NCBI RefSeq assembly: GCF_002906575.1
Contig: NZ_CP026309.1
Location: 3,658,001 to 3,722,000 of the forward strand
Source of the DNA: Salinigranum rubrum
GTDB lineage: Archaea > Halobacteriota > Halobacteria > Halobacteriales > Haloferacaceae
Length of the DNA: 64,000 nucleotides
Direction: 5' to 3'
Both the position numbers and the translations under genes were made by a program. Positions 1 through 64,000 of this stretch are shown one piece after another. Position 1 is the stretch's first letter, and each line of letters opens with the position of its first letter. Below the pieces are notes generated by a model. It saw only the letters and a program-made list of their open reading frames with translations, was not told where the DNA came from and ran no database searches.

Positions 1-780
1 CGCGGCGAACACGGAGGCGGCGAGGGCGGAGGCGGTGAGAGCGGAGACGACGAACGCGGCGAGCGAGACGGCGCGACCGCCGACGAAAGAGACGGCGTGG
101 CCGCCGGCGGGCCGGAGGCCGACGAAGAAGGGGAAGGGGGCGGGGTCGGGGCGTCGAGCGAGGCGAACGGGACGGAGGACGAGACAACGGAGCGCGAGTC
201 GGGGAGCGACGGCGACGACGAGGAGGCATCGAGCGTCGAATCGGAGACCGCGACCGAATCGGAGACTGACCGACCCCCCGAGGACGTCCGCAAGTACGAG
301 CGGTTCAAGAAGGTCGACGGCGCGCAGTACGACCGCGTCAACGATTTCCTGCGGGAGCGGACGTACATCACCGCCCGCGAGTGGGCCATCGCGCGGCTCT
401 GTGCCGACTTCCGGACCGAGACGGGGGTCGAGATGACGAAGATCGGGAACAACCTCCCCGAACTGGTCCCGTTCATGACCGACACGTACTCGCCGCAGGC
501 GGTCAACCAGGCGCGACACGCCTTCCGCGACAAGGTGAGAAAGTCGGGCGCGACCTTCCTGTACGGCGCGATGTGCGGCTTCTTCACCGCCGAGGAACTG
601 GACGAGTTGATGTACGAGGTGTCGGAAATCGCGAAGTTCCTCCTCGAAGTCGAGGGCGTCGACCTGGCGGTCGCCGAGGAGTTGGAGGCGGAAGAACGCA
701 TCTCCAGCGTGATGCGTGAGGTGCGCGAGGCGAGTTCCGAACTGCGGGCGGAGGACCTCGCCGAGGCGTCCGACGACTGA
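1..780 (+). CDS. DUF5806 family protein (5' end cut by window edge)
   Basis: The reading frame is open to the left edge, so the true start lies outside. The visible N-terminal 90 or so codons are low-complexity, rich in Gly, Glu and Asp, typical of haloarchaeal acidic linkers. From about base 280 the sequence becomes a compact conserved domain, beginning KYERFKKVDGAQYDRVND and running through an ITAREWAIARLC segment to a helical acidic tail. From memory this matches the haloarchaeal DUF5806 family; no function is known. The next gene is convergent and ends one base away. Function unassigned; family call is from recognised sequence, not a search. Confidence 0.8.
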   Translation, partial: RGEHGGGEGGGGESGDDERGERDGATADERDGVAAGGPEADEEGEGGGVGASSEANGTEDETTERESGSDGDDEEASSVESETATESETDRPPEDVRKYERFKKVDGAQYDRVNDFLRERTYITAREWAIARLCADFRTETGVEMTKIGNNLPELVPFMTDTYSPQAVNQARHAFRDKVRKSGATFLYGAMCGFFTAEELDELMYEVSEIAKFLLEVEGVDLAVAEELEAEERISSVMREVREASSELRAEDLAEASDD

Positions 781-781
781 A

Positions 782-1303
782 CTAGTTCTCGGGCAGAATC
801 AGTTCGGGCGCTTCCTGGGTGAACACCACGCGGCGGTCGTCCGCGAGCGGCCGGACGAACAGATCGAGCGAGTCGCGTTCGCGCGCCCGCCGTGCCATCT
901 CCTGTGCGTCCGCCGTGCGGTAGTACAGCGGGACCAACACGGCGAGCCCTGCGTCCGAGGCTTCGACGGCGACGACGGCGAAGACGACGCTGCCGGCCTG
1001 GGCGCGGTACGCCTCGTAGCTGTCGAACGTCGCGTCCGCCGCCGCCGACTCGACGGCCTCGAACTCGTTGTCGGGAACGAGGACGTCGAGGCCGACCCGG
1101 TCGTCGTCGACCGCCTCGCCGCCGCGGGCAGGCGGGAGCGGGGTGACGTCGCCGGGGTGGAGTTCGACGGCGTCCCACCCCGAGTCGCGGTACTCCGTCG
1201 CGGTCGCCTCCATGTCGTCGAGAACCGCCTCCCAGCGGTCGACGATGCCGGCGAGCGGGTGGTCTTCGCCACCGCCGACGTCCGTCTGTCCACGTTCGTC
1301 CAT
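782..1303 (-). CDS. small acidic haloarchaeal protein (DUF7529-like)
   Basis: A 173-residue soluble acidic protein with no signal peptide or membrane segment. I chose the ATG at 1303 ([12 protein letters not shown]) over an in-frame upstream start because a T-rich box (CTTTTCC, 1328-1334) sits about 28 bases before it, the spacing of a leaderless haloarchaeal promoter, and the upstream residues look non-coding. The body holds a helix ([17 protein letters not shown]) and a beta-rich part ending in [14 protein letters not shown]. It resembles haloarchaea-only proteins I recall as DUF7529; the number is less certain than the gene. Convergent with the DUF5806 gene. Confidence 0.75.
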
Positions 1304-1377
1304 ACCCCACGGTTCGGGGCTCCGTGGGAAAAGGCCGTTCGTTTCCGCATCTCGCCGGGTCAAAAGCTATTTCCGGC

Positions 1378-1383
1378 GGAGGT
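1378..1383 (+). promoter_or_regulatory. Shine-Dalgarno-like GGAGGT
   Basis: GGAGGT ends six bases before the ATG at 1390 and supports that start for the fused peptide-transport ATPase. Most genes here lack such a site. Confidence 0.5.
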
Positions 1384-1389
1384 AGGGAC

Positions 1390-3867
1390 ATGGAAGGTAT
1401 GTCCCCCGTACTCTCACTGTCGGACCTCCGAACGCAGTTCTCGACGGAGCGGGGCCAGGTCAAGGCGGTCGACGGCGTCTCGCTCGACATCGGGGAGGGC
1501 GAGACCGTCGGACTGGTCGGCGAATCGGGGAGCGGCAAGAGCGTGACCGCCCTCTCCGCGATGGGACTCGTCGACGACCCCGGCCGCATCGTCGGCGGCG
1601 AGGTGACGCTGCGCTCGCCGTCGCTCGCGGAGACGTTCCGTGAACAGTACGCGAGTCCGAGATTCGTCGACGGCGACCACATCGACCTCACGGCCGCTCC
1701 CGAGGAGGCCCTTCGGTCCGTCCGCGGCGGAGAGATGAGCATGATCTTCCAGGACCCGATGACCTCGCTGAACCCGGCGCTCACCGTCGGCGAGCAGGTC
1801 GCCGAGTCCCTCCGCCTCCACCAGTACGGCGGCCGCAAGAAGGACTCCTGGCTCAACGCCGTCCGCGAAATCCTCCCGCGACTCGGCTCCGACATCGACC
1901 AGGAGGTCGTCGACCGCACCGTGGACGTCCTCTCGGAGGTTGGTATCCCCGAACCGACCTCCCGCGTCGACGAGTACCCCCACGAGTTCTCCGGCGGGAT
2001 GCGCCAGCGCGTCCTCATCGCCATCGCCCTGGCGTGTCGGCCGAACATCCTGGTGGCGGACGAACCGACCACGGCGCTCGACGTCACGATTCAGGCGCAG
2101 ATCCTCGACCTCATCAACGACCTCCAGGCGGAACTGGGCATGTCCGTCCTCTTCATCACCCACGACCTCGGCGTCGTCGCCGAGACCTGCGACAGGGTCG
2201 CGGTGATGTACGCCGGTGAAATCGTCGAGGAGGGTCCCGTCGAGGAGATATTCGCCAACCCCTCTCATCCCTACACCTACGCGCTCTTGGAGTCGATTCC
2301 GACCGAAGCGCGCGAGCGACTCACCCCCATCGAGGGGAACGTGCCCGACCTCATCGACATGCCCGACGGCTGTCACTTCGCGCCGCGGTGTCCGTGGGCG
2401 CACGAGGAGTGCCGCGAGGGCGAGATGCCGTACCTCCAGCACGGTCCCGCGGACACCGACCACCGCGCGAAGTGCGTCTTGGAGGAGTTCGACGAGAGCG
2501 AGTACGGGGCCGGGAGCGACCTCTCTTCGGAGCGGACCCGACAGGTGGGCGAACCGATGCTCGAAGTCCAGAACCTGAAGAAGCACTTCTCGCGGGCCGA
2601 GGGGCTGCTCGACGAGTGGCTGGGGCTCGAAGCGCGAGACGTCAAGGCGGTCGACGGCGTCGACCTCACCGTCTACGAGGGCGAGACGCTCGGCCTCGTC
2701 GGGGAGTCGGGGTGCGGGAAGTCGACGACCGGTCGGACCATCCTCCGCCTCCTAGAGGCGACCGAGGGTCGGGTGCTGTTCACCGGGGAGGACCTGACGA
2801 CGCTGTCGAAGGAGGAACTCCGCGCTCGACGCCGCGACCTCCAGATGATCTTCCAGGATCCGATGTCGTCGCTCGATCCGCGAATGACCGTCGAGGGAAT
2901 CGTCGCCGAACCGCTCGTCATCCACGACCTGCCCGAGGAGAGCACCGAGAAGTCGCGGCGACAACAGCGCAGAGCGCGCGTGACGGAACTACTGGAGGCC
3001 GTCGGTCTCGACCCCGACCAGCGCGACCGCTACCCACACGAACTGTCGGGCGGACAGCGCCAGCGCGTCGGCATCGCCCGCGCGCTCGCGGTCGACCCCG
3101 ACTTCATCGTCTGTGACGAACCCGTGTCGGCGCTCGACGTGAGCGTCCAGGCGCAGATACTCAACCTCCTCGAAGACCTCCAGGAGGAGTTCGGCCTCAC
3201 CTTCCTCTTTATCGCCCACGATCTGAGCGTGGTTCGGCACATCTGCGACCGCATCGCCGTCATGTACCTCGGCGAGGTGGTCGAGACGGCGCCGACGGAC
3301 GAACTGTTCGCGGAGCCGAGACACCCGTACACGCAGGCGCTCCTGTCGGCGATTCCGGTGCCCGACCCCACGGTCGATACCGAGCGGGTCATCCTCGAAG
3401 GCGACGTTCCCTCGCCCATCGACCCGCCCTCGGGCTGTCACTTTCGGACCCGGTGCCCGCAGGTCATCCCGCCGGACGACATCGACATCGACCAGGAGGT
3501 GTACCGCGACGTCATGACGCTCCGCGAGCGCGTCGCCGACGAGGCCATCGACGTGGAGGCCGCACGGCAGGAGGTCGCAGCAGGAGACGCCACGAACGGG
3601 AGCGGGGACGTCGTCGACGTCCTCCGCGAGCGATTCGTCGACGGCGACCTCTCCGGCGAGAACCGTGCGGCCGTCGACAGCGCGCTCGAAGCGGTCGTCG
3701 GAGGCGACTTCGACGCGGCTCAAGCGCGGCTCAGAGAGCGCTTCGAGAGCGTCTGTGAGCGCCGCGAACCGGTGCTCGGAGACGAGGCACACCCCGCTGC
3801 ATGTCACATTTACGACAGTGAAGTCAGGGTGTCCGCGGAGCCGCTGTCGGCTTCGGACCGAGAGTAG
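1390..3867 (+). CDS. fused peptide ABC transporter ATP-binding protein (DppD-DppF type)
   Basis: An 825-residue protein holding two complete ABC ATPase domains that in most organisms are separate. It energises uptake of di-/oligopeptides or a similar solute at the membrane. Domain 1 has Walker A GESGSGKS, signature SGGMRQR and Walker [13 protein letters not shown], then the oligopeptide-transporter C-terminal motif [10 protein letters not shown]. Domain 2 repeats these as [17 protein letters not shown] and [12 protein letters not shown], then CHFRTRCP (Cys683). The closing half of that last motif (AACHIYD, Cys805) is displaced by an acidic insertion of about 100 residues. Start chosen at 1390 for the GGAGGT upstream; ATG 1399 is the alternative. 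The binding protein and both permeases follow. Confidence 0.95.
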
Positions 3868-3939
3868 CGTCGTCTATTTATTCTTATCGAGACGTTCGTC
3901 GTGATAAGCACAAGACTTTACTGTGAACTCAAGTGAAAT

Positions 3940-5709
3940 ATGTCTATGCCCCGTAACGTAGACCGACGTACTTTCCTCAAGACCGCCGGCAGCGCCGGGC
4001 TCGCGGCGACGCTCGCGGGCTGCTCGGGCGGCGACGGCAACGGGAGTGGTTCCACCGACAGCGGTACCTCCGGGGGAGACGGTACCGACGCCTCCGGCGG
4101 AAGCAGTGGCGGTGAGGACACCGAAAGCGGCGGTGGCGGCAGCAGCGACATGAGCGGCACGCTCGTGTACGCCCGTGGCGACCACCCCACGAACTACGAC
4201 CCCCAGCAGACGACGAGCGGGGAAGTGGCGAAGGTGACGAACCAGATTTTCGACCAGTTGGTCGGCTTCACGCCGGGCAGCGGCGGGCAGCTTCGAGAGG
4301 GACTCGCCACCGAGTACTCGCTCGACGGGACGACGGCGACCCTCACCCTGCGAGAGGGCGTGACGTTCCACAACGGCGCCGAGTTCACCGCCGAGGACGT
4401 CCGCGCGACCATCCGCCGATTCACCGACTCCGACTACGAGTACTACCTCGGCGACTCGAACCGCTCGGGGTACGGCCCCTTCACCTTCGGAAACTGGGTC
4501 GACAGCATCGACGCCTCCAGCGACTACGAGGTGACCATCGAACTCACCCAGCAGTACGCGCCGTTCCTGCGGAACCTGGCGATGTTCGCGGCGGCCATCC
4601 TCTCGAAGCAACAGATCGAGTCGCTCGACGACCAGGTCGCGCTCGGCACCAACCCGCAGGGGACGGGCGCGTTCACCTTCGAACAGATCGATAACGGGAA
4701 CCAGCGCGTCCTCCTCGGGGGCAACGGCGACTACTGGGGCGACGGCCCGAACGTCGAGCAGGTCGTCTTCAAGACCATCGGACAGAATTCGACCCGGGTG
4801 CAGGACGTCATCAACGGCAACTCCCACATCACGGACAACCTCGACTCGCAGTCCTCCCAGCAGCTCAGGAACGCCGGCTCCGCGCGCCTCGCCTCGAAGA
4901 ACGGCATCAACGTCGGCTACATGGCGATGAACATGGCCCGTCGGGAGGAGTTCCAGAACCGGCAGGTCCGACGAGCGGTCTCTCTCGCCGTGAACACACA
5001 GGCAATCGTCGACAGCATCTATCAGGGCTTCGCGAGCCTCGCCGACCAGCCCCTCCCGCCGGACGTCCTCGGGTACAACGACGACATCGACCCGTACCCG
5101 ACCGACAAGGAGCAGGCCCAGTCGCTCCTCGAAGAGGCCGGCTACGGCGACGGCTTCGAGTTCGAGTTGGCGACGTTCTCGAACCCGCGCGGCTACAACC
5201 CCAGCCCGGTCGAGACGGCGAACCAGGTCAAATCCGACCTCGAAGAGGTCGGGCTCACGGTGAACATCAACCAGTTCTCGACGTTCTCGTCGTACCTCGA
5301 CTACACCGACCAGGGCAACCACGACGCGTGTTTCCTCGGCTGGTACACCGACAACGCCGACCCGGACAACTTCCTGTACGTCCTCCTCGACCCGAAGGTC
5401 GAGATGAGCGCCGTCCCCGAGGGCCAAGACTGGATCAGCTTCGACACCGAGGGCTACAGCCCCCTGAACGCCGCCGGGTGGGCCAACAGCGAGTTCATGT
5501 CCCGGGTGAGAGAGGCCCAACAGAGCTACGACGAGGCCCAGCGCGAACAGCTCTACATGGAGGCGAACCAGATCGCCCACGACGAGGCGCCGTGGGTGTT
5601 CATCGACTACGCCCAGACGCTCCGCGGCGTCAACGAGGCCGTCGTCGGGGACAGCTACACCGTCAGCTCCGTCGGTGGACCGTTCCTGAACACGGTGCGG
5701 CTGCAGTGA
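3940..5709 (+). CDS. peptide ABC transporter substrate-binding lipoprotein (DppA/OppA, SBP family 5)
   Basis: A 589-residue extracellular binding protein that delivers the solute to the permeases. The N-terminus has a twin-arginine motif (DRRTFLKTAG) and a lipobox (ATLAGC), so it is probably exported folded by Tat and lipid-anchored. A Gly/Ser/Asp-rich linker of about 45 residues follows, then the family-5 fold (TLVYARGDHPTNYDPQQTTS; LREGVTFHNGAEFTAEDV). Length is normal once the linker is counted. Starts: ATG 3940 or 3946. It lies 72 bases after the ATPase gene, in an AT-rich gap that probably holds its own promoter. Peptide versus other ligand cannot be told from sequence. Confidence 0.94.
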   Translation: MSMPRNVDRRTFLKTAGSAGLAATLAGCSGGDGNGSGSTDSGTSGGDGTDASGGSSGGEDTESGGGGSSDMSGTLVYARGDHPTNYDPQQTTSGEVAKVTNQIFDQLVGFTPGSGGQLREGLATEYSLDGTTATLTLREGVTFHNGAEFTAEDVRATIRRFTDSDYEYYLGDSNRSGYGPFTFGNWVDSIDASSDYEVTIELTQQYAPFLRNLAMFAAAILSKQQIESLDDQVALGTNPQGTGAFTFEQIDNGNQRVLLGGNGDYWGDGPNVEQVVFKTIGQNSTRVQDVINGNSHITDNLDSQSSQQLRNAGSARLASKNGINVGYMAMNMARREEFQNRQVRRAVSLAVNTQAIVDSIYQGFASLADQPLPPDVLGYNDDIDPYPTDKEQAQSLLEEAGYGDGFEFELATFSNPRGYNPSPVETANQVKSDLEEVGLTVNINQFSTFSSYLDYTDQGNHDACFLGWYTDNADPDNFLYVLLDPKVEMSAVPEGQDWISFDTEGYSPLNAAGWANSEFMSRVREAQQSYDEAQREQLYMEANQIAHDEAPWVFIDYAQTLRGVNEAVVGDSYTVSSVGGPFLNTVRLQ

Positions 5710-5756
5710 CCGAGAGACAGAACGCTTAACGCGAACCCTCCCACACCACTCGTCGC

Positions 5757-6800
5757 ATGGTCTCCAAACGGTTCCTCGTCAAACGCCTGCTCCTCTTAGT
5801 GCCGGTGTTGTTCGGCGTGGCGACCCTCGTCTTCGCTATTCTCCAGCTCGCGCCGGGCGACCCCGCGCGGGTCATCGTCGGCCAGCGCGCCTCGGCCGAG
5901 CAAGTGGCGCAGGTGCGTGCCGAACTCGGGCTGAACGACCCGCTGTGGGTCCAGTACGTCCGGTTCCTCGGCGACGCGGCGACGTTCGACTTCGGCCAGT
6001 CGTACAAGATATCGCAGGGGACGCCCGTCAAACAGGTGCTCATCGACCGGCTACCGGTCACGCTCGAACTCGCCATCTACGGCCAGATAGCCGGCATCCT
6101 CCTCGGCATCCCGCTGGGCGTCATCTCGGCGGTGAAACAGGACTCGCTGACCGACCACCTCACCCGAGTCGGCGCGCTCACGGGTATCTCGGTCCCCATC
6201 TTCTGGTCGGGACCGCTCCTCATCCTGCTGTTTTCGACCTACCTCGGTGTCCTGCCGACGAGCGGCCGCATCGGGTCGACCATCTTCCTCGCCGAACAGT
6301 GGACGTTCGTGGGTCGGGAACTCCCCCTGACGGGGATGGTCACCGTCGACACCCTCCTCCTCGGACGGGTGGACGCGTTCGTCTCGGCGGTCAGGCACCT
6401 CTTGCTCCCGATCGTCGTCCTCGGCGTCTACCAGATGGCGCTGCTCTCGCGGATGATGCGCTCGTCGATGCTCGAAGTCGTCAGGCAGGACTACATGCGG
6501 ACCGCCCGCGCGAAGGGGCAGGGCGCGAAGATAACCGTGATGAAACACGGCTTCCAGAACGCGCTGATCCCCGTCGTCACCGTCATCGGCATCCAGTTCG
6601 GGACGCTCCTGGGAGGGGCGGTCCTCACCGAGACCATCTTCGGTATCGGCGGCATCGGCACGATGCTCGTCAGCGCCATCGGTGCCTCCGACTATCCCCT
6701 CGTTCAGGGGACCGTCCTCACGTTCGCACTGTTGTTCACGCTGGTGAACTTCGGCGTCGACCTCACTTACAGCTACCTCGACCCGCGGATCAACCAATAG
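5757..6800 (+). CDS. peptide ABC transporter permease (DppB type)
   Basis: A 347-residue inner-membrane permease with the usual DppB layout: a first helix directly at the N-terminus (RLLLLVPVLFGVATLVFAIL), the APGDPARV segment that follows it in this family, an extracytoplasmic region, then the permease core. The EAA loop reads DYMRTARAKGQGAKITVMKH. It pairs with the DppC-type subunit, whose start is one base after this stop. A TATA-like GCTTAAC at 5726-5732 lies 28 bases before the ATG, so the permease pair may also be transcribed from its own leaderless promoter. Confidence 0.94.
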   Translation: MVSKRFLVKRLLLLVPVLFGVATLVFAILQLAPGDPARVIVGQRASAEQVAQVRAELGLNDPLWVQYVRFLGDAATFDFGQSYKISQGTPVKQVLIDRLPVTLELAIYGQIAGILLGIPLGVISAVKQDSLTDHLTRVGALTGISVPIFWSGPLLILLFSTYLGVLPTSGRIGSTIFLAEQWTFVGRELPLTGMVTVDTLLLGRVDAFVSAVRHLLLPIVVLGVYQMALLSRMMRSSMLEVVRQDYMRTARAKGQGAKITVMKHGFQNALIPVVTVIGIQFGTLLGGAVLTETIFGIGGIGTMLVSAIGASDYPLVQGTVLTFALLFTLVNFGVDLTYSYLDPRINQ

Positions 6801-6801
6801 C

Positions 6802-7740
6802 ATGGCGACCGAAACCCACACCACGACCGACGACACGCGCGGCTTCCTCGACCGACTCCTGGCGTCGCCGTTCGTCTCGAACCTGCTCTCGAACCGGCTG
6901 GCCGTCGTCGGCCTCAGCATCATCTTCGGGATGCTCCTCGTGGCCGTCGTCGCCCGGGTGACGCTCGACGTGAACGCGCTCGCCTCCTCCCGACTCGGGT
7001 CGGGAATCCCGGACCGTCACCCGCCGGGGTGGGCCGGGCCCGCCGCGTGGAACCAGTACCTCTTCGGGACCGACGTCGCCGCCCGCGACATCTTCAAGCG
7101 GACGATGTACGGGTCGTGGCTGGCGATGAAGTTCGGCACCATCGCCGTCGGCGCGTCGACGGCGCTGGGAGTGGGACTCGGCATCGTCGCCGCGTACTAC
7201 GGCGACGTGACGGACAACGTCATCATGCGGACGATGGACGTGTTGCTCGCCTTTCCCTCTCTCCTCTTGGCGCTGGCGCTCGTCGCCATCTTCGGCGCGG
7301 GCCTGTGGAAGGCCGTCCTCGCCCTGACGCTCGTCTACACGCCCCGCTTCGCCCGCGTCGTGAGAGGTGCCGCGCTCAAGGTGATGGAGGACGAGTACAT
7401 CGACGCGACGGTCGCACTCGGCGCGAAGGACCCCCGGGTACTGGTTCGACACGTCCTGCCGAACTGTATCGCGCCCATCACCGTCCAGTCGACGCTCAAC
7501 TTCGGCCTCGCCATCATCGACCTCGCCGCGCTCTCCTTCCTCGGGTTCGGTGCACAGGCCGGCGCTCCCTCCTGGGGGCTGATGCTCTCGCGCGGCGTCG
7601 AGAACGGGCTGTTGACGGGGAAGTGGTGGATGTCGTTCTTCCCGGGGCTGTTCCTCGCCATCACGGTGCTCGGCTTCAACCTCCTGGGCGACGGGATGCG
7701 CGACGCGCTCGACCCGCGGATGCGCGAGGCCGTCGACTGA
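6802..7740 (+). CDS. peptide ABC transporter permease (DppC type)
   Basis: A 312-residue second permease. It begins with a hydrophilic stretch, one membrane helix (LAVVGLSIIFGMLLVAVVAR), then an external loop containing YLFGTDVAARDIFKR, the motif typical of DppC/OppC. The remaining helices carry the EAA loop EYIDATVALGAKDPRVLVRH. The start is one base after the dppB-type stop, so the two are surely cotranscribed. It completes a four-gene transporter: fused ATPase, binding protein, two permeases. Confidence 0.94.
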   Translation: MATETHTTTDDTRGFLDRLLASPFVSNLLSNRLAVVGLSIIFGMLLVAVVARVTLDVNALASSRLGSGIPDRHPPGWAGPAAWNQYLFGTDVAARDIFKRTMYGSWLAMKFGTIAVGASTALGVGLGIVAAYYGDVTDNVIMRTMDVLLAFPSLLLALALVAIFGAGLWKAVLALTLVYTPRFARVVRGAALKVMEDEYIDATVALGAKDPRVLVRHVLPNCIAPITVQSTLNFGLAIIDLAALSFLGFGAQAGAPSWGLMLSRGVENGLLTGKWWMSFFPGLFLAITVLGFNLLGDGMRDALDPRMREAVD

Positions 7741-7746
7741 CGAGCC

Positions 7747-8142
7747 GTGTCCTCTTCCCCTCGACCGGGTAGGGCCGACGCCGACGGGTATCGTGAGCCG
7801 CCCCCATCGCTCGCAGCACGCGTCCGTCTCGTCGGCGGTGCGCTGCTAACCGGAGTAGGTGTCGGCGTGGTCGGCGTCGGCGTCGGGACGCTCCTCGCCG
7901 ACCTTCCAACCGCCGCCGACGCGGGCTTCCTCCTCGGAACGGTCGCGTTCGGCTTCGGACTGCTGGGTTGGGCGGGGTCCGCCCTCGCAGGCCCCGGACT
8001 CGAAGCGATGCAGTCACACCTCGATACGGCGGGTGGCTGGACCGAGGCCGATTCGAGGAGAGCGATGGCGCGCATCGGGGGGTTCGGCGCGGGCGTGATG
8101 CTCGCGGCGATGCTCGTCGGGACGGCACTCGGCTACACGTAA
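7747..8142 (+). CDS. small three-helix membrane protein, haloarchaeal
   Basis: A 131-residue protein starting at GTG 7747, six bases after the dppC-type stop. Hydrophilic N-terminus of about 25 residues, then three hydrophobic segments: GALLTGVGVGVVGVGVGTLL, AGFLLGTVAFGFGLLGWAG and FGAGVMLAAMLVGTALGY, the last at the C-terminus. No catalytic motif. It resembles haloarchaea-only DUF membrane proteins, but I do not recall the family with confidence. Close spacing suggests read-through from the transporter operon; that does not show a shared function. Convergent with dihydroorotase. Confidence 0.7.
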   Translation: MSSSPRPGRADADGYREPPPSLAARVRLVGGALLTGVGVGVVGVGVGTLLADLPTAADAGFLLGTVAFGFGLLGWAGSALAGPGLEAMQSHLDTAGGWTEADSRRAMARIGGFGAGVMLAAMLVGTALGYT

Positions 8143-8160
8143 CGGAGAGCGGTTCGACGG

Positions 8161-9471
8161 CTACGTCCGGACGTTCTCGCCCGCCGCCTCGCCGAACCGC
8201 TCGTCTCCACCGGAGCGCTCGTAGACGACCCGTCCTCGGACGAGCGTCAGGTCCGGGAACACGCCCGAGAACCCCTCAAACGGCGTCCAGCCGCACTTCG
8301 AGTGGAGGTCATCTCCTCTGATGTCTCGGGGAGACTCGGGGTCGACGAGGACGAGGTCGGCGTCGGCGTCGGCCTCGATCCGTCCCTTGTTCGGGAGGCC
8401 GAACACGTCGGCGGGGGTCGTCGATGTGAGGTCGCGGACGCGCTCGTACGAGAGGTCGCCGCGGCGGGCCAAGTCGAGCAGCAGCGGGAGCATCGTCTCG
8501 ACGCCGGGGACGCCGCTCGGTGCGTCCCACAGCCCCTGTTCTTTCTCCTCGACCGTGTGCGGCGCGTGGTCGGTCGCGATCATATCGACGGTGCCGTCCG
8601 CGACGCGCTCGAAGACGGCCGCTCGGCGGGCCTCGCTCCGCAGGGGCGGGTTCATCCGGCCGTACGTTCCTAACTCGCTCAGGTCCTCCCGGGAGAGGAG
8701 GAGGTGGTGCGGCGACACCTCACAGGTGGCACCGCCCGACGCGGCGGCGTCGATGCCCTCAGGGGTGGAGGTGTGGGCGATGTGAACCCGCGCTCGGGAC
8801 TCGGCAGCTACGCCGACGGCGCGTTCGACCGCCCGCGCCTCGGCTTCAGCGGTTCGGAAGGCGCTCCAGCGGTCGGCGTCAGCGTCGCGGCCGACGCCGC
8901 CGGCGTCACCCTCCCTCGCGGACTCGTCGAACAGCGAGGCGTCCTCGGCGTGGACAGTCACGGGGACGTCGACCTCTGCGGCCCGGGCGACCGCATCGGC
9001 GAAGAGGTCGCTCTCGATGCCCATGTCCCCCGTCGAGTCCGCGAGGAACACCTCGCCCAGGGCGAACAGCGGTTTCGAGAGGAGCGAGTCGGGGTCCCAC
9101 GACTCGGTGACGCCGCCGTTGATGCCGTAGTCGACGAGCGAGTCCGCGGCGAGCGCCTCCTTCTCGTCGAACTGCTCTCCGGTGACCGTCGGTGGGTTCG
9201 TGTTCGGCTGATCGACTACCGTGGTGACGCCGCCGGCGGCCGCACTCTTCGACCCGGTCGCCCAGGTCTCCTTGTGTGGATACCCTGGCTGTCGGAAGTG
9301 AACGTGGACGTCGATAGCGCCGGGGAGGAGGAGGCGGCCGTCGGCGTCGACCACGTCGTCGTTCGCGCCCGCGTCGAGCGACCCCGCCGCCGCGACCGCC
9401 TCGATACGTTCCCCTGTGATACGGACGTCCCGTCGCCGGCCGTCGGCGAGTCTCGCCTCCCGGATGAGCAT
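8161..9471 (-). CDS. pyrC: dihydroorotase
   Basis: A 436-residue amidohydrolase that interconverts carbamoyl-aspartate and dihydroorotate, the third step of de novo pyrimidine synthesis. The first metal-binding motif is DVHVHFRQPGYPHKE, followed by GGVTTVVDQPNTNP; later metal ligands sit in VTVHAED, HIAHTSTPEG and the catalytic ATDHAPHTVEEK. This is the type-I (long) dihydroorotase/allantoinase pattern. I start at ATG 9471 because a TATA-like CTTTAG (9497-9502, minus strand) lies 28 bases upstream and residues before it look non-coding. Allantoinase is the alternative, less likely without purine-degradation neighbours. Confidence 0.92.
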   Translation of the reverse strand: MLIREARLADGRRRDVRITGERIEAVAAAGSLDAGANDDVVDADGRLLLPGAIDVHVHFRQPGYPHKETWATGSKSAAAGGVTTVVDQPNTNPPTVTGEQFDEKEALAADSLVDYGINGGVTESWDPDSLLSKPLFALGEVFLADSTGDMGIESDLFADAVARAAEVDVPVTVHAEDASLFDESAREGDAGGVGRDADADRWSAFRTAEAEARAVERAVGVAAESRARVHIAHTSTPEGIDAAASGGATCEVSPHHLLLSREDLSELGTYGRMNPPLRSEARRAAVFERVADGTVDMIATDHAPHTVEEKEQGLWDAPSGVPGVETMLPLLLDLARRGDLSYERVRDLTSTTPADVFGLPNKGRIEADADADLVLVDPESPRDIRGDDLHSKCGWTPFEGFSGVFPDLTLVRGRVVYERSGGDERFGEAAGENVRT

Positions 9472-9496
9472 ACCAACTCGTCGCCAGTGCGGCGTC

Positions 9497-9502
9497 CTAA
9501 AG
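9497..9502 (-). promoter_or_regulatory. TATA-like box before dihydroorotase
   Basis: CTTTAG on the minus strand, centred about 28 bases from ATG 9471. This is the spacing of a leaderless haloarchaeal promoter and it decides the start. Confidence 0.45.
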
Positions 9503-9525
9503 CCCGTGGTCTCGGCCTCGGCCAC

Positions 9526-10266
9526 TCAAGCGACGTCGGAGTCGCGGGCGGCGAGAGAGACGAGGGCGTCGACCGACTCCATCCGAACCAGGGGGTCGTC
9601 CTCGGTACCGATGAAAGCGCGTTCGAGCGCGCGGCACGCCCGTTCGGGGTCGCCCGGCCCACCAGCGTCTTCGACCGTCCCGACGGACGCCGGATCGAAC
9701 GGGACGGCGAGGGCCTCGTACACCGGGGTGAGGAGGTCGACGAGGTCTTCCCTCCCGTTCACGAGGACACAGCCGGCGACGAGCGCCGCGTCCGACTGGA
9801 CGCGCTGGGCGATGCCCGACACCTTTCCTCCCCCGTTCGCGCCCACGAGTCGGACCGAGTGGTCGCCCGGGCAGAAGGAGTCGGCGGGTTCGCCGCGGTC
9901 GGCGTCGACGCCGAGGTCGGAGAGAGCGACGAGGACGCCGTCGACGCCCGCCTCGTACCGCTCGGTGAGCCCACGCCGGGGGTCGTCGAGCGGAATCGCG
10001 TGCGCGAACGCGACCGTCGACCCCGTGTAGGCGACGGCGCGGCCACCGACGCTCCGCTCGACGACGGCGTAGCCTCTCTCGCGGGCGGTTCGACGGGCCA
10101 GGTCGTAGTCGTCGGCGTGCGTGTCGCGGCGGCCGAACGCGACCTGCCGGTGGGGCGTCCACGCGCGGAACGCCTCCTCGCCCGTCTCTCCGGCGCGAGT
10201 CAGCATGGTCGCCGTCGCGGCGCGGTCCTCTGCGGGGGTGGCGGCGCGGCCACGGACGAGTCGCAT
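9526..10266 (-). CDS. lipoate-protein ligase A family protein
   Basis: A 246-residue protein of the LplA/LipB/BirA cofactor-transferase fold. Visible marks are the substrate region VVERSVGGRAVAYTGSTVAFAHAIPL and the catalytic-lysine motif ANGGGKVSGIAQRVQSDAAL, where lipoate ligases have K(I)xG. It should attach lipoate or octanoate to lipoyl domains of 2-oxoacid dehydrogenases or GcvH. It is a single-domain protein, so a partner accessory domain would be needed for full ligase activity in some archaeal types. Start ATG 10266; eight more codons are open upstream. Fifty-four bases separate it from dihydroorotase. Confidence 0.85.
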   Translation of the reverse strand: MRLVRGRAATPAEDRAATATMLTRAGETGEEAFRAWTPHRQVAFGRRDTHADDYDLARRTARERGYAVVERSVGGRAVAYTGSTVAFAHAIPLDDPRRGLTERYEAGVDGVLVALSDLGVDADRGEPADSFCPGDHSVRLVGANGGGKVSGIAQRVQSDAALVAGCVLVNGREDLVDLLTPVYEALAVPFDPASVGTVEDAGGPGDPERACRALERAFIGTEDDPLVRMESVDALVSLAARDSDVA

Positions 10267-10501
10267 ACGTTCGGGAAGGGGTGAAGGCACCTAACGGTGT
10301 CTCTGCGGGGCCGAGATGTCGACCGAAGGCGAGCAGGCGACACGCTCCCGCATCACGGGGCGGTGTGTCGCGCAATCGCTGACGCCCCGTGGCGACTATC
10401 AGTGCACGTCGACGACTGGTCGCGGCTTCGTATTTCAACGCTCGCCTGCGGTCGCCGGTGAGAGCCGACGCACTCATACGCTCGTCCTCCCTGCGGTCGG
10501 T

Positions 10502-11419
10502 ATGGTAGTCGCGCCGGAGCAGGCGGACGAACGGCAGGTCGCCCTCCCCGCCGCGTCGCTCGACCCGTTCCGTCGGCTCTCGCTGTACAACTCGCCGTAC
10601 CCGGCGCACGACGCGGGCTGTGCGGTCGACCTCTACCCCGACTCGAACGACGGTATCTCACCGGTGAGCGGAGTGGTCCGGGAGACACGAACCGTGAGAA
10701 CACCACAGAAGCCGTACGCGGTCGAACACGACCACCTCGTCCTCGTCGACTGCGACGCCGAGTGGTGTGCGGCGGCGGGCCTCGACGTACCCGTGGTCGC
10801 GCGCGTCCTCCACATCGAGCCAGGGGTCGAACCCGGCGACCGAGTCGATGTCGGAGAGTCGCTGGGCGAGATGGTGCGCTCGGGCTTTTTCGCCCCCTGG
10901 GTCGACAACCACGTCCACCTCGGGTTCAGAGAGGAAGGGCAGAACCTCCAGCGCGCCTCTGGGTCGCTCCCGCTGTCGCTGCCGTTCACGCCGACGCCGC
11001 TCGCGTGGGACGGGTGGGGGACGATTGTCGAGACGGGCGAGACGTACGTGGTTCTCGATTCGCCCACGCATCCCGGCGGAGACTGGTGCGGCATCGGCGC
11101 GGACCGAGAGGACGGGAGCACGAGTCCGGGCGTCCTCGACGGCGGCCTCCCGCATTACGACGGGGGCGGCCTGCTCGGGGCGTCGGTAGACGGCGAGACA
11201 CAGCCGACGGGGTCGGTGTCGCTACTCGGAACGGTCGTCGGCGACCGCACCGGTCGGACCGTCACCTGGCGTGACGTGGAGGTCGAAATCGGCGGCGAAC
11301 GGGCACACGGGCTGTCGCTCTTTCTCGCCCGCGAGGGGCCGGCCGGCGCGAAGGTGGTCTGTCCGGGTCACGGGTTCGAACGAGGCGAGCGGGTACAGAC
11401 CCGGATTCGGACCCGGTGA
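10502..11419 (+). CDS. M23/LytM-like (lysostaphin-fold) domain protein
   Basis: A 305-residue soluble protein. Its N-terminal half resembles LytM/M23 folds: YNSPYPAHDAGCAVDLYP (candidate metal-binding His/Asp), SPVSGVV, the glycine turn HIEPGVEPGDRVDVGESLGE, and a downstream HVHLGFR with the HxH pattern. The His-to-Asp spacing is not the textbook HxxxD, so enzymatic activity is uncertain and a lipoyl-like hammerhead role is possible. The C-terminal 130 residues are beta-rich and unknown to me. No signal peptide. A TATA-like ACTCATAC at 10472-10479 lies 27 bases before ATG 10502, so I reject 62 upstream codons. Confidence 0.75.
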   Translation: MVVAPEQADERQVALPAASLDPFRRLSLYNSPYPAHDAGCAVDLYPDSNDGISPVSGVVRETRTVRTPQKPYAVEHDHLVLVDCDAEWCAAAGLDVPVVARVLHIEPGVEPGDRVDVGESLGEMVRSGFFAPWVDNHVHLGFREEGQNLQRASGSLPLSLPFTPTPLAWDGWGTIVETGETYVVLDSPTHPGGDWCGIGADREDGSTSPGVLDGGLPHYDGGGLLGASVDGETQPTGSVSLLGTVVGDRTGRTVTWRDVEVEIGGERAHGLSLFLAREGPAGAKVVCPGHGFERGERVQTRIRTR

Positions 11420-11486
11420 GGGGGTTCGGGACGGCGTCCGGTCAGAGACCGACGGGTACAAGCGCGCCGGAGAGAGAAGCCCGCCC

Positions 11487-12002
11487 GTGACGACCGACGC
11501 GTTCCCGCCGACGGTCACCGACCTGTTCGTGGAGTACATCGAGGACCGTCACGGCTACCTCTCGTGGCTCGGCACGCGGATCGACGAGGTCGAGTACGGC
11601 CGCGTGGTGATGTCCGTCCCGTTCGACGAGAAGCTGACGAACGACGTCCCCACCGAGGACGGAGGGCACTCCGAAACCCCGCAGGTCCACGGTGGGGTGG
11701 CGGCGACGCTCATCGACACGGCCGGGGCGGTCACCCAGCGGACGCTGTTCGACGACCCACTCTCCGGCGGATTGGCCACGGTGAACCTCAACGTGAACTA
11801 CCTGCGCCCGGCGTCGGGCGACCTGACGGCGACGGCGGAGGTAGTCCGCGCGGGCGGAACCATCGGCGTCTCGACAGTGACGGTCGAGGGGCCGACGCCC
11901 GACGGCGACGGCCGGCACCCGGTCGCGACCGGGCAGGTGGCGTACCGGCTCTTCCGGGACGAGGGAGAGAGCGACGACGGGGACGAGGCTGCCGACGACT
12001 GA
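11487..12002 (+). CDS. PaaI-type hotdog thioesterase
   Basis: A 171-residue single hotdog-domain protein of the PaaI/YbgC class, which hydrolyses acyl-CoA thioesters. The segment PQVHGGVAATLIDTAGAVTQ holds the HGG motif and the acidic residue of the helix typical of PaaI enzymes; NLNVNYLRPASGDLTATAEV is the conserved central strand pair. An acidic tail (GESDDGDEAADD) ends the protein. Start GTG 11487 gives the usual N-terminus; the open frame before it overlaps the preceding gene. The substrate cannot be inferred. Confidence 0.9.
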   Translation: MTTDAFPPTVTDLFVEYIEDRHGYLSWLGTRIDEVEYGRVVMSVPFDEKLTNDVPTEDGGHSETPQVHGGVAATLIDTAGAVTQRTLFDDPLSGGLATVNLNVNYLRPASGDLTATAEVVRAGGTIGVSTVTVEGPTPDGDGRHPVATGQVAYRLFRDEGESDDGDEAADD

Positions 12003-12008
12003 CGCCGG

Positions 12009-12587
12009 TCAGTCGAACGCCACCTCGTCGACGGTCGTCGTCTCGCCGAACAGCCAGTCCGCGTGGTCGAGCGCGTACTCTCTGTGTTCTTCCTCCAGAT
12101 ACCCGACCGCGTCGCGGACGAGGACCGGTTTGAAGTCGCGCAGGCCGGCGCTCCCCGCCGTGTGGAGGACGCAGACGTTCGCGAGCGTGCCGCAGATGAG
12201 TAAGTCGTCGACGCCGTGCGCGCGGAGCCACCCCTCCAGTTGGGTCCGATAGAACGCGTCGTAGGTGTGTTTCTCGACGACGAGGTCCTCCTCGCGGACG
12301 TCGAGTTCCTCGACGAGTTCGGCGTCCCACGTCCCCTCGACGACGTGTTCGCCCCAGCGGTCGAACTCGTCGTAGTAGTGGTTGTTCTCGAACTGCTCGG
12401 GCGGGTGGACGTCGCGGGTGTAGACGGCGTGTGCGCCCGCCTCCCGGGCGCGGGCGACGAGGTCCGTCACCGGTTCGACGGCGTCGCCGCTCGGCGGCGC
12501 GTAGAGGCTCCCCTCGGGGTGACAGAAGCCGTTCTGCATGTCGACCACGACGACCGCCGTTCGGGTGGGTTCGAACGTCTCGGGCAT
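12009..12587 (-). CDS. nicotinamidase-like cysteine hydrolase (isochorismatase superfamily)
   Basis: A 192-residue amidohydrolase. The catalytic triad is visible: Asp in AVVVVDMQNGF, Lys in LVVEKHTYDAF and Cys in GTLANVCVLHT. The metal site expected of nicotinamidase is supported by TRDVHPPEQ (Asp and His) and GEHVVEGTWDAEL. Nicotinamidase turns nicotinamide into nicotinate for NAD salvage, and a nicotinate phosphoribosyltransferase gene lies about 4 kb away. Start ATG 12587 is backed by a TATA-like CTTTAC (minus, near 12611-12617) 27 bases upstream. Another isochorismatase-family amidase remains possible. Confidence 0.85.
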   Translation of the reverse strand: MPETFEPTRTAVVVVDMQNGFCHPEGSLYAPPSGDAVEPVTDLVARAREAGAHAVYTRDVHPPEQFENNHYYDEFDRWGEHVVEGTWDAELVEELDVREEDLVVEKHTYDAFYRTQLEGWLRAHGVDDLLICGTLANVCVLHTAGSAGLRDFKPVLVRDAVGYLEEEHREYALDHADWLFGETTTVDEVAFD

Positions 12588-12718
12588 AGATTCGGGTACG
12601 GTCGGCGGCGGTAAAGGCACGGCGGCGAGCGCGGTGCAGCGTGTGGTCCCGGAGCGTCCGGAGCGCGTGGTCGACGCCCCCTGACAAGGTTCTTCAGGGT
12701 CGGCCCCCTGGTCCGGGT

Positions 12719-14194
12719 ATGAGACGGTTGCAGTTCTCGTCCCTCCTCGTCGTCGTGCTCGTGGTGCTCGCGGGCTGTGCGGCGCCCTTCGCGGATGGGC
12801 CGCCGCCCGCCGGAGCGGGAAGCGGCGAGGGCGGGGGCGAGCAGGCGGACGCGAACGGCGGAGGGAGTGGAGCGAACGGGTTCGATTTCGCCGACCCGTC
12901 ACAGGATAGACTCGGCTGGGAGGCCGGCTACTGGCACAACGAGTCGATCGACGTCAACCAGTCGGACGGGCTCTCCGACGCCGAGATGGACGCCTTCGTC
13001 GGGCGGTCGATGGCGCGCGTCGAGTACATTCGAGGCCTGGAGTTCGACTCGGAGGTGCCCGTCGAGGTCATCGCCCGCTCGGAGTACCGCAACGGGTCGT
13101 CGGAGGTGCCGACGCCCGCGGAGGACGACTTCGCCGCCTGGAACAACCAGGTGTGGGAGGCGCTCTTCATCACGGGTGAGGACACGAACGTCCAGCAGGC
13201 GCTTTCGGACACGCAGAGCAGTTCCGTCGTCGGGTTCTACGCGCCCGCCGACGACGAGATCAAGATCATCACCGAGACGCCCGAGGAACCGGTGTTGCGC
13301 AACGCGACGCTCATCCACGAACTCGTCCACGCCCTCCAGGACCAGCGGTTCGACCTCACCAACGAGCGTTACCGCGGCGCGACGCAGGACGGCGACCTCG
13401 CTATCGACGGCCTCGTCGAGGGTGACGCGAACTACGTCGAAGACCAGTACGTGCAGCGGTGTGCGAGCGGCGAGTGGGAGTGCGTCCCGACGCCCGCACA
13501 GGGCGGTGGCTCGGACGGTCCGGCACCGAACCTCGGCATCCTACTCACGGTGTTTCAGCCGTACTCGGACGGCCCGGTGTACGTCTCCTCGCTCAGAGAC
13601 CGAGGTGGCTGGGAGAGGGTCAACGACGCGTTCGACTCGCCGCCGGCGTCGACCGAACAGATCATCCACGTCACCGACGAGGAACCGGTCCCCATCGAGT
13701 TCCGTGACCGCGCGCGGAACGGGTGGGCGCTCTACCCCGACCAGGGCGTCGACGGCTCCGACACGGTGGGGGAGGCGTCCATCTTCGCGATGTTCTGGGC
13801 ACAGGCGCGGTCGGGCGCCGACACCATCAACCCCCGCGGACTGTTCGAGACCGACAGTCCCTACGACACGTACAACTACGCCGCCGAGCCCTCGGCGGGG
13901 TGGGCCAACGACCGCGTCTTCCCGTACCACAAGGGGTCGGGCCCGAGAGCCGAGTACGGCTACGTCTGGGTGACCGAGTGGGACACAGAAGAGGACGCCC
14001 GGGAGTTCCTCGGCGCGTATCGCGCCATCCTCCGCGCGCAGGGCGGGAGCCAGCAGGCGTCGAACTCGAACGTCTGGGTCGTCTCGGAGGGGCCGTACGA
14101 AGACGCCTTCCGCGTCACCCGCTCGGGAACCCGGGTCGTCATCGTCAACGCGCCGACGGCAGAGGACCTGAACGACGTGCGACCGCGGGGGTAG
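12719..14194 (+). CDS. Hvo_1808-type surface lipoprotein with HExxH motif
   Basis: A 491-residue exported lipoprotein: hydrophobic signal LLVVVLVVLAGC with a lipobox, then a Gly-rich linker and a large extracellular domain. The domain contains LIHELVHALQDQRFDL, a zincin HExxH motif, followed about 35 residues later by LVEGDANYVED, whose Glu is placed like the third zinc ligand of gluzincins. This fits the haloarchaeal Hvo_1808 surface-protein family. I infer a cell-surface metallopeptidase or a metallopeptidase-derived protein; no substrate is evident. Start ATG 12719 begins the signal peptide directly. Confidence 0.88.
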   Translation: MRRLQFSSLLVVVLVVLAGCAAPFADGPPPAGAGSGEGGGEQADANGGGSGANGFDFADPSQDRLGWEAGYWHNESIDVNQSDGLSDAEMDAFVGRSMARVEYIRGLEFDSEVPVEVIARSEYRNGSSEVPTPAEDDFAAWNNQVWEALFITGEDTNVQQALSDTQSSSVVGFYAPADDEIKIITETPEEPVLRNATLIHELVHALQDQRFDLTNERYRGATQDGDLAIDGLVEGDANYVEDQYVQRCASGEWECVPTPAQGGGSDGPAPNLGILLTVFQPYSDGPVYVSSLRDRGGWERVNDAFDSPPASTEQIIHVTDEEPVPIEFRDRARNGWALYPDQGVDGSDTVGEASIFAMFWAQARSGADTINPRGLFETDSPYDTYNYAAEPSAGWANDRVFPYHKGSGPRAEYGYVWVTEWDTEEDAREFLGAYRAILRAQGGSQQASNSNVWVVSEGPYEDAFRVTRSGTRVVIVNAPTAEDLNDVRPRG

Positions 14195-14229
14195 ACTCCT
14201 CGGACGTGAACGGTCCCCAACGCACTGTG

Positions 14230-14252
14230 GGGGTCGCGACGGGAGCGACCCC
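14230..14252. terminator. GC-rich hairpin between convergent genes
   Basis: GGGGTCGC (14230-14237) and its reverse complement GCGACCCC (14245-14252) flank a 7-base loop between a plus-strand lipoprotein gene and a minus-strand regulator gene. There is no T-run, so a role in termination or transcript-end stability is only inferred. Confidence 0.35.
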
Positions 14253-14310
14253 GCTGGGGTCCGCAGGCAGAGAGGATAGCACCCACGGCGAACCCACACC
14301 GGACGGGAAG

Positions 14311-15027
14311 TCACCTAAGCCGGAGTTGTCCGAGGAGAATCGACTCTACCTTATGCAGGTGTTCGTGCAGCGTCGACGTGGTTACACACAGTTCGTCCGC
14401 TAACTCGCCGGCCGACGCTCCCTTCGGATACTCGTAGTATCCTCTCTCGCGAGCGAGTTGAAAGACCTCCAACTGTCGCTTCGTGAGCCGGTCGACCGGC
14501 AGCGTCGTCACCGCGTTCTGACGACTCGCTTGCGTCATGCTCCGGACGTTGATCTCCGCATCCATCTCCTCGCGGACGTCCGCGAACTTCTCCTGGACGG
14601 TCTCCCGCCCGTGGTTGGTGGCGAGTTCCCAGTACTCGCGTCCGTCCCGAATGTCGATCGGACCGGTACAGACGAACCCTCGAGACGTCAACGGTTGACT
14701 GATCTGTTTGTTCCCGTCGTGAACGACCAGTAGCTCCCGCGTCGCGTTCCCCGGTTTCGAGAGACCGGTCTGTCGGAACACCGACGCCATCTCCGAAACC
14801 GAGTGGACGTGCTCCGACTCCGCGATCGCCTCGACACCTCTCGAAATCGTCTCCTGTTCGTCCGCGTAGACCGTAAAGAGCGTCGCGACTTCCTCACCGG
14901 TCGTGTAGATTCCGTAGCCGAGTAGCCCGACGTCGAGTCGCTCCGTGACCTCGATCTCCCAGCAGTCGGGGTACCAGAGGTCGATCGACACGTGGAGCGC
15001 GTCGGCGAATCGTTCGGAGGCCGTCAT
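14311..15027 (-). CDS. HTH-10 (Bat-type) transcriptional regulator
   Basis: A 238-residue regulator. The N-terminal two thirds form an alpha/beta sensor-like region of the bacterio-opsin-activator type without recognisable cofactor motif. The C-terminal 55 residues are a typical HTH-10 domain: LTKRQLEVFQLARERGYYEY, then GASAGELADELCVTTSTLHEHL. These proteins bind DNA and tune metabolic or stress genes in haloarchaea. Start ATG 15027 (MTASERFADAL). It lies next to an acyl-CoA dehydrogenase gene on the same strand but downstream of it; whether it regulates that gene is unknown. Confidence 0.87.
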   Translation of the reverse strand: MTASERFADALHVSIDLWYPDCWEIEVTERLDVGLLGYGIYTTGEEVATLFTVYADEQETISRGVEAIAESEHVHSVSEMASVFRQTGLSKPGNATRELLVVHDGNKQISQPLTSRGFVCTGPIDIRDGREYWELATNHGRETVQEKFADVREEMDAEINVRSMTQASRQNAVTTLPVDRLTKRQLEVFQLARERGYYEYPKGASAGELADELCVTTSTLHEHLHKVESILLGQLRLR

Positions 15028-15111
15028 CACTGAGAGTCGCTCCTGATTCTGGCAACGCTCACCAGCAAAGTAACTGTTCACCCGACCGGTCTGTCGACGG
15101 GCCGGTTTCGT

Positions 15112-16251
15112 TCACGTGCTGTGTCGCTCGAACACCGCATCGGCGAGCGTGTTCTCGTGGCCTTCGTTCGGACCGCCCGCGATGGTGAGGAGTTTCGCAT
15201 CGCGCAGGTATCGTTCGACGTGGTGTTCGGTCGTGTATCCCATCCCGCCGTGGAGTTGAATCGCGTCGGTGGCGTTGTCGACCGCGGCCTGTGTCGCGTT
15301 GATCTTCGCCATACTGAACTCACGGACCACATCGTGTCCGCGTTCGGCCCGGTCGGCGGCGCGAAGCGTGAGCAGCCGCGCAGCATCGACGCGCTCGGCC
15401 ATCTCGCCGACCGTCCAGCGTACGCCCTGAAAGTCGCCGATGTGCTGACCGTACTGCTCGCGGGCACTCGTGTAGGCGACGGTGTCTTCGAGGGCCGCAC
15501 GAGCGATGCCGACACCGCGGGCCGGGACGTTCACGCCGGAGTGAACCGCTCGGCGCTGGACGTACCCCTCGCCCTCGTCACCGACGAGCCGATCCTCGGG
15601 AACGCGGACGTCGTCGAGGGAGACGCGGGGGGACTTGACGCTTCTCGCACCCAGTGTCTCCCACACCTCCTCGACTTCGAACTCCTCGGTCGGAACGAGG
15701 AACGCGCTGATGTTGTGCGGTTCGTCCCGGTCGGGACCGCTCTTCGCGTACGTGAGGACGTAGTCGGCGTCGAGGAAGTTGGTTACCCACTGCTTGTGGC
15801 CGTCGAGAACCCACTCGTTCCCGTCTCGCTCCGCAGTGGTTTCCATCTCCAGTTTGTTGCTACCCGCGTTCGCTTCGCTGAGGCCGAGCGCACCGACCGT
15901 GTCGAACGCCGCCATCTCGGGGAGGAACTCGTCGCGTTGCTCCTCGGTCCCGAACCGTTCGACGACGGTCGCGACACCGAGGTGTAGCCCGACGGTGCTG
16001 GCGACCGACATGAGTGCGGCCGAGAGTTCCTCGATCATCAGGGCGAGTTCGACGAGTCCCTCCCCGCGTCCGCCGTACGCTTCAGGGAGGGTCAGTCCGG
16101 TGAGACGGCGCTCGCCGAGTTCGTCGAGGATATCGGTTGGGTACACCTCCTGTCGGTCGAGTTCGATCGCCCGGGGCTCGATTTCGTATTCCGCAAACTC
16201 CCGGACTTCGTTCCGGATCGACTGCTGGGTCGTCGTCAGCTCGAACCTCAT
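15112..16251 (-). CDS. acyl-CoA dehydrogenase
   Basis: A 379-residue flavoprotein that introduces the alpha,beta double bond in acyl-CoAs. It has the normal family length and order: N-terminal helical domain (TTQQSIRNEVREFAEYEI), the FAD-contact signature ALGLSEANAGSNKLEMETTA, the beta domain, and the C-terminal helical domain with QLHGGMGYTTEHHVERYLRD, whose terminal part carries the catalytic-base region of this family. A TATA-like AGTAAATA/TATTTACT at 16277-16284 is 29 bases before ATG 16251. Chain-length specificity cannot be read. The HTH-10 regulator follows 84 bases downstream. Confidence 0.93.
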   Translation of the reverse strand: MRFELTTTQQSIRNEVREFAEYEIEPRAIELDRQEVYPTDILDELGERRLTGLTLPEAYGGRGEGLVELALMIEELSAALMSVASTVGLHLGVATVVERFGTEEQRDEFLPEMAAFDTVGALGLSEANAGSNKLEMETTAERDGNEWVLDGHKQWVTNFLDADYVLTYAKSGPDRDEPHNISAFLVPTEEFEVEEVWETLGARSVKSPRVSLDDVRVPEDRLVGDEGEGYVQRRAVHSGVNVPARGVGIARAALEDTVAYTSAREQYGQHIGDFQGVRWTVGEMAERVDAARLLTLRAADRAERGHDVVREFSMAKINATQAAVDNATDAIQLHGGMGYTTEHHVERYLRDAKLLTIAGGPNEGHENTLADAVFERHST

Positions 16252-16436
16252 GCGTGAAAGGACGTGGCGTGGACGGAGTAAATACAGAGCCTGCTATAGA
16301 AGGTGCTCGCGCTGTCGTCGCTGTGTACGGGGCCTGTCCCCCGAACGGGAGCAGGGTCACCCACGAACCTCTCGAAGGGCGGCACACCGCCACAGTCGAA
16401 GACGATTCCTCTTCGAACCCGACGACCGAACGAGTG

Positions 16437-16443
16437 TTTTTTT
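16437..16443 (+). promoter_or_regulatory. T-tract TATA-like box before pncB
   Basis: Seven consecutive T residues centred 28 bases before ATG 16468. The spacing fits a leaderless promoter and favours that ATG over the one at 16453. Confidence 0.45.
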
Positions 16444-16467
16444 CACGCCCCGATGGCAACGACGCGT

Positions 16468-17625
16468 ATGACCGACTTCGACATCGTCGGCGCCGACGCG
16501 ATTGCCGAGGGGCGGGCGACCGACGCGTACTTCGAGCGCACGGAGGAGACGCTCGAAGCCGCCGGACGCAACCCGGCCGTCGTCGCGGAGGTGACGGCAG
16601 ACCAGTTCTCGGAGGGACGGTACGAACTCCTCGCGGGCGTGAAGGACGCGGCGCACCTCCTCTCGGGGCTGCCGGTCGACGTCGATTCGATTCCCGAAGG
16701 ACGGCTGTTCGACGGCGGCCCGGTGATGCGCATCTCGGGGAACTATCTCGACTTCGCCCGGTACGAGACCGCTCTCTTGGGCTTTCTGAGCCACGCCAGC
16801 GGCGTCGCCACCGCCGCGCTCGACGTTCGAACTGCCGCACCCGACTCGCTGGTGCTCTCGTTCGGGGCGCGACACGTCCACCCCTCCATCGCCGCGATGG
16901 TCGAGCGGTCGGCCCTCGTCGCCGGCCTCGACGGCTTCTCACACGTCGCCGCCGGCGAAGTCCTCGGGCGGGAGGCGTCGGGGACGATGCCGCACGCGCT
17001 CGTCATCTGTTTCGGCCCCGGGAATCAGGAGTCGGCGTGGCGGGCGTTCGACGAAACCGTCGACGAGAGCGTCCCGAGAGTCGCGCTGTGTGACACCTAC
17101 AGCGACGAAGTCGACGAGGTGTTGCGGGCCGCCGAGAGCATGGACCGTCTCGACAGCGTCCGTCTCGACACCACCGCTTCGAGGCGAGGCGACTTCCGAC
17201 ACATCCTCCGGGAGGTCCGGTGGGCCCTCGACAGCGAGGGGTACGACGAGGTGGAGATATTCGCCAGCGGCGGCCTCGGCCCCGCGGATCTCCGCGGACT
17301 CCGCGACGTCGCCGACGGCTTCGGCGTCGGCGGCTACGTCTCGAACGCCGACCCCGTCGACTTCGCGCTCGACATCGTCGAAGTCGAGGGGGAAGCGGGC
17401 GCGAAGCGGGGGAAACTCGGCGGGGTCAAAGAGGTGTACCGGACCCGGGACGGGGGACACGAGATTCGAAGACGGGACGAACCGGCACCCGAGGGAGGCG
17501 AAGCCCTGCTGGAGCCGCTGATTCGAGGGGGGGAACTCGTCGACGGCATCGACCTGTATCTCGACGCGGCCGCCGCACGGGCCGAAGCCGACGCGGAGTT
17601 GTGCGGCTACGGCGCCGATCCGTGA
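16468..17625 (+). CDS. pncB: nicotinate phosphoribosyltransferase
   Basis: A 385-residue enzyme joining nicotinate to PRPP to give nicotinate mononucleotide in NAD salvage. Length and motifs fit the archaeal class: AIAEGRATDAYFERT near the start, FGARHVHPSIAAMVER (the phosphoribosyl-binding arginine/histidine region), VALCDTYSDEVDEVLRA, RLDTTASRRGDFRHIL, and the phosphate-binding FASGGLGPADLRGLRD. Start ATG 16468 is preferred over 16453 because of a T-tract 28 bases upstream. A nicotinamidase-like gene at 12009-12587 could supply its substrate. Confidence 0.92.
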   Translation: MTDFDIVGADAIAEGRATDAYFERTEETLEAAGRNPAVVAEVTADQFSEGRYELLAGVKDAAHLLSGLPVDVDSIPEGRLFDGGPVMRISGNYLDFARYETALLGFLSHASGVATAALDVRTAAPDSLVLSFGARHVHPSIAAMVERSALVAGLDGFSHVAAGEVLGREASGTMPHALVICFGPGNQESAWRAFDETVDESVPRVALCDTYSDEVDEVLRAAESMDRLDSVRLDTTASRRGDFRHILREVRWALDSEGYDEVEIFASGGLGPADLRGLRDVADGFGVGGYVSNADPVDFALDIVEVEGEAGAKRGKLGGVKEVYRTRDGGHEIRRRDEPAPEGGEALLEPLIRGGELVDGIDLYLDAAAARAEADAELCGYGADP

Positions 17626-17647
17626 GAGAGCCGTCGGCGCGACCCGT

Positions 17648-18145
17648 TCACGCCTCGGCGAGGTCCGCGACGACGTCGCCGAGGTCCGCGACGAACGCCT
17701 CGAAGTCGACGTCGCCCTCGCCCTCGACCCACGTGTGTCTGATCGTCCCCTCGCTGTCGAGGACGAAGACGCTCCGTTCTGCGACTTCGAGCATGCCGTA
17801 CATGTCTTCGCGGACGACGCCGTAGGTGTGGATGACCTCGTGGTCCCAGTCCGACAGCATCGGGAAGTCGAACCCCTCCTGTCGCATCCAGATGTTCTGC
17901 GAGAAGGGGAGGTCGACGCTGATGCCGTACACCTGCGCGTCGACAGCGTTGAACAGGCTCATCGAGTCCCGGAACGCGCACATCTCCGCCGTACAGCCGC
18001 GGGTGAACGCCGCGGGGTAGAAGGCGAGGACGATGGGGCCGTCGCCGAAGGCGTCAGAGAGCGTGAACGCCTCGAAGTCGTTGTACGCGGCCCCGCCCGC
18101 CTTGGGGAGCGTGAAGTCCGGAGCGGTGTCGCCGGCTGTGAGCAT
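17648..18145 (-). CDS. peroxiredoxin (AhpC/TSA, redoxin domain)
   Basis: A 165-residue thiol peroxidase. The peroxidatic cysteine sits in FYPAAFTRGCTAEMCAFRD, with a second Cys five residues on; the arrangement resembles the BCP/PrxQ group. The strand DGPIVLAFYPAAF and the downstream SVDLPFSQNIWMRQ are typical thioredoxin-fold elements. It reduces hydrogen or organic peroxides with electrons from thioredoxin-like donors. A TATA-like TACTTGT lies about 27 bases before ATG 18145. Convergent with pncB. Confidence 0.92.
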   Translation of the reverse strand: MLTAGDTAPDFTLPKAGGAAYNDFEAFTLSDAFGDGPIVLAFYPAAFTRGCTAEMCAFRDSMSLFNAVDAQVYGISVDLPFSQNIWMRQEGFDFPMLSDWDHEVIHTYGVVREDMYGMLEVAERSVFVLDSEGTIRHTWVEGEGDVDFEAFVADLGDVVADLAEA

Positions 18146-18294
18146 ACCGGTCCGTCGCTCGCGGAGTACAAGTACCCGTGGGCCTCGCCACGCTCAGTCC
18201 GATGCGCCGTGTGCCGGAGACACGAACCGGGCGCGGATGTGATGGAGGCCTCTAAAACCCGGATCGATCCGACGTCGCAGGAGAACGGTCGTCG

Positions 18295-18897
18295 CTACAG
18301 CTCTTCGATACTGCCGCCGTCGTCGCGCTCGCGGAACACCTGTCCCTCGAACAGCGTGATCATCGCGTCGTCGGTCTGCCAGGCGAACGGCGAGAGCTTG
18401 GCCTTGCGGCAGACGCGGGTCAGATACTCCTCTTTCGACCAGTCGTTCTCGACGGGGATGGTGGGGTAGAGCCAGCCGTGTTTCCCGCCGCTGTCGACGG
18501 CGACGCCGTGGCGGCCCAGCTCGAGGTCGGAGAGCGGGTCGTTGGTGAGAAGGTGGTTACAGACGATGCAGACGGAGATGTTCAGATGGGGTAGTTCCTG
18601 GGCTTCGATTTCGGAGCCACAGGAATCGCCCGACGCGGCTTGAATCGCCGCGTCGACGATGGCGTGCCCAAGTTGGTCCTTGCCCCGATACGCCCCGGCA
18701 CAGCCACGGAGTCGGCCTCGTCCACGTGTGGACTGGAGACGAACGAAGGCACCGGTTCGCGCGTAGAAGGCGTCTCGCATGCTCCCCGGTTGTTCTCGTT
18801 GGCCGTGCAAAACGTACGATTCGACGGATTCTCGGGCCAGTTCGACCGCACGCGCCCCATCCTCGTATGAAAGGCGAACGGTCTGCGCCTCCGACAT
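18295..18897 (-). CDS. AMMECR1 / TIGR00296 family protein
   Basis: A 200-residue conserved protein found in archaea and eukaryotes. The family hallmark is visible as GRLRGCAGAY, with the following AIVDAAIQAASGDSCG and VAVDSGGKHGWLYPTIPVE regions. The molecular function is not established; archaeal versions often sit near AmmeMemoRadiSam-type genes, which are not present here. The gene is divergent from the RNase P RNA gene. Start ATG 18897 follows a weak TATA-like GTTCAAG about 28 bases upstream. Confidence 0.9.
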   Translation of the reverse strand: MSEAQTVRLSYEDGARAVELARESVESYVLHGQREQPGSMRDAFYARTGAFVRLQSTRGRGRLRGCAGAYRGKDQLGHAIVDAAIQAASGDSCGSEIEAQELPHLNISVCIVCNHLLTNDPLSDLELGRHGVAVDSGGKHGWLYPTIPVENDWSKEEYLTRVCRKAKLSPFAWQTDDAMITLFEGQVFRERDDGGSIEEL

Positions 18898-19066
18898 ACA
18901 CCGAAGGAGGGTGCCTGACGACTTGAACCCTTCCTTTCACACAAGAAGAATCGTGAGGGTTTATTTCAGCCTCCTGTGCCCCGAGCATGTGTCGCTATCG
19001 GTTCGCGTTCGGAGCCCGGTAGCGGACATCGAACGGCTTAACCACGGCCACGGAGTACGTTCGTGT

Positions 19067-19469
19067 GGCAGAGAGAGCCCGGTTCCCGTGGCCGCACCGG
19101 CGGCCATGAGGAAAGTCCCCCACCGTCCGGACAGGTGACCGGGCGCAAGCCCGGAGTCGGAGACGGCTGGCTCTGGAACAGAAACGAGACCCCTCGATCC
19201 GACCGATGAGGTGTGCGAACCCGACCGCAAGGGAGGGGAGTTGACCCACCGAGGGCCGCGAGGGACTCCGTCCCTCGTCTGCGAGCGGGCGCCGCCCGCG
19301 AGCCGCGGGTCGAGAACGGATGGAACGGCGAATCCTCACCGGTGCAAGTCCGCGCCGTCAAGGTAGTCCGGACAGCACGCCAGCGGCGTGCCCCCGGAGT
19401 CGTCCGGGGAGGACGCGGACGCTCAGCTGAATGCCGGGACGAACAGAAGGGGGCTTACTCCTCTCAGCC
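19067..19469 (+). ncRNA. rnpB: RNase P RNA, archaeal type
   Basis: The catalytic RNA that matures tRNA 5' ends. Conserved region I is GAGGAAAGTCC at 19108-19118 and region V is ACAGAAGGGGGCTTA at 19443-19457; together they form helix P4. I set the ends by helix P1: GGC-A-GAGAG (19067-19075) pairs with CTCTC-A-GCC (19461-19469) with one A-A mismatch. Other visible elements are the CCGGGCGCAAGCCCGG hairpin near 19138-19153 and GGTGCAAGTCCGCGCC near 19339. A TATA-like GGCTTAAC (19035-19042) lies about 28 bases before the proposed 5' end. Length of about 400 is normal for haloarchaea. Confidence 0.95.
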
Positions 19470-19584
19470 GCTCACTCCGACGAGCGGCGGCTCTCGCCGT
19501 CCCGACGTTCGGCGTCGACGCCGAGTCTCAGATGCGAGAGGCGGGGGAGAACTCATATGTGTTCGGGAGATGACGAACAGGTAG

Positions 19585-20664
19585 ATGTCCCGGCACGCGA
19601 CCGTCATCCCCCGGCTCGCACTGGTTCTCCTCGTCGTTATCACGGGCTGTCTCGGGGGATTCGGTCCCGACATGCTCGCACACGGGGGCGAGCGGCCCAC
19701 GGCCAGTTCGGGGCCGTCCGACACGACGACGGCGGTCGACGACTCGACCGCATCGGCCGCCGGGAAGCCTGACGGAACCGCCGAACCGACCGCGAACCCG
19801 TGGGGCAGCGAGCCTATCGTCGTCGCCGTCGAGGGGCCACCCGACCGCGACGTCGTCCCGCTCGTCCGCCGCGCCGCGACGTTCTGGGAGACGAACGCGA
19901 CGCGGTACGTCGGCTACTCGGTCGACTACGAGGTCCGCCCGGACGCGGAGAACCCCGACCTCGTCGTGCGGTTCGTCGACGAGGTGAGCGGCTGTGAGCG
20001 GTCGAACCACACCGCCGGCTGTGCGCCGTACATCACCAGCGCGGCGCAGATCAACCGCCCGATGACCGTCGAGATCAAGACGGGCCTCTCGGACGAGTCG
20101 ACGGAACAGGTCGTCGCGCACGAACTCGGCCACACGCTCGGTCTGGGACACGACGACGAGCCACAGGCGGTGATGCGGACCGGGGTGACGCTCACCACCC
20201 TCCCTCAGCCCAACGCGACCGAGCGGGGGTTCCCGTGGGACGACAGCGAGTTCACCGTCCACATCGACGTCGACGAGGCGCCGGACCCCGCCGCCGCGCG
20301 GGCGCAGGTGCGGGAAGCGCTCGGGTACTACGAGCGCGGCGCGCCCGGCATGCCCGACAACCTGACGTTCGAAGTCGTCGACGACCCCGACGCGGACCTC
20401 GTCGTCCGCTACGTCTCGGAGTCGACGTGTACGGTCGGTTCCGGTTCCTGTGGGTCGAGTCGCGGCCCCGACCCCGACGGCGACGGCGCCAGCGAACGGT
20501 ACGCGCAGTTCACCGTGACGGTCGTCGACATCGATACCGACGCCGTCGGCTGGCACACCGGGTACTGGCTCGCCGTCGCGTTCGGCGCCGAGAACGACGC
20601 GGACAAACCGCCCGTGTTTCGAGAGTCGTCGTATCAGGAACGGCGGAGCGAGTGGTGGGAGTGA
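19585..20664 (+). CDS. metzincin (matrixin-type) metalloprotease lipoprotein
   Basis: A 359-residue exported protein. Signal helix LALVLLVVITGC ends in a lipobox, followed by a Ser/Thr/Ala-rich linker. The catalytic zinc motif is complete: AHELGHTLGLGHDDEP matches HExxHxxGxxHD of metzincins, and the family Met-turn is plausible at AVMRTGVTL just after it. A second beta-rich domain repeats the N-terminal strand pattern (ADLVVRYVSEST versus PDLVVRFVDEVS) but lacks HExxH, so the protein looks like a tandem duplication with only the first copy active. Probably a cell-surface protease. It follows rnpB. Confidence 0.88.
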   Translation: MSRHATVIPRLALVLLVVITGCLGGFGPDMLAHGGERPTASSGPSDTTTAVDDSTASAAGKPDGTAEPTANPWGSEPIVVAVEGPPDRDVVPLVRRAATFWETNATRYVGYSVDYEVRPDAENPDLVVRFVDEVSGCERSNHTAGCAPYITSAAQINRPMTVEIKTGLSDESTEQVVAHELGHTLGLGHDDEPQAVMRTGVTLTTLPQPNATERGFPWDDSEFTVHIDVDEAPDPAAARAQVREALGYYERGAPGMPDNLTFEVVDDPDADLVVRYVSESTCTVGSGSCGSSRGPDPDGDGASERYAQFTVTVVDIDTDAVGWHTGYWLAVAFGAENDADKPPVFRESSYQERRSEWWE

Positions 20665-20713
20665 GCGTCGCAGGAGTCAGACCGCTTAACTGACCCGCGC
20701 GTCATCTACCGAC

Positions 20714-21169
20714 ATGAGCGAGAACCGGTCGCTGGACGAGTTCTTCCCGGCGAGCGACGACGCCGACGATGTTGACGGGGGTGGCGGTGCTGACGAGGGC
20801 GACGGTGCTGGCGAGGGCGACGATGCTGACGAGGGCGACGTCGCTGTCGTCGGGGACGCTGACGCCGACGTCGACGAGGCGAGTCCGGACGACGCCGTCG
20901 GAACACCGACCGGTTCGACCGGAGACGACGAGGGGGACGAAGGCGTCGAGGACGGCGAAGGCGTCGAGGACGACGAAGGTATCGGGGACGAAGACGGCCA
21001 GAGCGACGAGGTGGTCGGCGCGGGCGGAGGCGGTGAGGAGGCGGACCTCCCGCGGACGACGTACCGGTGGGCTCCCGACGGCGACGACTGTCCCGTCTGT
21101 GGGAGCGCGGTTGAGCGCCAGTGGCGCGACGGCGACCGGTTCGTCTGTGCCGACTGCAAGGAGTGGTGA
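20714..21169 (+). CDS. acidic protein with C-terminal zinc ribbon
   Basis: A 151-residue protein. The start MSENRSLDEFFP is followed by about 95 residues of nearly pure Asp/Glu/Gly/Ala low complexity, including two blocks of 18-base tandem repeats. The C-terminal 40 residues are a zinc ribbon: CPVCGSAVERQW then FVCADCKEW, two CxxC knuckles. I recall this ending, with variable acidic linkers, in haloarchaea-only DUF7573-type proteins. Function unknown; a nucleic-acid or protein-binding adaptor is a guess. Convergent with mutL. Confidence 0.8.
   Translation: MSENRSLDEFFPASDDADDVDGGGGADEGDGAGEGDDADEGDVAVVGDADADVDEASPDDAVGTPTGSTGDDEGDEGVEDGEGVEDDEGIGDEDGQSDEVVGAGGGGEEADLPRTTYRWAPDGDDCPVCGSAVERQWRDGDRFVCADCKEW
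20786..20839 (+). repeat. three tandem 18-base repeats inside the acidic zinc-ribbon gene
   Basis: Three consecutive 18-base units of the form GRTGCTGRCGAGGGCGAC encode GADEGD, GAGEGD and DADEGD. A second, looser 18-base block starts near 20939 (GVEDGE, GVEDDE). Length is likely to vary between strains. Confidence 0.7.
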
Positions 21170-21180
21170 GCGCCGGGAAG

Positions 21181-22836
21181 TCACCCGAAGCGGGTGTTCT
21201 CGCGCTCGAAGCCGCGGACCAGCGTCTCCTCGTCGATGGCCAGTACCGTCGGCCGGCCGTGAGGGCAGGCGTAGGGCTGGTCGCACGCGCCGAGGCGCTC
21301 GATCAGTTTCTCACCGGTCTCGACCGACAGCGTCTCGCCGGCCTTGAGCGAGGGGTGACACGCTAGCTCTTTCAACAACTCGTCGCGGACGCGCTCGGGC
21401 GTCTCCCCCTCGCCCCCGTCGAGCGCGGCGAGCACCGCCCGGAGCGACTCCGGTGTCGCCGTGCGGCCGAGCGGTGCCGGAACGCGGGAGACGCGGACGG
21501 TCCCGCCGCCGAACGTCGACGCCTCGTACCCCAGCCTCCCGAGTTCGTCAGTCAGGGAGTCGACGAGCGACGCCTCCGCCGCCGACACCGAGAGGGTCGC
21601 CGGCGGGTCCACCTCCGCGGAGGGGACGTCGCCGACGGCGGCGCGGAGGCGTTCGTAGTTGATGCGCTCGTGGGCGGCGTGCTGGTCGACGACGAGGAGG
21701 TCGTCGTCGGCCGCACAGAGCAGGTACAGGTCGCGGAACTGGCCGATGACGGTGACGTCGCCGAGTCTTGAACTCCCGTCGAGCGGTGTCAGGCTCGTTT
21801 CGAGGTCCATGGCGACGTCGCCGCTCCGCCGGAGGTCGGCGGTCGACAGCGCGTCTCTCACGCCCTGTTCGACCCTCGCGTACACGCTGTCGTCGCGGAA
21901 CGCCACCTCGGCCTTCGCGGGGTGGACGTTGTGGTCCACCGACTCGGGAGGGAGCGTCACTCGAACGACGGCGACCGGCGCTCGTCCCCGCGGGAGGAGC
22001 GACCCGTAGCCCGCGACGACGGCCCGGCGGAGCGACTCGTCGACGAGCGGGCGACCGTTGACGGCGACGTGGACGTGGTCGCGGGTGGCCCGGGTGACGG
22101 AGGGATAACAGAGGACGCCGTCGACGCGCGTTTCGTTCCCCTCGCCACCGTCGCTCCCGTCCGCGGCGAACGAGAACGTCGTCGACTGTCCGGCGACGGT
22201 CCGGTCGTACACGCCGAGGAGCGCGTCGGTGTCGCCCGACCCGGGCGTCGAGAACGTCTCGCGGCCGTCGTGCGACAGCGAGAACCGCGTGTCGGAGTGA
22301 CAGAGCGCGTAGCGCGACAGCAGTTTCGAGACCCGCGCGAACTCCGCCTTCGCGGAGCCGAGGTGCTTCCGGCGCGCCGGGCGGTTGTGGAAGAGGTCAC
22401 GCACCTCGACGGTCGTTCCCCGCGCTCTGCCGGCGGTCTCGGTCTCCACCGCGCCGTCGCGGACGCGGACGCGTGTTCCGCGCGGCCCGCCGTCGTTCGT
22501 CGTCACCGTGAGGTCCGCGACGTGGGCGATGCTCGGGAGCGCCTCCCCCCGGAAGCCGAGCGTCGAGACGCGCTCGATGTCGCCGGGGCCGGTGAGCTTC
22601 GAGGTGGTGTGGCGCTCGACCGCGAGGGGTGCGTCCTCCCGGCGCATGCCGTGGCCGTCGTCGCGGACGCGGACGAGGTCGGTGCCGTCGCCGTCGACCG
22701 CAACCTCGATGTGGGAGGCGTCGGCGTCGAGGCTGTTCTCGACGAGTTCTCTCACGGCGTCGACGGGTCGGGTGATGACCTCGCCGGCGGCGATCTCTTT
22801 CCTCGTTTCGGGGTCAAGTCTCCTGATTCGCGTCAT
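21181..22836 (-). CDS. mutL: DNA mismatch repair endonuclease MutL
   Basis: A 551-residue protein coordinating mismatch repair after MutS. The GHKL ATPase is complete: [16 protein letters not shown] (about 30-45), [12 protein letters not shown] (57-68) and TLGFRGEAL (92-100). The C-terminal domain has [12 protein letters not shown] near residue 382, an exact DQHA(x)2E(x)4E nicking-endonuclease motif, plus ACHPSLKAG and CPHGRP near the end, the other metal-site motifs. So it should be an endonuclease-type MutL, as expected without MutH. Its ATG overlaps the end of mutS by 23 bases, indicating translational coupling. Confidence 0.96.
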
Positions 22837-25714
22837 CGAGTCTCCGCTGGAGTTCGTGGAGGAGGGCGAGCGCGTCCATCGGCGTCGTTCGGGCGACGTC
22901 GAGGCTGCGGATGTCGTCGAGGACCCCGCGGACGGCGTGGTTCTGGTCGTCGCGCGGGCCCCGCGACGAGTCGGAGTCGGGCAGTGGCGCTGACTTCGCG
23001 CGGCCGTCTCGACCTTCGTGGGACTCCGAGAAGGTCTTTTCGGCCGGTCCGGTGTGCGCGTCCCCCGTGACCGGGTCGTGGGGTGTCCCCTCGGCCGTCG
23101 ACGCCGCCGCCCCGTTCGTCGCGGCGGGACGAGACGAGCGGTTCGCGCCGGCCTCGTCCCGGTCGACCGCCCCGCTGTCGGCCTCGTGTTCGGCCGCCTC
23201 GACCAGGTCTCGCGCGCGCTGGACGACCCGGTCGGGTACCCCGGCGAGGCGCGCCACCTCGACGCCGTACGACGACGACGACGGCCCCTCGGCGACGCGG
23301 TGGAGGAACGTCACACCCTCCTCGTCGCGGTCAGCGGTGAAGTGCAGCGTGAAGACGCCGTCGTAGTCGGCTTCGAGGTCCGTCAGTTCGTGGTAGTGGG
23401 TGGCAAAGAGCGTCGACGCGCCCACCTCGTCGTGGATGAACTCCGTCGTCGCCCGCGCGATGGCCAGGCCGTCCGTCGTCGCCGTCCCCCTCCCCACCTC
23501 GTCGAGGAGGACGAGCGAGTCGTCGGTGGCGGCGTGGAGGATGTCGGTGAGTTCGGCCATCTCCCGCATGAACGTCGACTGGCCGCCCGCGATGTCGTCC
23601 GACGCGCCCACGCGGGTGAACACGCGGTCGACGACTCGCAGGTGTGCCGCCGAGGCGGGAACGAAGCTCCCCGCCTGGGCCATGACGCACGTGAGCGCCA
23701 CCTGCCGCATGTACGTCGACTTCCCCGACATGTTCGGCCCGGTGATGAGCGCGATAGCGCCCGTCGAGAAGTCGATGCCGTTCGGGACGAACTCGGTCGT
23801 CCGCTCGACGACCGGGTGACGGCCCGCCTCGATGCGGATGGCGCTCGCGCCGAACGTCGGGCGCACGTAGTCGCGGTCGACCGCGATGGTCGCGAACGCC
23901 ACCAGAACGTCGAGTTCCGCCAGCACGTCCGCGAGCGCCTGGAGTCGCTCTCCCTCCGCGGCGACCGACGTTCGAACCTCACAGAACAGTTCGTACTCCA
24001 GCGAGTCGGCCCGCTCCGACGCCGAGATTATCTCGTCCTCGCGGCGCTTGAGTTCGGGCGTGTAGAACCGCTCGGAGTTCTTCAGCGTCTGCCGGCGGGT
24101 GTAGTCCTCTGGAACGCGCTCCAGGTTCGGGTTCGTCACCTCGATGTAGTAGCCGTGGACCTGGGTGTATCCGACTTCGAGCGAGTCGATGCCGGTCCGC
24201 TCGCGCTCTCTCGCCTCCAACTGCGAGACCCACTCGCGACCCTCCCGTTCGGTCGCGCGGATGGCGTCCAGTTCCTCGTCGAACCCCTCCCGGACGACGC
24301 CACCCTCGGTCACCTCCTGGGGCGGGTCGGGGACGATGGCCTCCTCGACGAGCGAGCGGACGTCGCCGCAGTCGTCGAGGCGTTCGGTCAGGTCGGCGAG
24401 CCGCGGCGAGTCGTGTTCGAGGTCCGAGAGCGCCTCGCGCAGGCCGGGGACGACGGCGAGCGTCGTCGCCAGCGAGCGCAGGTCGCGGGCGTTCGCTCGG
24501 CCCCGAGAGACGCGGCCGACGAGCCGTTCGAGGTCGTACACCTCTCTCAGTCCCTCGTGGAGCGTCTCGCGGACGACGCCCGCACCCGTGAGTGCCTCGA
24601 CCGCGTCGAGCCTGGATTCGGCCTCCGCACGGTCGACGGTCGGCCGGCGGAGCCACGATTCGAGGCGGCGACGGCCGAGCGCACACGCCGTCGAGTCGAG
24701 CGTCTCCATCAGCGTGTGGCCCGACCGCGACCGCGACTCGAACAGTTCGAGGCTTCTCAGCGCCGTCGCGTCCAGCCGCATCGACTCCCGGGCGTCGAAC
24801 CGCGTGATCCGCGAGACGTAGTCGAGGTGGTCGCCACCCTGTGTGTACTCGGCGTACGCGAGGACGGCACCGGTCGCGCGGACCTCCGCGTCGTTCCCGA
24901 GGACAGCGTCGGGACGGGTGTACGCCTCGACGCGCTCGCGCGCGACGCCGAGTTCGAAGGCCGAGGGGTCGTAGTCGGTGTGCATCGCCTCGGCCACGAA
25001 CGCCTCGTCCGCGTTCTCGCTCCCACCCTCGACAGCGAGTTCCGGCCCGGTGAGCAACTCCGCCGGCGAGAGGCGTTCGAGTTCCTCGGCGACCGTCGTG
25101 CGGTCGCCGCTCGTCACGAGACACTCGCCGGTCGAGACGTCGACGAGCGCGAGGCCGTACGTCGCGGTCGCACGCGCCCCCTCGCCCTCTCGGACGAGCG
25201 CCGCGAGGTAGTTCGCGGCGCTTCCCTCCAGGTACGCGTCGTCGACGAGCGTCCCCGGGGTGATAAGCTGGGTGACGGCGCGGTCGACCAGTCCCGACGC
25301 CTCCTCGGCGGGCTGGACCTGGTCGGCGAGCGCGACACGGTACCCCGAGTCGAGCAGGCGCTCGACGTACGTCGCCGCGTTGTCGATGGGGATGCCGGCC
25401 ATGGGGTACCGCCCCGTCGAGTCCTCGCGCTTCGTGAGCGTCACCTCACAGACCCGAGCGACGGTCTCGGCCGCCTGACAGAAGGCCTCGTAGAAGTCGC
25501 CCACCTGAAAGAGGACGAGCGCGTCGTCGTGCGCCTCACAGAGGTCGGTGTACTGCGCCATCATCGGCGTCAACTCCTCGCGCACGTCGAGCATCTCGCG
25601 CGGCGCGCCGAGCGCGGGGTCCGCCGACTCGGCCTCGACGCTCGACCCGTCCGGTCCGCCTCCCTCGACGTCGCTCGCGCCCGCGTCGAGGTCGGTGTCC
25701 CCGCTGCCGTTCAT
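22814..25714 (-). CDS. mutS: DNA mismatch repair protein MutS (MutS1)
   Basis: A 966-residue mismatch-recognition ATPase. After an acidic extension of about 40 residues comes the mismatch-binding domain with [10 protein letters not shown] (Phe74 and Glu76 correspond to the base-stacking Phe-x-Glu). Connector, lever and clamp domains follow; the ATPase has Walker [12 protein letters not shown] near residue 655-665, then [14 protein letters not shown] (Walker B/signature) and [14 protein letters not shown]. Beyond that, about 130 residues of low-complexity linker lead to a C-terminal helical dimer motif. First gene of a mutS-mutL operon. A TATA-like CTTTTTAT is 28 bases before the ATG. Confidence 0.96.
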
Positions 25715-26068
25715 GTGGGGATAGCCGGCGACGGAGCGATAAAAAGCGTCGGGTCTGTGCGCACTCGACCGGCGACGGAGGGGGCGCTCCCGGCGGACGT
25801 GTGCCGTCTCCGACGCCGCCCGTACGGTATGCTACCTGACCACATCCAGCAAAGTTAGGTGACTCCGGCAAGAAGAGAGAGTAACCGTGAGGACGAACAG
25901 GTACCCGCCGTTCCCCAGCCCGTTGTCCCGGTCTCCGTACGCGTCTCCTCGGTCGGTCGTCCGCACTCGCCCCGTCCCGATTTCGGTCCCGCGTCCGCGT
26001 CTGCGTCCGTGGCGGGTCGACCGGCCCCGACAGCGGTGCCCTGTCGACGGGACGGTGGAGGGCTGCGC
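25715..26068. other. divergent intergenic region, mutS / moxR
   Basis: 354 bases between divergent operons. It holds the mutS TATA-like box (25739-25746, minus strand). The rest is an open frame on the plus strand in front of moxR whose translation is Pro/Arg/Ser-rich and looks non-coding. I see no small gene or RNA. Confidence 0.5.
25739..25746 (-). promoter_or_regulatory. TATA-like box before mutS
   Basis: CTTTTTAT on the minus strand, centred 28 bases before ATG 25714. Spacing fits a leaderless transcript and supports the start that includes the acidic N-terminal extension. Confidence 0.5.
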
Positions 26069-27049
26069 GTGACCGACGCGAGCCACTCCGAGGCGGACGT
26101 CGCGTCCACCGCCGAGGGGTTCGAGCCGCTCCCCATCGACGACGCCACGGGCCTCGTCGACCGCATCACCGAGAACGTCGAGCGCGTCATCGTCGGCCAG
26201 CACGACGCCATCGAGCACATCCTCGTCAGCCTCCTCGCCCGTGGTCACCTCCTCTTAGAAGACGTCCCCGGCGTGGGGAAGACGATGCTCGCCCGCTCCA
26301 TCGCCACCTCCATCGACTGCACGTTCAAGCGCGTCCAGTTCACGCCCGACCTCCTCCCGTCGGACGTGACGGGCGTGAACGTGTTCAACCAGAAGAGCCG
26401 CGAGTTCGAGTTCCAGCCCGGCCCGGTGTTCGCCAACGTCGTCCTCGGCGACGAAATCAACCGCGCGCCGCCGAAGACGCAGGCCGCCCTGCTGGAGGCG
26501 ATGGAGGAGAATCAGGTGACCGTCGACGGCGACACCCACCGACTCCCGTCGCCCTTTACCGTCATCGCGACGCAGAACGACGTCGAACCGAACCGGACGT
26601 ACGAGCTTCCGATGGCAGAGATCGACCGCTTCATGAAGAAGCTCCGGCTGGGGTACCCCTCCGAGAAAGACGAGACCGAACTGCTGGGGAGAGTGGCCGG
26701 CGACCACCCCATCGAGTCGCTCGAACCCGTCGCCTCCATCCCCGAGATACAGCGCGCCCGGCGGACGGTCACCACCGTCGACGTCCGCGAACCGGTCCGG
26801 TCGTACGTCACGCGCCTGGCCGCGTTCACCAGGGAACACGCCGAACTCGGCGTCTCCCCGCGCGGCGGCATCGCGCTCGTCCGCGCCTCGCAGGCCCGGG
26901 CCGTCCTCGAAGGGCGCGACTACGTCGTCCCCGACGACGTGCAGACGGAGATACGCACGGTGTGGAACCACCGCATCCGACCCGGCGGAGGTGACGACGG
27001 CGGCGCCGCGGTCGTCGAGCGAGCGCTCGACACCGTCCCCGTGGAATGA
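26069..27049 (+). CDS. moxR: MoxR family AAA+ ATPase
   Basis: A 326-residue AAA+ chaperone-like ATPase. Walker A is EDVPGVGKTMLA, Walker B/sensor region VVLGDEINRAPPKTQAALLEAM, and the family arginine-finger region EIDRFMKKLRLGYPSE (usually LDRF). The N-terminus (GLVDRITENVERVIVGQ) is the standard MoxR lid strand. I start at GTG 26069; the open frame upstream is non-coding in composition. The stop overlaps the next gene by ATGA. In other prokaryotes such MoxR-DUF58-transglutaminase operons are thought to assemble or mature secreted or metal-containing proteins. Confidence 0.92.
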   Translation: MTDASHSEADVASTAEGFEPLPIDDATGLVDRITENVERVIVGQHDAIEHILVSLLARGHLLLEDVPGVGKTMLARSIATSIDCTFKRVQFTPDLLPSDVTGVNVFNQKSREFEFQPGPVFANVVLGDEINRAPPKTQAALLEAMEENQVTVDGDTHRLPSPFTVIATQNDVEPNRTYELPMAEIDRFMKKLRLGYPSEKDETELLGRVAGDHPIESLEPVASIPEIQRARRTVTTVDVREPVRSYVTRLAAFTREHAELGVSPRGGIALVRASQARAVLEGRDYVVPDDVQTEIRTVWNHRIRPGGGDDGGAAVVERALDTVPVE

Positions 27050-28076
27050 GGCTGACGCGACGGGGATGGACGGTGGTGGCGGTCGCCCTCTCGGGGACGC
27101 TCATGGCCGCGTGGTTCGGCGCGCGCTCGCTCAACGCCGTGGTGTTCCCCTGTCTCGTCGCGCTGGTCGCCGCCGTGGTCCAGGTCCGCCGCACCGGCGT
27201 TCCGACGGTCGACCGGACGCTCCCGCCGAACGGCTTCCCCGGCGACTCGGGCGAGGTCACCCTCCGGTTCGAGACCGACGCGCCGTTCACCGCAGTCGTC
27301 AGGGACGCGCTCCCGCCGAGCCTCTCGGGGAGGCGGAGGCGGAGGCGGAGACGACCGTCGGCCGGACGCCCGTCTCGTACGAGGTGACGTACCGCCGCCG
27401 CGGCCTCCACACCGTCGGCCCCGTCTCGCTCGTCGCGCGCGACGTCCTCGGCCTCGCCACGAGGCGCTTTTCGCTCTCCGAGACCGACGACCTGCTCGTC
27501 TACCCGCGGGTCCACGACCTCTCGAACCGCGCGAAGCGCGACCTGCTCGCGCTGCACGACACCGCCGAGAGCAACGACCGCGACGAGTTCGACCGCCTCC
27601 GCGAGTACGTGAGGGGCGACTCGCTCCGGGACGTCCACTGGAAGACCTCGGCGAAGCGCGACGACCTCATCGTCAAGGAGTTCTCAGCCGAGAACCGCTC
27701 GCGGACGGTCGTCCTCGCCGTCTCTGGTGAGGAGGGACGGGCGGACGAGATGGCCGAGGCCGGCGCGACCATCACGCTCGCGTTCCTGCGGGCGGGCGTC
27801 CCCGTGACGCTCGCGACGCCCGACGGGACGCTCTCGGTCGCTCCCGGCGACCGGCGGCAGGCGCTCGACCACCTCGCACGCGTCGGCCACGGGACCGCAG
27901 CCCCTGAGGAGGAGCCGCTCGTCTCGGTGCGCGCCACCCGCCAGGGGACGGTCGTCCGCCTCGGCGGTCGCGAGGTTTCGTTCGACGAGATGGTGAGAAG
28001 CACCGGAAGGGACCGTCGCGCGGACCGTGAACCGGTCGGCGAACCGAGCGACGACCGACGGGAGGTGGCGGCGTGA
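27046..28076 (+). pseudogene. DUF58 domain protein, split by a frameshift
   Basis: Two reading frames make one DUF58 protein of about 343 residues. Codons from ATG 27046 give two N-terminal hydrophobic helices (TVVAVALSGTLMAAWFGA; VVFPCLVALVAAVVQV) and a beta domain ending PPSLSG. From about 27331 the continuation is in another frame: EAEAEAETTVGRTPVSYEV to the DUF58 core RGDSLRDVHWKTSAKRDDL, the family hallmark. One extra G in the run at 27327-27330 restores a single frame. Both flanking genes overlap by 4 bases (ATGA and GTGA) exactly as in an intact operon, so an assembly error is more likely than a dead gene. Confidence 0.85.
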
Positions 28077-30346
28077 GCGCGGACACTCGTCGGCTGTCCC
28101 TCGCGTCGCTCGGGAACCTGGAGGAGCGGACCAGTTTCCGCGGAGCGGCGCTCGTGGGCGTGCTCGTCCTCACGCTGTCGTACCTGAGCGTCCTCTCACA
28201 CGTCACGAACGTGGTCGGTGGGAACCGCGTGTTCGTCCTCCTCGTCGTCGGGACGTTCCTCCTCGCGACGGCGCTCGGGCGCTTCCTCCGCGTCCGGACG
28301 GCCGTGTTCTTCACCGCCGTGCTCCTCGTCGGCGGGACGGTGACGTACTTCCTCGCCATCCCGGCGAGCCAGTTGTCGCTGCTCTCGACCGAGCGGCTCC
28401 TCTCGGACACCGTCGCGCTCCTCACTGGGCTCTCCGTCTTGCGGCTGACCGCCGCCGACGTGTGGGCGCTCGCCGTCGCGCCCGGCCCGGTGTTTCTCTC
28501 GTGGTATCTCGCGATGCGCGAGCGCTACGCCTGGAGCGTCGCCGTCGGCGGGACGGCGCTCGGCCTGTTCGTCCTCACCGGCGACGCCGGGACGGCGACG
28601 ACGCTCGTCGGCGTCCTCGGCGCGGGGCTGGCACTCGGGTTGGGGACGCTCGACAGACACGGCGGAACGGTCGCCCAACTCGACACGCTCGTCGCGGTGC
28701 TGGCGGCGATGGTCGTCCTCGCGGCCACGCTGTCGGTGGTGCCCGGCGGCGCGGCACAACCGCTCCTCCCGGACCGCGGCTCACCGACGGTCGAGGCCAG
28801 CCTCGTCAACTCCCCCGAGCGCATCGAGATGCTCGGCTCCATCCGGCTCTCTCCACAGGTCCGCTACACCGTCGAGGCCAACGAGCGACAGTACTGGCAG
28901 ACGGCGTCGTACGACCGCTACACCGGCGACGGCTGGGTGCGGACGGGCGACACCGACGCGTATCGGGGGCGGCTGGCCGGCCCGCCGGGTGCCTCCCGGC
29001 AGGTGACCCAGACCGTGACGGCCGAGGCGACCGTCTCCGCGATGCCGGCCGCGTGGAAACCCGTCTCCGTCTCGGGGGACGTCGAGGGGCGGGTGCGCAT
29101 CACCCAGCAGGGCTTCTTCGTGCCCGCGACGAGCCTCGCGTCGGGCGAGAGCTACACCGTCGAGAGCCGCGTCCCGCAGTACACCTCCGAACAGCTCCGC
29201 CGGGCGGGGACGGACTACCCCGACGCCGTCAGGACGCAGTACCTCCAGCTCCCCGAGAGCACCTCCACCCGAGTGCGCGAGCGGGCGGCCGAAATCGCCG
29301 GCGGCGAGGACAACGCCTACGACAAGGCGGTCGCCATCGAGCAGTGGCTCGAGGAGAACAAGCGCTACTCTCTCACCGTCGAGCGTCCGGAGGGCGACGT
29401 CGCGGAGGCGTTCCTCTTCGAGATGGACGCCGGCTACTGTACGTACTACGCGACAGCGATGGTGACGCTCCTGCGGACGCAGGGCGTCCCGGCGCGACTC
29501 GCGGTCGGCTACACGCCCGGGGAGGAGGTCGGGAACGGCGAGTACGTCGTCCGCGGCCTCGACTCCCACGCGTGGGTCGAGGTGTACTTCCCGGACGTCG
29601 GCTGGGTTCGCTTCGACCCGACGCCCGCGACGCCGCGCGAGACGGCCGAGCGGACGCGGCTCACCGAGGCGCGACAGAGCGGCGAGCCCGGCGTCGACAC
29701 CAACGGCACGGAGCCCGAGACAGACGGCGGCCCCACCGTCACGCCGTTCGAGACGAACGGGAGTTCGCTGAACAACTCCTCGCAGAGCGACGCCCTCCGG
29801 CGGAACATCGAAGGGAGCAGTAGCACGAACGCCACGCCGCTCCCCGCCGCTCAGGACGGCAACCTCGGCGGGGAGACCGAAGAGAGCGAGGGGTTCCAGG
29901 TGCCCGACCTCCCCTCGCGGGAGACGCTCGGCCTCGGTCTCGTCGCGTTCGTCGGTCTCGTCGCCGGGGCTCGACGACTCGGGTTCACTGCGTGGCTCGC
30001 CGCCGAACTCCGTCTCCGCTACCAGCGGCCGACGGGCGACGCCGCGGTCGACGCCGAACGCGCGTTCGACCGGCTGGAACGCCTCCTCGAACGTCGGTAC
30101 CGCGCGCGCCGACCGACGGAGACGCCGCGGGCGTACATCCGCGCGCTGGGACGGGGTCACGGCCTCGACCCCCGCGTCGAACGCGTCGCCGACGTCTACG
30201 AGCGCTCACACTACGGATCGGGCGTCTCGCCGGCGGAGGCCGAGCGAGCGGTCGCCCTCGTCGACGACCTGGCCTGGGAGGCGACGCCGGTCGTCGGCGA
30301 GTTGTTCTCTCGTGGGGAAGACGAACCGGCGGCGACGACGGCCTGA
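28073..30346 (+). CDS. TgpA-like membrane transglutaminase-domain protein (DUF3488/DUF4129)
   Basis: A 757-residue membrane protein starting at GTG 28073, overlapping the DUF58 gene. About six or seven N-terminal helices (residues 25-235) are followed by an extracellular transglutaminase-like domain with a full Cys-His-Asp triad: GYCTYYATAMVTLLR, GLDSHAWVEVYF and VGWVRFDPTPA. Then comes a Thr/Asn/Ser/Gly-rich spacer, a further membrane helix (LGLGLVAFVGLVAGARRLG) and a cytoplasmic DUF4129 helical tail. Last gene of the MoxR-DUF58-TgpA operon. It probably acts on exported proteins at the cell surface; the substrate is unknown. Confidence 0.92.
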   Translation: MSADTRRLSLASLGNLEERTSFRGAALVGVLVLTLSYLSVLSHVTNVVGGNRVFVLLVVGTFLLATALGRFLRVRTAVFFTAVLLVGGTVTYFLAIPASQLSLLSTERLLSDTVALLTGLSVLRLTAADVWALAVAPGPVFLSWYLAMRERYAWSVAVGGTALGLFVLTGDAGTATTLVGVLGAGLALGLGTLDRHGGTVAQLDTLVAVLAAMVVLAATLSVVPGGAAQPLLPDRGSPTVEASLVNSPERIEMLGSIRLSPQVRYTVEANERQYWQTASYDRYTGDGWVRTGDTDAYRGRLAGPPGASRQVTQTVTAEATVSAMPAAWKPVSVSGDVEGRVRITQQGFFVPATSLASGESYTVESRVPQYTSEQLRRAGTDYPDAVRTQYLQLPESTSTRVRERAAEIAGGEDNAYDKAVAIEQWLEENKRYSLTVERPEGDVAEAFLFEMDAGYCTYYATAMVTLLRTQGVPARLAVGYTPGEEVGNGEYVVRGLDSHAWVEVYFPDVGWVRFDPTPATPRETAERTRLTEARQSGEPGVDTNGTEPETDGGPTVTPFETNGSSLNNSSQSDALRRNIEGSSSTNATPLPAAQDGNLGGETEESEGFQVPDLPSRETLGLGLVAFVGLVAGARRLGFTAWLAAELRLRYQRPTGDAAVDAERAFDRLERLLERRYRARRPTETPRAYIRALGRGHGLDPRVERVADVYERSHYGSGVSPAEAERAVALVDDLAWEATPVVGELFSRGEDEPAATTA

Positions 30347-30748
<402 letters not shown>

Positions 30749-30800
30749 GGACGGCGTAAGCGCAGTCCGCGTCGAGTCGGTCGTTTCTCGTGTCGTCGGG

Positions 30801-30833
30801 ACCCTCGAGCCGTGGCTGTCCCCTTTCGAGGGT
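30801..30833. terminator. inverted repeat between convergent genes
   Basis: ACCCTCGA (30801-30808) and TCGAGGGT (30826-30833) form an 8-base perfect stem with a 17-base loop, midway between the aIF1 and rhodanese genes. A shared terminator or transcript-end structure is inferred from position only. Confidence 0.35.
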
Positions 30834-30860
30834 TCGAGGTCGCCGGGGCTGACGCGTCGC

Positions 30861-31247
30861 TCAGAACGGGGCGTCGGGGCTCGAATCGGCCGCCGCCTCG
30901 TCCGCTGTCGACCCCGCGTTCGCCTTCTCGCCGTCGGCTTCGAGCGGTCCCTCCCACGCGTCGAGGCCGCCGGCCATGCTCTCGACCCGCGCGCCCTGGG
31001 TGCCTTCGAACGACGTGATGAGGCGGGCCGCCTGGACGCTCGCCTTCCCGTGGGGGCAGACCGTGACGATGTGGTCGGCGTCGGCGAGCGACTCGACCAT
31101 CTCGGGGAGGCGGCCGAACGGGACGTTCTCGCTGCCGGGGATGTGGCCGCGGGCGAACGCCGCCGGCGACCGGATATCGACGATGCGCGGCCGGTCCTCT
31201 GTGTTCAAGAGTGAAGCGACCTCGTCGGTGGAGATCTCGCCGTCCAT
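30861..31247 (-). CDS. rhodanese-like domain protein
   Basis: A 128-residue single-domain sulfurtransferase-like protein. It has the structural motif RIVDIRSPAAFARGHIPGSE and the active-site loop VTVCPHGKAS with the catalytic Cys, followed by a glycine turn (MAGGLDAWEG). A short Ala/Asp/Ser-rich tail ends it. It may carry persulfide sulfur for tRNA thiolation or cofactor synthesis. I chose ATG 31247: a TATA-like ACTTAT lies 28 bases upstream and family proteins often begin MDGEI. ATG 31292 is the alternative. Confidence 0.87.
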   Translation of the reverse strand: MDGEISTDEVASLLNTEDRPRIVDIRSPAAFARGHIPGSENVPFGRLPEMVESLADADHIVTVCPHGKASVQAARLITSFEGTQGARVESMAGGLDAWEGPLEADGEKANAGSTADEAAADSSPDAPF

Positions 31248-31755
31248 ACGCGGGTAGAACGGGTACGTGTGGATAAGTCCCTCGGCGCTCATGCGGTGTT
31301 CGGTGCGTGCGAGCGGGGCCGTTCGGACACGCATCGATGATCAGGGCTACATCGGTGTCGACGGGTACGTGATGACAGAGGTTGCGCGGGCACGGGCGCG
31401 GTGAGCCGCAGCCTCGCCCTCCTCGACCAACTCCCTCACTCGCTCCGCTCGTTCGGTCGCCCCTCGCGCGTCGTTCGCTCGCCGTACTCGTTCATCGGCG
31501 GGACGGCCGAGCCCGTCCCGCGTGGGCTGCGAGGCGGTGTTGCCGTCTCGCTCTGCTTCCGCGCGCCAGGCTGCGATAGCCGCGCGCGAGAGCGGGTGAA
31601 CCGAGCGAAGGCTCGGAGCAACAGCGGTGCTCCGGTGGCTGTGGCCTCACCGCCTTGGCGACCGTGCGGTCCCCGCGGTGTGCGTGGCTGCAATCGAACG
31701 CGTCTCACCAGAACCGATGGAATACACACGGTCAGTGGTCTTCGAGTTCTCCGAC
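31248..31755. other. 508-base intergenic region without a recognised gene
   Basis: Holds the rhodanese promoter at its left end. The remainder has short open frames on both strands whose translations are Arg/Ser/Pro-rich and unlike any family. It includes the common haloarchaeal CGCTCCGCTCG-type motif and a CCGAGCGAAGGCTCGG hairpin near 31602-31617. No tRNA cloverleaf, RNA hallmark or convincing micro-ORF. Confidence 0.5.
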
Positions 31756-32319
31756 TCAGATGAGCCCCTCGTCGTGAGCGATGAGGAGACCCTCGACGGT
31801 GGCGTCGTTAGTCGGCTGTGAACGGGCCACGCTCACGGCGTCGTCGAGCGGAACCGCCCGCACGGAGAGGAACTCGTTGTCGTCGAGTTCCTGGTCGACG
31901 GGCGAGAGCCCCTCCGCGAAGACGAAGCCGCGGCGGTGTCTGAGCATCCCGGTCGTACACCACACCTCCTGGAGGAGGCTCGTCGACGACGCCTCGAACC
32001 CGGTCTCCTCGCGGAGTTCGCGCTCGGCCGCCTGCGTGAAGGACTCGCCCCTCTCGACGATGCCCGCGGGGAGTTCGAGCTGCCTCTCTCGGATCGTGGG
32101 CCGGTACTGCTCGACCATCACCAGCTGGTCGTCGGTGACGCTGACGACGACCACGGCCGTCGCGAGCTCCGCCCAGTAGTACCGTTTCGTCGATTCGTCG
32201 GGCTGTTCGACGAGGTCGTACCCGCCCGTGTACCACCCCGTCTCGTACTCGACTTCGGACTCGACGACGGGCCACTCCGGGTCTGTGAGGTCCTCGTGCC
32301 GGCGACCGTCGTCCGTCAT
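31756..32319 (-). CDS. Nudix hydrolase, ADP-ribose pyrophosphatase-like
   Basis: A 187-residue pyrophosphohydrolase. The Nudix box is complete in GIVERGESFTQAAERELREE followed by TGF, with the REx2EE catalytic core. The preceding VEQYRPTIRERQLELPAG is characteristic of the ADP-ribose pyrophosphatase group, which usually acts on ADP-ribose or nucleoside-diphosphate sugars. Start ATG 32319 overlaps the stop of the upstream DUF5809 gene by 4 bases, so they form an operon. Confidence 0.92.
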   Translation of the reverse strand: MTDDGRRHEDLTDPEWPVVESEVEYETGWYTGGYDLVEQPDESTKRYYWAELATAVVVVSVTDDQLVMVEQYRPTIRERQLELPAGIVERGESFTQAAERELREETGFEASSTSLLQEVWCTTGMLRHRRGFVFAEGLSPVDQELDDNEFLSVRAVPLDDAVSVARSQPTNDATVEGLLIAHDEGLI

Positions 32320-32831
32320 CGGTCGACGTCCCCGCTCCCGTCCTCGGTTCCGATTTCGGGACCGCCCTCCGAACCCCCCTCGACGACGTCGGTCACCGCG
32401 GCCCCCTCCATCGCGTCGAGTTCGACGCGGTAGATCCGGCCGAGCGCCTGCCGGCGGAGGATTTCGACCGCGGCGTCGCGCTCGTCCTGATAGCTCGCGG
32501 CGACGACGCTGTCGACGAAGGGCGCGGGGTGCCAGACGAGTCGGTCGACGTTCGGACTGCCCACCTCGCTCACCTCGAACGCGTCGTGGTCGACACACCA
32601 CTCGTCGAACTCCGCGCGCGTCCCGCTGTGAATCAGCAGACGGGAGGCGAACAGCACGTCCCGGGCCGTCGAGACGACGTCGCTCGTGACGCGCTCACGG
32701 TACTCCTCGGGGTCGAACGCCATCGCCCGTGCCGTCTCGCGGACGACCCGCTGGGCGACGGGTCCGGCCGCCTCGAACGCCTCGCGCGCCTCCTCGTGGG
32801 TGTCGGGTGCCAGGGTTCCCTCGGTACGCAT
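32316..32831 (-). CDS. DUF5809 family protein
   Basis: A 171-residue soluble haloarchaeal protein. The N-terminal half is helical (EAREAFEAAGPVAQRVVRET), the middle carries HSGTRAEFDEWCVDHD, and the C-terminus is a short acidic Gly-rich tail. It matches what I recall of DUF5809; function unknown. It is the first gene of a two-gene unit with the Nudix hydrolase (4-base ATGA overlap). A TATA-like GGTAAACC (minus/plus near 32855-32862) lies about 28 bases before ATG 32831. Confidence 0.82.
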   Translation of the reverse strand: MRTEGTLAPDTHEEAREAFEAAGPVAQRVVRETARAMAFDPEEYRERVTSDVVSTARDVLFASRLLIHSGTRAEFDEWCVDHDAFEVSEVGSPNVDRLVWHPAPFVDSVVAASYQDERDAAVEILRRQALGRIYRVELDAMEGAAVTDVVEGGSEGGPEIGTEDGSGDVDR

Positions 32832-32926
32832 TAGCTACTCCTGGTGGCGGCCCCGGTTTACCTGTGTCGGAGCGGAGAGCCGACCACAGCACCGTTCGGC
32901 TCGTCGGTCGAACGCCCCGGCGTTGG

Positions 32927-33431
32927 ATGCCTTCCCTCGCTCCCCACCGCGCCCTCACCGAACGCCCCCCGTTCGTCTCCGTCTCGCCGCCGTCGCCCCT
33001 CAAGCCCGGCCGGGCGCTCCGCGAGAGCCTCCCGCTCGCCGGTGTACTCCTCCTCTGGACGGTCCTCTCGTGGCTCGCGTTCGAGCCGCTCGTCTCCCGG
33101 GCCGTCCGGACCGTCGGAGTGGTGACGGCGCTGGCGTACGTCGTCGTCCGCGGGGTCAGACTCGGCGACGAAGCGACCCCGCTCGTCGCGAGTAACGCCG
33201 CGAGCGTCCTCGGCCAACAACTCCGACTCGCGCCCGTCCCGGCGGTGTGGTTCCTGGCCGGCATCAGCGTGCCCGTCGTCGAAGACCTGTGGGGGCGACT
33301 CGGGCGCTTCGGTCTCTTCACCTCGCCCGGCGACGACCTCGTCCGGGTGTGCCCTCGTCGGCGTCGGCACGGCGCTCTTGCTCGTGGTCGCCGGCGGGAC
33401 CGCGGCGCTTAGCGACGGACGCCGACCGTGA
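32927..33431 (+). pseudogene. haloarchaeal four-helix membrane protein, probable frameshift near the 3' end
   Basis: From ATG 32927 the protein has three hydrophobic segments: SLPLAGVLLLWTVLSWLAFE, VGVVTALAYVVVRG and PVPAVWFLAGISVPVV. After SPGDDLVRV (near 33349) the same frame becomes Arg-rich and stops at 33412. The frame one base later reads ALVGVGTALLLVVAGGTAAL and stops at 33431, a convincing fourth membrane helix. I infer one surplus base (or two missing) around 33346-33352. No function recognised. Confidence 0.7.
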
Positions 33432-33459
33432 AGCCCGTGTAACGACGCGATGAGGGCGT

Positions 33460-33930
33460 TTACTCCTCGTCGTCGCCCTCGCTGTCGTCGAGCATCTCCC
33501 GGGTCAGTTCCTGGGCTTCGTCGACGATTTCGCGCGCGTCAGGGTCGAGGTTCGAGACGTCGATGCCGTCACCCCCCGTGTGGTCGTGACCGTGGCCGTG
33601 TCCACGACCGTGACCGTGTGCGCCTGCGCCACCGTGGTCGTGGTCGTGTCCTGGGAGTCCGTCCACCCCCTGCAGGTCTGGGTCGTACAGTTCCCCGTCG
33701 CTCGACTCCTCGGTGGTGTCCTCGAACACCGCCTCGTACTCGGCTTCCTCCGCGAGTCCTTCGAGTCGAGGCGCGAGGTCCGCCGGTCCGCCTTCGGCCC
33801 AGTCGGGCGTGTGTTCGTCGAGCCAGGCCTCGTGGTCGTCGCCGTGTGTCAGCGCCTGGAACGCGAGGTGGTTGGCGAGGTGCTCGGCGTCCTGTTGGGG
33901 GTCGTCACAGACCGGACAGGCGTAGCCCAT
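33460..33930 (-). CDS. DUF5810 zinc-finger protein with histidine-rich segment
   Basis: A 156-residue protein. It begins MGYACPVCDDPQQDAEHLAN with a C2H2-like finger (CxxC then two His: HLANHLAFQALTHGDDH), typical of DUF5810. A remarkable middle segment (33578-33653) contains about a dozen His in HDH/HGHG repeats, then an acidic C-terminus (LTREMLDDSEGDDEE). The His-rich stretch is probably a metal-buffering loop. A TATA-like GTTTTTGC about 28 bases upstream supports ATG 33930. Function unknown. Confidence 0.85.
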   Translation of the reverse strand: MGYACPVCDDPQQDAEHLANHLAFQALTHGDDHEAWLDEHTPDWAEGGPADLAPRLEGLAEEAEYEAVFEDTTEESSDGELYDPDLQGVDGLPGHDHDHGGAGAHGHGRGHGHGHDHTGGDGIDVSNLDPDAREIVDEAQELTREMLDDSEGDDEE

Positions 33931-34001
33931 GGGCGGTCGTTGTCGACGACGAGCAAAAACGTCAACGTACGACGTCGACATCGGCATCGATGTCGGCGTC
34001 G

Positions 34002-34565
34002 TCACGCGCCGCGCGACTCGCGCGTCCGCCCGCCCGAGTCGTTCCCGTCGAGGGGCGAGTCGTCCCACTCCGCGAGGTCGAGCACCATCACGAAGGCGTC
34101 CTCGCCGTCCGCGTAGTACCGAGGAATGCGACGGAGTGGCTCGAACCCTTCGCTCCGGTACAGCGCGATGGCGGCGTCGTTCGTCGTCCGCACCTCCAGT
34201 TTCACGAGCGCCGAACCGTCCGAGGCGAGCGTCCCGAGCGCCCGTCGGAGCAGCGTCCGACCGAGGCCCCGTCCGCGCGCGTCGGGGTGGACCGCGAGGT
34301 CCTTCACGTGGCCGATGTCCCGACCGTAGTTCGGGGTCGTGTCGCTGACGACGTAGCCGACGATGGCGGGGGAGGTGCCGGACTGTGCGACGAGGAAGCC
34401 GCGCTCGCCGAGGAACGACTCGAACGCCGAGAAGGGCCACGGCTGGGGGAACGTCGACCGTTCGAGCCGGAACACGTCGAGGAGGTCGGCCTGTTCGGCC
34501 TGTCGGATCACCACCTCCTCGTCGGGCGGGAGGGCGTCGTCGTCAGGGCTGGGAGGAGGGGACAC
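34002..34565 (-). CDS. rimI: ribosomal-protein-alanine N-acetyltransferase RimI
   Basis: A 187-residue GNAT enzyme that acetylates protein N-termini. Family marks: RLERSTFPQPWPFSAFES at the N-terminal motif, the acetyl-CoA pyrophosphate loop DARGRGLGRTLLRRAL, then NDAAIALYRSEGFEPLRRIP and RYYADGEDAFVMVL at the end, which is strongly RimI/Naa10-like. Archaeal RimI is the general N-terminal acetyltransferase. I choose GTG 34565 because CTTTTG (34591-34596) is 28 bases upstream; a TTG at 34592 would lie inside that box. Acidic, Pro-rich N-terminal 15 residues. Confidence 0.9.
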   Translation of the reverse strand: MSPPPSPDDDALPPDEEVVIRQAEQADLLDVFRLERSTFPQPWPFSAFESFLGERGFLVAQSGTSPAIVGYVVSDTTPNYGRDIGHVKDLAVHPDARGRGLGRTLLRRALGTLASDGSALVKLEVRTTNDAAIALYRSEGFEPLRRIPRYYADGEDAFVMVLDLAEWDDSPLDGNDSGGRTRESRGA

Positions 34566-34667
34566 AGCGTCGGATACGACCGGGCGCCGCAAAAGGTCGA
34601 CGGCCCGCTCCCGATAGCTGTCGCTCGGACGGTGAAAAAAAGCTGAGAAGTGGTCGACAGGTCGGCG

Positions 34668-36644
34668 TCAGTCGTCGGCGGGTGCCGCGCCGCCGCTGTC
34701 TTCCTCGTACTGCTGCTTCGTGAGTCGAAGCTTGCCACCGGCGGCGAGGATGCGGCGCTCGCGCTCGGACGCTTTGAGGGTGGCCGTCGCCTCCCAGTCG
34801 TCGTTGACGCGGACCGTGAACTCCTCCTCGCCGGCCTGGACGGCCTCGGCGACGTCCGTGACGACCTCGACGTCGTCGCCCTGGTCGATCTGTTCGTAGG
34901 TGTCCGAGTCGATCGTCAGGGGTAGGATGCCGAAGTTGAACAGGTTCGCCTTGTGGATGCGCGCGAACGACTGCGCGAGGACGGCCTCGACACCCAGGTA
35001 GAGCGGGCACATCGCGGCGTGCTCGCGCGAGGAGCCCTGCCCGTAGTTCTCGCCCGCGACGAGGACGCCGCCGTCGGCCGCCTTGGCGCGGTCGGCGAAC
35101 GTCTCGTCCACGCGCGAGAGCGTGAACTCGGAGAGCTTCTCGATGTTCGAGCGGTACATGAGGATGTCCGACGTCGCCGGGATGATGTGGTCCGTCGTGA
35201 TGTTGTCCTCCATCTTCAGGAGCACCTCGCCGGCGATGTCGGCCTCGAGCGGGTCACCGATGGGCGCGGAGCCGATGTTCGGGCCCTTGATGAGTTCGTC
35301 GTCGATGGCCTCGTCGGGCGTGATGAGGTCCGTCTTCGAGCCGTCGTACTGGTCGGGGAGTTCGATGCCGGGCGCGTCGAGGTCGCCGAGTTCGTCGGCG
35401 AGGTCCCGGGGGTCGATGATCTCACCCTTGATGGCCGCGGCGGCGGCGACCTCGGGCGAGCAGAGGAAGACGGAGTCGTCCTCGATACCGGACCGGCCCT
35501 CGAAGTTGCGGTTGAACGTCCGCAGCGAGACCGAATCCGACGCGGGAACGTGGCCGATACCGATGCACGGCCCACACGTCGCCTCGGAGACGTTCACGCC
35601 GGCGGCCATCATCTCTGCGGTCCAGCCCTCGCGGGCCAGCAGTTCGGCGGCCTGCTTCGAACCGGGGGCGACGATCATCTCGATGTCCTTCTTGATCTCG
35701 CGGCCCTTCACCATCTTCGCGGCCGGGAGGACGTCCTCGTAGCCGCCGTTGGTACAGGAGCCGACGATGACCTGCTCGACGTCCGTGCCGGCGACCTCGC
35801 GGACGGGCACGACGTTGTCGGGCATCGACGGCTGGGCGATGAGGGGTTCGAGTTCCGAAAGGTCGATGACGATCTCGTCGGCGTACTCGGCGTCCTCGTC
35901 GGGCGAGAGTTCGACGAAGTCCTCCTCGCGACCCTGACGGGCGAGGTAGTCGCGGGTCTTCTCGTCCGTGCCGAAGATGGAGGAGGTCGCACCGAGTTCC
36001 GTCCCCATGTTCGTGATAGTCGTCCGCTCGGGAACCGTCAGCGACTCGGCGCCGGGTCCGGTGTACTCGAACACCTTGCCGACGCCGCCCTTGACCGTCT
36101 CGCGGCGGAGCATCTCGAGGATGACGTCCTTCGCGGTGGACCACTCGGGGAGTTCACCTTCGAGGCGGACGTTCACGACCTCGGGCATCTCGACGTAGTA
36201 GGCGCCGCCGCCCATGGCGACGGAGATGTCGAGGCCGCCGGCGCCGATGGCGAGCTGTCCCAGCCCGCCGGGCGTCGGCGTGTGCGAGTCCGAACCGAGG
36301 AGCGTCTTGCCGGGCGCGGCGAAGTTCTCCTTGTGGACGTTGTGACAGATACCGTTGCCCGGTCGGGAGAAGTACGCGCCGTACGTCCCGGCCGCGGAGC
36401 GGAGGAAGCGGTGGTCGTCCGTGTTCTTAAAGTCGAACTGGTAGGTCTGGTGGTCGCAGTACTGCGCCGCCAGCTCCGTCTGAACCTCGTCGAGGTCGAG
36501 CGCCTCGAACTGCAGCCAGACCATCGTGCCGGTCGTGTCCTGTGTGAGCACCTGGTCGATCTCGATCCCGATCTCGTCGCCGGGCTCGAGTTCACCCTCG
36601 ACGAGGTGGTCGTCGAGGATCTTCTCGGTCAACGTCAGTCCCAT
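34668..36644 (-). CDS. acn: aconitate hydratase
   Basis: A 658-residue [4Fe-4S] dehydratase converting citrate to isocitrate in the TCA cycle. Cluster cysteines are in VGSCTNGGYED (near residue 297) and ATCGPCIGIGH (near 356-359). Other family motifs include GSDSHTPTPGGLGQLA, NGICHNVHKE and the swivel-domain GENYGQGSSREHAAM. The length fits the short bacterial/archaeal type. Start ATG 36644 sits 30 bases after a strong TATA box TTTATAT. An acidic, Ala-rich C-terminus is typical of haloarchaea. Single gene, strongly promoted. Confidence 0.96.
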   Translation of the reverse strand: MGLTLTEKILDDHLVEGELEPGDEIGIEIDQVLTQDTTGTMVWLQFEALDLDEVQTELAAQYCDHQTYQFDFKNTDDHRFLRSAAGTYGAYFSRPGNGICHNVHKENFAAPGKTLLGSDSHTPTPGGLGQLAIGAGGLDISVAMGGGAYYVEMPEVVNVRLEGELPEWSTAKDVILEMLRRETVKGGVGKVFEYTGPGAESLTVPERTTITNMGTELGATSSIFGTDEKTRDYLARQGREEDFVELSPDEDAEYADEIVIDLSELEPLIAQPSMPDNVVPVREVAGTDVEQVIVGSCTNGGYEDVLPAAKMVKGREIKKDIEMIVAPGSKQAAELLAREGWTAEMMAAGVNVSEATCGPCIGIGHVPASDSVSLRTFNRNFEGRSGIEDDSVFLCSPEVAAAAAIKGEIIDPRDLADELGDLDAPGIELPDQYDGSKTDLITPDEAIDDELIKGPNIGSAPIGDPLEADIAGEVLLKMEDNITTDHIIPATSDILMYRSNIEKLSEFTLSRVDETFADRAKAADGGVLVAGENYGQGSSREHAAMCPLYLGVEAVLAQSFARIHKANLFNFGILPLTIDSDTYEQIDQGDDVEVVTDVAEAVQAGEEEFTVRVNDDWEATATLKASERERRILAAGGKLRLTKQQYEEDSGGAAPADD

Positions 36645-36670
36645 AACGTTTGCCCGTCGACGACGGACGG

Positions 36671-36678
36671 ATATAAAT
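36671..36678 (-). promoter_or_regulatory. TATA box of aconitase gene
   Basis: ATTTATAT on the minus strand, the clearest TATA box in the window, centred 30 bases from ATG 36644. It predicts a leader of zero to four bases. Confidence 0.65.
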
Positions 36679-36880
36679 CCTCCTTGTTCCTGTTGGTCAA
36701 CCATGCAGAATAGCCCGCAGTCAGGCAATTTTCGCGGAGATATTCAAAATATTTCGACACCGAGTAAACGTTCGCGCGCGCCGTGGTGAGTCGGCGACGG
36801 CTCCGCCGGTGACGAAGTGGTCTCGCGCTGCTTCGGCCGCCTTCGAAACCGTCTTGCGTCGACTCGCTCCACTCCCCGCC

Positions 36881-37357
36881 ATGTTCGAAAGCGGTCCGTA
36901 CGTCGCCGACAACGTCACGCCCGTCGACGAGACGCAGGTCCAGCCGAACGGTGTCGACCTCACGCTCGCGTCGGTGCTCGAACAGACGGAGCCCGGGCGG
37001 ATAGCGACCGACGGCAAACGCATCGGCGAGCGCCGGGCGGTCGAGTTCGAATCCCGCGACGGCCGCGAGTGGGCGTCGCTCGCGCCCGGGGGGTACGTCC
37101 TCCAGTACGCCGAGACTGTCCACATCCCCGAGGGACACGTCGGATTCATCTATCCCCGGTCGTCGCTCATGCGCAACTCCTGTATGCTCAACACCGCGGT
37201 GTGGGACGCCGGGTACGAGGGGAAAGGCGAGGGGCTTCTGCAGGTGCACCACCCCATCGAACTCGAACGCGGCGCGCGCATCGCGCAACTCGTACTGGCC
37301 GAGGCGACTCACGAGGGGACGTACGACGGGAGCTATCAGGGCGAGCGGACGGAGTAA
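36881..37357 (+). CDS. dUTPase / dCTP-deaminase-family protein
   Basis: A 158-residue trimeric-type nucleotide hydrolase. Motifs are YPRSSLMRNSCMLNTAVWD, DAGYEGKGEGLLQVH and the C-terminal LERGARIAQLVLAEA, common to dCTP deaminases and dUTPases. This short archaeal subtype is usually annotated deoxyuridine 5'-triphosphate nucleotidohydrolase, removing dUTP and giving dUMP for thymidylate synthesis. Discriminating dUTPase from deaminase needs alignment of the catalytic Glu, which I cannot do with certainty. Start ATG 36881. Upstream of tRNA-Lys, which is on the other strand. Confidence 0.88.
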   Translation: MFESGPYVADNVTPVDETQVQPNGVDLTLASVLEQTEPGRIATDGKRIGERRAVEFESRDGREWASLAPGGYVLQYAETVHIPEGHVGFIYPRSSLMRNSCMLNTAVWDAGYEGKGEGLLQVHHPIELERGARIAQLVLAEATHEGTYDGSYQGERTE

Positions 37358-37488
37358 CCTCGTCGTCGCTCGCGGAGTTCTCACGGGTCGGGAGGGACGA
37401 ACCGTGGTCGTTCCGTTCGCTCCGCTCGCTTCACGCTCTGATTCGAGTCCGCCGTGGCTCTTCACTGCTCGCGTCGTTCGCCGGAAAA

Positions 37489-37562
<74 letters not shown>

Positions 37563-37768
37563 TCACGGTTTCTTAACCGTGGTGCACTGATAAACGTTTA
37601 CTGTCCAGTCGGAGCGGGAGGGAGCGAACGAGAGACCGGACGTTCATATACGAGGCCGAGACCATCCCGTCTCATCACCTAACCACCAATCACGGGACGT
37701 CCCGCGTGAGTGCGACTCATCGTCTCGTGTCCGCGTCGGGTCGCCTGTTCGCCACGTTCGCTCAGCAC

Positions 37769-38443
37769 TCAGTCGAAGTACGCCGTCAGCGCGTCGGCGA
37801 GCACGTCGTCCGGGGAGACGTTCTCCAGCGAGGCACGACGCCGGAGTTCGAGGTAGAGGTCGGGGGGAAGGCGAGTGGCGAGTTCGCCGAGGACGACGCC
37901 GTGTTCGGCGAGCGCCTCCTCGACGGGCGTCCCGTTGTTGATGGCGCTCGCGGCTCGACGCACTTCTCTGACGGTGAGGTCGCTGTCGAGGACGGCCCAC
38001 GCGAGCGCGAAGCGGGCATCGCCGGAGACGCGGGCGATGTGCTTGGCGGCCGTCGGGGCGATGTCGCCGCGGGCGACGTGACGCCGGACCGCCTGCGGGA
38101 GGTCGTGGACGCGGGCCCACTTCCGGATGAACGAGACGGAGACGTCGCCGCCGGCCCGCTCGGCGGCGCGCTTGTACGAGCCGACGCCGCGGACGAGCGC
38201 GGCACACGCTGCTGCACCGCGGAGCATGTAGACGTTGTCCTCGGCGCCGACGGTGTTCTCCGAGAAGGAACGGACGGTCTCGGCCGCGAGTTGGACGCTC
38301 TCCGGGTCGTCGGGGTCGAAGCCGACGGCTTCACGCGCGCGCTCACCTGTGACCGACGGGTCGGCGCGAACCACCGGTTCGCCGACCGGTTCCTCCCGGT
38401 CGGCCGGATGCGTCCACCGCCGAGGGCCGTCTCCGTCACTCAT
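37769..38443 (-). CDS. DUF7119-like protein with ParB-like helix-turn-helix
   Basis: A 224-residue soluble protein. The middle AACAALVRGVGSYKRAAERA and VSFIRKWARVHDLPQAVRRH read like the ParB/KorB-type helix-turn-helix, and RGDIAPTAAKHIARVSGDAR continues the ParB pattern (x-I-x-x-x-A-A-x-x-I-A-x-x). The C-terminal RLPPDLYLELRRRASLENVS resembles a ribbon-helix-helix. It matches a haloarchaeal family I recall as DUF7119. DNA binding is likely; a partition role is not implied because no ParA is adjacent. Start ATG 38443. Confidence 0.82.
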   Translation of the reverse strand: MSDGDGPRRWTHPADREEPVGEPVVRADPSVTGERAREAVGFDPDDPESVQLAAETVRSFSENTVGAEDNVYMLRGAAACAALVRGVGSYKRAAERAGGDVSVSFIRKWARVHDLPQAVRRHVARGDIAPTAAKHIARVSGDARFALAWAVLDSDLTVREVRRAASAINNGTPVEEALAEHGVVLGELATRLPPDLYLELRRRASLENVSPDDVLADALTAYFD

Positions 38444-38514
38444 CTCGACCGTTGCTTGGTCGTCGACCACAAAAACACCTTGCTGTACTGTCGGTCGAAC
38501 GGCACGGCATCGGA

Positions 38515-38688
38515 TCAGTCGGAGCCGGCCTGTTCGCGACGCTCGGAGAGGTGCTCCCATATCTCGGTGCACCCCGCTCCGGGCTCGACATCGTCGAGGT
38601 GTGCCGTGTCGACGTCGTCGCCTTCGGTCGTGTCGGCGTCCACCTTCTCGTCGTCGCCCTCGGTCGCGACGGCGGGTTCCTCGCTCAT
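38515..38688 (-). CDS. 57-residue acidic micro-protein
   Basis: A small ORF: MSEEPAVATEGDDEKVDADT, then an Asp-rich stretch, then a conserved-looking end VEPGAGCTEIWEHLSERREQ with one Cys and a Trp. I recall haloarchaeal small proteins ending in the same GAGC(T/A)EIWEHLSE motif but no named family. The ATG overlaps the stop of the 29-codon ORF upstream as ATGA, implying coupled translation. A redox or metal role for the Cys is a guess. Confidence 0.72.
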   Translation of the reverse strand: MSEEPAVATEGDDEKVDADTTEGDDVDTAHLDDVEPGAGCTEIWEHLSERREQAGSD

Positions 38689-38774
38689 CGACCGTTCTCC
38701 CCGTCGTCGTACAGTTCCGGTGCGACGTCCGCTGGTGCGTGTTGTCGGTAGCGACTCCGCAGATAGTCGGTCAT
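38685..38774 (-). CDS. 29-residue micro-protein, leaderless
   Basis: MTDYLRSRYRQHAPADVAPE plus LYDDGENGR. A TATA-like CTTATTT is centred exactly 28 bases before the ATG, the spacing of a leaderless haloarchaeal transcript, and the TGA overlaps the start of the 57-codon ORF. That combination makes a real gene pair likely despite the length. No family recognised. Confidence 0.6.
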   Translation of the reverse strand: MTDYLRSRYRQHAPADVAPELYDDGENGR

Positions 38775-38798
38775 CGATTACGCTCAGGGACGGGAAGG

Positions 38799-38805
38799 AA
38801 ATAAG
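38799..38805 (-). promoter_or_regulatory. TATA-like box of the micro-ORF pair
   Basis: CTTATTT on the minus strand, 28 bases before ATG 38774, in an otherwise GC-rich region. Confidence 0.5.
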
Positions 38806-38989
38806 GGCGCCTCAGGCAGTAATCGATGCCAGCACTCCCGGCTAGCGGAGACTACTGCCTCTATCTTCGACGTACGCTTCTGCCGAAAAATACCGGCGTC
38901 CTGCGGTTTGCCCGAAACGGCTCGTCACCGGATTCGTCAGGGATTGCACCGGCCACGGCGTACTCGTATCTCCCGCGCTAACCGTGGGT

Positions 38990-39331
38990 ATGAGCGTCGC
39001 CCTTCGAATCCTCGACGACGGGGCGTGGGTCTCCGTCAACGACGAGCGCCGCGTGAGCGTGAGCGAACTCTGGCGCTTCCACGAGCCGGAATTCTGCTCC
39101 TGTACGCTTCCCGACCTCGTCGTCGAGAACTTCCAGCAGGTCGGCGTCGATGGCCGGACAGTCGAGGCGCGCGTCTACGGGCAGTGCATCGCGTGTGGTG
39201 AGACAGGTATAACGCCGTGGCTTCCGGTGGGCCGGATCGTCGACGGCGCGTACCGGGATATCGACCGCGAGAGCGTCCTCCGACCCGCTCGTGCGCCGCG
39301 CGCACATGCCCGTCGCCCGAGTCAGCAATAA
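38990..39331 (+). CDS. small haloarchaeal protein with paired CxC/CxxC cysteines
   Basis: A 113-residue soluble protein. Two cysteine pairs, EFCSCTLPD and QCIACGETG, are spaced like a zinc site. The N-terminus (LRILDDGAWVSVNDERRVSV) is beta-rich. The last 17 residues are Arg/Ala/Pro-rich and look unlike the rest, so the true end may differ. No family recognised. It lies 80 bases before the nitrite/sulfite reductase gene on the same strand; a functional tie is unproven. Confidence 0.65.
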   Translation: MSVALRILDDGAWVSVNDERRVSVSELWRFHEPEFCSCTLPDLVVENFQQVGVDGRTVEARVYGQCIACGETGITPWLPVGRIVDGAYRDIDRESVLRPARAPRAHARRPSQQ

Positions 39332-39411
39332 TTTCCTGTTCCCCGAAGCACCGGGAAGGGTTGACGGCATACGGGTGGGCTTACGTGTGGAGACGGTAGG
39401 CGTGGACACGA

Positions 39412-41196
39412 ATGCCGACGGACGTCGAGAACTGGAAGTCGGAGGTTTACGGTAACGAGATACGGGAGCACCTCTTCCGCTTCGCGGAGGAGGGGTGGGA
39501 CGCGATTCCCGAGGACGAACACGACGCGTGGTTCGAGCGCTTCAAATGGTGGGGGCTGTACCACCAGCGCAACGGCCAGGAGTCGTACTTCATGATGCGC
39601 ATCGGGACGCCCAACGGCGTGCTGAAGCCGGGGCAGACCGAGGTCGTCGCCGAGATCGCCGAGGAGTACGCCGAGGGCCCCGAGGAGAACCCCATCTTCG
39701 GCAACGGCTGGGTCGACTGGACCACCCGCCAATCCATCCAGCTTCACTGGATCAAGCTCGAAGACATCCCCGATATCTTCGAGAAACTCGAATCCGTGGG
39801 ACTGTCCACGCAGCAAGCCTGTGGTGACTCCTGGCGGAACATCGTCGGCTGTCCCGTCGCCGGGAAGGACAGGCACGAACACGTCGACGCGCTGCCCGTC
39901 GCCGAAGGGCTCCACGAGACGTACAAGGGCCACGACGAGCACTCGAACCTCCCCCGGAAGTGGAAGGTCGCCGTCACCGGCTGCCGCGAGGGCTGTGGCC
40001 AGGGCGACATCAACGACCTCGCCTTCGAGCCCGCGACGAAGGAGGTCGACGGCGAGGAAGTGAAGGGCTTCAACGTCAACGTCGGGGGCGGTCTCGCCCG
40101 GAACGAACCGCGGCTCGCGCGGGGGCTCGACGTGTTCGTCACGCCCGAAGAGGCCGCCGAGGTCGGCGGCGCCATCTCGGCGCTGTTCCGCGACTACGGC
40201 AACCGCGAGGACCGCTACAGCGCACGGATGAAGTTCCTCGTCGACGAGATGGGGGTCGAAGAGATCCGCGAGACTCTCCAGTCCGAGTACGTCGACTTCG
40301 AGCTTCGCACGGCGGGTGCGGACCTCCGCGAGAGCTACTCGTACAACTCCGGTCGCGCGACGGGCGGCCACTCCGACCACGTCGGGGTCCACGAACAGCG
40401 TGATGGCAAGTACTACGTCGGGCTGAACGTCCTCGTCGGGCGGATGGCCACCGAGGACACCCGCGAACTCGCTCGCGTCGCCGACGAGTACGGCTCGGGC
40501 GAGGTCCGCGTCACCCAGCGGCAGAACGTCATCATCACCGACGTTCCCGAGGAGAGCCTCGACGCACTCCTCGAAGAGCCGCTTCTGGAGAACTACTCGC
40601 CGGAGCCCCACCCGTTCATGCGGGGCTCCGTCGCCTGCACGGGGACGGAGTTCTGCTCGCTCTCCATCGTCGAGACGAAGAACCGCCAGGTGCGCTACGC
40701 GCGCTGGCTGAAGGACAACGTCGAACTCCCCGAAGGCGTCGAGAACTTCCACATCCACCTCTCGGGCTGTACCGCATCCTGCGCCCAGCCGCAGATCGCC
40801 GACATCTCCCTGCGGGGGATGAAGACCCGGAAGGACGGCGAACCGGTGGAGGCGCTCGACATCGGTCTCGGCGGTGGTCTCGGCGAGAACCCACGCTTCA
40901 CCCAGTGGGTCACCCAGCGCGTTCCCGTCGACGAGGTCCCCGGAGCCATCCGGAACCTGCTCGCGAACTTCGAGGAGCATCGAGAGGGCGGCGAGACGTT
41001 CCGCGAGTTCGTCGAACGCCACGAGGACGACGAGGAGTTCCTCGACTCGCTCGTCGAACCCGAAGAGACCGACTACGACGACCCGATGATGCACAACACG
41101 AAGATGACCTGGTACCCGTACGCCGAGGACGACGACATGGGCGCCTCGCCCGCACCGACAGACCGCGACGGGGCCCCGCTCCCGGCCGACGACTGA
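39412..41196 (+). CDS. ferredoxin-dependent nitrite/sulfite reductase (siroheme, 4Fe-4S)
   Basis: A 594-residue two-repeat enzyme reducing nitrite to ammonia or sulfite to sulfide with six electrons. The siroheme/[4Fe-4S] cysteines are Cys409-x5-Cys415 (ACTGTEFCSLS) and Cys453-x3-Cys457 (SGCTASCAQPQ). Each repeat has a ferredoxin-like half domain, with TTRQSIQLHWIKLEDI and VRVTQRQNVIITDVPE as the matching siroheme-side segments. The acidic C-terminal tail is haloarchaeal. Without nasA/nasB-type neighbours, nitrite versus sulfite cannot be decided. A TATA-like CTTACG is 29 bases before ATG 39412. Confidence 0.92.
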   Translation: MPTDVENWKSEVYGNEIREHLFRFAEEGWDAIPEDEHDAWFERFKWWGLYHQRNGQESYFMMRIGTPNGVLKPGQTEVVAEIAEEYAEGPEENPIFGNGWVDWTTRQSIQLHWIKLEDIPDIFEKLESVGLSTQQACGDSWRNIVGCPVAGKDRHEHVDALPVAEGLHETYKGHDEHSNLPRKWKVAVTGCREGCGQGDINDLAFEPATKEVDGEEVKGFNVNVGGGLARNEPRLARGLDVFVTPEEAAEVGGAISALFRDYGNREDRYSARMKFLVDEMGVEEIRETLQSEYVDFELRTAGADLRESYSYNSGRATGGHSDHVGVHEQRDGKYYVGLNVLVGRMATEDTRELARVADEYGSGEVRVTQRQNVIITDVPEESLDALLEEPLLENYSPEPHPFMRGSVACTGTEFCSLSIVETKNRQVRYARWLKDNVELPEGVENFHIHLSGCTASCAQPQIADISLRGMKTRKDGEPVEALDIGLGGGLGENPRFTQWVTQRVPVDEVPGAIRNLLANFEEHREGGETFREFVERHEDDEEFLDSLVEPEETDYDDPMMHNTKMTWYPYAEDDDMGASPAPTDRDGAPLPADD

Positions 41197-41287
41197 ACTG
41201 TCCTCCGACCGCTCTGCCCCTTCGGGACCGGACGACTCGTTCACTTCCGTCGGCACGTTGACGTTCGCCGACGACGTGTTTCTCTAC

Positions 41288-41797
41288 ATGTCGTCACCGC
41301 TCTCCCGCGAGGCAGTCGTCGACTCGCGCACGCAGGCCGCGGCGCTCGTCGGCACGGGAATCGGCCTCTGGTTTCTCGCGACGCTCGCGTTCTTGTTCGT
41401 CGGCCAGGTGCTGCTCCCGCCCGACGACGGCGGCCGGGTCGCGCTCGTGTTCGTCGCCACGGTCCCGGTGATGGCCATGCTGGCGTTCGCCGTCTACTCG
41501 CTCTTCGACGTTCCACCCGACCGACGGCTCACGGCCGCGACGCTGCTCGTTCTCCCCGGGATGGTCCTCGACGCCGTCGCCGTCACGGCGTTCGAGACCG
41601 TCTTCACCAACATGGCGCCGTCGGTCGGTTCGACGTTCGGCGGTCTCCTCCTGCTCGCGTACGCATCGGTCCTCCTCACCGGTGTCGTCCCCCTGACGTA
41701 CGTCGGTGGAACGGACGAGACGGGGAGGGGAACGGCGGAGCCAGTGAACGACGGGACGGGAGAACGAAGCGGCAACGACACGATGGGCGAGGGATGA
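41288..41797 (+). CDS. DUF5367-like four-helix membrane protein
   Basis: A 169-residue membrane protein with four hydrophobic helices: ALVGTGIGLWFLATLAFLFV, VALVFVATVPVMAMLAFAVY, AATLLVLPGMVLDAVAVTAF and GLLLLAYASVLLTGVVPLTYV. The C-terminal 35 residues are hydrophilic. The pattern matches the DUF5367 family as I remember it; function unknown. ATG 41288 is preferred to a TTG ten codons earlier. Confidence 0.72.
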   Translation: MSSPLSREAVVDSRTQAAALVGTGIGLWFLATLAFLFVGQVLLPPDDGGRVALVFVATVPVMAMLAFAVYSLFDVPPDRRLTAATLLVLPGMVLDAVAVTAFETVFTNMAPSVGSTFGGLLLLAYASVLLTGVVPLTYVGGTDETGRGTAEPVNDGTGERSGNDTMGEG

Positions 41798-41878
41798 CGG
41801 GGGACGACGAGACGTGGCGTATGTTTCGCGCGGGGCGGACGCGACACGCCTTTGGCGGCGCGTCACCCACCCTCTCGC

Positions 41879-42160
41879 ATGCCAGACCGGCTCCTGAAGA
41901 TCAACGCGTACACCACCTTCGACATGTTGGACGGCTCGGCGCAGGGGCACGACTTCGACGAGGAGGCGTTCGCCGTCCTCAACGTCACGGCTCCCAGAAG
42001 AGACCCCGACCACGTGACGCTCGAACTCGAACTGGACAACACCCAGCTAGAGACGCTTCCGGCACACGCCGACCGGGTGACGCTCTCGGCGGCGCAGGCA
42101 CGCGAACTCGCCGACGAACTCGAGGAGTACGCCGCCAGGGTCGAGGCAGCCGAGGAGTGA
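41879..42160 (+). CDS. DUF6360 family protein
   Basis: A 93-residue haloarchaeal protein: MPDRLLKINAYTTFDMLDGS, then AVLNVTAPRRDPDHVTLELE, ending in an amphipathic helix (AQARELADELEEYAARVEAA). This is the pattern I recall for DUF6360, which often lies close to nitrite/sulfite reductase-type genes. No function is known. Its short length, conserved core and acidic helix suggest a small regulatory or adaptor protein, but that is speculation. Confidence 0.85.
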   Translation: MPDRLLKINAYTTFDMLDGSAQGHDFDEEAFAVLNVTAPRRDPDHVTLELELDNTQLETLPAHADRVTLSAAQARELADELEEYAARVEAAEE

Positions 42161-42418
42161 CCGCATCCCGCGTCGACGGCGTCGGCGCACCTGTTCCGCC
42201 GTGAACGGACAGCATCGTCGTGTGGCGTGCGAACCCGAGTGTTGTCGAATACTCTCATACTTTTCGGTCGAATCGACGACTACTTCACGGCAAATCCCCT
42301 CTTTCAATTGAGAAGCGACAGTGATTCCGATATCCTTCCTCCCGTCTCGCACCGACGCTCGACCATCCACCGCCCGCGCGGCGACACACCGAACAGTCGC
42401 CGCGTGGGGGGTGGGCAA

Positions 42419-43366
42419 ATGAGTCGTCGCGCCGCGCTCTGCTTCGCCCTGACCGCGTTCTGCTTCGGCACCTCGTTCGTCGGTATCGAAGCCGGCCTCG
42501 TGTCGCTCCCGCCCGTGCTGTTCGCCGCCTTCCGCGTCGACGTCGCCGCCGTCGTCCTCCTCGCGTACGCGTGGTACCGGTACGACGCGTGGCGGCCCCG
42601 CTCTCGCGCGGACGTCCTCGGCGTGGTCGCCAGCGGCCTCCTCGTCGTGGTCGCCAACAACGTCCTCCTGTTCGTCGGTCAGACGACCACGTCCGGCAAC
42701 GCGGGCGCAGTCGTCTACGGACTGATGCCCGTCGTCGCGCCGGCGTTCGCGGTCTTCTTGCTCCGCGACGAGCGGGTGTCGCTCGCGGACGCCGCCGGCC
42801 TCCTCCTGGGACTCACCGGCGTCGTCGTCATCGTCCAGCCCGACCCGGCGAACCTCGTCGGGAGCGCGGGGCAGGGCCTCGTCGCATGCGCGGCCGTCTG
42901 TGTCGCGCTCGGGAGCGTCCTCCTCCGCCGCATCAGCCCGACGATGCCGACGCTGGCGCTGACGGGGTGGTCGATGGCGCTCGCTGCGCCCGTGGTTCAC
43001 GGCGTGAGCCTCGGACTGAACGAGTCGGCCCCCGTCGCGTGGACGCCCGACGTACTGGGTGCGGTACTCTACGTCGGCCTCGTCGGGACGGCCGTGGCGT
43101 ACCCCGCGTACTACGCGCTCATCGGCGCGGTGGGGCCGGTGCGGGCGAACCTCACGGCGTACGCGATGCCGGTCGTGGCCGCCCTCACCGGCTGGGCCGT
43201 CCTCGGCGAGACCGTCGCACCCGAGACGGGAGTCGGGTTCGTCGTGGTGTTCGCCGGCTTCGCCGTCGTCCAGCGGCGGGCGCTCGTCGAAGGGCTTCGT
43301 GACTGGCTCGGTCGTGACGTCGAGGTGTCGGCGTTCGAAGGGTCGTTCGAGGCTGTCGACGATTGA
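42419..43366 (+). CDS. EamA/DMT family transporter
   Basis: A 315-residue membrane protein with ten predicted helices arranged as two EamA repeats (first about residues 5-140, second about 150-290). Typical features include FGTSFVGIEAGLVSLPPVLF in repeat 1 and the end-of-repeat LLLGLTGVVVIVQPDP; repeat 2 closes with TGVGFVVVFAGFAVVQRR. Such carriers export or import metabolites; the substrate cannot be inferred. Start ATG 42419 begins just before the first helix; the open frame upstream is non-coding in composition. Confidence 0.92.
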   Translation: MSRRAALCFALTAFCFGTSFVGIEAGLVSLPPVLFAAFRVDVAAVVLLAYAWYRYDAWRPRSRADVLGVVASGLLVVVANNVLLFVGQTTTSGNAGAVVYGLMPVVAPAFAVFLLRDERVSLADAAGLLLGLTGVVVIVQPDPANLVGSAGQGLVACAAVCVALGSVLLRRISPTMPTLALTGWSMALAAPVVHGVSLGLNESAPVAWTPDVLGAVLYVGLVGTAVAYPAYYALIGAVGPVRANLTAYAMPVVAALTGWAVLGETVAPETGVGFVVVFAGFAVVQRRALVEGLRDWLGRDVEVSAFEGSFEAVDD

Positions 43367-43382
43367 GCCGCGGAAGAGGGCC

Positions 43383-43772
43383 TCAGTCCTGGGCCCGCTC
43401 GCGCCACGCCTGCTGCTGAACGCGTTCTGCGACGTGGGTCTGTCCACCGGCGAGATCAGACCGAACGCTCTTTTCGAACCCGGCGACGTCGGTCAGGAAG
43501 CCCGACTCGAACGCCTCGACGACCTCGTACGACCAGCGGTCGTCGACGACGCCCGCGGGGAGGTGGTCGTCGCGGATGGCGTCGGCGTGGGCGGCGTGGC
43601 CGCTGGCTCTGAGGAGCGGTTCGGCCGCCGCGAAGTGGTCCATCGACCGTCCGATGGCGTGGTGGAACGCGAGGAGGTGGCCGTACGCGCGGTGGACACC
43701 CTCGACACCGAGTTGGAGTTCGTGCAGTGCCGCTCGCTCGTCGTCGGTCAGGTCGGGAGGCGTGCGGTCCAT
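43383..43772 (-). CDS. unassigned helical haloarchaeal protein
   Basis: A 129-residue soluble, mostly helical protein. It has several His residues in the first half (GVEGVHRAYGHLLAFHHAIG; SMDHFAAAEPLLRASGHAAHA), which recalls four-helix metal-binding bundles, and an end VAERVQQQAWRERAQD. I do not recognise a family. Convergent with the DMT transporter gene, with a gap of 16 bases; the next gene on the same strand is an aldo/keto reductase 73 bases upstream. Confidence 0.75.
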   Translation of the reverse strand: MDRTPPDLTDDERAALHELQLGVEGVHRAYGHLLAFHHAIGRSMDHFAAAEPLLRASGHAAHADAIRDDHLPAGVVDDRWSYEVVEAFESGFLTDVAGFEKSVRSDLAGGQTHVAERVQQQAWRERAQD

Positions 43773-43845
43773 GGGCGAGAGTACGTCACGCAGGACAATA
43801 TGTCCCGTGGTCAGGGTGACGCCGATGGGACGCGTCCCGCCGGCG

Positions 43846-44688
43846 TCAGGCCGACAGCCGCGCGACCTCGTCGTCGGCGAGTTCGAGCGCCGACGCCGCG
43901 ACGTTCTCTTCGAGGTGGTCGAGGCTCGACGTCCCCGGGATGGGGAGCGTGACGGGCGAGTGCGCGAGCAGCCACGCGAGCGCGACCTGGTACACCGAGG
44001 CGTCGTGGGCCGCGGCGATATCCTCCAAGAGGTCGCCTTTGGCCCCGAGGTCGCCCGCGCCGACGGGGAACCACGGGATGAACCCGATGTCGTACGACTC
44101 ACACGCGTCGAGGACGTCCTCGCTCTCGCGGTCGACGACGCTGTAGCGGTTCTGAACGGTGGCGACGTCGACCATCTCGCGGGCCGTCTCCAACTGTTCG
44201 ACCGAGACGTTCGACAGCCCCACGTGCCGGATGACGCCGTCGTCTTTCAGTTCCGCGAGCGCCTCGACCGACTCGGCGAAGGGGACGTCGGGGTCCGGTC
44301 GATGAAACTGGTAGAGGTCGATGGCGTCGACGCCGAGGCGGTCGCAGCTACAGAGGTGGGCGTTCCGGAGGTAGTCGGGGTCGCCGTGGGGGAGCCAGTC
44401 GGTGTCGCGGTTGCGCAGGAGGCCACCTTTCGTCGCCACGACGACGTCGTCGTAGGGATGGAGCGCCTCGCGGATGAGCCGTTCGCTCACGCCGGGGCCG
44501 TACGAGTCGGCGGTGTCGACGAAGTCGACGCCGAGGTCGACCGCGCGCCGGAGGACCTCTTTCGCAGCCTCGACGTCGTCGGGTTCCCCGATGATGCCCT
44601 CGCCGGTGACGCGCATGGCGCCGAAGCCGAGTCGGTGGACCGTGAGGTCGCCGCCGATGTCGAACGTATCGCTCTCGTTCGTGACCAT
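43846..44688 (-). CDS. aldo/keto reductase
   Basis: A 280-residue (alpha/beta)8 NAD(P)H oxidoreductase. The catalytic tetrad is visible: Asp in FVDTADSYGPGVSER with its Tyr, Lys in VVVATKGGLLR and His in DLYQFHRPDPDVP. The coenzyme-binding end is LPIPGTSSLDHLEEN. It reduces aldehydes or ketones; specific substrate unknown. Start ATG 44688; the open frame beyond it overlaps the divergent 64-residue ORF and looks non-coding. Confidence 0.93.
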   Translation of the reverse strand: MVTNESDTFDIGGDLTVHRLGFGAMRVTGEGIIGEPDDVEAAKEVLRRAVDLGVDFVDTADSYGPGVSERLIREALHPYDDVVVATKGGLLRNRDTDWLPHGDPDYLRNAHLCSCDRLGVDAIDLYQFHRPDPDVPFAESVEALAELKDDGVIRHVGLSNVSVEQLETAREMVDVATVQNRYSVVDRESEDVLDACESYDIGFIPWFPVGAGDLGAKGDLLEDIAAAHDASVYQVALAWLLAHSPVTLPIPGTSSLDHLEENVAASALELADDEVARLSA

Positions 44689-44811
44689 AGGTGGGTCACG
44701 GTCGCCGCAGGGATAGCTGTTGGCCGAACGGAAGGAACCGCCGCATGCGGGATCCACCGTCGAGCATTCGGCGGGCCGCAGGCCTTTGGGCGTGCCGCAC
44801 CTACGAGACGT

Positions 44812-45006
44812 ATGACCGACACGAGGGACCGGAACGCCGCGCTCGCGGCGACGTTCGAACGGATTGCGGCGGAGCTTCGTGAGGGCACCGCGACGGTGTA
44901 CGGGTACGACGTCCGCGTCGAACCGCACCTCCGTGAACGCGGTGGCGTCTCCTACACCGAGGGGTGGCTCTCCTTCGAGGTCGAAGCGTCGACCGAAGCG
45001 GAGTAA
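44812..45006 (+). CDS. 64-residue haloarchaeal protein
   Basis: A small acidic protein, MTDTRDRNAALAATFERIAA then ELREGTATVYGYDVRVEPHL, ending in GWLSFEVEASTEAE. One amphipathic helix plus strands. I recall similar unannotated haloarchaeal proteins but no family name. It converges with the beta-CASP nuclease gene four bases away. Confidence 0.68.
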   Translation: MTDTRDRNAALAATFERIAAELREGTATVYGYDVRVEPHLRERGGVSYTEGWLSFEVEASTEAE

Positions 45007-45010
45007 TCAG

Positions 45011-46285
45011 CTACACCTCGGCGACCGTGCCCAGTTCCGGCGCACGCGCGTCGACGCCGTCCGCTCGGAGTTCGTCGGCGAACGCCTCACACCGGTCGCC
45101 GTGGACGACGAACACCCGTTCGTCCGCGTAGGCGTCGAGGAACGACCGCAGTCCCCCGTGGTCGGCGTGGGCCGAGAAGTCGTACGACTCGACGCGCGCG
45201 CTGACGGGCATGACGCGCCCGTCGATCTCCGCTCGTCCGGTGTCGAGCAGTCGTCGACCGGGCGTTCCCGCCACCTGATAGCCGGTGAGCGTGATCTTGT
45301 TCGTCGGGTTCGCGCGAATCTCGGGGATGTAGGTCATGGTCGGCCCGCCCGAGAGCATCCCGCTCGTCGTGACGATGGCGGCGTTCTGCTGTGCGATTCT
45401 GGTTCGTTGACCGTGACTCGTGACGAACCGCGCGTGGGCGGCCGCGCGGTCGAGCGCGTCGGCGTCGCGGACGAATCCGGGGTGTTGACGGAGCATCCGC
45501 GTCACCTCCGTGCCCATCCCGTCGACGTAGCAGGGGATGTCGTACGCCTCGCAGACGAGAAGCATCTCCTGGGTCCGACCGATGGCAAAGGCCGGAACGA
45601 CGACGGTGCCGCCCTCCCACAGCGTCCCCCGGACGCTCTCGACGAACCGCGCTTCGACCTCCGCTCTGGGGTCGTGGTCGACGTCCGAGTAGGTGCTCTC
45701 ACAGACCACCACGTCGGCGTCGGGACGGGCGCTCGTGCCCGCGACGATGCGCTGGTCTTCGGTGTGGAAGTCCGCGGTGTAGAGCAGTCGGGTGCCGCCG
45801 TCGTCGGACTGCGTCCGGTTGCTCGCGGTGCGCTGCACCGCGCTGTCGTCCACCAGGACGTGCGCGCTTCCGGGGATGTGACCCGCGTCGAAGAACGTCA
45901 CCTCGTGGCCGGCGGCCGTGAACGTCTCTTGGTACCCGTGGGTCTGTGACACCTCCGTCACGCGCTTGACGTCGTTCTCGGTGAACGGGCAGTCGTAGCT
46001 CCCACCGTGTAGTTTCAGTGTGTCTCGCGCGAGCGTGAGCGCCAGTTCCTGCGTCGGCGGCGTCCAGTGGATGGATGGACGGTCCCGCCCGGAGAGCAGC
46101 GACGGGACCACGCCGACGTGGTCGAGGTGTCCGTGGCTGACGACGACGGCGTCGGGGTCGGGGGTCGAGACGGGAAACTGCGGCGGGTTCCCCGTCAGCA
46201 TCCCGAAGTCGATGAGGAGCGAGTCGTTGACGAGGAGCGCGCTCCGACCGACCTCGCGGACGCCGCCGAGGAACTGGAGCTTCAT
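45011..46285 (-). CDS. beta-CASP metallo-beta-lactamase-fold ribonuclease (CPSF/RNase J-like)
   Basis: A 424-residue RNA-processing enzyme candidate. The MBL zinc motif is VVVSHGHLDHVG; later ligands appear in FFDAGHIPGSAH and LLYTADFHTEDQ. The beta-CASP insert follows, with VVPAFAIGRTQEMLLVC, TSGMLSGGPTMTYI and the final FSAHADHGGLRSFL plus VFVVHGD, all standard beta-CASP motifs. No N-terminal KH domains, so it belongs to the short aCPSF2-like group rather than aCPSF1. Start ATG 46285. Precise role (5'-3' exonuclease or endonuclease) untested. Confidence 0.92.
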   Translation of the reverse strand: MKLQFLGGVREVGRSALLVNDSLLIDFGMLTGNPPQFPVSTPDPDAVVVSHGHLDHVGVVPSLLSGRDRPSIHWTPPTQELALTLARDTLKLHGGSYDCPFTENDVKRVTEVSQTHGYQETFTAAGHEVTFFDAGHIPGSAHVLVDDSAVQRTASNRTQSDDGGTRLLYTADFHTEDQRIVAGTSARPDADVVVCESTYSDVDHDPRAEVEARFVESVRGTLWEGGTVVVPAFAIGRTQEMLLVCEAYDIPCYVDGMGTEVTRMLRQHPGFVRDADALDRAAAHARFVTSHGQRTRIAQQNAAIVTTSGMLSGGPTMTYIPEIRANPTNKITLTGYQVAGTPGRRLLDTGRAEIDGRVMPVSARVESYDFSAHADHGGLRSFLDAYADERVFVVHGDRCEAFADELRADGVDARAPELGTVAEV

Positions 46286-46601
46286 CTGTCGTGAGTGTAC
46301 CGACTCCGGCGGCTTCCGTCCGTCGGTTTCTCTGACACAGGGTCTCGATTGTGATATCTATCCGTCCATCGAAGAACTGCTCCGAGAGCCACTTCGCAAC
46401 CTCGTTTAAGTACTGTTTAAGTCCCCTATATCTACACAGTATCATAGATGAAAATCGGCGAGGCAGATTTTAATAGCTCAGTTTGGAATCAGCGCTCAAG
46501 CACGGTCGACCGAGGGAGAGCAGTGGGATGTCCCGCTGGGCACACGCCGTGTGCGTCGACGGGACTCTCCTGTTCGGTCAGAACGTGCAGAGAAACCGAC
46601 A
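46286..46601 (+). promoter_or_regulatory. AT-rich promoter region and structured leader before pilin genes
   Basis: 316 bases without a convincing gene. AT-rich boxes cluster at 46403-46437: two GTTTAAG copies (46404-46410, 46414-46420) and CTATATC (46426-46432). If transcription starts about 26 bases downstream, the leader to ATG 46602 is about 150 bases, unusual here where most genes look leaderless. It includes the palindrome CGGTCGACCG near 46503 and a CACACGCCGTGTG hairpin near 46541-46553. Confidence 0.45.
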
Positions 46602-47111
46602 ATGAACTTCAAACAACTCTTCACGGAAGACCGCGCAGTCAGCCCGGTCATCGGCGTCATCCTCATGGTGGCGATCACGGTGATCCTGGCGGCCGTCATC
46701 GGGACGTTCGTTCTCGGGCTTGGTGATCAGGTCTCCGAGAGCGCACCCCAGGCACAGTTTACGTTCGACTTCGACGGGGCAGATTACGTCAACATTACTC
46801 ATGACGGTGGTGATGCGATAGATGCGGAGGATCTCAACGTATCGTCCGGTGTCGATTTCACTATCGACGGTGATGGTGATGGCACATATAACAACTCAGC
46901 CGGAACTTCCGCCGGTGGTGGGTCGAGCGGCGACGCCAGCATCAACCTCGTCGATGCCGGTGAATTCGCCTCCGGTGACTCCGTCTCTGCAGGTGCAACC
47001 ATCAGCATGCAGGCAGACAGCTCGGTCGACTTCACTGGTGAGACGATCCGTGTAATCTGGAGTAGTCCGAACAGCGACAAGACCGCCACGATCGGTCGAT
47101 TCGAGGCATAA
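46602..47111 (+). CDS. type IV pilin (PilA-like)
   Basis: A 169-residue prepilin. The class III signal is short: [11 protein letters not shown], cut by prepilin peptidase before [20 protein letters not shown], the H-domain shared almost identically by haloarchaeal adhesion pilins. The rest is a Thr/Ser/Asp/Gly-rich beta domain ending VRIWSS-type strands ([18 protein letters not shown]). It would assemble into surface filaments for adhesion or biofilm. G+C is lower than in neighbours. A near-copy follows after three bases. Confidence 0.93.
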
Positions 47112-47114
47112 TCA

Positions 47115-47575
47115 ATGAACTTCAAGAACCTATTCACGGAAGAACGCGCAGTCAGCCCGGTCATCGGCGTCATCCTAATGGTCGCGATTACAGTCATCCT
47201 TGCCGCAGTCATCGGCACCTTCGTGCTTGGGCTGGGCGATCAGGTGTCTGAGAGCGCACCACAGGCTCAATTCGCCTTCGATTTCAGTGGGAGCCCGAAT
47301 GTCATCAATGTGACTCACGATGGGGGGATTCAATCCCCGCTGACCAGCTTCAAGTGAACGTTGGTAGTGAAGTGGCGTGGGCACCCGACGGTGATGATTC
47401 CGGAAGTTGGGCTAACGACGGTGGCAACTGGACGGCTGCTGGGGACGTCGCAGCCGGTGACTCACTGGGGCTTTCCGGCGGATCGGCTTCCGACGGTGAC
47501 TCCGTCCGCGTCATCTGGGCTTCGTCGAACTCCGACAAGACCGCGACCATCGGTCAGGCCGAGTTCCAGTCGTAG
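47115..47575 (+). pseudogene. second type IV pilin, broken by a frameshift
   Basis: Starts [20 protein letters not shown], with the same H-domain and [11 protein letters not shown] segment as the preceding pilin. At the G6 run 47322-47327 the frame is lost and stops at 47357. Adding one G gives [20 protein letters not shown], continuing to [14 protein letters not shown] and the stop at 47575, which aligns with the first pilin ([18 protein letters not shown]). So one base is missing. Restored length is about 153 residues. Tandem duplicate of the neighbour; an assembly error or an on/off slippage site. Confidence 0.85.
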
Positions 47576-47628
47576 ACCGCTGAACACCTTTCTTTATCGC
47601 ACGCTACATTGGTGAGAGGTATCACCGG

Positions 47629-47943
47629 CTACTCCTCGCCAGTGTCGTCACTCGCGTATCGTCGCACCTGAAACGTCTCGTACCCGCCATAAGCCACCTC
47701 CAACGCCCCCATCCACCAGTTCCAGCGGTTCGCCACGCTCTCGTCGGGTGCGTCTTCGAGATTCGTCACGATTTCCTCCACCGACAACGACGCCCCACGG
47801 TCTCGCGCCGCTTTCCCCGAATCGGCCAGGTCGAGCGCCTGGCGGACCACCACGCGGCGCTCGGCGTCGCTGCCGTCGAACGTCTCCCTGAGCGCGCGGT
47901 CGAGTTCGGATTCGTTCACGTCGGAAGCAGGAGTCGGCGGCAC
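47629..47943 (-). CDS. unassigned 104-residue acidic protein
   Basis: Starts at GTG 47943 (VPPTPASDVNESELDRALRE); another GTG eight codons later is possible. Helical and acidic with a Trp-rich core, SVANRWNWWMGALEVAYGGY, followed by a charged end. No domain recognised. It converges with the pilin operon 53 bases away. I see nothing tying it to pilus function. Confidence 0.65.
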   Translation of the reverse strand: MPPTPASDVNESELDRALRETFDGSDAERRVVVRQALDLADSGKAARDRGASLSVEEIVTNLEDAPDESVANRWNWWMGALEVAYGGYETFQVRRYASDDTGEE

Positions 47944-48086
47944 TTCACGCTTCGTGAGACTCCGCGTGATGCTGTCGAAACGTGAGATAACGACGTGGAG
48001 TAGTTCGACGAGAGGACCCCGAAAATCCCGCGCGCTCTCTCATTCTCACCCGTCATCAACGAACGAGACTACCCCGCCGTTGCTTC

Positions 48087-48533
48087 TCAATCCCTCTCGC
48101 GCTTCAGCAACACCGCCTCGCTCGGGACCCGCTGGAAACCGAACCGTTCGTAGAAGTCGACCAGGTCGAGTCGACACTCCAAGACGAGTCGCTCGACGTC
48201 GACGAGTTCGGGATGCGCACAGAGTTCCTCGACGAGTTTCGACCCGAGGCCTCTCCCACGGTAGGGGACGCCGACGACGACGTCCTCGACGAACGCCCGG
48301 TACTCGTAGTCGGTGAGCGCGCGGGCGAAGCCGACCACTTCTGTATCCCGGGTGCGACCGCTCACCACCTCGCGGACGAGGCAGACGACGACGTCGGTGT
48401 GGTCGAGCATCCGACGGACGCCGTCGGCGTCGCGGTCGGCGGCCCACCCCGTCGACCGGAGGAGGCGGACCACGTCGTCGAGGCACCCGTCGGGCACCTC
48501 GTAGGCGACGTCGACGTCGAGTTCGCGTGTCAT
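48087..48533 (-). CDS. GNAT family N-acetyltransferase
   Basis: A 148-residue acetyltransferase. The acetyl-CoA loop is VVGVPYRGRGLGSKLVEELC, preceded by VGFARALTDYEYRAFVEDV (strand beta4 region) and followed by LVDFYERFGFQRVP, the conserved C-terminal Tyr motif. The protein is one compact GNAT domain. Acceptor unknown. Start ATG 48533 (MTRELDVDVAYEV); a longer open frame upstream is rejected because its first 50 residues are unlike the family. Confidence 0.9.
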   Translation of the reverse strand: MTRELDVDVAYEVPDGCLDDVVRLLRSTGWAADRDADGVRRMLDHTDVVVCLVREVVSGRTRDTEVVGFARALTDYEYRAFVEDVVVGVPYRGRGLGSKLVEELCAHPELVDVERLVLECRLDLVDFYERFGFQRVPSEAVLLKRERD

Positions 48534-48845
48534 AGACGCGTCGTCGGGCGGCGGACGTATCAAACGTCCGTTGGGAGTCTCAGTCCGGAGAACTGGAGCG
48601 GTGTACGTCGCTGTGAAGGAGAACGACGAACTGGGCGGGAAGATGGGCAGCGCAAACTGAAGCATGGACAGCACGGGATGAGCCACCGCACGACCGTTCG
48701 GTTGTCTCCGACGCTCTCATCGACGGACCCGAGACGACCCGACGGCACGTCCTTCATCCGTACTCACCACGATAGAGCCCCCACGCTTCGAGTGATTCAG
48801 CGAAGACGAGAGAGAGAGTCTCGACCGTCGAAACGAACCGAATCG

Positions 48846-49874
48846 TCAGTCGGTCGTCGTCGCCTCGGCTTTCACTTCGGCGTCCGACTCCTCGCTCGCG
48901 TCGTCGTCCGCCGACCCATCAGCCGCCCGTTCGCTCGCCGCGAGCGCCTCGTCGAGGCCGTCGACGGGGCGGTCCGGGTTGCCGATGTCGCCCAGGCCGA
49001 GTTTGTACTCGCTCTCGTCGACCCCGTCGCGCAGGCTGGTCCGGCCCCGGTGGGCCGTCACCGCGTCGTCGAGGTGCAGCTTCACCGCCTCTAAGAGCGC
49101 CTCAGCTTCGAGGGGCTGTCCACGCGCTTTCAGTTCGTCCAGCGAAGCGTCGTCGGGCACGTCGAACGCACGCTGGGCGATGATGGGGCCCTGGTCGAGG
49201 TCGGTCGTGACGTAGTGAGCAGTCACACCGGCGATGCGGACGCCCCCCTCCTTCGCCTGTCGGTAGGCGGCCGCGCCGGGGAACGACGGCAAGAGAGAGG
49301 GGTGAATGTTGATGATGCGGTCCTCGTACCGAAAGACCACGTTCGGCGAGAGGATGCGCATGTAGCGGGCGAGGACGACGAGGTCGGCGTCGTACTCCTC
49401 TAAGAGGTCGATGAGTTCGTCCTCGTCGGGCGACCCCTTCCCGTCGCCGACGTCGTGGAAGGGAACGTCGTACCGTTCGGCGAGCGGCTGGAGGTCGTCG
49501 TGGTTCGCGATGACGACCGATATCTCGGCGTCGAGTTCGTCGTTCGCCCACGCGTCGAACAGCATCTCCACGCAGTGTGACTCCCGGGTCGCGAGGACGG
49601 CGATGCGCTTCGTCTCGCGGTCGGCGGGGAAGCGTACCTGGACGTCGACGTCCATCTCCTCCCCGAGGTCCGAAAGCGCCTCGCGGAGCGTCTCCTTCGT
49701 ACAGACCATCCCCGCGGTGTCGGCGTGCAGCGTCATCCGGAAGACGCCGTCGCGGACCGCCTGGTCGACGTCCTCGATGTTGATTCCGCGCTCGAACAGC
49801 AGGGTGGTGAACTTCGCGACGATTCCGGTCTTGTCGTCTCCGATGACCGTGACCTGGGTGTACTCGCGCGTCAT
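48846..49874 (-). CDS. purU: formyltetrahydrofolate deformylase
   Basis: A 342-residue enzyme releasing formate from 10-formyl-THF. The N-terminal ACT domain is TQVTVIGDDKTGIVAKFTTL; the formyltransferase-fold domain has the catalytic Asn-His-Asp set in IINIHPSLLPSFPG, GVTAHYVTTDLDQGPII. A C-terminal extension of about 55 residues is acidic and disordered. The formate could feed formate-dependent purine steps. purS and purQ lie about 0.6 kb away, divergently. Start ATG 49874. Confidence 0.93.
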   Translation of the reverse strand: MTREYTQVTVIGDDKTGIVAKFTTLLFERGINIEDVDQAVRDGVFRMTLHADTAGMVCTKETLREALSDLGEEMDVDVQVRFPADRETKRIAVLATRESHCVEMLFDAWANDELDAEISVVIANHDDLQPLAERYDVPFHDVGDGKGSPDEDELIDLLEEYDADLVVLARYMRILSPNVVFRYEDRIINIHPSLLPSFPGAAAYRQAKEGGVRIAGVTAHYVTTDLDQGPIIAQRAFDVPDDASLDELKARGQPLEAEALLEAVKLHLDDAVTAHRGRTSLRDGVDESEYKLGLGDIGNPDRPVDGLDEALAASERAADGSADDDASEESDAEVKAEATTTD

Positions 49875-50141
49875 ACCGTCACCTCCGACTGTTCGAGACC
49901 GAACATACTCCCGAAAAACGGGCTGCGCGTAAACTCCTTCCGTTTTCCGCAAAACGATTCCTTCGAACGCGAGTAACACGCCCTCCCGAGGACGCGTCGG
50001 GTCGTCTCGGCCGGGGGCTACGACGGGTCAGCCGGTTCGACGACGGCACCGTAGGCGACGACCAGCCCTCGCTCGTCACCGGAGTCCCGACGTCGACCCG
50101 AACGGTGCGCTCGCCAATTGCGCTTAAAACGGAGGACAGGT

Positions 50142-50285
50142 CCCGGGTGACAGTGTTGGCTAGAGCGTACGCCGAGAAGTGCTGCCCGTCACAGACCGGA
50201 CAGCGAACCGGGCCGATAGGCGACGCCGTGGCGTGGACCACACCGCAGCGCTGGCAGACGCGACGGTGAGTTCGGTATCGTACAT
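50142..50285 (-). pseudogene. possible small zinc-ribbon gene with frameshift
   Basis: On the minus strand two zinc knuckles, VCQRCGVVHA and VRCPVCDGQHF, lie 16 residues apart but their frame has no start codon nearby. The ATG at 50285 gives MYDTELTVAS, then loses that frame one base before the first knuckle. One inserted base near 50255-50260 would join them. The end is unclear. The pattern recalls short haloarchaeal zinc ribbons. Weak call. The flanking 49875-50141 and 50286-50447 contain only promoter-like sequence as far as I see. Confidence 0.35.
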
Positions 50286-50417
50286 GGCTCGTGTGCAGGG
50301 CCGGAGGAGTGAAGCATCGACAGTAATGCGGTTCTCACCGGCAGAGAACCGGTTGGCGGCCGTCACGAACGCGAGTGGATATACGTATCCGTGTATATCA
50401 TCCACAGTCCAAAACGG

Positions 50418-50423
50418 CTTTTG
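50418..50423 (+). promoter_or_regulatory. TATA-like box before purS
   Basis: CTTTTG centred 28 bases before ATG 50448; fits a leaderless message and decides between three in-frame ATGs. Confidence 0.45.
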
Positions 50424-50447
50424 CTCATGACCACGCACCCCCGCACG

Positions 50448-50702
50448 ATGACAGCCTACACCGCGACGGTCACGGTGCGCCTCAAACACGGCGTGCTCGA
50501 CCCGGAGGCGGAGACGACGAAGCGCGCGCTCGAACGACTGGGGTTCGAGCTCGACGCGCTCCGCTCCGCCGACCGGTTCGATATCGACCTCGACGCTCCG
50601 TCGGCCCGGGACGCCGAGGACCGTGCCGACGAGATGGCAGAACGCCTCCTCGCGAACCCGACCATCCACGACTACGACGTGGAGGTCACCGAGCGGGAAT
50701 GA
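50448..50702 (+). CDS. purS: phosphoribosylformylglycinamidine synthase subunit PurS
   Basis: An 84-residue structural subunit that joins PurL and PurQ in the FGAM synthase complex (purine step 4). Starts MTAYTATVTVRLKHGVLDPE, continues GFELDALRSADRFDIDLDAP and ends in the usual AERLLANPTIHDYDVEV. Length is exactly that of the family. purQ follows after 108 bases that contain a duplicated hairpin. ATG 50448 is fixed by homology and by the upstream CTTTTG box. Confidence 0.95.
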   Translation: MTAYTATVTVRLKHGVLDPEAETTKRALERLGFELDALRSADRFDIDLDAPSARDAEDRADEMAERLLANPTIHDYDVEVTERE

Positions 50703-50715
50703 CGGTGGCAGTTTC

Positions 50716-50816
50716 GACACCGACGCTCGGTCCCACCACACAGAGGTGTCGGCGGTGACCCTCTCGTCTCCGACACCGACGCTCAGTCCCGCCACACGGA
50801 GGTGTCGGCGGTGACC
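50716..50816 (+). repeat. 45-base direct repeat, each copy a hairpin, spanning the purQ start
   Basis: Copies at 50716-50760 and 50772-50816 differ at four positions. Each begins GACACC and contains GGTGTCGGCGGTGACC, so each can fold through GACACC/GGTGTC. The second copy contains purQ codons GTG ACC at its end; the first holds the same GTGACC without an open frame. It looks like a duplication of the purQ initiation region. Confidence 0.7.
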
Positions 50817-51485
50817 GTCGCTGTCGTCCAGTTCGGCGGGTCGAACTGCGACCGCGACGCGGTGCAGGCGCTCACCCATCTGGGCGTCGACGCGCGGCGC
50901 GTCTGGCACGAGGACGGCCTCCCCGAGGACACCACCGGAATCGTCATCCCCGGGGGATTCTCCTACGGCGACTACCTGCGCGCGGGGGCGATGGCCGCGC
51001 GCTCGCCGATCATGAACGAGGTGCGCGAACGCGCCGAGGCGGGTGTCCCCGTGCTGGGCATCTGTAACGGAGCACAGATCGGCTGTGAGTCGGGGCTCAC
51101 CGAGGGCGCGTTCACGACGAACCGGAGCGCGCGCTTCCAGTGCGAACACGTCTTCGTCCGCGTCGAGCGGGCGGACACGCCGTGGACGCGCGCGTACGAG
51201 GAGGGCGACGTCGTCGAACTCCCCATCGCACACGGCGAGGGGCGGTTCGAGATGAGCGAGGAACGCTACGAACGAGTCGACGAAGAGGGGCGCGTGCTCT
51301 TTCGATACTGTGACAGCGAGGGGAACGTGACGGAGGAGGCGAACCCGAACGGCTCGGTCGGTAACGTGGCGGGAGTGCTCGGAGCGCGCGACACCGTCGC
51401 GGTGTTGATGCCGCATCCCGAGCGAGCGACCCTCCCGGACCTCGGACGCACGGACGGGCAGGGGATACTACAGGGTCTCGTGTAG
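50811..51485 (+). CDS. purQ: phosphoribosylformylglycinamidine synthase subunit PurQ
   Basis: A 224-residue class-I glutamine amidotransferase giving ammonia to PurL. The nucleophile elbow is LGICNGAQIGCESGLTEG with the catalytic Cys; the His-Glu pair is in VLMPHPERATLPD. The N-terminus MTVAVVQFGGSNCDRDAVQA is diagnostic of PurQ. Start GTG 50811 gives the family length; GTG 50802 is also open. The initiation region is duplicated just upstream. It presumably shares a transcript with purS. Confidence 0.95.
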   Translation: MTVAVVQFGGSNCDRDAVQALTHLGVDARRVWHEDGLPEDTTGIVIPGGFSYGDYLRAGAMAARSPIMNEVRERAEAGVPVLGICNGAQIGCESGLTEGAFTTNRSARFQCEHVFVRVERADTPWTRAYEEGDVVELPIAHGEGRFEMSEERYERVDEEGRVLFRYCDSEGNVTEEANPNGSVGNVAGVLGARDTVAVLMPHPERATLPDLGRTDGQGILQGLV

Positions 51486-51560
51486 GCGTATAGGAGCCTG
51501 TCGACACGGGCGACCGTCACGCCGTCGTGCGGTCGCTCGTACGAGGACTCGCGGGGGGAA

Positions 51561-51677
51561 CTAGAGTTCGATCCACGTGGGCGTATCGGTCGCGATCCAG
51601 CCGTCAGCGTTGCCGTCTTCGCGGATCTCGAGCCAACCGTCCTTGTAATGAACCGATTTGTAGGCGTGTTCCGACAT
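51561..51677 (-). CDS. 38-residue haloarchaeal micro-protein
   Basis: A short ORF: MSEHAYKSVHYKDGWLEIRE then DGNADGWIATDTPTWIEL. Three Trp in 38 residues and an alternating strand pattern argue for a folded beta-type peptide, not noise. I recall haloarchaeal DUF7331-type micro-proteins with the same GWLE-R and DAW/GWIA-D layout, but the family name is uncertain. It stands alone between purQ and the RaSEA gene; 51678-51904 beyond it holds nothing I recognise. Confidence 0.7.
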   Translation of the reverse strand: MSEHAYKSVHYKDGWLEIREDGNADGWIATDTPTWIEL

Positions 51678-51904
51678 GGGTGTGGGATAGCGAGGGGCTA
51701 TCACGAGAGTACACGTACTACGGCTACTTTGGTACGCGCCGCTTTCCAGACCCGGAAGGCTCGGCTTACACGCACCAACGGCCGGTTAAGTGATCGAGTT
51801 CGGAGCGGCGGACAGCTGTTGACAGGCCGCACAGTTCGTCTCGCGGGGCCTGAGACGGGCTAAATTGGTTGTTTAGGGCGGACCTACTCTCCTGTTCGAC
51901 CCGC

Positions 51905-52975
51905 TCACCGCGCGAGCGGCATCGCGTAGGCCGCCTCCTCGTCGAGGACCGCGCGCCACGTCGCCTCACAGTCACACGACACCTGGTCGAACACCGACGG
52001 GTCCTGCCGGAGGTCGAAGTCCTTGATGGCGCGCTGGACGCGGTCGTCACACTCGCCGCAGTTGTGCGGACCGCGGTCGGAGCCGTGGCCGACGGGGTCC
52101 GAGACGACGATGGCGTCCGTCCCGGCCGTTCGTTCGAGCACCTCGGCGACCGACCAGAGCCACGGCGGACGATACCCGCCCTGGAAGAACAGTTCGTCGA
52201 CCATCGTGTACCGCTGGACGTTACACGGGTTCATCGAGACCGTGTGGGCGTACTCGGCGCACCGTCGCACGGAGGAGATCATGTCTTCGACCGCCTCGCG
52301 CTCGGTGAGGAACGGCGGCTTCATCAGGAGATACGCCTTGATTCCGGCCCCGGCCGCGTCGGCCTCCTCGCTCGCGGCGATGAAGTCGTCGAAGTCGAAG
52401 TACTTGTTCACGCAGTCGTGTCTGATCCTGTCGGTGGCGGTTTCGAGGCCGACCGCGACGTCGGTCTCTAACCCGTGATCGGTGAAGTCCGCGAGCTTCT
52501 CGCGGGAGACGAAGTCCGGGAGCGACTCGACGACGATGCGCTCCCGACTCGAAAAGGTCGCGGCGATGGCCGCGCGCGTCTCGGCGGGGACCTCCCGCTC
52601 GTCGAGGAACGACCCCGACGTGTAAATCTTGATCAGGGGCGCGGGTTCGTCGGCGTTCTCCGATTCGTGGTCGAGACAGACCTGGATCTGGTCCATCAGC
52701 GCCTCGTGCGGCACCGTGCCGCCCTCGACGCTCTCGGCGACGTACCCGCACATCGTGCAGCCACCGGCGCGCGCCCACCGACACCCACCGGTGTTGAGGA
52801 TGATGGTGAGCGACTGGCGCACCCCGTCGGGCGTGTTGTCCTCGTCGAGCCACACCCGCGTCGGCTCGTGAGGGTCGTACGTCTCCTCCTTCTCCGAGCG
52901 GATGTCGCGCATCACCTGGTTGTGCGCGTCCATGCCGCGACCCCGCTCGTACACCTCGGGCGTTGGCTCACTCAT
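51905..52975 (-). CDS. raSEA: archaeosine biosynthesis radical SAM protein RaSEA
   Basis: A 356-residue radical SAM enzyme that, with the ArcS lysine transferase, makes archaeosine (G+) at position 15 of tRNA. The cluster motif is GCRWARAGGCTMCGY, a Cx7Cx2C form as in this family rather than Cx3Cx2C. Further marks: LIKIYTSGSFLDEREVP, VVESLPDFVSREKL, VGLETATDRIRHDCVNK and MNPCNVQRYTMVDELF. A C-terminal zinc-type cluster is suggested by HNCGECDD and SCDCEA. ATG 52975 is supported by GGTTTTGG about 29 bases upstream. Confidence 0.92.
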   Translation of the reverse strand: MSEPTPEVYERGRGMDAHNQVMRDIRSEKEETYDPHEPTRVWLDEDNTPDGVRQSLTIILNTGGCRWARAGGCTMCGYVAESVEGGTVPHEALMDQIQVCLDHESENADEPAPLIKIYTSGSFLDEREVPAETRAAIAATFSSRERIVVESLPDFVSREKLADFTDHGLETDVAVGLETATDRIRHDCVNKYFDFDDFIAASEEADAAGAGIKAYLLMKPPFLTEREAVEDMISSVRRCAEYAHTVSMNPCNVQRYTMVDELFFQGGYRPPWLWSVAEVLERTAGTDAIVVSDPVGHGSDRGPHNCGECDDRVQRAIKDFDLRQDPSVFDQVSCDCEATWRAVLDEEAAYAMPLAR

Positions 52976-53141
52976 TGCCTCTCCTATCGGGGGGCCGGCC
53001 AAAACCGCTTCGTCTCGACGGTCACGGTGCCGACCGGCGAGGCCGCCGCGTGGGCGAACGACAGACTCGACGGCGACCGGCGGGCGACGATGGTACCGAA
53101 CCGGAGCGCTTACCGCCACGTCGGCGAAACGAACAGTCACC

Positions 53142-53672
53142 GTGTTCCCGCTCGGTCACGCGCTGTTCGGCTACCTGCTCTACGTCGCGTTCGCGTGGAC
53201 AACGAGGCACAGATTGCCCTACGGGCTGACGCTCGGCGCCCTCCTCGTCGGGACGCAGTTCCCCGACCTCGTCGACAAGCCGCTCGCCTTCGTCGGGATA
53301 CTGCCCAGCGGTCGGGCGATGGGCCACTCGCTGCTGTTCGCGGTCGGAGTGCTCGCGGTGGCCTGGGCCCTCGCCCGCCGGTACGACCGCCCACACCTCG
53401 CGGTCGCGTTCGGGTTCGGGCACGTCTCCCACATCGTCGGAGACGTGGTCGTCGTGGACTTCGCCGGGGTCAGGACGGCGGGGAACCTCGAATTCCTCCT
53501 GTGGCCCCTCCTTCCGGTCCCGACGTATCCGGGCGACGTCGTCGCACCCTGGGTCCGCATCGCCGAGTACTACCAGTCGCCGGAACTCTCACCCGGACTG
53601 GTGTTGCTGCCGCTCGCGGTCGCGGTGTTCGTCGCCGTCGAACTCAAGCGACGACGGGCGCTTCCCACCTGA
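53142..53672 (+). CDS. membrane-bound metal-dependent hydrolase (DUF457/YdjM-like)
   Basis: A 176-residue membrane protein starting GTG 53142. The family signature is visible as FPLGHALFGYLLYV at the start, then VGTQFPDLVDKPLAF, AMGHSLLFAVGVLAVAW and FGFGHVSHIVGDVVVV: His and Asp residues arranged at helix ends as in YdjM/DUF457 proteins. Four or five helices. Substrate unknown. Divergent from RaSEA, with a 166-base gap that holds both promoters. Confidence 0.87.
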   Translation: MFPLGHALFGYLLYVAFAWTTRHRLPYGLTLGALLVGTQFPDLVDKPLAFVGILPSGRAMGHSLLFAVGVLAVAWALARRYDRPHLAVAFGFGHVSHIVGDVVVVDFAGVRTAGNLEFLLWPLLPVPTYPGDVVAPWVRIAEYYQSPELSPGLVLLPLAVAVFVAVELKRRRALPT

Positions 53673-53744
53673 CGGGTCGCGAGCGTGCGTCGGGGAGTGG
53701 TGACCGGCCGCGGGAGGTTTGACCCCGCCGTCCGTACGTCGACC

Positions 53745-54803
53745 GTGACCCTCTACCGCCGACGCCTCCTCGCGTTGCTCGCGACGACCGTCGCGGGCTG
53801 TGGCGAGACGACCGAGAGTGGTGTGACGGCGGAGACGCCGACGCCCACGCCGGCGCGGTCGGTGTCCTCCTCGTCGGCGCCGTCGGGCCCGCGAGTCCGT
53901 CGACAGTCCGTCTCGGTCGGAAACCCACGCGCGGAGCCGCAGTTCGTCACCGTCGCGGTCGAGTACCGGGGCTCGACCGCCTTCGTCGAGAGCCTCGAAC
54001 TCGTCCCCGGCGAGCGGCGGACGGTGCGGACGCCCATCGACCGCGGCGGGACGTACGACGTCGTCGTCGAAACCGCGAACGGCGACCGCGCGACGTACCG
54101 CTGGGAGGTCGTCGAGCGTCTCGACGGTCTCGCGGTGACCCTGACCGACGGAATCGGCGTGCTCCGAACGGTCCGGTGTGGCACCGACTGCCGTGTCTTC
54201 GCGGGCGGCGAGCGACTCGACGAACCGCTCGTCGGCGACGGCAGTCCGCGGTGGTACGCGCCGGCGCAGGTCGTTCTCCGCAACCCGGGACCGGCGACGG
54301 AGGTCTCCCTCTCGGTCGCGCTCGACGGGGAGGCGCTCGTCGACGCGCGGTACCGGGTCGACCACGAGGCGCAGGTGGTCGTCCCGCTCACGTACCGGAG
54401 CGGAACCTACCGGGTAGCGGTGGAGGTGGGAGGCGAGCGCGTCGCCGGCGCGTGGCGCGTCCCCGAGGAGCCCTCGCGCGTCGTCGACGTGTCGACCCTC
54501 GCGGTCGGGTGTGGCCCGGCGAACTCGCAGTTGCGCGTCCGGAACGCCGACGGCGAGACGCACGCGGTGACGGTGACCGTCGAGCGCGGCGACACGGTCG
54601 CGTTCGAAGAGCGGTTCGTCCTCGAACCGGGCGGCGGTGCGGCAGTGGTGCCGGTCGACGGGTCCGGACGGTACGAGGTCGGGATACGGCTCGACGGCGG
54701 ACCGGAGACGCGCGAGACGTGGTGGTCCTGCCCGCCGAACGGCCCGGCGGCCGTCGTCGTCGACGCGACGGGGGGCGCGAGCCTCCAGCAGACCGGTCTG
54801 TGA
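53745..54803 (+). CDS. exported lipoprotein with repeated Ig-like domains (paralogue 1)
   Basis: A 352-residue protein. GTG 53745 starts YRRRLLALLATTVAGC, a Tat-like twin-arginine plus lipobox. After a Thr/Pro/Ser linker, beta-sandwich-like modules repeat: QFVTVAVEYRGSTAFVESLE with GGTYDVVVETANGDRATYRW, and later HAVTVTVERGDTVAFEERFV with GSGRYEVGIRLDG. Cys pairs (VRCGTDCRVF; WWSCPPN) may form disulfides. No enzyme motif. A GGTTTGA box 27 bases upstream supports the start. A related, frameshifted gene follows. Confidence 0.8.
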   Translation: MTLYRRRLLALLATTVAGCGETTESGVTAETPTPTPARSVSSSSAPSGPRVRRQSVSVGNPRAEPQFVTVAVEYRGSTAFVESLELVPGERRTVRTPIDRGGTYDVVVETANGDRATYRWEVVERLDGLAVTLTDGIGVLRTVRCGTDCRVFAGGERLDEPLVGDGSPRWYAPAQVVLRNPGPATEVSLSVALDGEALVDARYRVDHEAQVVVPLTYRSGTYRVAVEVGGERVAGAWRVPEEPSRVVDVSTLAVGCGPANSQLRVRNADGETHAVTVTVERGDTVAFEERFVLEPGGGAAVVPVDGSGRYEVGIRLDGGPETRETWWSCPPNGPAAVVVDATGGASLQQTGL

Positions 54804-54848
54804 CGCTCGGACCCGTGGAGATTTACCGACATCCCGCCAGAGACAGGT

Positions 54849-55603
54849 GTGGCGTACCGACGCCGAACCGTGCTTGCGGCGCTGCTGGCGAGCGTCGCCG
54901 GCTGCGGCTCCGCGGAAACGATGACGGAGACGAACACGGCGACGCGGTCCGTGTCGGAAGGGGAGACGGCGACGCCGGAGGACCCCGGCCGAGGGACGAC
55001 GGCACCGAACGGCGTCGTGACCGTCGTGAACGGCGCCGACGAGGACCGCTACGTGACGGTGGCGGTCGACCGAAACGGCGAGAGCGTCCTCGTCGAGAGC
55101 CGGACAGTCCGGCGCGGGACGGCGCTCACCCTCGACGGCCGGGTTCCCCCGGAACCTACCGTGTCGTGGTCGAGACGGCGTCGGGCGTCCGCGACGAGTT
55201 CGACTGGCGCGTGACGCCGTCGCTGGCGACGCTCCGGGTGCGTGTGGCGGCCGGCGTCAGGTTCTCACGCCCCCTGCGCTGTGACCCGGACTGCACCCTC
55301 GCCGTCGAGGGGGAGGCGACGGGGTATCCGGACGGCGGGTTCGACCCCCGGGGACGACGCGCCGGCTCCGAACTCCGGGTGTACAACCCCGGCGAGCGCG
55401 AGGAACGGATCCGCGTTCGCGTCGGCGGCGGCGCTCTCGTCGACTACCGCTATCGGGTTCCGCCGGCCGTGCTGCTCACCGTTCCCGTGCCGCAGCGGTC
55501 GGGCGCGACGGCGGTCCGCATCGACGTGGAGAGCGGTCGAGTCCGGGCGTTCGACTGGACGATGGAGACCGACCCGGTTCGGTACGTCATGCTCGGTCGG
55601 TGA
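54849..55603 (+). pseudogene. lipoprotein paralogue 2, broken by a frameshift
   Basis: GTG 54849 starts AYRRRTVLAALLASVAGC, the same twin-arginine/lipobox layout as its neighbour. The Ig-like module RYVTVAVDRNGESVLVESRT runs to RVPP, where the frame is lost at the C5 run 55146-55150. In the next frame the module goes on as GTYRVVVETASGVRDEFDWR and RPLRCDPDCTLAVEG to the stop at 55603, matching paralogue 1 (GTYDVVVETANGD; VRCGTDCRVF). One extra C restores about 251 residues. ATTTACC is 27 bases upstream of the start. Confidence 0.82.
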
Positions 55604-55663
55604 GGCGCGGGCGGCGTCGGTGGACGTGTGAGCCGGTGCGAGAAAGCGGACAGGGCCCTCCGG

Positions 55664-56236
55664 TCACCCGAGCAGGAGTTTGAGCCACCGGTTGTTCTGG
55701 ACGACCGAGAGCCTCTCGATGCGGGCGTCGAGGCCGAGGATACGGCCCGCGCCGAACGCCCCCAGCCCGAACAGGAGGAACGCGTAGACGAGGTGGTCGT
55801 CGACGACCCAGCCGTGTTCGAGGGGGAGGCCGGCGAGGAGCCCACCCTGGAGCGCCGCGAGCCAGTAAAACAGCATCATGACCGCACCCCAGAAGGCGTT
55901 CCAACGGACGAACGCCCCGAGGATGAGGCCGAGTCCGGTGAGCGTGAGTCCCCACATGTTCAGCATGTCGATGAAGGGGCTCCCGGCCATCGTGCCGAAC
56001 AGCCCGATGAACGGGTTACCCGGAGGGATGGCGTTGGCGAGATAGCCGGCCGCGGTCCAGTTGTTCGACGGGTCGGCGTCGAGGTAGGTGACGAGTTTGG
56101 TGATGCCGCCCTGAAAGAGGACCCACCCCATCGTCACCCGCATGAAGAACAGTGAGTAGCCGATCCAGTTCTCCGAGTAGTCGAACGTGACGTCTCGGCC
56201 GAGGATATCGGCGTGGAGCGTGTTTTGTGTAGACAT
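55664..56236 (-). CDS. DoxX family membrane protein
   Basis: A 190-residue membrane protein with four helices: SLFFMRVTMGWVLFQGGITK, MWGLTLTGLGLILGAFVRW, FWGAVMMLFYWLAALQG and HLVYAFLLFGLGAFGAGRILG. This is the DoxX pattern, proteins linked to thiosulfate:quinone oxidoreductase or to oxidative-stress complexes. No DoxD partner is adjacent, so quinone reduction is unproven. A TTTACTTT-type box is about 28-35 bases before ATG 56236. Confidence 0.88.
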   Translation of the reverse strand: MSTQNTLHADILGRDVTFDYSENWIGYSLFFMRVTMGWVLFQGGITKLVTYLDADPSNNWTAAGYLANAIPPGNPFIGLFGTMAGSPFIDMLNMWGLTLTGLGLILGAFVRWNAFWGAVMMLFYWLAALQGGLLAGLPLEHGWVVDDHLVYAFLLFGLGAFGAGRILGLDARIERLSVVQNNRWLKLLLG

Positions 56237-56337
56237 TGCACACGGTTGTACGCCGGTTCGTGATACCAAAGTAAACCATGAATACTCATGCAACCAGGAC
56301 GTCCCGAACGTAAATCGAAGGGAAGGTCAGACGTGAT

Positions 56338-57198
56338 TCACCGGCGCGCGAGCAGGTCGACGCGGGTGAGCGACACCGCCACGAGGACGAGCGTCACGGC
56401 GACGAGGAGGAACACCACCGAGATGACGTTCACCTCGGGCGTGACGTTGTAGCGGATCTGGTTCCAGATGTAGACCGGGAGCGTGGTCGTCGCGGAGTCC
56501 TTCACGAAGTAGGTGAAGACGAACTCGTTGAACGAGAGGGTGAAAGCGAGCAGACCGCCGGCGACGATGCCGGGGAACACGTTGGGGAGGGTCACCTGCC
56601 GGAACGTCTGGAGTTCGTCCGCCCCGAGGTCCTTCGAGGCCTCCTCGAGTTGGCGGTCGAACGTGAGGAACGTCGGGATGATGACGAGCGTCGCGAAGGG
56701 GATGGTGCGGATGACGTGGGCGATGACCACCCCGGGGTAGCCGCTGAGGACGATGACCGGCCGGATGAGCCCGAAGAAGAGGACGAGGGCGATGCCGGTC
56801 ACCACGAGGGGGACGACGATGGGGAGCGTCGCTAGCAGTTGCAGCGTGGTCCGACCGGGGAAGACGTAGCGGTCGACGGCGTAGGCGATGAGCGTCGCCA
56901 GCACGACGGTGATGAACGTCGTCGGAATCGACACCTGCAGCGTGGTGACGATGGCGTCGATGGCCGTGTCGTTCTCGAGGAAGACGAAGTACCACCGGAG
57001 GGTGAGCTGCTCGGGTGGGAACGAGAGCACGCCCCCCTCGGCGAACGACATGAAGACGAGGACGGCGATGGGCACCCAGAGGAACGCGAAGACGGCGACC
57101 ATCGCGACCCGAGCGAGCGACCCTCCGTGGTTCTGCACGAGGCGTTCGACGGAGGCGAGCGGGCCGCTCGACGAGAGTTTCGCGGTGTCGGAGCTCAC
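56338..57198 (-). CDS. ABC transporter permease, spermidine/putrescine type (PotC-like)
   Basis: A 286-residue permease with six helices and the EAA-type loop ASKDLGADELQTFRQVTLPN. It starts with GTG 57198, overlapping the upstream permease gene by 4 bases (GTGA). N-terminal FAFLWVPIAVLVFMSFAEGG is the standard PotC first helix. Last gene of a binding protein-ATPase-permease-permease operon. Polyamine, thiamine-like or iron substrates are all possible for this family. Confidence 0.92.
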   Translation of the reverse strand: MSSDTAKLSSSGPLASVERLVQNHGGSLARVAMVAVFAFLWVPIAVLVFMSFAEGGVLSFPPEQLTLRWYFVFLENDTAIDAIVTTLQVSIPTTFITVVLATLIAYAVDRYVFPGRTTLQLLATLPIVVPLVVTGIALVLFFGLIRPVIVLSGYPGVVIAHVIRTIPFATLVIIPTFLTFDRQLEEASKDLGADELQTFRQVTLPNVFPGIVAGGLLAFTLSFNEFVFTYFVKDSATTTLPVYIWNQIRYNVTPEVNVISVVFLLVAVTLVLVAVSLTRVDLLARR

Positions 57199-58115
57199 GT
57201 GCGCTCACCCCCCTCGCCGCCGCCGAAGAGGTTGCCGCCGCCGCGAGCGCCCGCGACGAGCAGGAGGACGACAACGACGGAGATGACGATGCCGATGGCC
57301 GCCCCGAACGGCCAGTTGAACGCCGACTTGAACTGGTTCTCGATGACCATGCCGATCATGATGTTGTTCGTCCCGCCGAGCAATCGGGGAGTGATGAACG
57401 ACCCGAACGTCGGGATGAACACGAGGATGACGCCGGTGATGACGCCGTTTTTCGTCATCGGGAGCGTCACCGTGAAGAACGTCTTGATCGGGCCGGCACC
57501 GAGGTCCTTCGCCGCCTCGATGAGGTCGGCGTCGAGGTTCGTGAGCGAGGCGTAGAAGGGCAGGACGGCCAGGGGAAGCCACACGTAGGTGAAGCCGATC
57601 AGCACCGCGGGCTGGGTGTAGAGCAGTCCCAGCGGCGGGAGGCTGAACAGTTGGAGTGTCGAGTCGAGGACGCCGCCGCTCTGGAGGATGTTGATCCACG
57701 CGTACATCCGGATGATGTACGACGTCCAGAAGGGGAGGATGACGAGCAGGAGAAGCAAGGTCGCCCGCCGGGAGAAGCGGACGATGCTGTACGCGAGCGT
57801 GTAGCCGACGATGGTCACGAGCACCGTCACCTGCACGGTGATGACGAGCGTCCGCCACACCACCGTGAGGTACGTCTGCGACCCGAGGAAGTCCGTGTAG
57901 TTCGAGATGGTCCACGGGCCGTTTATCTGGCCCTCCTGAAACGAGATGACGAGCATCGCGAGCAGCGGGAGGACGAAGAAGACGACGAGCACACCGTACG
58001 GCGGCCCGGCGACGGCGAACTTCTTCAGTCGGGGTCGCGTGCGGAAGAAGTCGGCGACGTCGGACAGTACCGTCGACTCGCCGCTCGGCGTGCGCGTCTC
58101 CGTCTCCGTCCCCAT
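57195..58115 (-). CDS. ABC transporter permease, spermidine/putrescine type (PotB-like)
   Basis: A 306-residue permease. First helix PYGVLVVFFVLPLLAMLVIS, a periplasm-side loop, then the core with the EAA loop AAKDLGAGPIKTFFTVTLPM. It starts one base after the ATPase stop and overlaps the next permease by 4 bases, so translation is likely coupled throughout. The C-terminus is a Gly-rich tail after the last helix. Confidence 0.92.
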   Translation of the reverse strand: MGTETETRTPSGESTVLSDVADFFRTRPRLKKFAVAGPPYGVLVVFFVLPLLAMLVISFQEGQINGPWTISNYTDFLGSQTYLTVVWRTLVITVQVTVLVTIVGYTLAYSIVRFSRRATLLLLLVILPFWTSYIIRMYAWINILQSGGVLDSTLQLFSLPPLGLLYTQPAVLIGFTYVWLPLAVLPFYASLTNLDADLIEAAKDLGAGPIKTFFTVTLPMTKNGVITGVILVFIPTFGSFITPRLLGGTNNIMIGMVIENQFKSAFNWPFGAAIGIVISVVVVLLLVAGARGGGNLFGGGEGGERT

Positions 58116-58116
58116 C

Positions 58117-59223
58117 TCAGGTCGCCTCCCGGGGCTCCGGTTCCACGTCGGCACGCTCGTCGTCGGCCTCGCTCTCGACCGCGAAGAGGTGGACGTCCGC
58201 GGCGTCCCACGCGACGGTCACGCTGTCCCCGACGTCGAAGTCCGATCCGCGAACGTCGGCGACGATGTCGCCCCACCGGTCGGTCCCGACGGTGTAGACG
58301 GTGTCCGAGCCCTGGTAGCTCCGCGTCCGGACCGTCCCCGGGGCGGCGAAGTCGCCGTCGCCGCTCAGGGTGACGTCGTGGGGACGGACGCAGACCTGGA
58401 TGCGGTCGCCGGCCGCGAAGCCGTTCGTCGCCGGGAGGAATCGCTCCGTGCCGCCGGTCTCGATGGTGAGTCCGTCGTCGGCCGCCGACACGACGCGCGC
58501 CTCGACGGTGTTGACGTCGCCGATGAAGTCCGCGACGAACTGCGACTGCGGGGATTCGTACAGCGCCTCGACCGAGTCGACCTGCTCGACGAGGCCGTCG
58601 TTGAGAACGACCAGACGGTCCGACACGGAGAGTGCGACCTCCTGGTCGTGGGTGACGTAGAGGAACGTGATACCCGTCTCCGCCTGGATGCGCTGGAGTT
58701 CGGTCTGCATGTGCTGGCGCAGTTTCCGGTCGAGACTGGAGAGCGGTTCGTCGAACAGCACCAGCGCGGGTTCGTTCACGAGCGCGCGAGCGAGCGCGAC
58801 CCGTTGCTGTTCGCCCCCGGACAGTTCCGAGGGGTCGCGCGGGCCGTACCCGGGGAGGCGGACCATCTCGAGCATCTCCTCCGTCCGCCGCTCGCGTTCG
58901 TCCTTCTGGACGCCGCGCTGTTTCAGGCCGTACTGGATGTTCTCCGCGACCGTCAGGTGGGGGAAGAGCGCGAGGTTCTGGAACACCATGTTGATGTCGC
59001 GCTCGAACGGCGGCGTCCCGACGATGTTCTCGCCGGCGAGGACGATCTCGCCCTCGGTCGGCGTTTCGAACCCCGCGACCATCCGGAGGATGGTGGACTT
59101 GCCGCTGCCCGAGGGGCCGAGGATGGAGACGAACTCGCCGTCTTCGACGTCGAAGTTCGCGCCGTCGACCGCCGTGAGGTCCCCGAACCGCTTCGTGAGA
59201 CCGCGAACACTGAGGAGTGACAT
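58117..59223 (-). CDS. ABC transporter ATP-binding protein, PotA-like
   Basis: A 368-residue ATPase powering the permease pair. Walker A GPSGSGKST, signature LSGGEQQRVALARAL, Walker B ALVLFDEPLSSLD and switch His in YVTHDQEVALS. The C-terminal third is the TOBE regulatory domain (FIGDVNTVEARVVSA; IQVCVRPHDVTLSGDG). It follows the binding-protein gene by four bases. Closely resembles PotA/FbpC/MalK-type importers; substrate remains open. Confidence 0.94.
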   Translation of the reverse strand: MSLLSVRGLTKRFGDLTAVDGANFDVEDGEFVSILGPSGSGKSTILRMVAGFETPTEGEIVLAGENIVGTPPFERDINMVFQNLALFPHLTVAENIQYGLKQRGVQKDERERRTEEMLEMVRLPGYGPRDPSELSGGEQQRVALARALVNEPALVLFDEPLSSLDRKLRQHMQTELQRIQAETGITFLYVTHDQEVALSVSDRLVVLNDGLVEQVDSVEALYESPQSQFVADFIGDVNTVEARVVSAADDGLTIETGGTERFLPATNGFAAGDRIQVCVRPHDVTLSGDGDFAAPGTVRTRSYQGSDTVYTVGTDRWGDIVADVRGSDFDVGDSVTVAWDAADVHLFAVESEADDERADVEPEPREAT

Positions 59224-59227
59224 CGGC

Positions 59228-60346
59228 CTAGGCTGCTTTGACCGCCGTCCAGATCTCGTCGTACTTCGAGCGGACGTCGTCCGACAGCGTCTCCGAGAAG
59301 ACGAGGTTCCAGTCGGAGGGCCACGTCGTGAACTCGCGGTCCTCTTCCGACAGTTCGCTCTGGATGTCGACGCCGGGCTTGTAGCCCATCGTCTCGAACA
59401 GTTTGGCGGCGTTGGGCTTCTCCGACGCCCAGTTCGTGAAGAGCAGGCTCGTGATGGGGTTCGGCGCGCCTTTCGGGATGACGAACAGGTCGGAGGTGAA
59501 CATCGCGCCCTCCTCCGGCGCCGTGTAGTGGACGGGCGCGCCCTCGCTGAACCGCGCCGTGTAGGTCCGCCCCATCGTGAGCGGTCCGGCGACGACGTCC
59601 TCGTTGATGAACAGTTGCATCCCCTGCTCGTAGTCGCCCCAGTACGTTCTCAAGAGGGGTTTCTGCTGGGTGAGCACCTCCTGAATCTCGTCGTAGTCCG
59701 AGGGCTCGATGGGGTCCTGCCCGGTGTACATCGCCGCGATCTGACACGAGACGGTGGCGTTGTCCCACATCACGATCTGTCCTTCGAGCGATTCGTCCCA
59801 GAGGACGCCCCACGACTCGGGCGCGGAGTCGAAGTGGTCCGTGTTGTACGTCAGGGGGTAGAGCACGAGGCTCTCGGGGACGGCGTACGTGCTGCCGTCC
59901 TCTTGGTAGGAGGACGCCTGCTTGATGTTCTCCGTGACGTTCTCCCAGGCGGGCATGATGTCGACCGGGAGTTCGTGGAGGAAGTCGTTCTCGATGGAGC
60001 GCTCGACCCAGTTCGTGGTCGCGGCGATGTTGTCGATTTCGGTGTTGCCGGCCTGGAGCTGCGAGTACCACTGGTTGGGCGAGGAGTAGCCGCTGTTGGA
60101 CACCTCGACGTCGTACTCGTTACCGAACTCCTCCATGGCCCACTCGGCCCAGTCGTCGTACCAGTTCCAGAGGTTGAGGCTGGAGGAGAAGTCCTCCGGC
60201 GGCCACTCGGTGATGTCCATCGGCACCCTGTCGCCACCACCGCCGCCGCCGGTGCCGCCGAGACAACCGGCGACAGTGCCGGCTGCGAGGGCGGCACCCG
60301 TGGTTTTCAGTATCTCTCTGCGGCCAAACGAGTCCGTGCGGGACAT
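59228..60346 (-). CDS. ABC transporter substrate-binding lipoprotein, PotD-like
   Basis: A 372-residue extracellular binding protein. Tat motif FGRREILKTTGAALAAG and lipobox TVAGC, then a Gly-rich linker. The mature part matches polyamine-type SBPs: LNLWNWYDDWAEWAMEEF at the first strand, YPLTYNTDHFDSAPESWGVL and VVAGPLTMGRTYTARFSEG. First gene of the D-A-B-C-ordered operon. A TATA box ACTAAATA lies 27 bases before ATG 60346. Spermidine/putrescine is the family's classic ligand but is not proven here. Confidence 0.93.
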   Translation of the reverse strand: MSRTDSFGRREILKTTGAALAAGTVAGCLGGTGGGGGGDRVPMDITEWPPEDFSSSLNLWNWYDDWAEWAMEEFGNEYDVEVSNSGYSSPNQWYSQLQAGNTEIDNIAATTNWVERSIENDFLHELPVDIMPAWENVTENIKQASSYQEDGSTYAVPESLVLYPLTYNTDHFDSAPESWGVLWDESLEGQIVMWDNATVSCQIAAMYTGQDPIEPSDYDEIQEVLTQQKPLLRTYWGDYEQGMQLFINEDVVAGPLTMGRTYTARFSEGAPVHYTAPEEGAMFTSDLFVIPKGAPNPITSLLFTNWASEKPNAAKLFETMGYKPGVDIQSELSEEDREFTTWPSDWNLVFSETLSDDVRSKYDEIWTAVKAA

Positions 60347-60368
60347 AGCGCCGGCTTTAGACTCCTGG

Positions 60369-60376
60369 TATTTAGT
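60369..60376 (-). promoter_or_regulatory. TATA box of the PotD-type operon
   Basis: ACTAAATA on the minus strand, centred 27 bases from ATG 60346; predicts a leaderless operon message. Confidence 0.55.
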
Positions 60377-60451
60377 GGTACCTGTTAGACCGACCCAGGG
60401 GAGCCGATTTCGCCCGTACCCACGGGGGATTCGGTACAAAAGTGTACATTA

Positions 60452-60460
60452 GTGTAAAAA
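60452..60460 (-). terminator. T-rich stretch after the FAD-oxidase gene
   Basis: GATATTTTT-like run on the minus strand about 20-27 bases after the oxidase stop. Archaeal transcription often ends at T-runs, so this may separate the oxidase from the transporter operon. Confidence 0.35.
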
Positions 60461-60478
60461 TATCGACTATATCTCTCA

Positions 60479-61881
60479 TCACGTGTCATCGCGGTCCGAA
60501 CCCGGCAGGACCTTTCCGGGATTCAGCAGCCCATCGGGGTCCAGTGCGCGCTTGACCGCCCACATCGCGCGGACGCCGCGCTCGCCGTGTTCGTCGGTCA
60601 TGAACTTCCGCTTGCCGCGCCCGATGCCGTGTTCCCCGGTGGCGGTCCCGCCCATTCGGATGGCCTCGCGGACGATAGTCTCGTAGGTGTCGGCGGCGCG
60701 CGCCCACGCTTCGTCGTCCTCGCGGTCGGCGAAGACGTCGAAGTGGATGTTCCCGTCGCCGGCGTGGCCGAAACAGGGGATGGGGATGTCGCGCTCTCTC
60801 GACAGCGAGTGGATGCGCTCGATGAGCCCCGGATACTTCGAGATGGGGACGGCCACGTCGCCGGCGACGATGGAGTCGAGGTCCGGGTAGTACGCCCGCG
60901 TCGCGTCGGCGAGTTCCCGCCGCGCCGCCCAGAGGTCGGCCTGGGCGGACTCGTCGCCGAACTCGACCGAGAGGGGACCGTGCCTGTCGAGGACCGCGCG
61001 GCAGAAGTCGATCTCCTCGTCGACGCCGTGGTTCGCGTGAAATTCGAGGAACGCCATCGGCTTCTCGGGCAGGTCGCCGTCGACGTAGGCGTTGGCCATC
61101 GTCGCCGCCAAGGAGTCGATGAGTTCGAGCGCGGCGACGTCGACGCCGGAGCGGACGATGTCGGAGGCGGCGGCCGCGGCCGTCTCGAAGGAGTCGAAGA
61201 CGACCCGCCCCGCGCGGCGCTGTGCGGGCAGGCCCGCGAGCTTCAGCGTGGCGCGCGTCACCACCGCGAGCGTCCCCTCGCTCCCGATGACGAGGTCACG
61301 GAGGTTGTACCCCGAGGAGGTCTTCGCCGCTTTCGTCCCCAGTTCGACGACCGACCCGTCGGCGAGGACGGCCTCTAACTCGAGCACCCAGTCGCCCACC
61401 TTCCCGTACTTCACCGTCTGCTTCCCCGAGGCGTTCGTCGCGATCATCCCGCCGATTGTAGCGATGTCCCCGGAGGTCGGGAGCGGGGGAAGAAGAGCCC
61501 GTGGCGTTCGAGCGCCTCGTTCACGTCGGCACCGAAGACGCCCGGTTCGACGTCGACCTGGAGGTCGTCGGGACGGACGTCGAGGACGGAGTCCATCCGC
61601 GTCATGTCGAGGCTGATTCCTCCCCGAACGGGAACGGCGTTCCCCTCGATACCCGTCGCGGCCGCGAAGGGAGTGACGGGAACGCCGTGTTCGCTCGCCG
61701 TCTCCAAGAGGGCGGAGACGTCTTCGGTGCTCTCGGGCCAGACGACGACGTCCGGTTCGACCGCCGCTTCAGGTGGGGTCCCCCAGTCGCGGGAGTGGTG
61801 GTCGCGGTCGCTCTCCGTCGTCGAAAACTGGTCGTCTCGCAGGGGGAGGTCGGCGAGGAGGTCGGGTGTGGGCGTCGACAT
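60479..61881 (-). pseudogene. FAD-binding oxidase (GlcD / D-lactate dehydrogenase type), frameshifted
   Basis: ATG 61881 begins MSTPTPDLLADLP and the FAD (PCMH) domain: EPDVVVWPESTEDVSALLET, PVRGGISLDMTRMDS, ending GLFFP at the C5 run (minus strand, 61485-61489). One added C continues as PLPTSGDIATIGGMIATNAS, the FAD-phosphate loop, then YNLRDLVIGSEGTLAVVTRA and the C-terminal FAD-oxidase domain with GHAGDGNIHFDVF and GTATGEHGIGRGKR. With the base added the length is 468 codons, normal for the family. It oxidises a 2-hydroxyacid such as glycolate or D-lactate. Divergent from the M20 peptidase gene. Confidence 0.88.
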
Positions 61882-61953
61882 CTGTCTGTCGGAGGTTGTG
61901 AACGTGTCACAAAAGCGTATGGGTGTGCGGGTCGCCGCAGGGAGGGCACAAGT

Positions 61954-61961
61954 CATTTGTA
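61954..61961 (+). promoter_or_regulatory. TATA-like box before the M20 peptidase gene
   Basis: CATTTGTA centred 27 bases before ATG 61984; supports the chosen start and a leaderless message. Confidence 0.45.
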
Positions 61962-61983
61962 CCCTTTCGACGGACCACGACCG

Positions 61984-63246
61984 ATGCAGTTCCGCGCCTT
62001 CGACGACGACCTCCGCCGGTTCACCGAGGAGTTCCTCCGCTTCGAGACGACCGACAGAAACGAGAAGCCAGCCCAAGAGTGGCTCGAGTCCCGGTTCGAG
62101 GAACTGGGCTTCGAGACCTTCCGCTGGGAGGCCGACGCCGACCGCCTCGCCGAACACCCGTCGTTTCCCGACGCGTCCGAACTCGTGACCGCCGAGCGGC
62201 CGAGCGTCGCCGGCGTCCTCGAGTTCGGCGACCCCGACGCGGGGCCGACGCTCGTCCTCAACGGCCACGCCGACGTCGTCCCCGCCGACGAGGGGGTGTG
62301 GACCTCGGAGCCGTTCGAGCCGACCTGGGACGAGGAGGGGGAGGAACTCACCGCCCGCGGCGTGGTCGACATGAAGACCGCGGTGGGGGTCTGTGCGTTC
62401 GCCGCGCTGACCGCCCACGAGACGTTCGGCGACGGCGTGGACGGACGGGTCGTCGTCGAGTGCGTCGCCGGCGAGGAGGAGGGGGGCATCGGGGCGGCCG
62501 CGGCCGCGCTCGACAACCCCTATCCGTTCGAGCGCGACGCGGCCATCGTGGCCGAACCGACGGACCTCTCGCCGGTGGTCGCCACGGAGGGCTGTCTGAT
62601 GAAGCGGCTCGAACTGACCGGCCGGTCCGCACACGCCGCTCGCCGGTGGGAGGGCGTCGACGTGCTCGACAAGTTCGAGACGATTCGACACCGCTTCCTC
62701 GACCTCGAATCGGAGCGGGGCGAGCGGGTCACCCATCCCCTCTACGCCGACTTCGACAACCCCTGGCCGCTCACCATCGGTGTCGTCGAGGCGGGGTCGT
62801 GGGCCTCGACCGTCGCGGCCTCGCTCACCGCGGAGTGTCGCTTCGGCGTCGCGCCCGGCGAGTCGGTGGACGACGCCGAGGCGGAGTACGAACGAGCGCT
62901 GCAGGAAGTCGTCGACGACGACCCGTGGCTCTCCGAACACCCCCCGACGTTCGACCGCTTCACCATCCAGTTCGAGCCCGCGGAGACCGACGTCGACGAA
63001 CCGGTCGTCGAGGCGGTGCAGGCCGCGATGAGAGCGCACGGCCGCACCGAGACCGACCCGCTGGGCGAGACGTACGGCGCGGACAACCGCCACTACGTCG
63101 CCGCCGGCATCCCCACCGTGGTCTTCGGACCGGGGAGGATAGAGCAAGCACACTTCCCCGACGAGACGCTCGTCTGGGAGGACGCGCTCGTCGCCGGCGA
63201 GGTGCTCGTCGACGCCGTGGAGGCGTTCCTCTCGGGCGACGCGTGA
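61984..63246 (+). CDS. M20 family metallopeptidase / deacylase (ArgE-DapE type)
   Basis: A 420-residue di-zinc hydrolase. Metal ligands: VLNGHADVVPADEG (His, then Asp in ARGVVDMKTAV), the catalytic Glu with its neighbour in VAGEEEGGIGAA, Asp/Glu in IVAEPTDLSPV, and a C-terminal His near EQAHFPDETL. The lid/dimerisation domain starts at LELTGRSAHAARRWEGV. Such enzymes remove N-acyl groups or split dipeptides (ArgE, DapE, succinyl-DAP). Substrate not deducible. A CATTTGTA box is 27 bases upstream of ATG 61984. Confidence 0.92.
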   Translation: MQFRAFDDDLRRFTEEFLRFETTDRNEKPAQEWLESRFEELGFETFRWEADADRLAEHPSFPDASELVTAERPSVAGVLEFGDPDAGPTLVLNGHADVVPADEGVWTSEPFEPTWDEEGEELTARGVVDMKTAVGVCAFAALTAHETFGDGVDGRVVVECVAGEEEGGIGAAAAALDNPYPFERDAAIVAEPTDLSPVVATEGCLMKRLELTGRSAHAARRWEGVDVLDKFETIRHRFLDLESERGERVTHPLYADFDNPWPLTIGVVEAGSWASTVAASLTAECRFGVAPGESVDDAEAEYERALQEVVDDDPWLSEHPPTFDRFTIQFEPAETDVDEPVVEAVQAAMRAHGRTETDPLGETYGADNRHYVAAGIPTVVFGPGRIEQAHFPDETLVWEDALVAGEVLVDAVEAFLSGDA

Positions 63247-63515
63247 GGGCGCGGGACGGCGAAGACGCGACGAACGGCGACGAGAGTGATTCTTACTAGC
63301 ACCTTCGACCCGAAACGAGGGTGGTCGCGGACGGCACGGCGCCGAAACGGTCCCACGATTTCCGCGGACGGTCAGTCAGTCTCTCGACACGTGTAAACCA
63401 TCCTATACGTCTGAACGGCGGCGAACCGGAACTGCGGGGGTGAAACCTAATCCGGTTACGTTGGCGTGAGAACATCTAATCAGACAGCGACCCAATATAA
63501 TCCCGAGTATTAACT

Positions 63516-64000
63516 ATGACAGAACTAGGTGGATTCCAAGACCGCGTGGCACGCGTCGACCTCTCGTCCGGCGAGGTGGCGTACGAGAGCGTCGACGACG
63601 AGGACGCGAAGAAGTACATCGGCGCCCGCGGACTGGGCGTGAAGTACGTGTTCGACCAGGGGCCCGACGTGGACCCGATGAGCGAGGAGAACCTCCTCGC
63701 GTTCATGAACGGCCCGCTCACGGGGACACAGGTGACGATGAGCGGCCGCATCGCCGTCTGTACCAAATCCCCGCTGACGGGCACCGTGACCGACTCTCAC
63801 CACGGCGGGTGGTCGGGGGCCCGACTCAAGTGGGCGGGCTTCGACGGCCTCCTCTTCGAGGGGAAGTCCGAAGAGCCGGTCTACGCCGTCGTCGAAGACG
63901 GCGAGGTCGAACTCAGGGACGCGAGCCACCTGTGGGGTAAGGGCGTCCACGAGACGAAGGAAGTCGTCGAGGAGGAGATGGACGGCTCGTACGGGAAGAA
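63516..64000 (+). CDS. aldehyde ferredoxin oxidoreductase, N-terminal part (cut by window end)
   Basis: The first 161 residues of a tungsten- or molybdenum-pterin oxidoreductase that oxidises aldehydes to acids with ferredoxin. GGFQDRVARVDLSSGEVAYE, then KKYIGARGLGVKYVFDQGPD, LLAFMNGPLTGTQVTMSGR and VTDSHHGGWSGARLKWAGFD follow the AOR N-terminal domain closely. The iron-sulfur cysteines and second pterin motif lie beyond the window. The 269-base gap before it (63247-63515) is AT-richer near the start; ATATAA at 63495-63500 is rather close to the ATG to be the TATA box. Confidence 0.92.
   Translation, partial: MTELGGFQDRVARVDLSSGEVAYESVDDEDAKKYIGARGLGVKYVFDQGPDVDPMSEENLLAFMNGPLTGTQVTMSGRIAVCTKSPLTGTVTDSHHGGWSGARLKWAGFDGLLFEGKSEEPVYAVVEDGEVELRDASHLWGKGVHETKEVVEEEMDGSYGK

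Follow-up and report, generated by a model that had tools for sequence, protein, structure and literature searches.

Two small overlapping open reading frames, ORF1 and ORF2, in the 64-kb window analysed here (the whole stretch of DNA that was examined, from the 4.97 Mb, six-contig genome of Salinigranum rubrum) are, on the sequence comparisons presented below, almost certainly real coupled genes with reading frames conserved as protein. The pair is very probably linked in function to siroheme reductases. The explanation that best accounts for the data as a whole, which is given about an even chance of being correct, is that ORF1 and ORF2 constitute a leaderless bicistronic operon encoding accessory micro-proteins of assimilatory siroheme reductases. 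The tie to these enzymes, which was absent from the preliminary description of this DNA, is well supported by the phyletic pattern of ORF2 and by the recurrence of the ORF1 motif. The relevant features are collected in Table 1.

Table 1. Features of the ORF1–ORF2 locus and its surroundings; positions are those of the window
Feature	Position	Strand	Evidence
tRNA-Lys (TTT), downstream of DUF7119	37489..37562	-	
DUF7119 protein with ParB-type HTH, next gene downstream of ORF2	37769..38443	-	PF23433, E=1.5e-74
ORF2, 57 aa, motif HLDDVEPGAGCTEIWEHLSERR, invariant Cys40, C-terminal helix 40-55	38515..38688	-	184/194 Halobacteria genomes; AlphaFold
ATGA, ORF1 stop overlapping ORF2 start	38685..38688	-	4-nt overlap, 31/36 ORF1 loci
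ORF1, 29 aa, motif RQHAPADVAPELY	38685..38774	-	Conserved motif and frame; ORF2 overlap; ORF2 fusion in Haloparvum
TATA-like box CTTATTT, first base at -31	38799..38805	-	Box at -30/-31 in homologous upstream regions
Conserved element GGCATCGATTAC, consensus GGTAKCGMTTRC, 13 nt before box	38819..38830	-	Homologous-locus comparison
GTCAGGGATTGC, looser version of upstream element, at -54 of divergent gene	38936..38947	+	Orthologous promoters
113-aa protein with CxC...CxxC, single copy, divergent from ORF1, adjoins NirA1	38990..39331	+	Invariant Cys36, 38, 66, 69
NirA1, NirA-family siroheme reductase, K-x-K signature PRKWK	39412..41196	+	Sequence signature
DUF6360 protein, part of conserved neighbourhood	41879..42160	+	PF19887, E=1.4e-39

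The preliminary description placed a CTTATTT box 28 bases before a 29-codon ORF that overlaps a 57-codon ORF through an ATGA-type junction. Both parts of that arrangement were found as described, the 28 bases being measured from the centre of the box to the ORF1 ATG. When both strands of the window were searched with scripted criteria, ORF1–ORF2 was the sole box-preceded coupled pair in this size range. Haloarchaeal genes often start with ATGA (MT.., MS..), and the argument for coupling therefore rests on the conserved frame of ORF1 and not on the four letters. The two frames overlap by 4 nt in 31 of the 36 ORF1-bearing loci and by 8 nt in three; in two loci (L034 and L096, which probably represent a single Haloparvum genome counted twice) they are fused in frame, with both motifs in a single 67-aa protein.

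Variability at codon positions 1, 2 and 3 was 0.06, 0.06 and 0.36 for ORF1 and 0.06, 0.01 and 0.33 for ORF2, values that are partly circular because core motif residues served to select the sequences. Third-position-biased variation was also seen at residues outside the search pattern. In pairwise comparisons dN was below dS for both ORFs in every congeneric case. The dN/dS values of congeners against the window ranged from 0.07/0.35 to 0.26/1.9 for ORF2 and from 0.055/0.13 to 0.28/0.5 for ORF1, the latter ratios being rough because ORF1 is very short. It had been proposed that the arrangement is unlikely to be due to chance, and that lack of conservation in relatives would overturn it; conservation of frame and synteny is clear, and the box spacing, the codon-position variation and the excess of dS over dN bear the proposal out. 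Chance ORFs are ruled out by the conservation, the box spacing and the codon-position variation. A non-coding RNA was likewise rejected, the tRNA-Lys alone having scored between positions 37000 and 40000.

In 72 of 93 non-redundant upstream regions taken from homologous loci, the first base of a TATA-like box falls at -30/-31; this spacing holds for loci that open with ORF1 and for those in which ORF1 was not found and ORF2 comes first. A leaderless transcript calls for a box at a fixed distance of about 25-31 nt ahead of the start codon, and the ORF1–ORF2 transcript is thus apparently leaderless, as had been suggested. The GGTAKCGMTTRC element keeps the same spacing to the box in most homologous loci, and the stretch around GGCATCGATTAC is nearly invariant among four congeners. 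On the divergent side, an element similar to GTCAGGGATTGC is located at -54/-55 in many orthologous promoters and is weaker than the ORF1-side element. A scan of the source genome with one pattern for the -55 element gave two box-spaced matches, against one in the reversed control, and a large regulon was not found in that scan.

Relatives of ORF2 were detected at 152 places in genome contigs, of which 80 were kept. A single-sequence search found ORF2 in 42 of 46 good-quality relatives, and a profile search of 194 good Halobacteria genomes found it in 184. In a phylum-wide sample the matches were confined to haloarchaea, with none in the sampled non-haloarchaeal genomes of the phylum. By these searches, ORF2 is a near-core haloarchaeal protein. 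Its invariant residues are M1, H30, G37, G39, C40, E42, W44 and E45, which include the pattern G-x-G-C-x-E-x-W-E; the GAGCTEIWEHLSER motif, previously considered conserved-looking, is indeed conserved among ORF2 relatives. In the AlphaFold model the C-terminal helix has a pLDDT of about 94-95, and the N-terminal half is of low confidence.

Comparison of the ORF2 profile with PDB sequences yielded nothing meaningful, and neither Pfam nor NCBIfam has a model that matched ORF1, ORF2 or the 113-aa protein meaningfully. On two Natrinema plasmids, relatives of ORF2 are annotated in RefSeq as 'hypothetical protein', so that the sequence is on record but no family is known for it; the statement that gene callers usually miss both ORFs consequently does not always apply to ORF2. 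No paper on the ORF1–ORF2 genes was found in the open-access literature, the only literature covered, which is weak evidence of absence. The proposal that the pair is an undescribed small-protein system therefore stands in so far as no described family was found, but the pair is not free-standing: a NirA-family siroheme reductase is encoded with it in a conserved divergent locus. Among ORF2 paralogues that lack an adjoining DUF7119 gene (L071, L081, L103, L106), GTTACTCA..TGAGTAAC-like inverted repeats were observed near the start codon, and a TrmB-like regulator adjoins an ORF2 paralogue in L067, L081 and L103.

The recurrent gene order is DUF6360, NirA-family reductase and 113-aa CxC/CxxC protein, divergent from ORF1, ORF2 and DUF7119; divergent synteny of the pair with NirA1 was observed in 49 of the examined loci. 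The 113-aa protein occurs once per genome, beside NirA1, in 38 relatives and is absent from all others examined. It has no Pfam family, one of 40 members giving a weak NifU match, and its fairly confident AlphaFold model (pLDDT 85) is all-beta, with no significant match among solved structures. DUF6360-like genes also lie directly downstream of NasD in L125, L129, L134, L135 and L139, an arrangement like that of NirA1 and DUF6360 in the window, and DUF6360 may be another siroheme-reductase-linked family. No literature on DUF7119 or DUF6360 was found among open-access papers.

The PRKWK signature was present in all 56 NirA1 loci, as against PRKFN in 5/5 sequences of the nitrite reductase NasD and PRKFK in the paralogue at L115. 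In plant enzymes, an N/K difference at the position of residue 226 of tobacco NiR separates nitrite from sulfite reductases. PDB alignments showed N at the signature position in nitrite reductases, with K in one deposited variant (3vlx); a search for papers on the N/K position returned none. NirA1 has Lys rather than Asn at this position, the residue of sulfite reductases, and is therefore probably a ferredoxin-dependent sulfite reductase. It matches the NCBIfam ferredoxin--nitrite reductase model, but below the model cut-off, and the name 'ferredoxin-nitrite reductase' may be wrong for this protein.

The phyletic pattern was determined for the 194 Halobacteria genomes, with the NirA family scored as present at E<=1e-40. 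The family is absent from 26 genomes and ORF2 from 10, and all 10 of the latter are among the 26 (p = 3.2e-10 in a test that ignores phylogeny). Three of the ten ORF2-less genomes (G131, G199 and G205) were scored as NirA-less by their absence from the match list, and six NirA-less genomes are unlisted by name. The co-absent genomes span eight genera and five families. None of the 168 NirA-bearing genomes lacks ORF2, so that, phylogeny being ignored, the presence of ORF2 follows that of the reductase. ORF2 is retained in 16 of the 26 NirA-less genomes, a finding that counts against an accessory role for the pair, as do the Natrialbaceae-type genomes, in which ORF2 and DUF7119 (often with DUF6360) are found without an adjoining reductase and mostly without ORF1.

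The main rival explanation is that ORF2, with ORF1, is a co- or anti-regulator of the DUF7119 protein, which would control the operon and the divergent reductase genes via the -55 element; the link to the reductase would then be regulatory and not physical. ORF2 and DUF7119 adjoin even where the reductase is elsewhere, the ParB-type HTH of DUF7119 and the related upstream elements facing both divergent genes are in keeping with such control, and DUF7119, present in 188 of the 194 genomes, is missing only from NirA-less ones (6/26). Eight genomes, however, have DUF7119 without ORF2 and four have ORF2 without DUF7119, several Halorubrum-type loci contain ORF1–ORF2 without an adjoining DUF7119 gene, and the ORF1 motif recurs, as described below, at NasD and aFsr loci and within an enzyme subunit. 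This explanation is accordingly considered unlikely, although it retains appreciable weight.

Two small genes that overlap and share a conserved promoter might raise the suspicion of a toxin-antitoxin or defence pair, the more so as two ORF2 relatives are plasmid-borne. The near-core distribution and fixed chromosomal synteny, the fusion of ORF1 and ORF2 into one protein and the co-absence with a metabolic enzyme make this interpretation extremely improbable, and neither ORF had a match in PADLOC, Pfam or PHROGs.

The conserved core of ORF1, H-A-S/P-A-D-V/A-A-P-E-L-Y/F (HASADVAPEL[Y/F]), lies upstream of ORF2 in more than 30 loci. In 60 relatives, 38 of 40 ORF1-profile matches at E<=1e-4 have a NirA-family gene, or what is left of one, no more than about 1.4 kb away, as tallied by hand from the listed coordinates. 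Eleven matches are situated away from ORF2 loci: nine have an intact or remnant NasD or aFsr-alpha gene as their neighbour, one adjoins a nasA-like molybdopterin oxidoreductase and one is an orphan. In L130 and L135-L140, too, NasD is followed by an ORF1-like ORF; none was found after NasD in L125-L129 and L131-L134, i.e. in nine of the 16 further NasD loci checked. Four of 13 aFsr-beta (FrhB-like) proteins (L115, L146, L151 and L152) start with the ORF1 motif, and their genes follow a third reductase paralogue. The nine NasD loci without an ORF1-like neighbour and the nine aFsr-beta proteins without the motif count against the accessory-pair reading, as does the orphan motif protein, which is found in one genus.

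In L120 and L124, NasD is decayed or truncated and an ORF1-like ORF is still present behind it. The orphan (L122, G054:C17:358110) is a 60-aa PADVAPEL protein ending in DDSCGCGSS, resembling a free-standing aFsr-beta leader; it adjoins SRP/FtsY-like genes with no reductase near, and similar matches were found in other genomes of the same genus.

These data also bear on whether ORF1 might be a regulatory leader peptide, the translation of which would control ORF2 through coupling while the product itself is inert. ORF1 is short, comes first in the operon and overlaps ORF2 in almost every locus, and a degenerate overlapping ORF1 has been kept in some Natrialbaceae-type loci (L059, L064). Nevertheless, its motif is conserved as protein, with variation at third positions, and it occurs in stand-alone ORFs downstream of NasD with no ORF2 behind, within aFsr-beta and in the ORF2 fusion, so that an inert product appears improbable.

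Taken together, the confinement of ORF2 loss to NirA-less genomes and the occurrence of the ORF1 motif beside related enzymes indicate that the pair is probably accessory to those enzymes; the divergent synteny with NirA1, the ORF1–ORF2 fusion and the contrast between PRKWK and PRKFN were also counted in favour of this reading. Small proteins that act as accessories of enzymes are known as a class. At this locus the pair would serve the divergent NirA-family enzyme, probably a ferredoxin-dependent sulfite reductase. ORF1 would offer a short docking motif, (H/N)A(S/P)AD(V/A)APEL, that binds the reductase, and ORF2, co-produced through stop-start translational coupling and kept beside the enzyme, would assist or gate it by means of its C-terminal helix and single invariant cysteine. 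Cofactor assembly, donor recruitment and redox control are candidate roles for ORF2. What we infer from the comparisons is that the pair is transcribed and translated and that it docks physically, together with what the cysteine does, whether the effect is positive or negative, and which substrate the reductase uses; a mechanism of docking and accessory-subunit function is accordingly rated at slightly under an even chance.

More tentatively, (H/N)A(S/P)AD(V/A)APEL could be a docking code that is specific to haloarchaea and addresses siroheme reductases: free micro-proteins (ORF1 and the NasD-linked ORFs) would carry it, it would act as an N-terminal tether of the F420H2-dependent donor subunit, and the ORF1–ORF2 fusion would be a further use of it. 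In assimilatory sulfite reduction, ORF2 could be a subunit or an assembly factor, cysteine-bearing, near-universal and so far undescribed. The siroheme nitrite/sulfite reductases offer a concrete, testable partner for a near-core haloarchaeal protein that had no assigned function. If the short motif does recruit partners, it would explain how haloarchaea match electron donors (ferredoxin, F420H2) to six-electron enzymes, and would point to a hidden micro-protein layer in assimilatory sulfur and nitrogen metabolism.

Among known systems, pairs of an FrhB-like protein and a reductase have been proposed to be the F420H2-dependent assimilatory sulfite reductases of haloarchaea (PMC3448663). Some members of the aFsr-beta (F420H2-dehydrogenase) subunit start with (N)APAD(V/A)APEL and, like ORF1, are encoded in connection with a siroheme reductase, in their case right after it. 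Aside from this motif the two differ: aFsr-beta is a 557-aa FrhB-type Fe-S protein, whereas ORF1 consists of little more than the motif and lacks an FrhB/Fer4 domain. The FrhB_FdhB N and C domains with 4Fe-4S motifs are present in the L115 protein and absent from ORF1 and ORF2, neither of which is thus a member of aFsr-beta. The ORF1-like ORFs after haloarchaeal nasD, for which no family name was found, share the motif and size class of ORF1 and overlap or directly follow a siroheme reductase gene, but there the reductase is on the same strand and no ORF2 is behind, whereas ORF1 of the window is divergent from the reductase and overlaps ORF2. The zinc-finger micro-proteins of Haloferax volcanii (HVO_0758, PMC10716476) are, like the pair, haloarchaeal, shorter than 70 aa and in possession of conserved cysteine. 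They have two C(P)XCG motifs (PMC10716476), in contrast to the one conserved cysteine of ORF2 and none in ORF1, so that neither ORF falls within that group. MtrR of Methanosarcina mazei, likewise a small protein of an archaeon, has been reported to modulate the Mtr complex, a large enzyme (PMC13370731); its likeness to ORF1–ORF2 is one of concept only.
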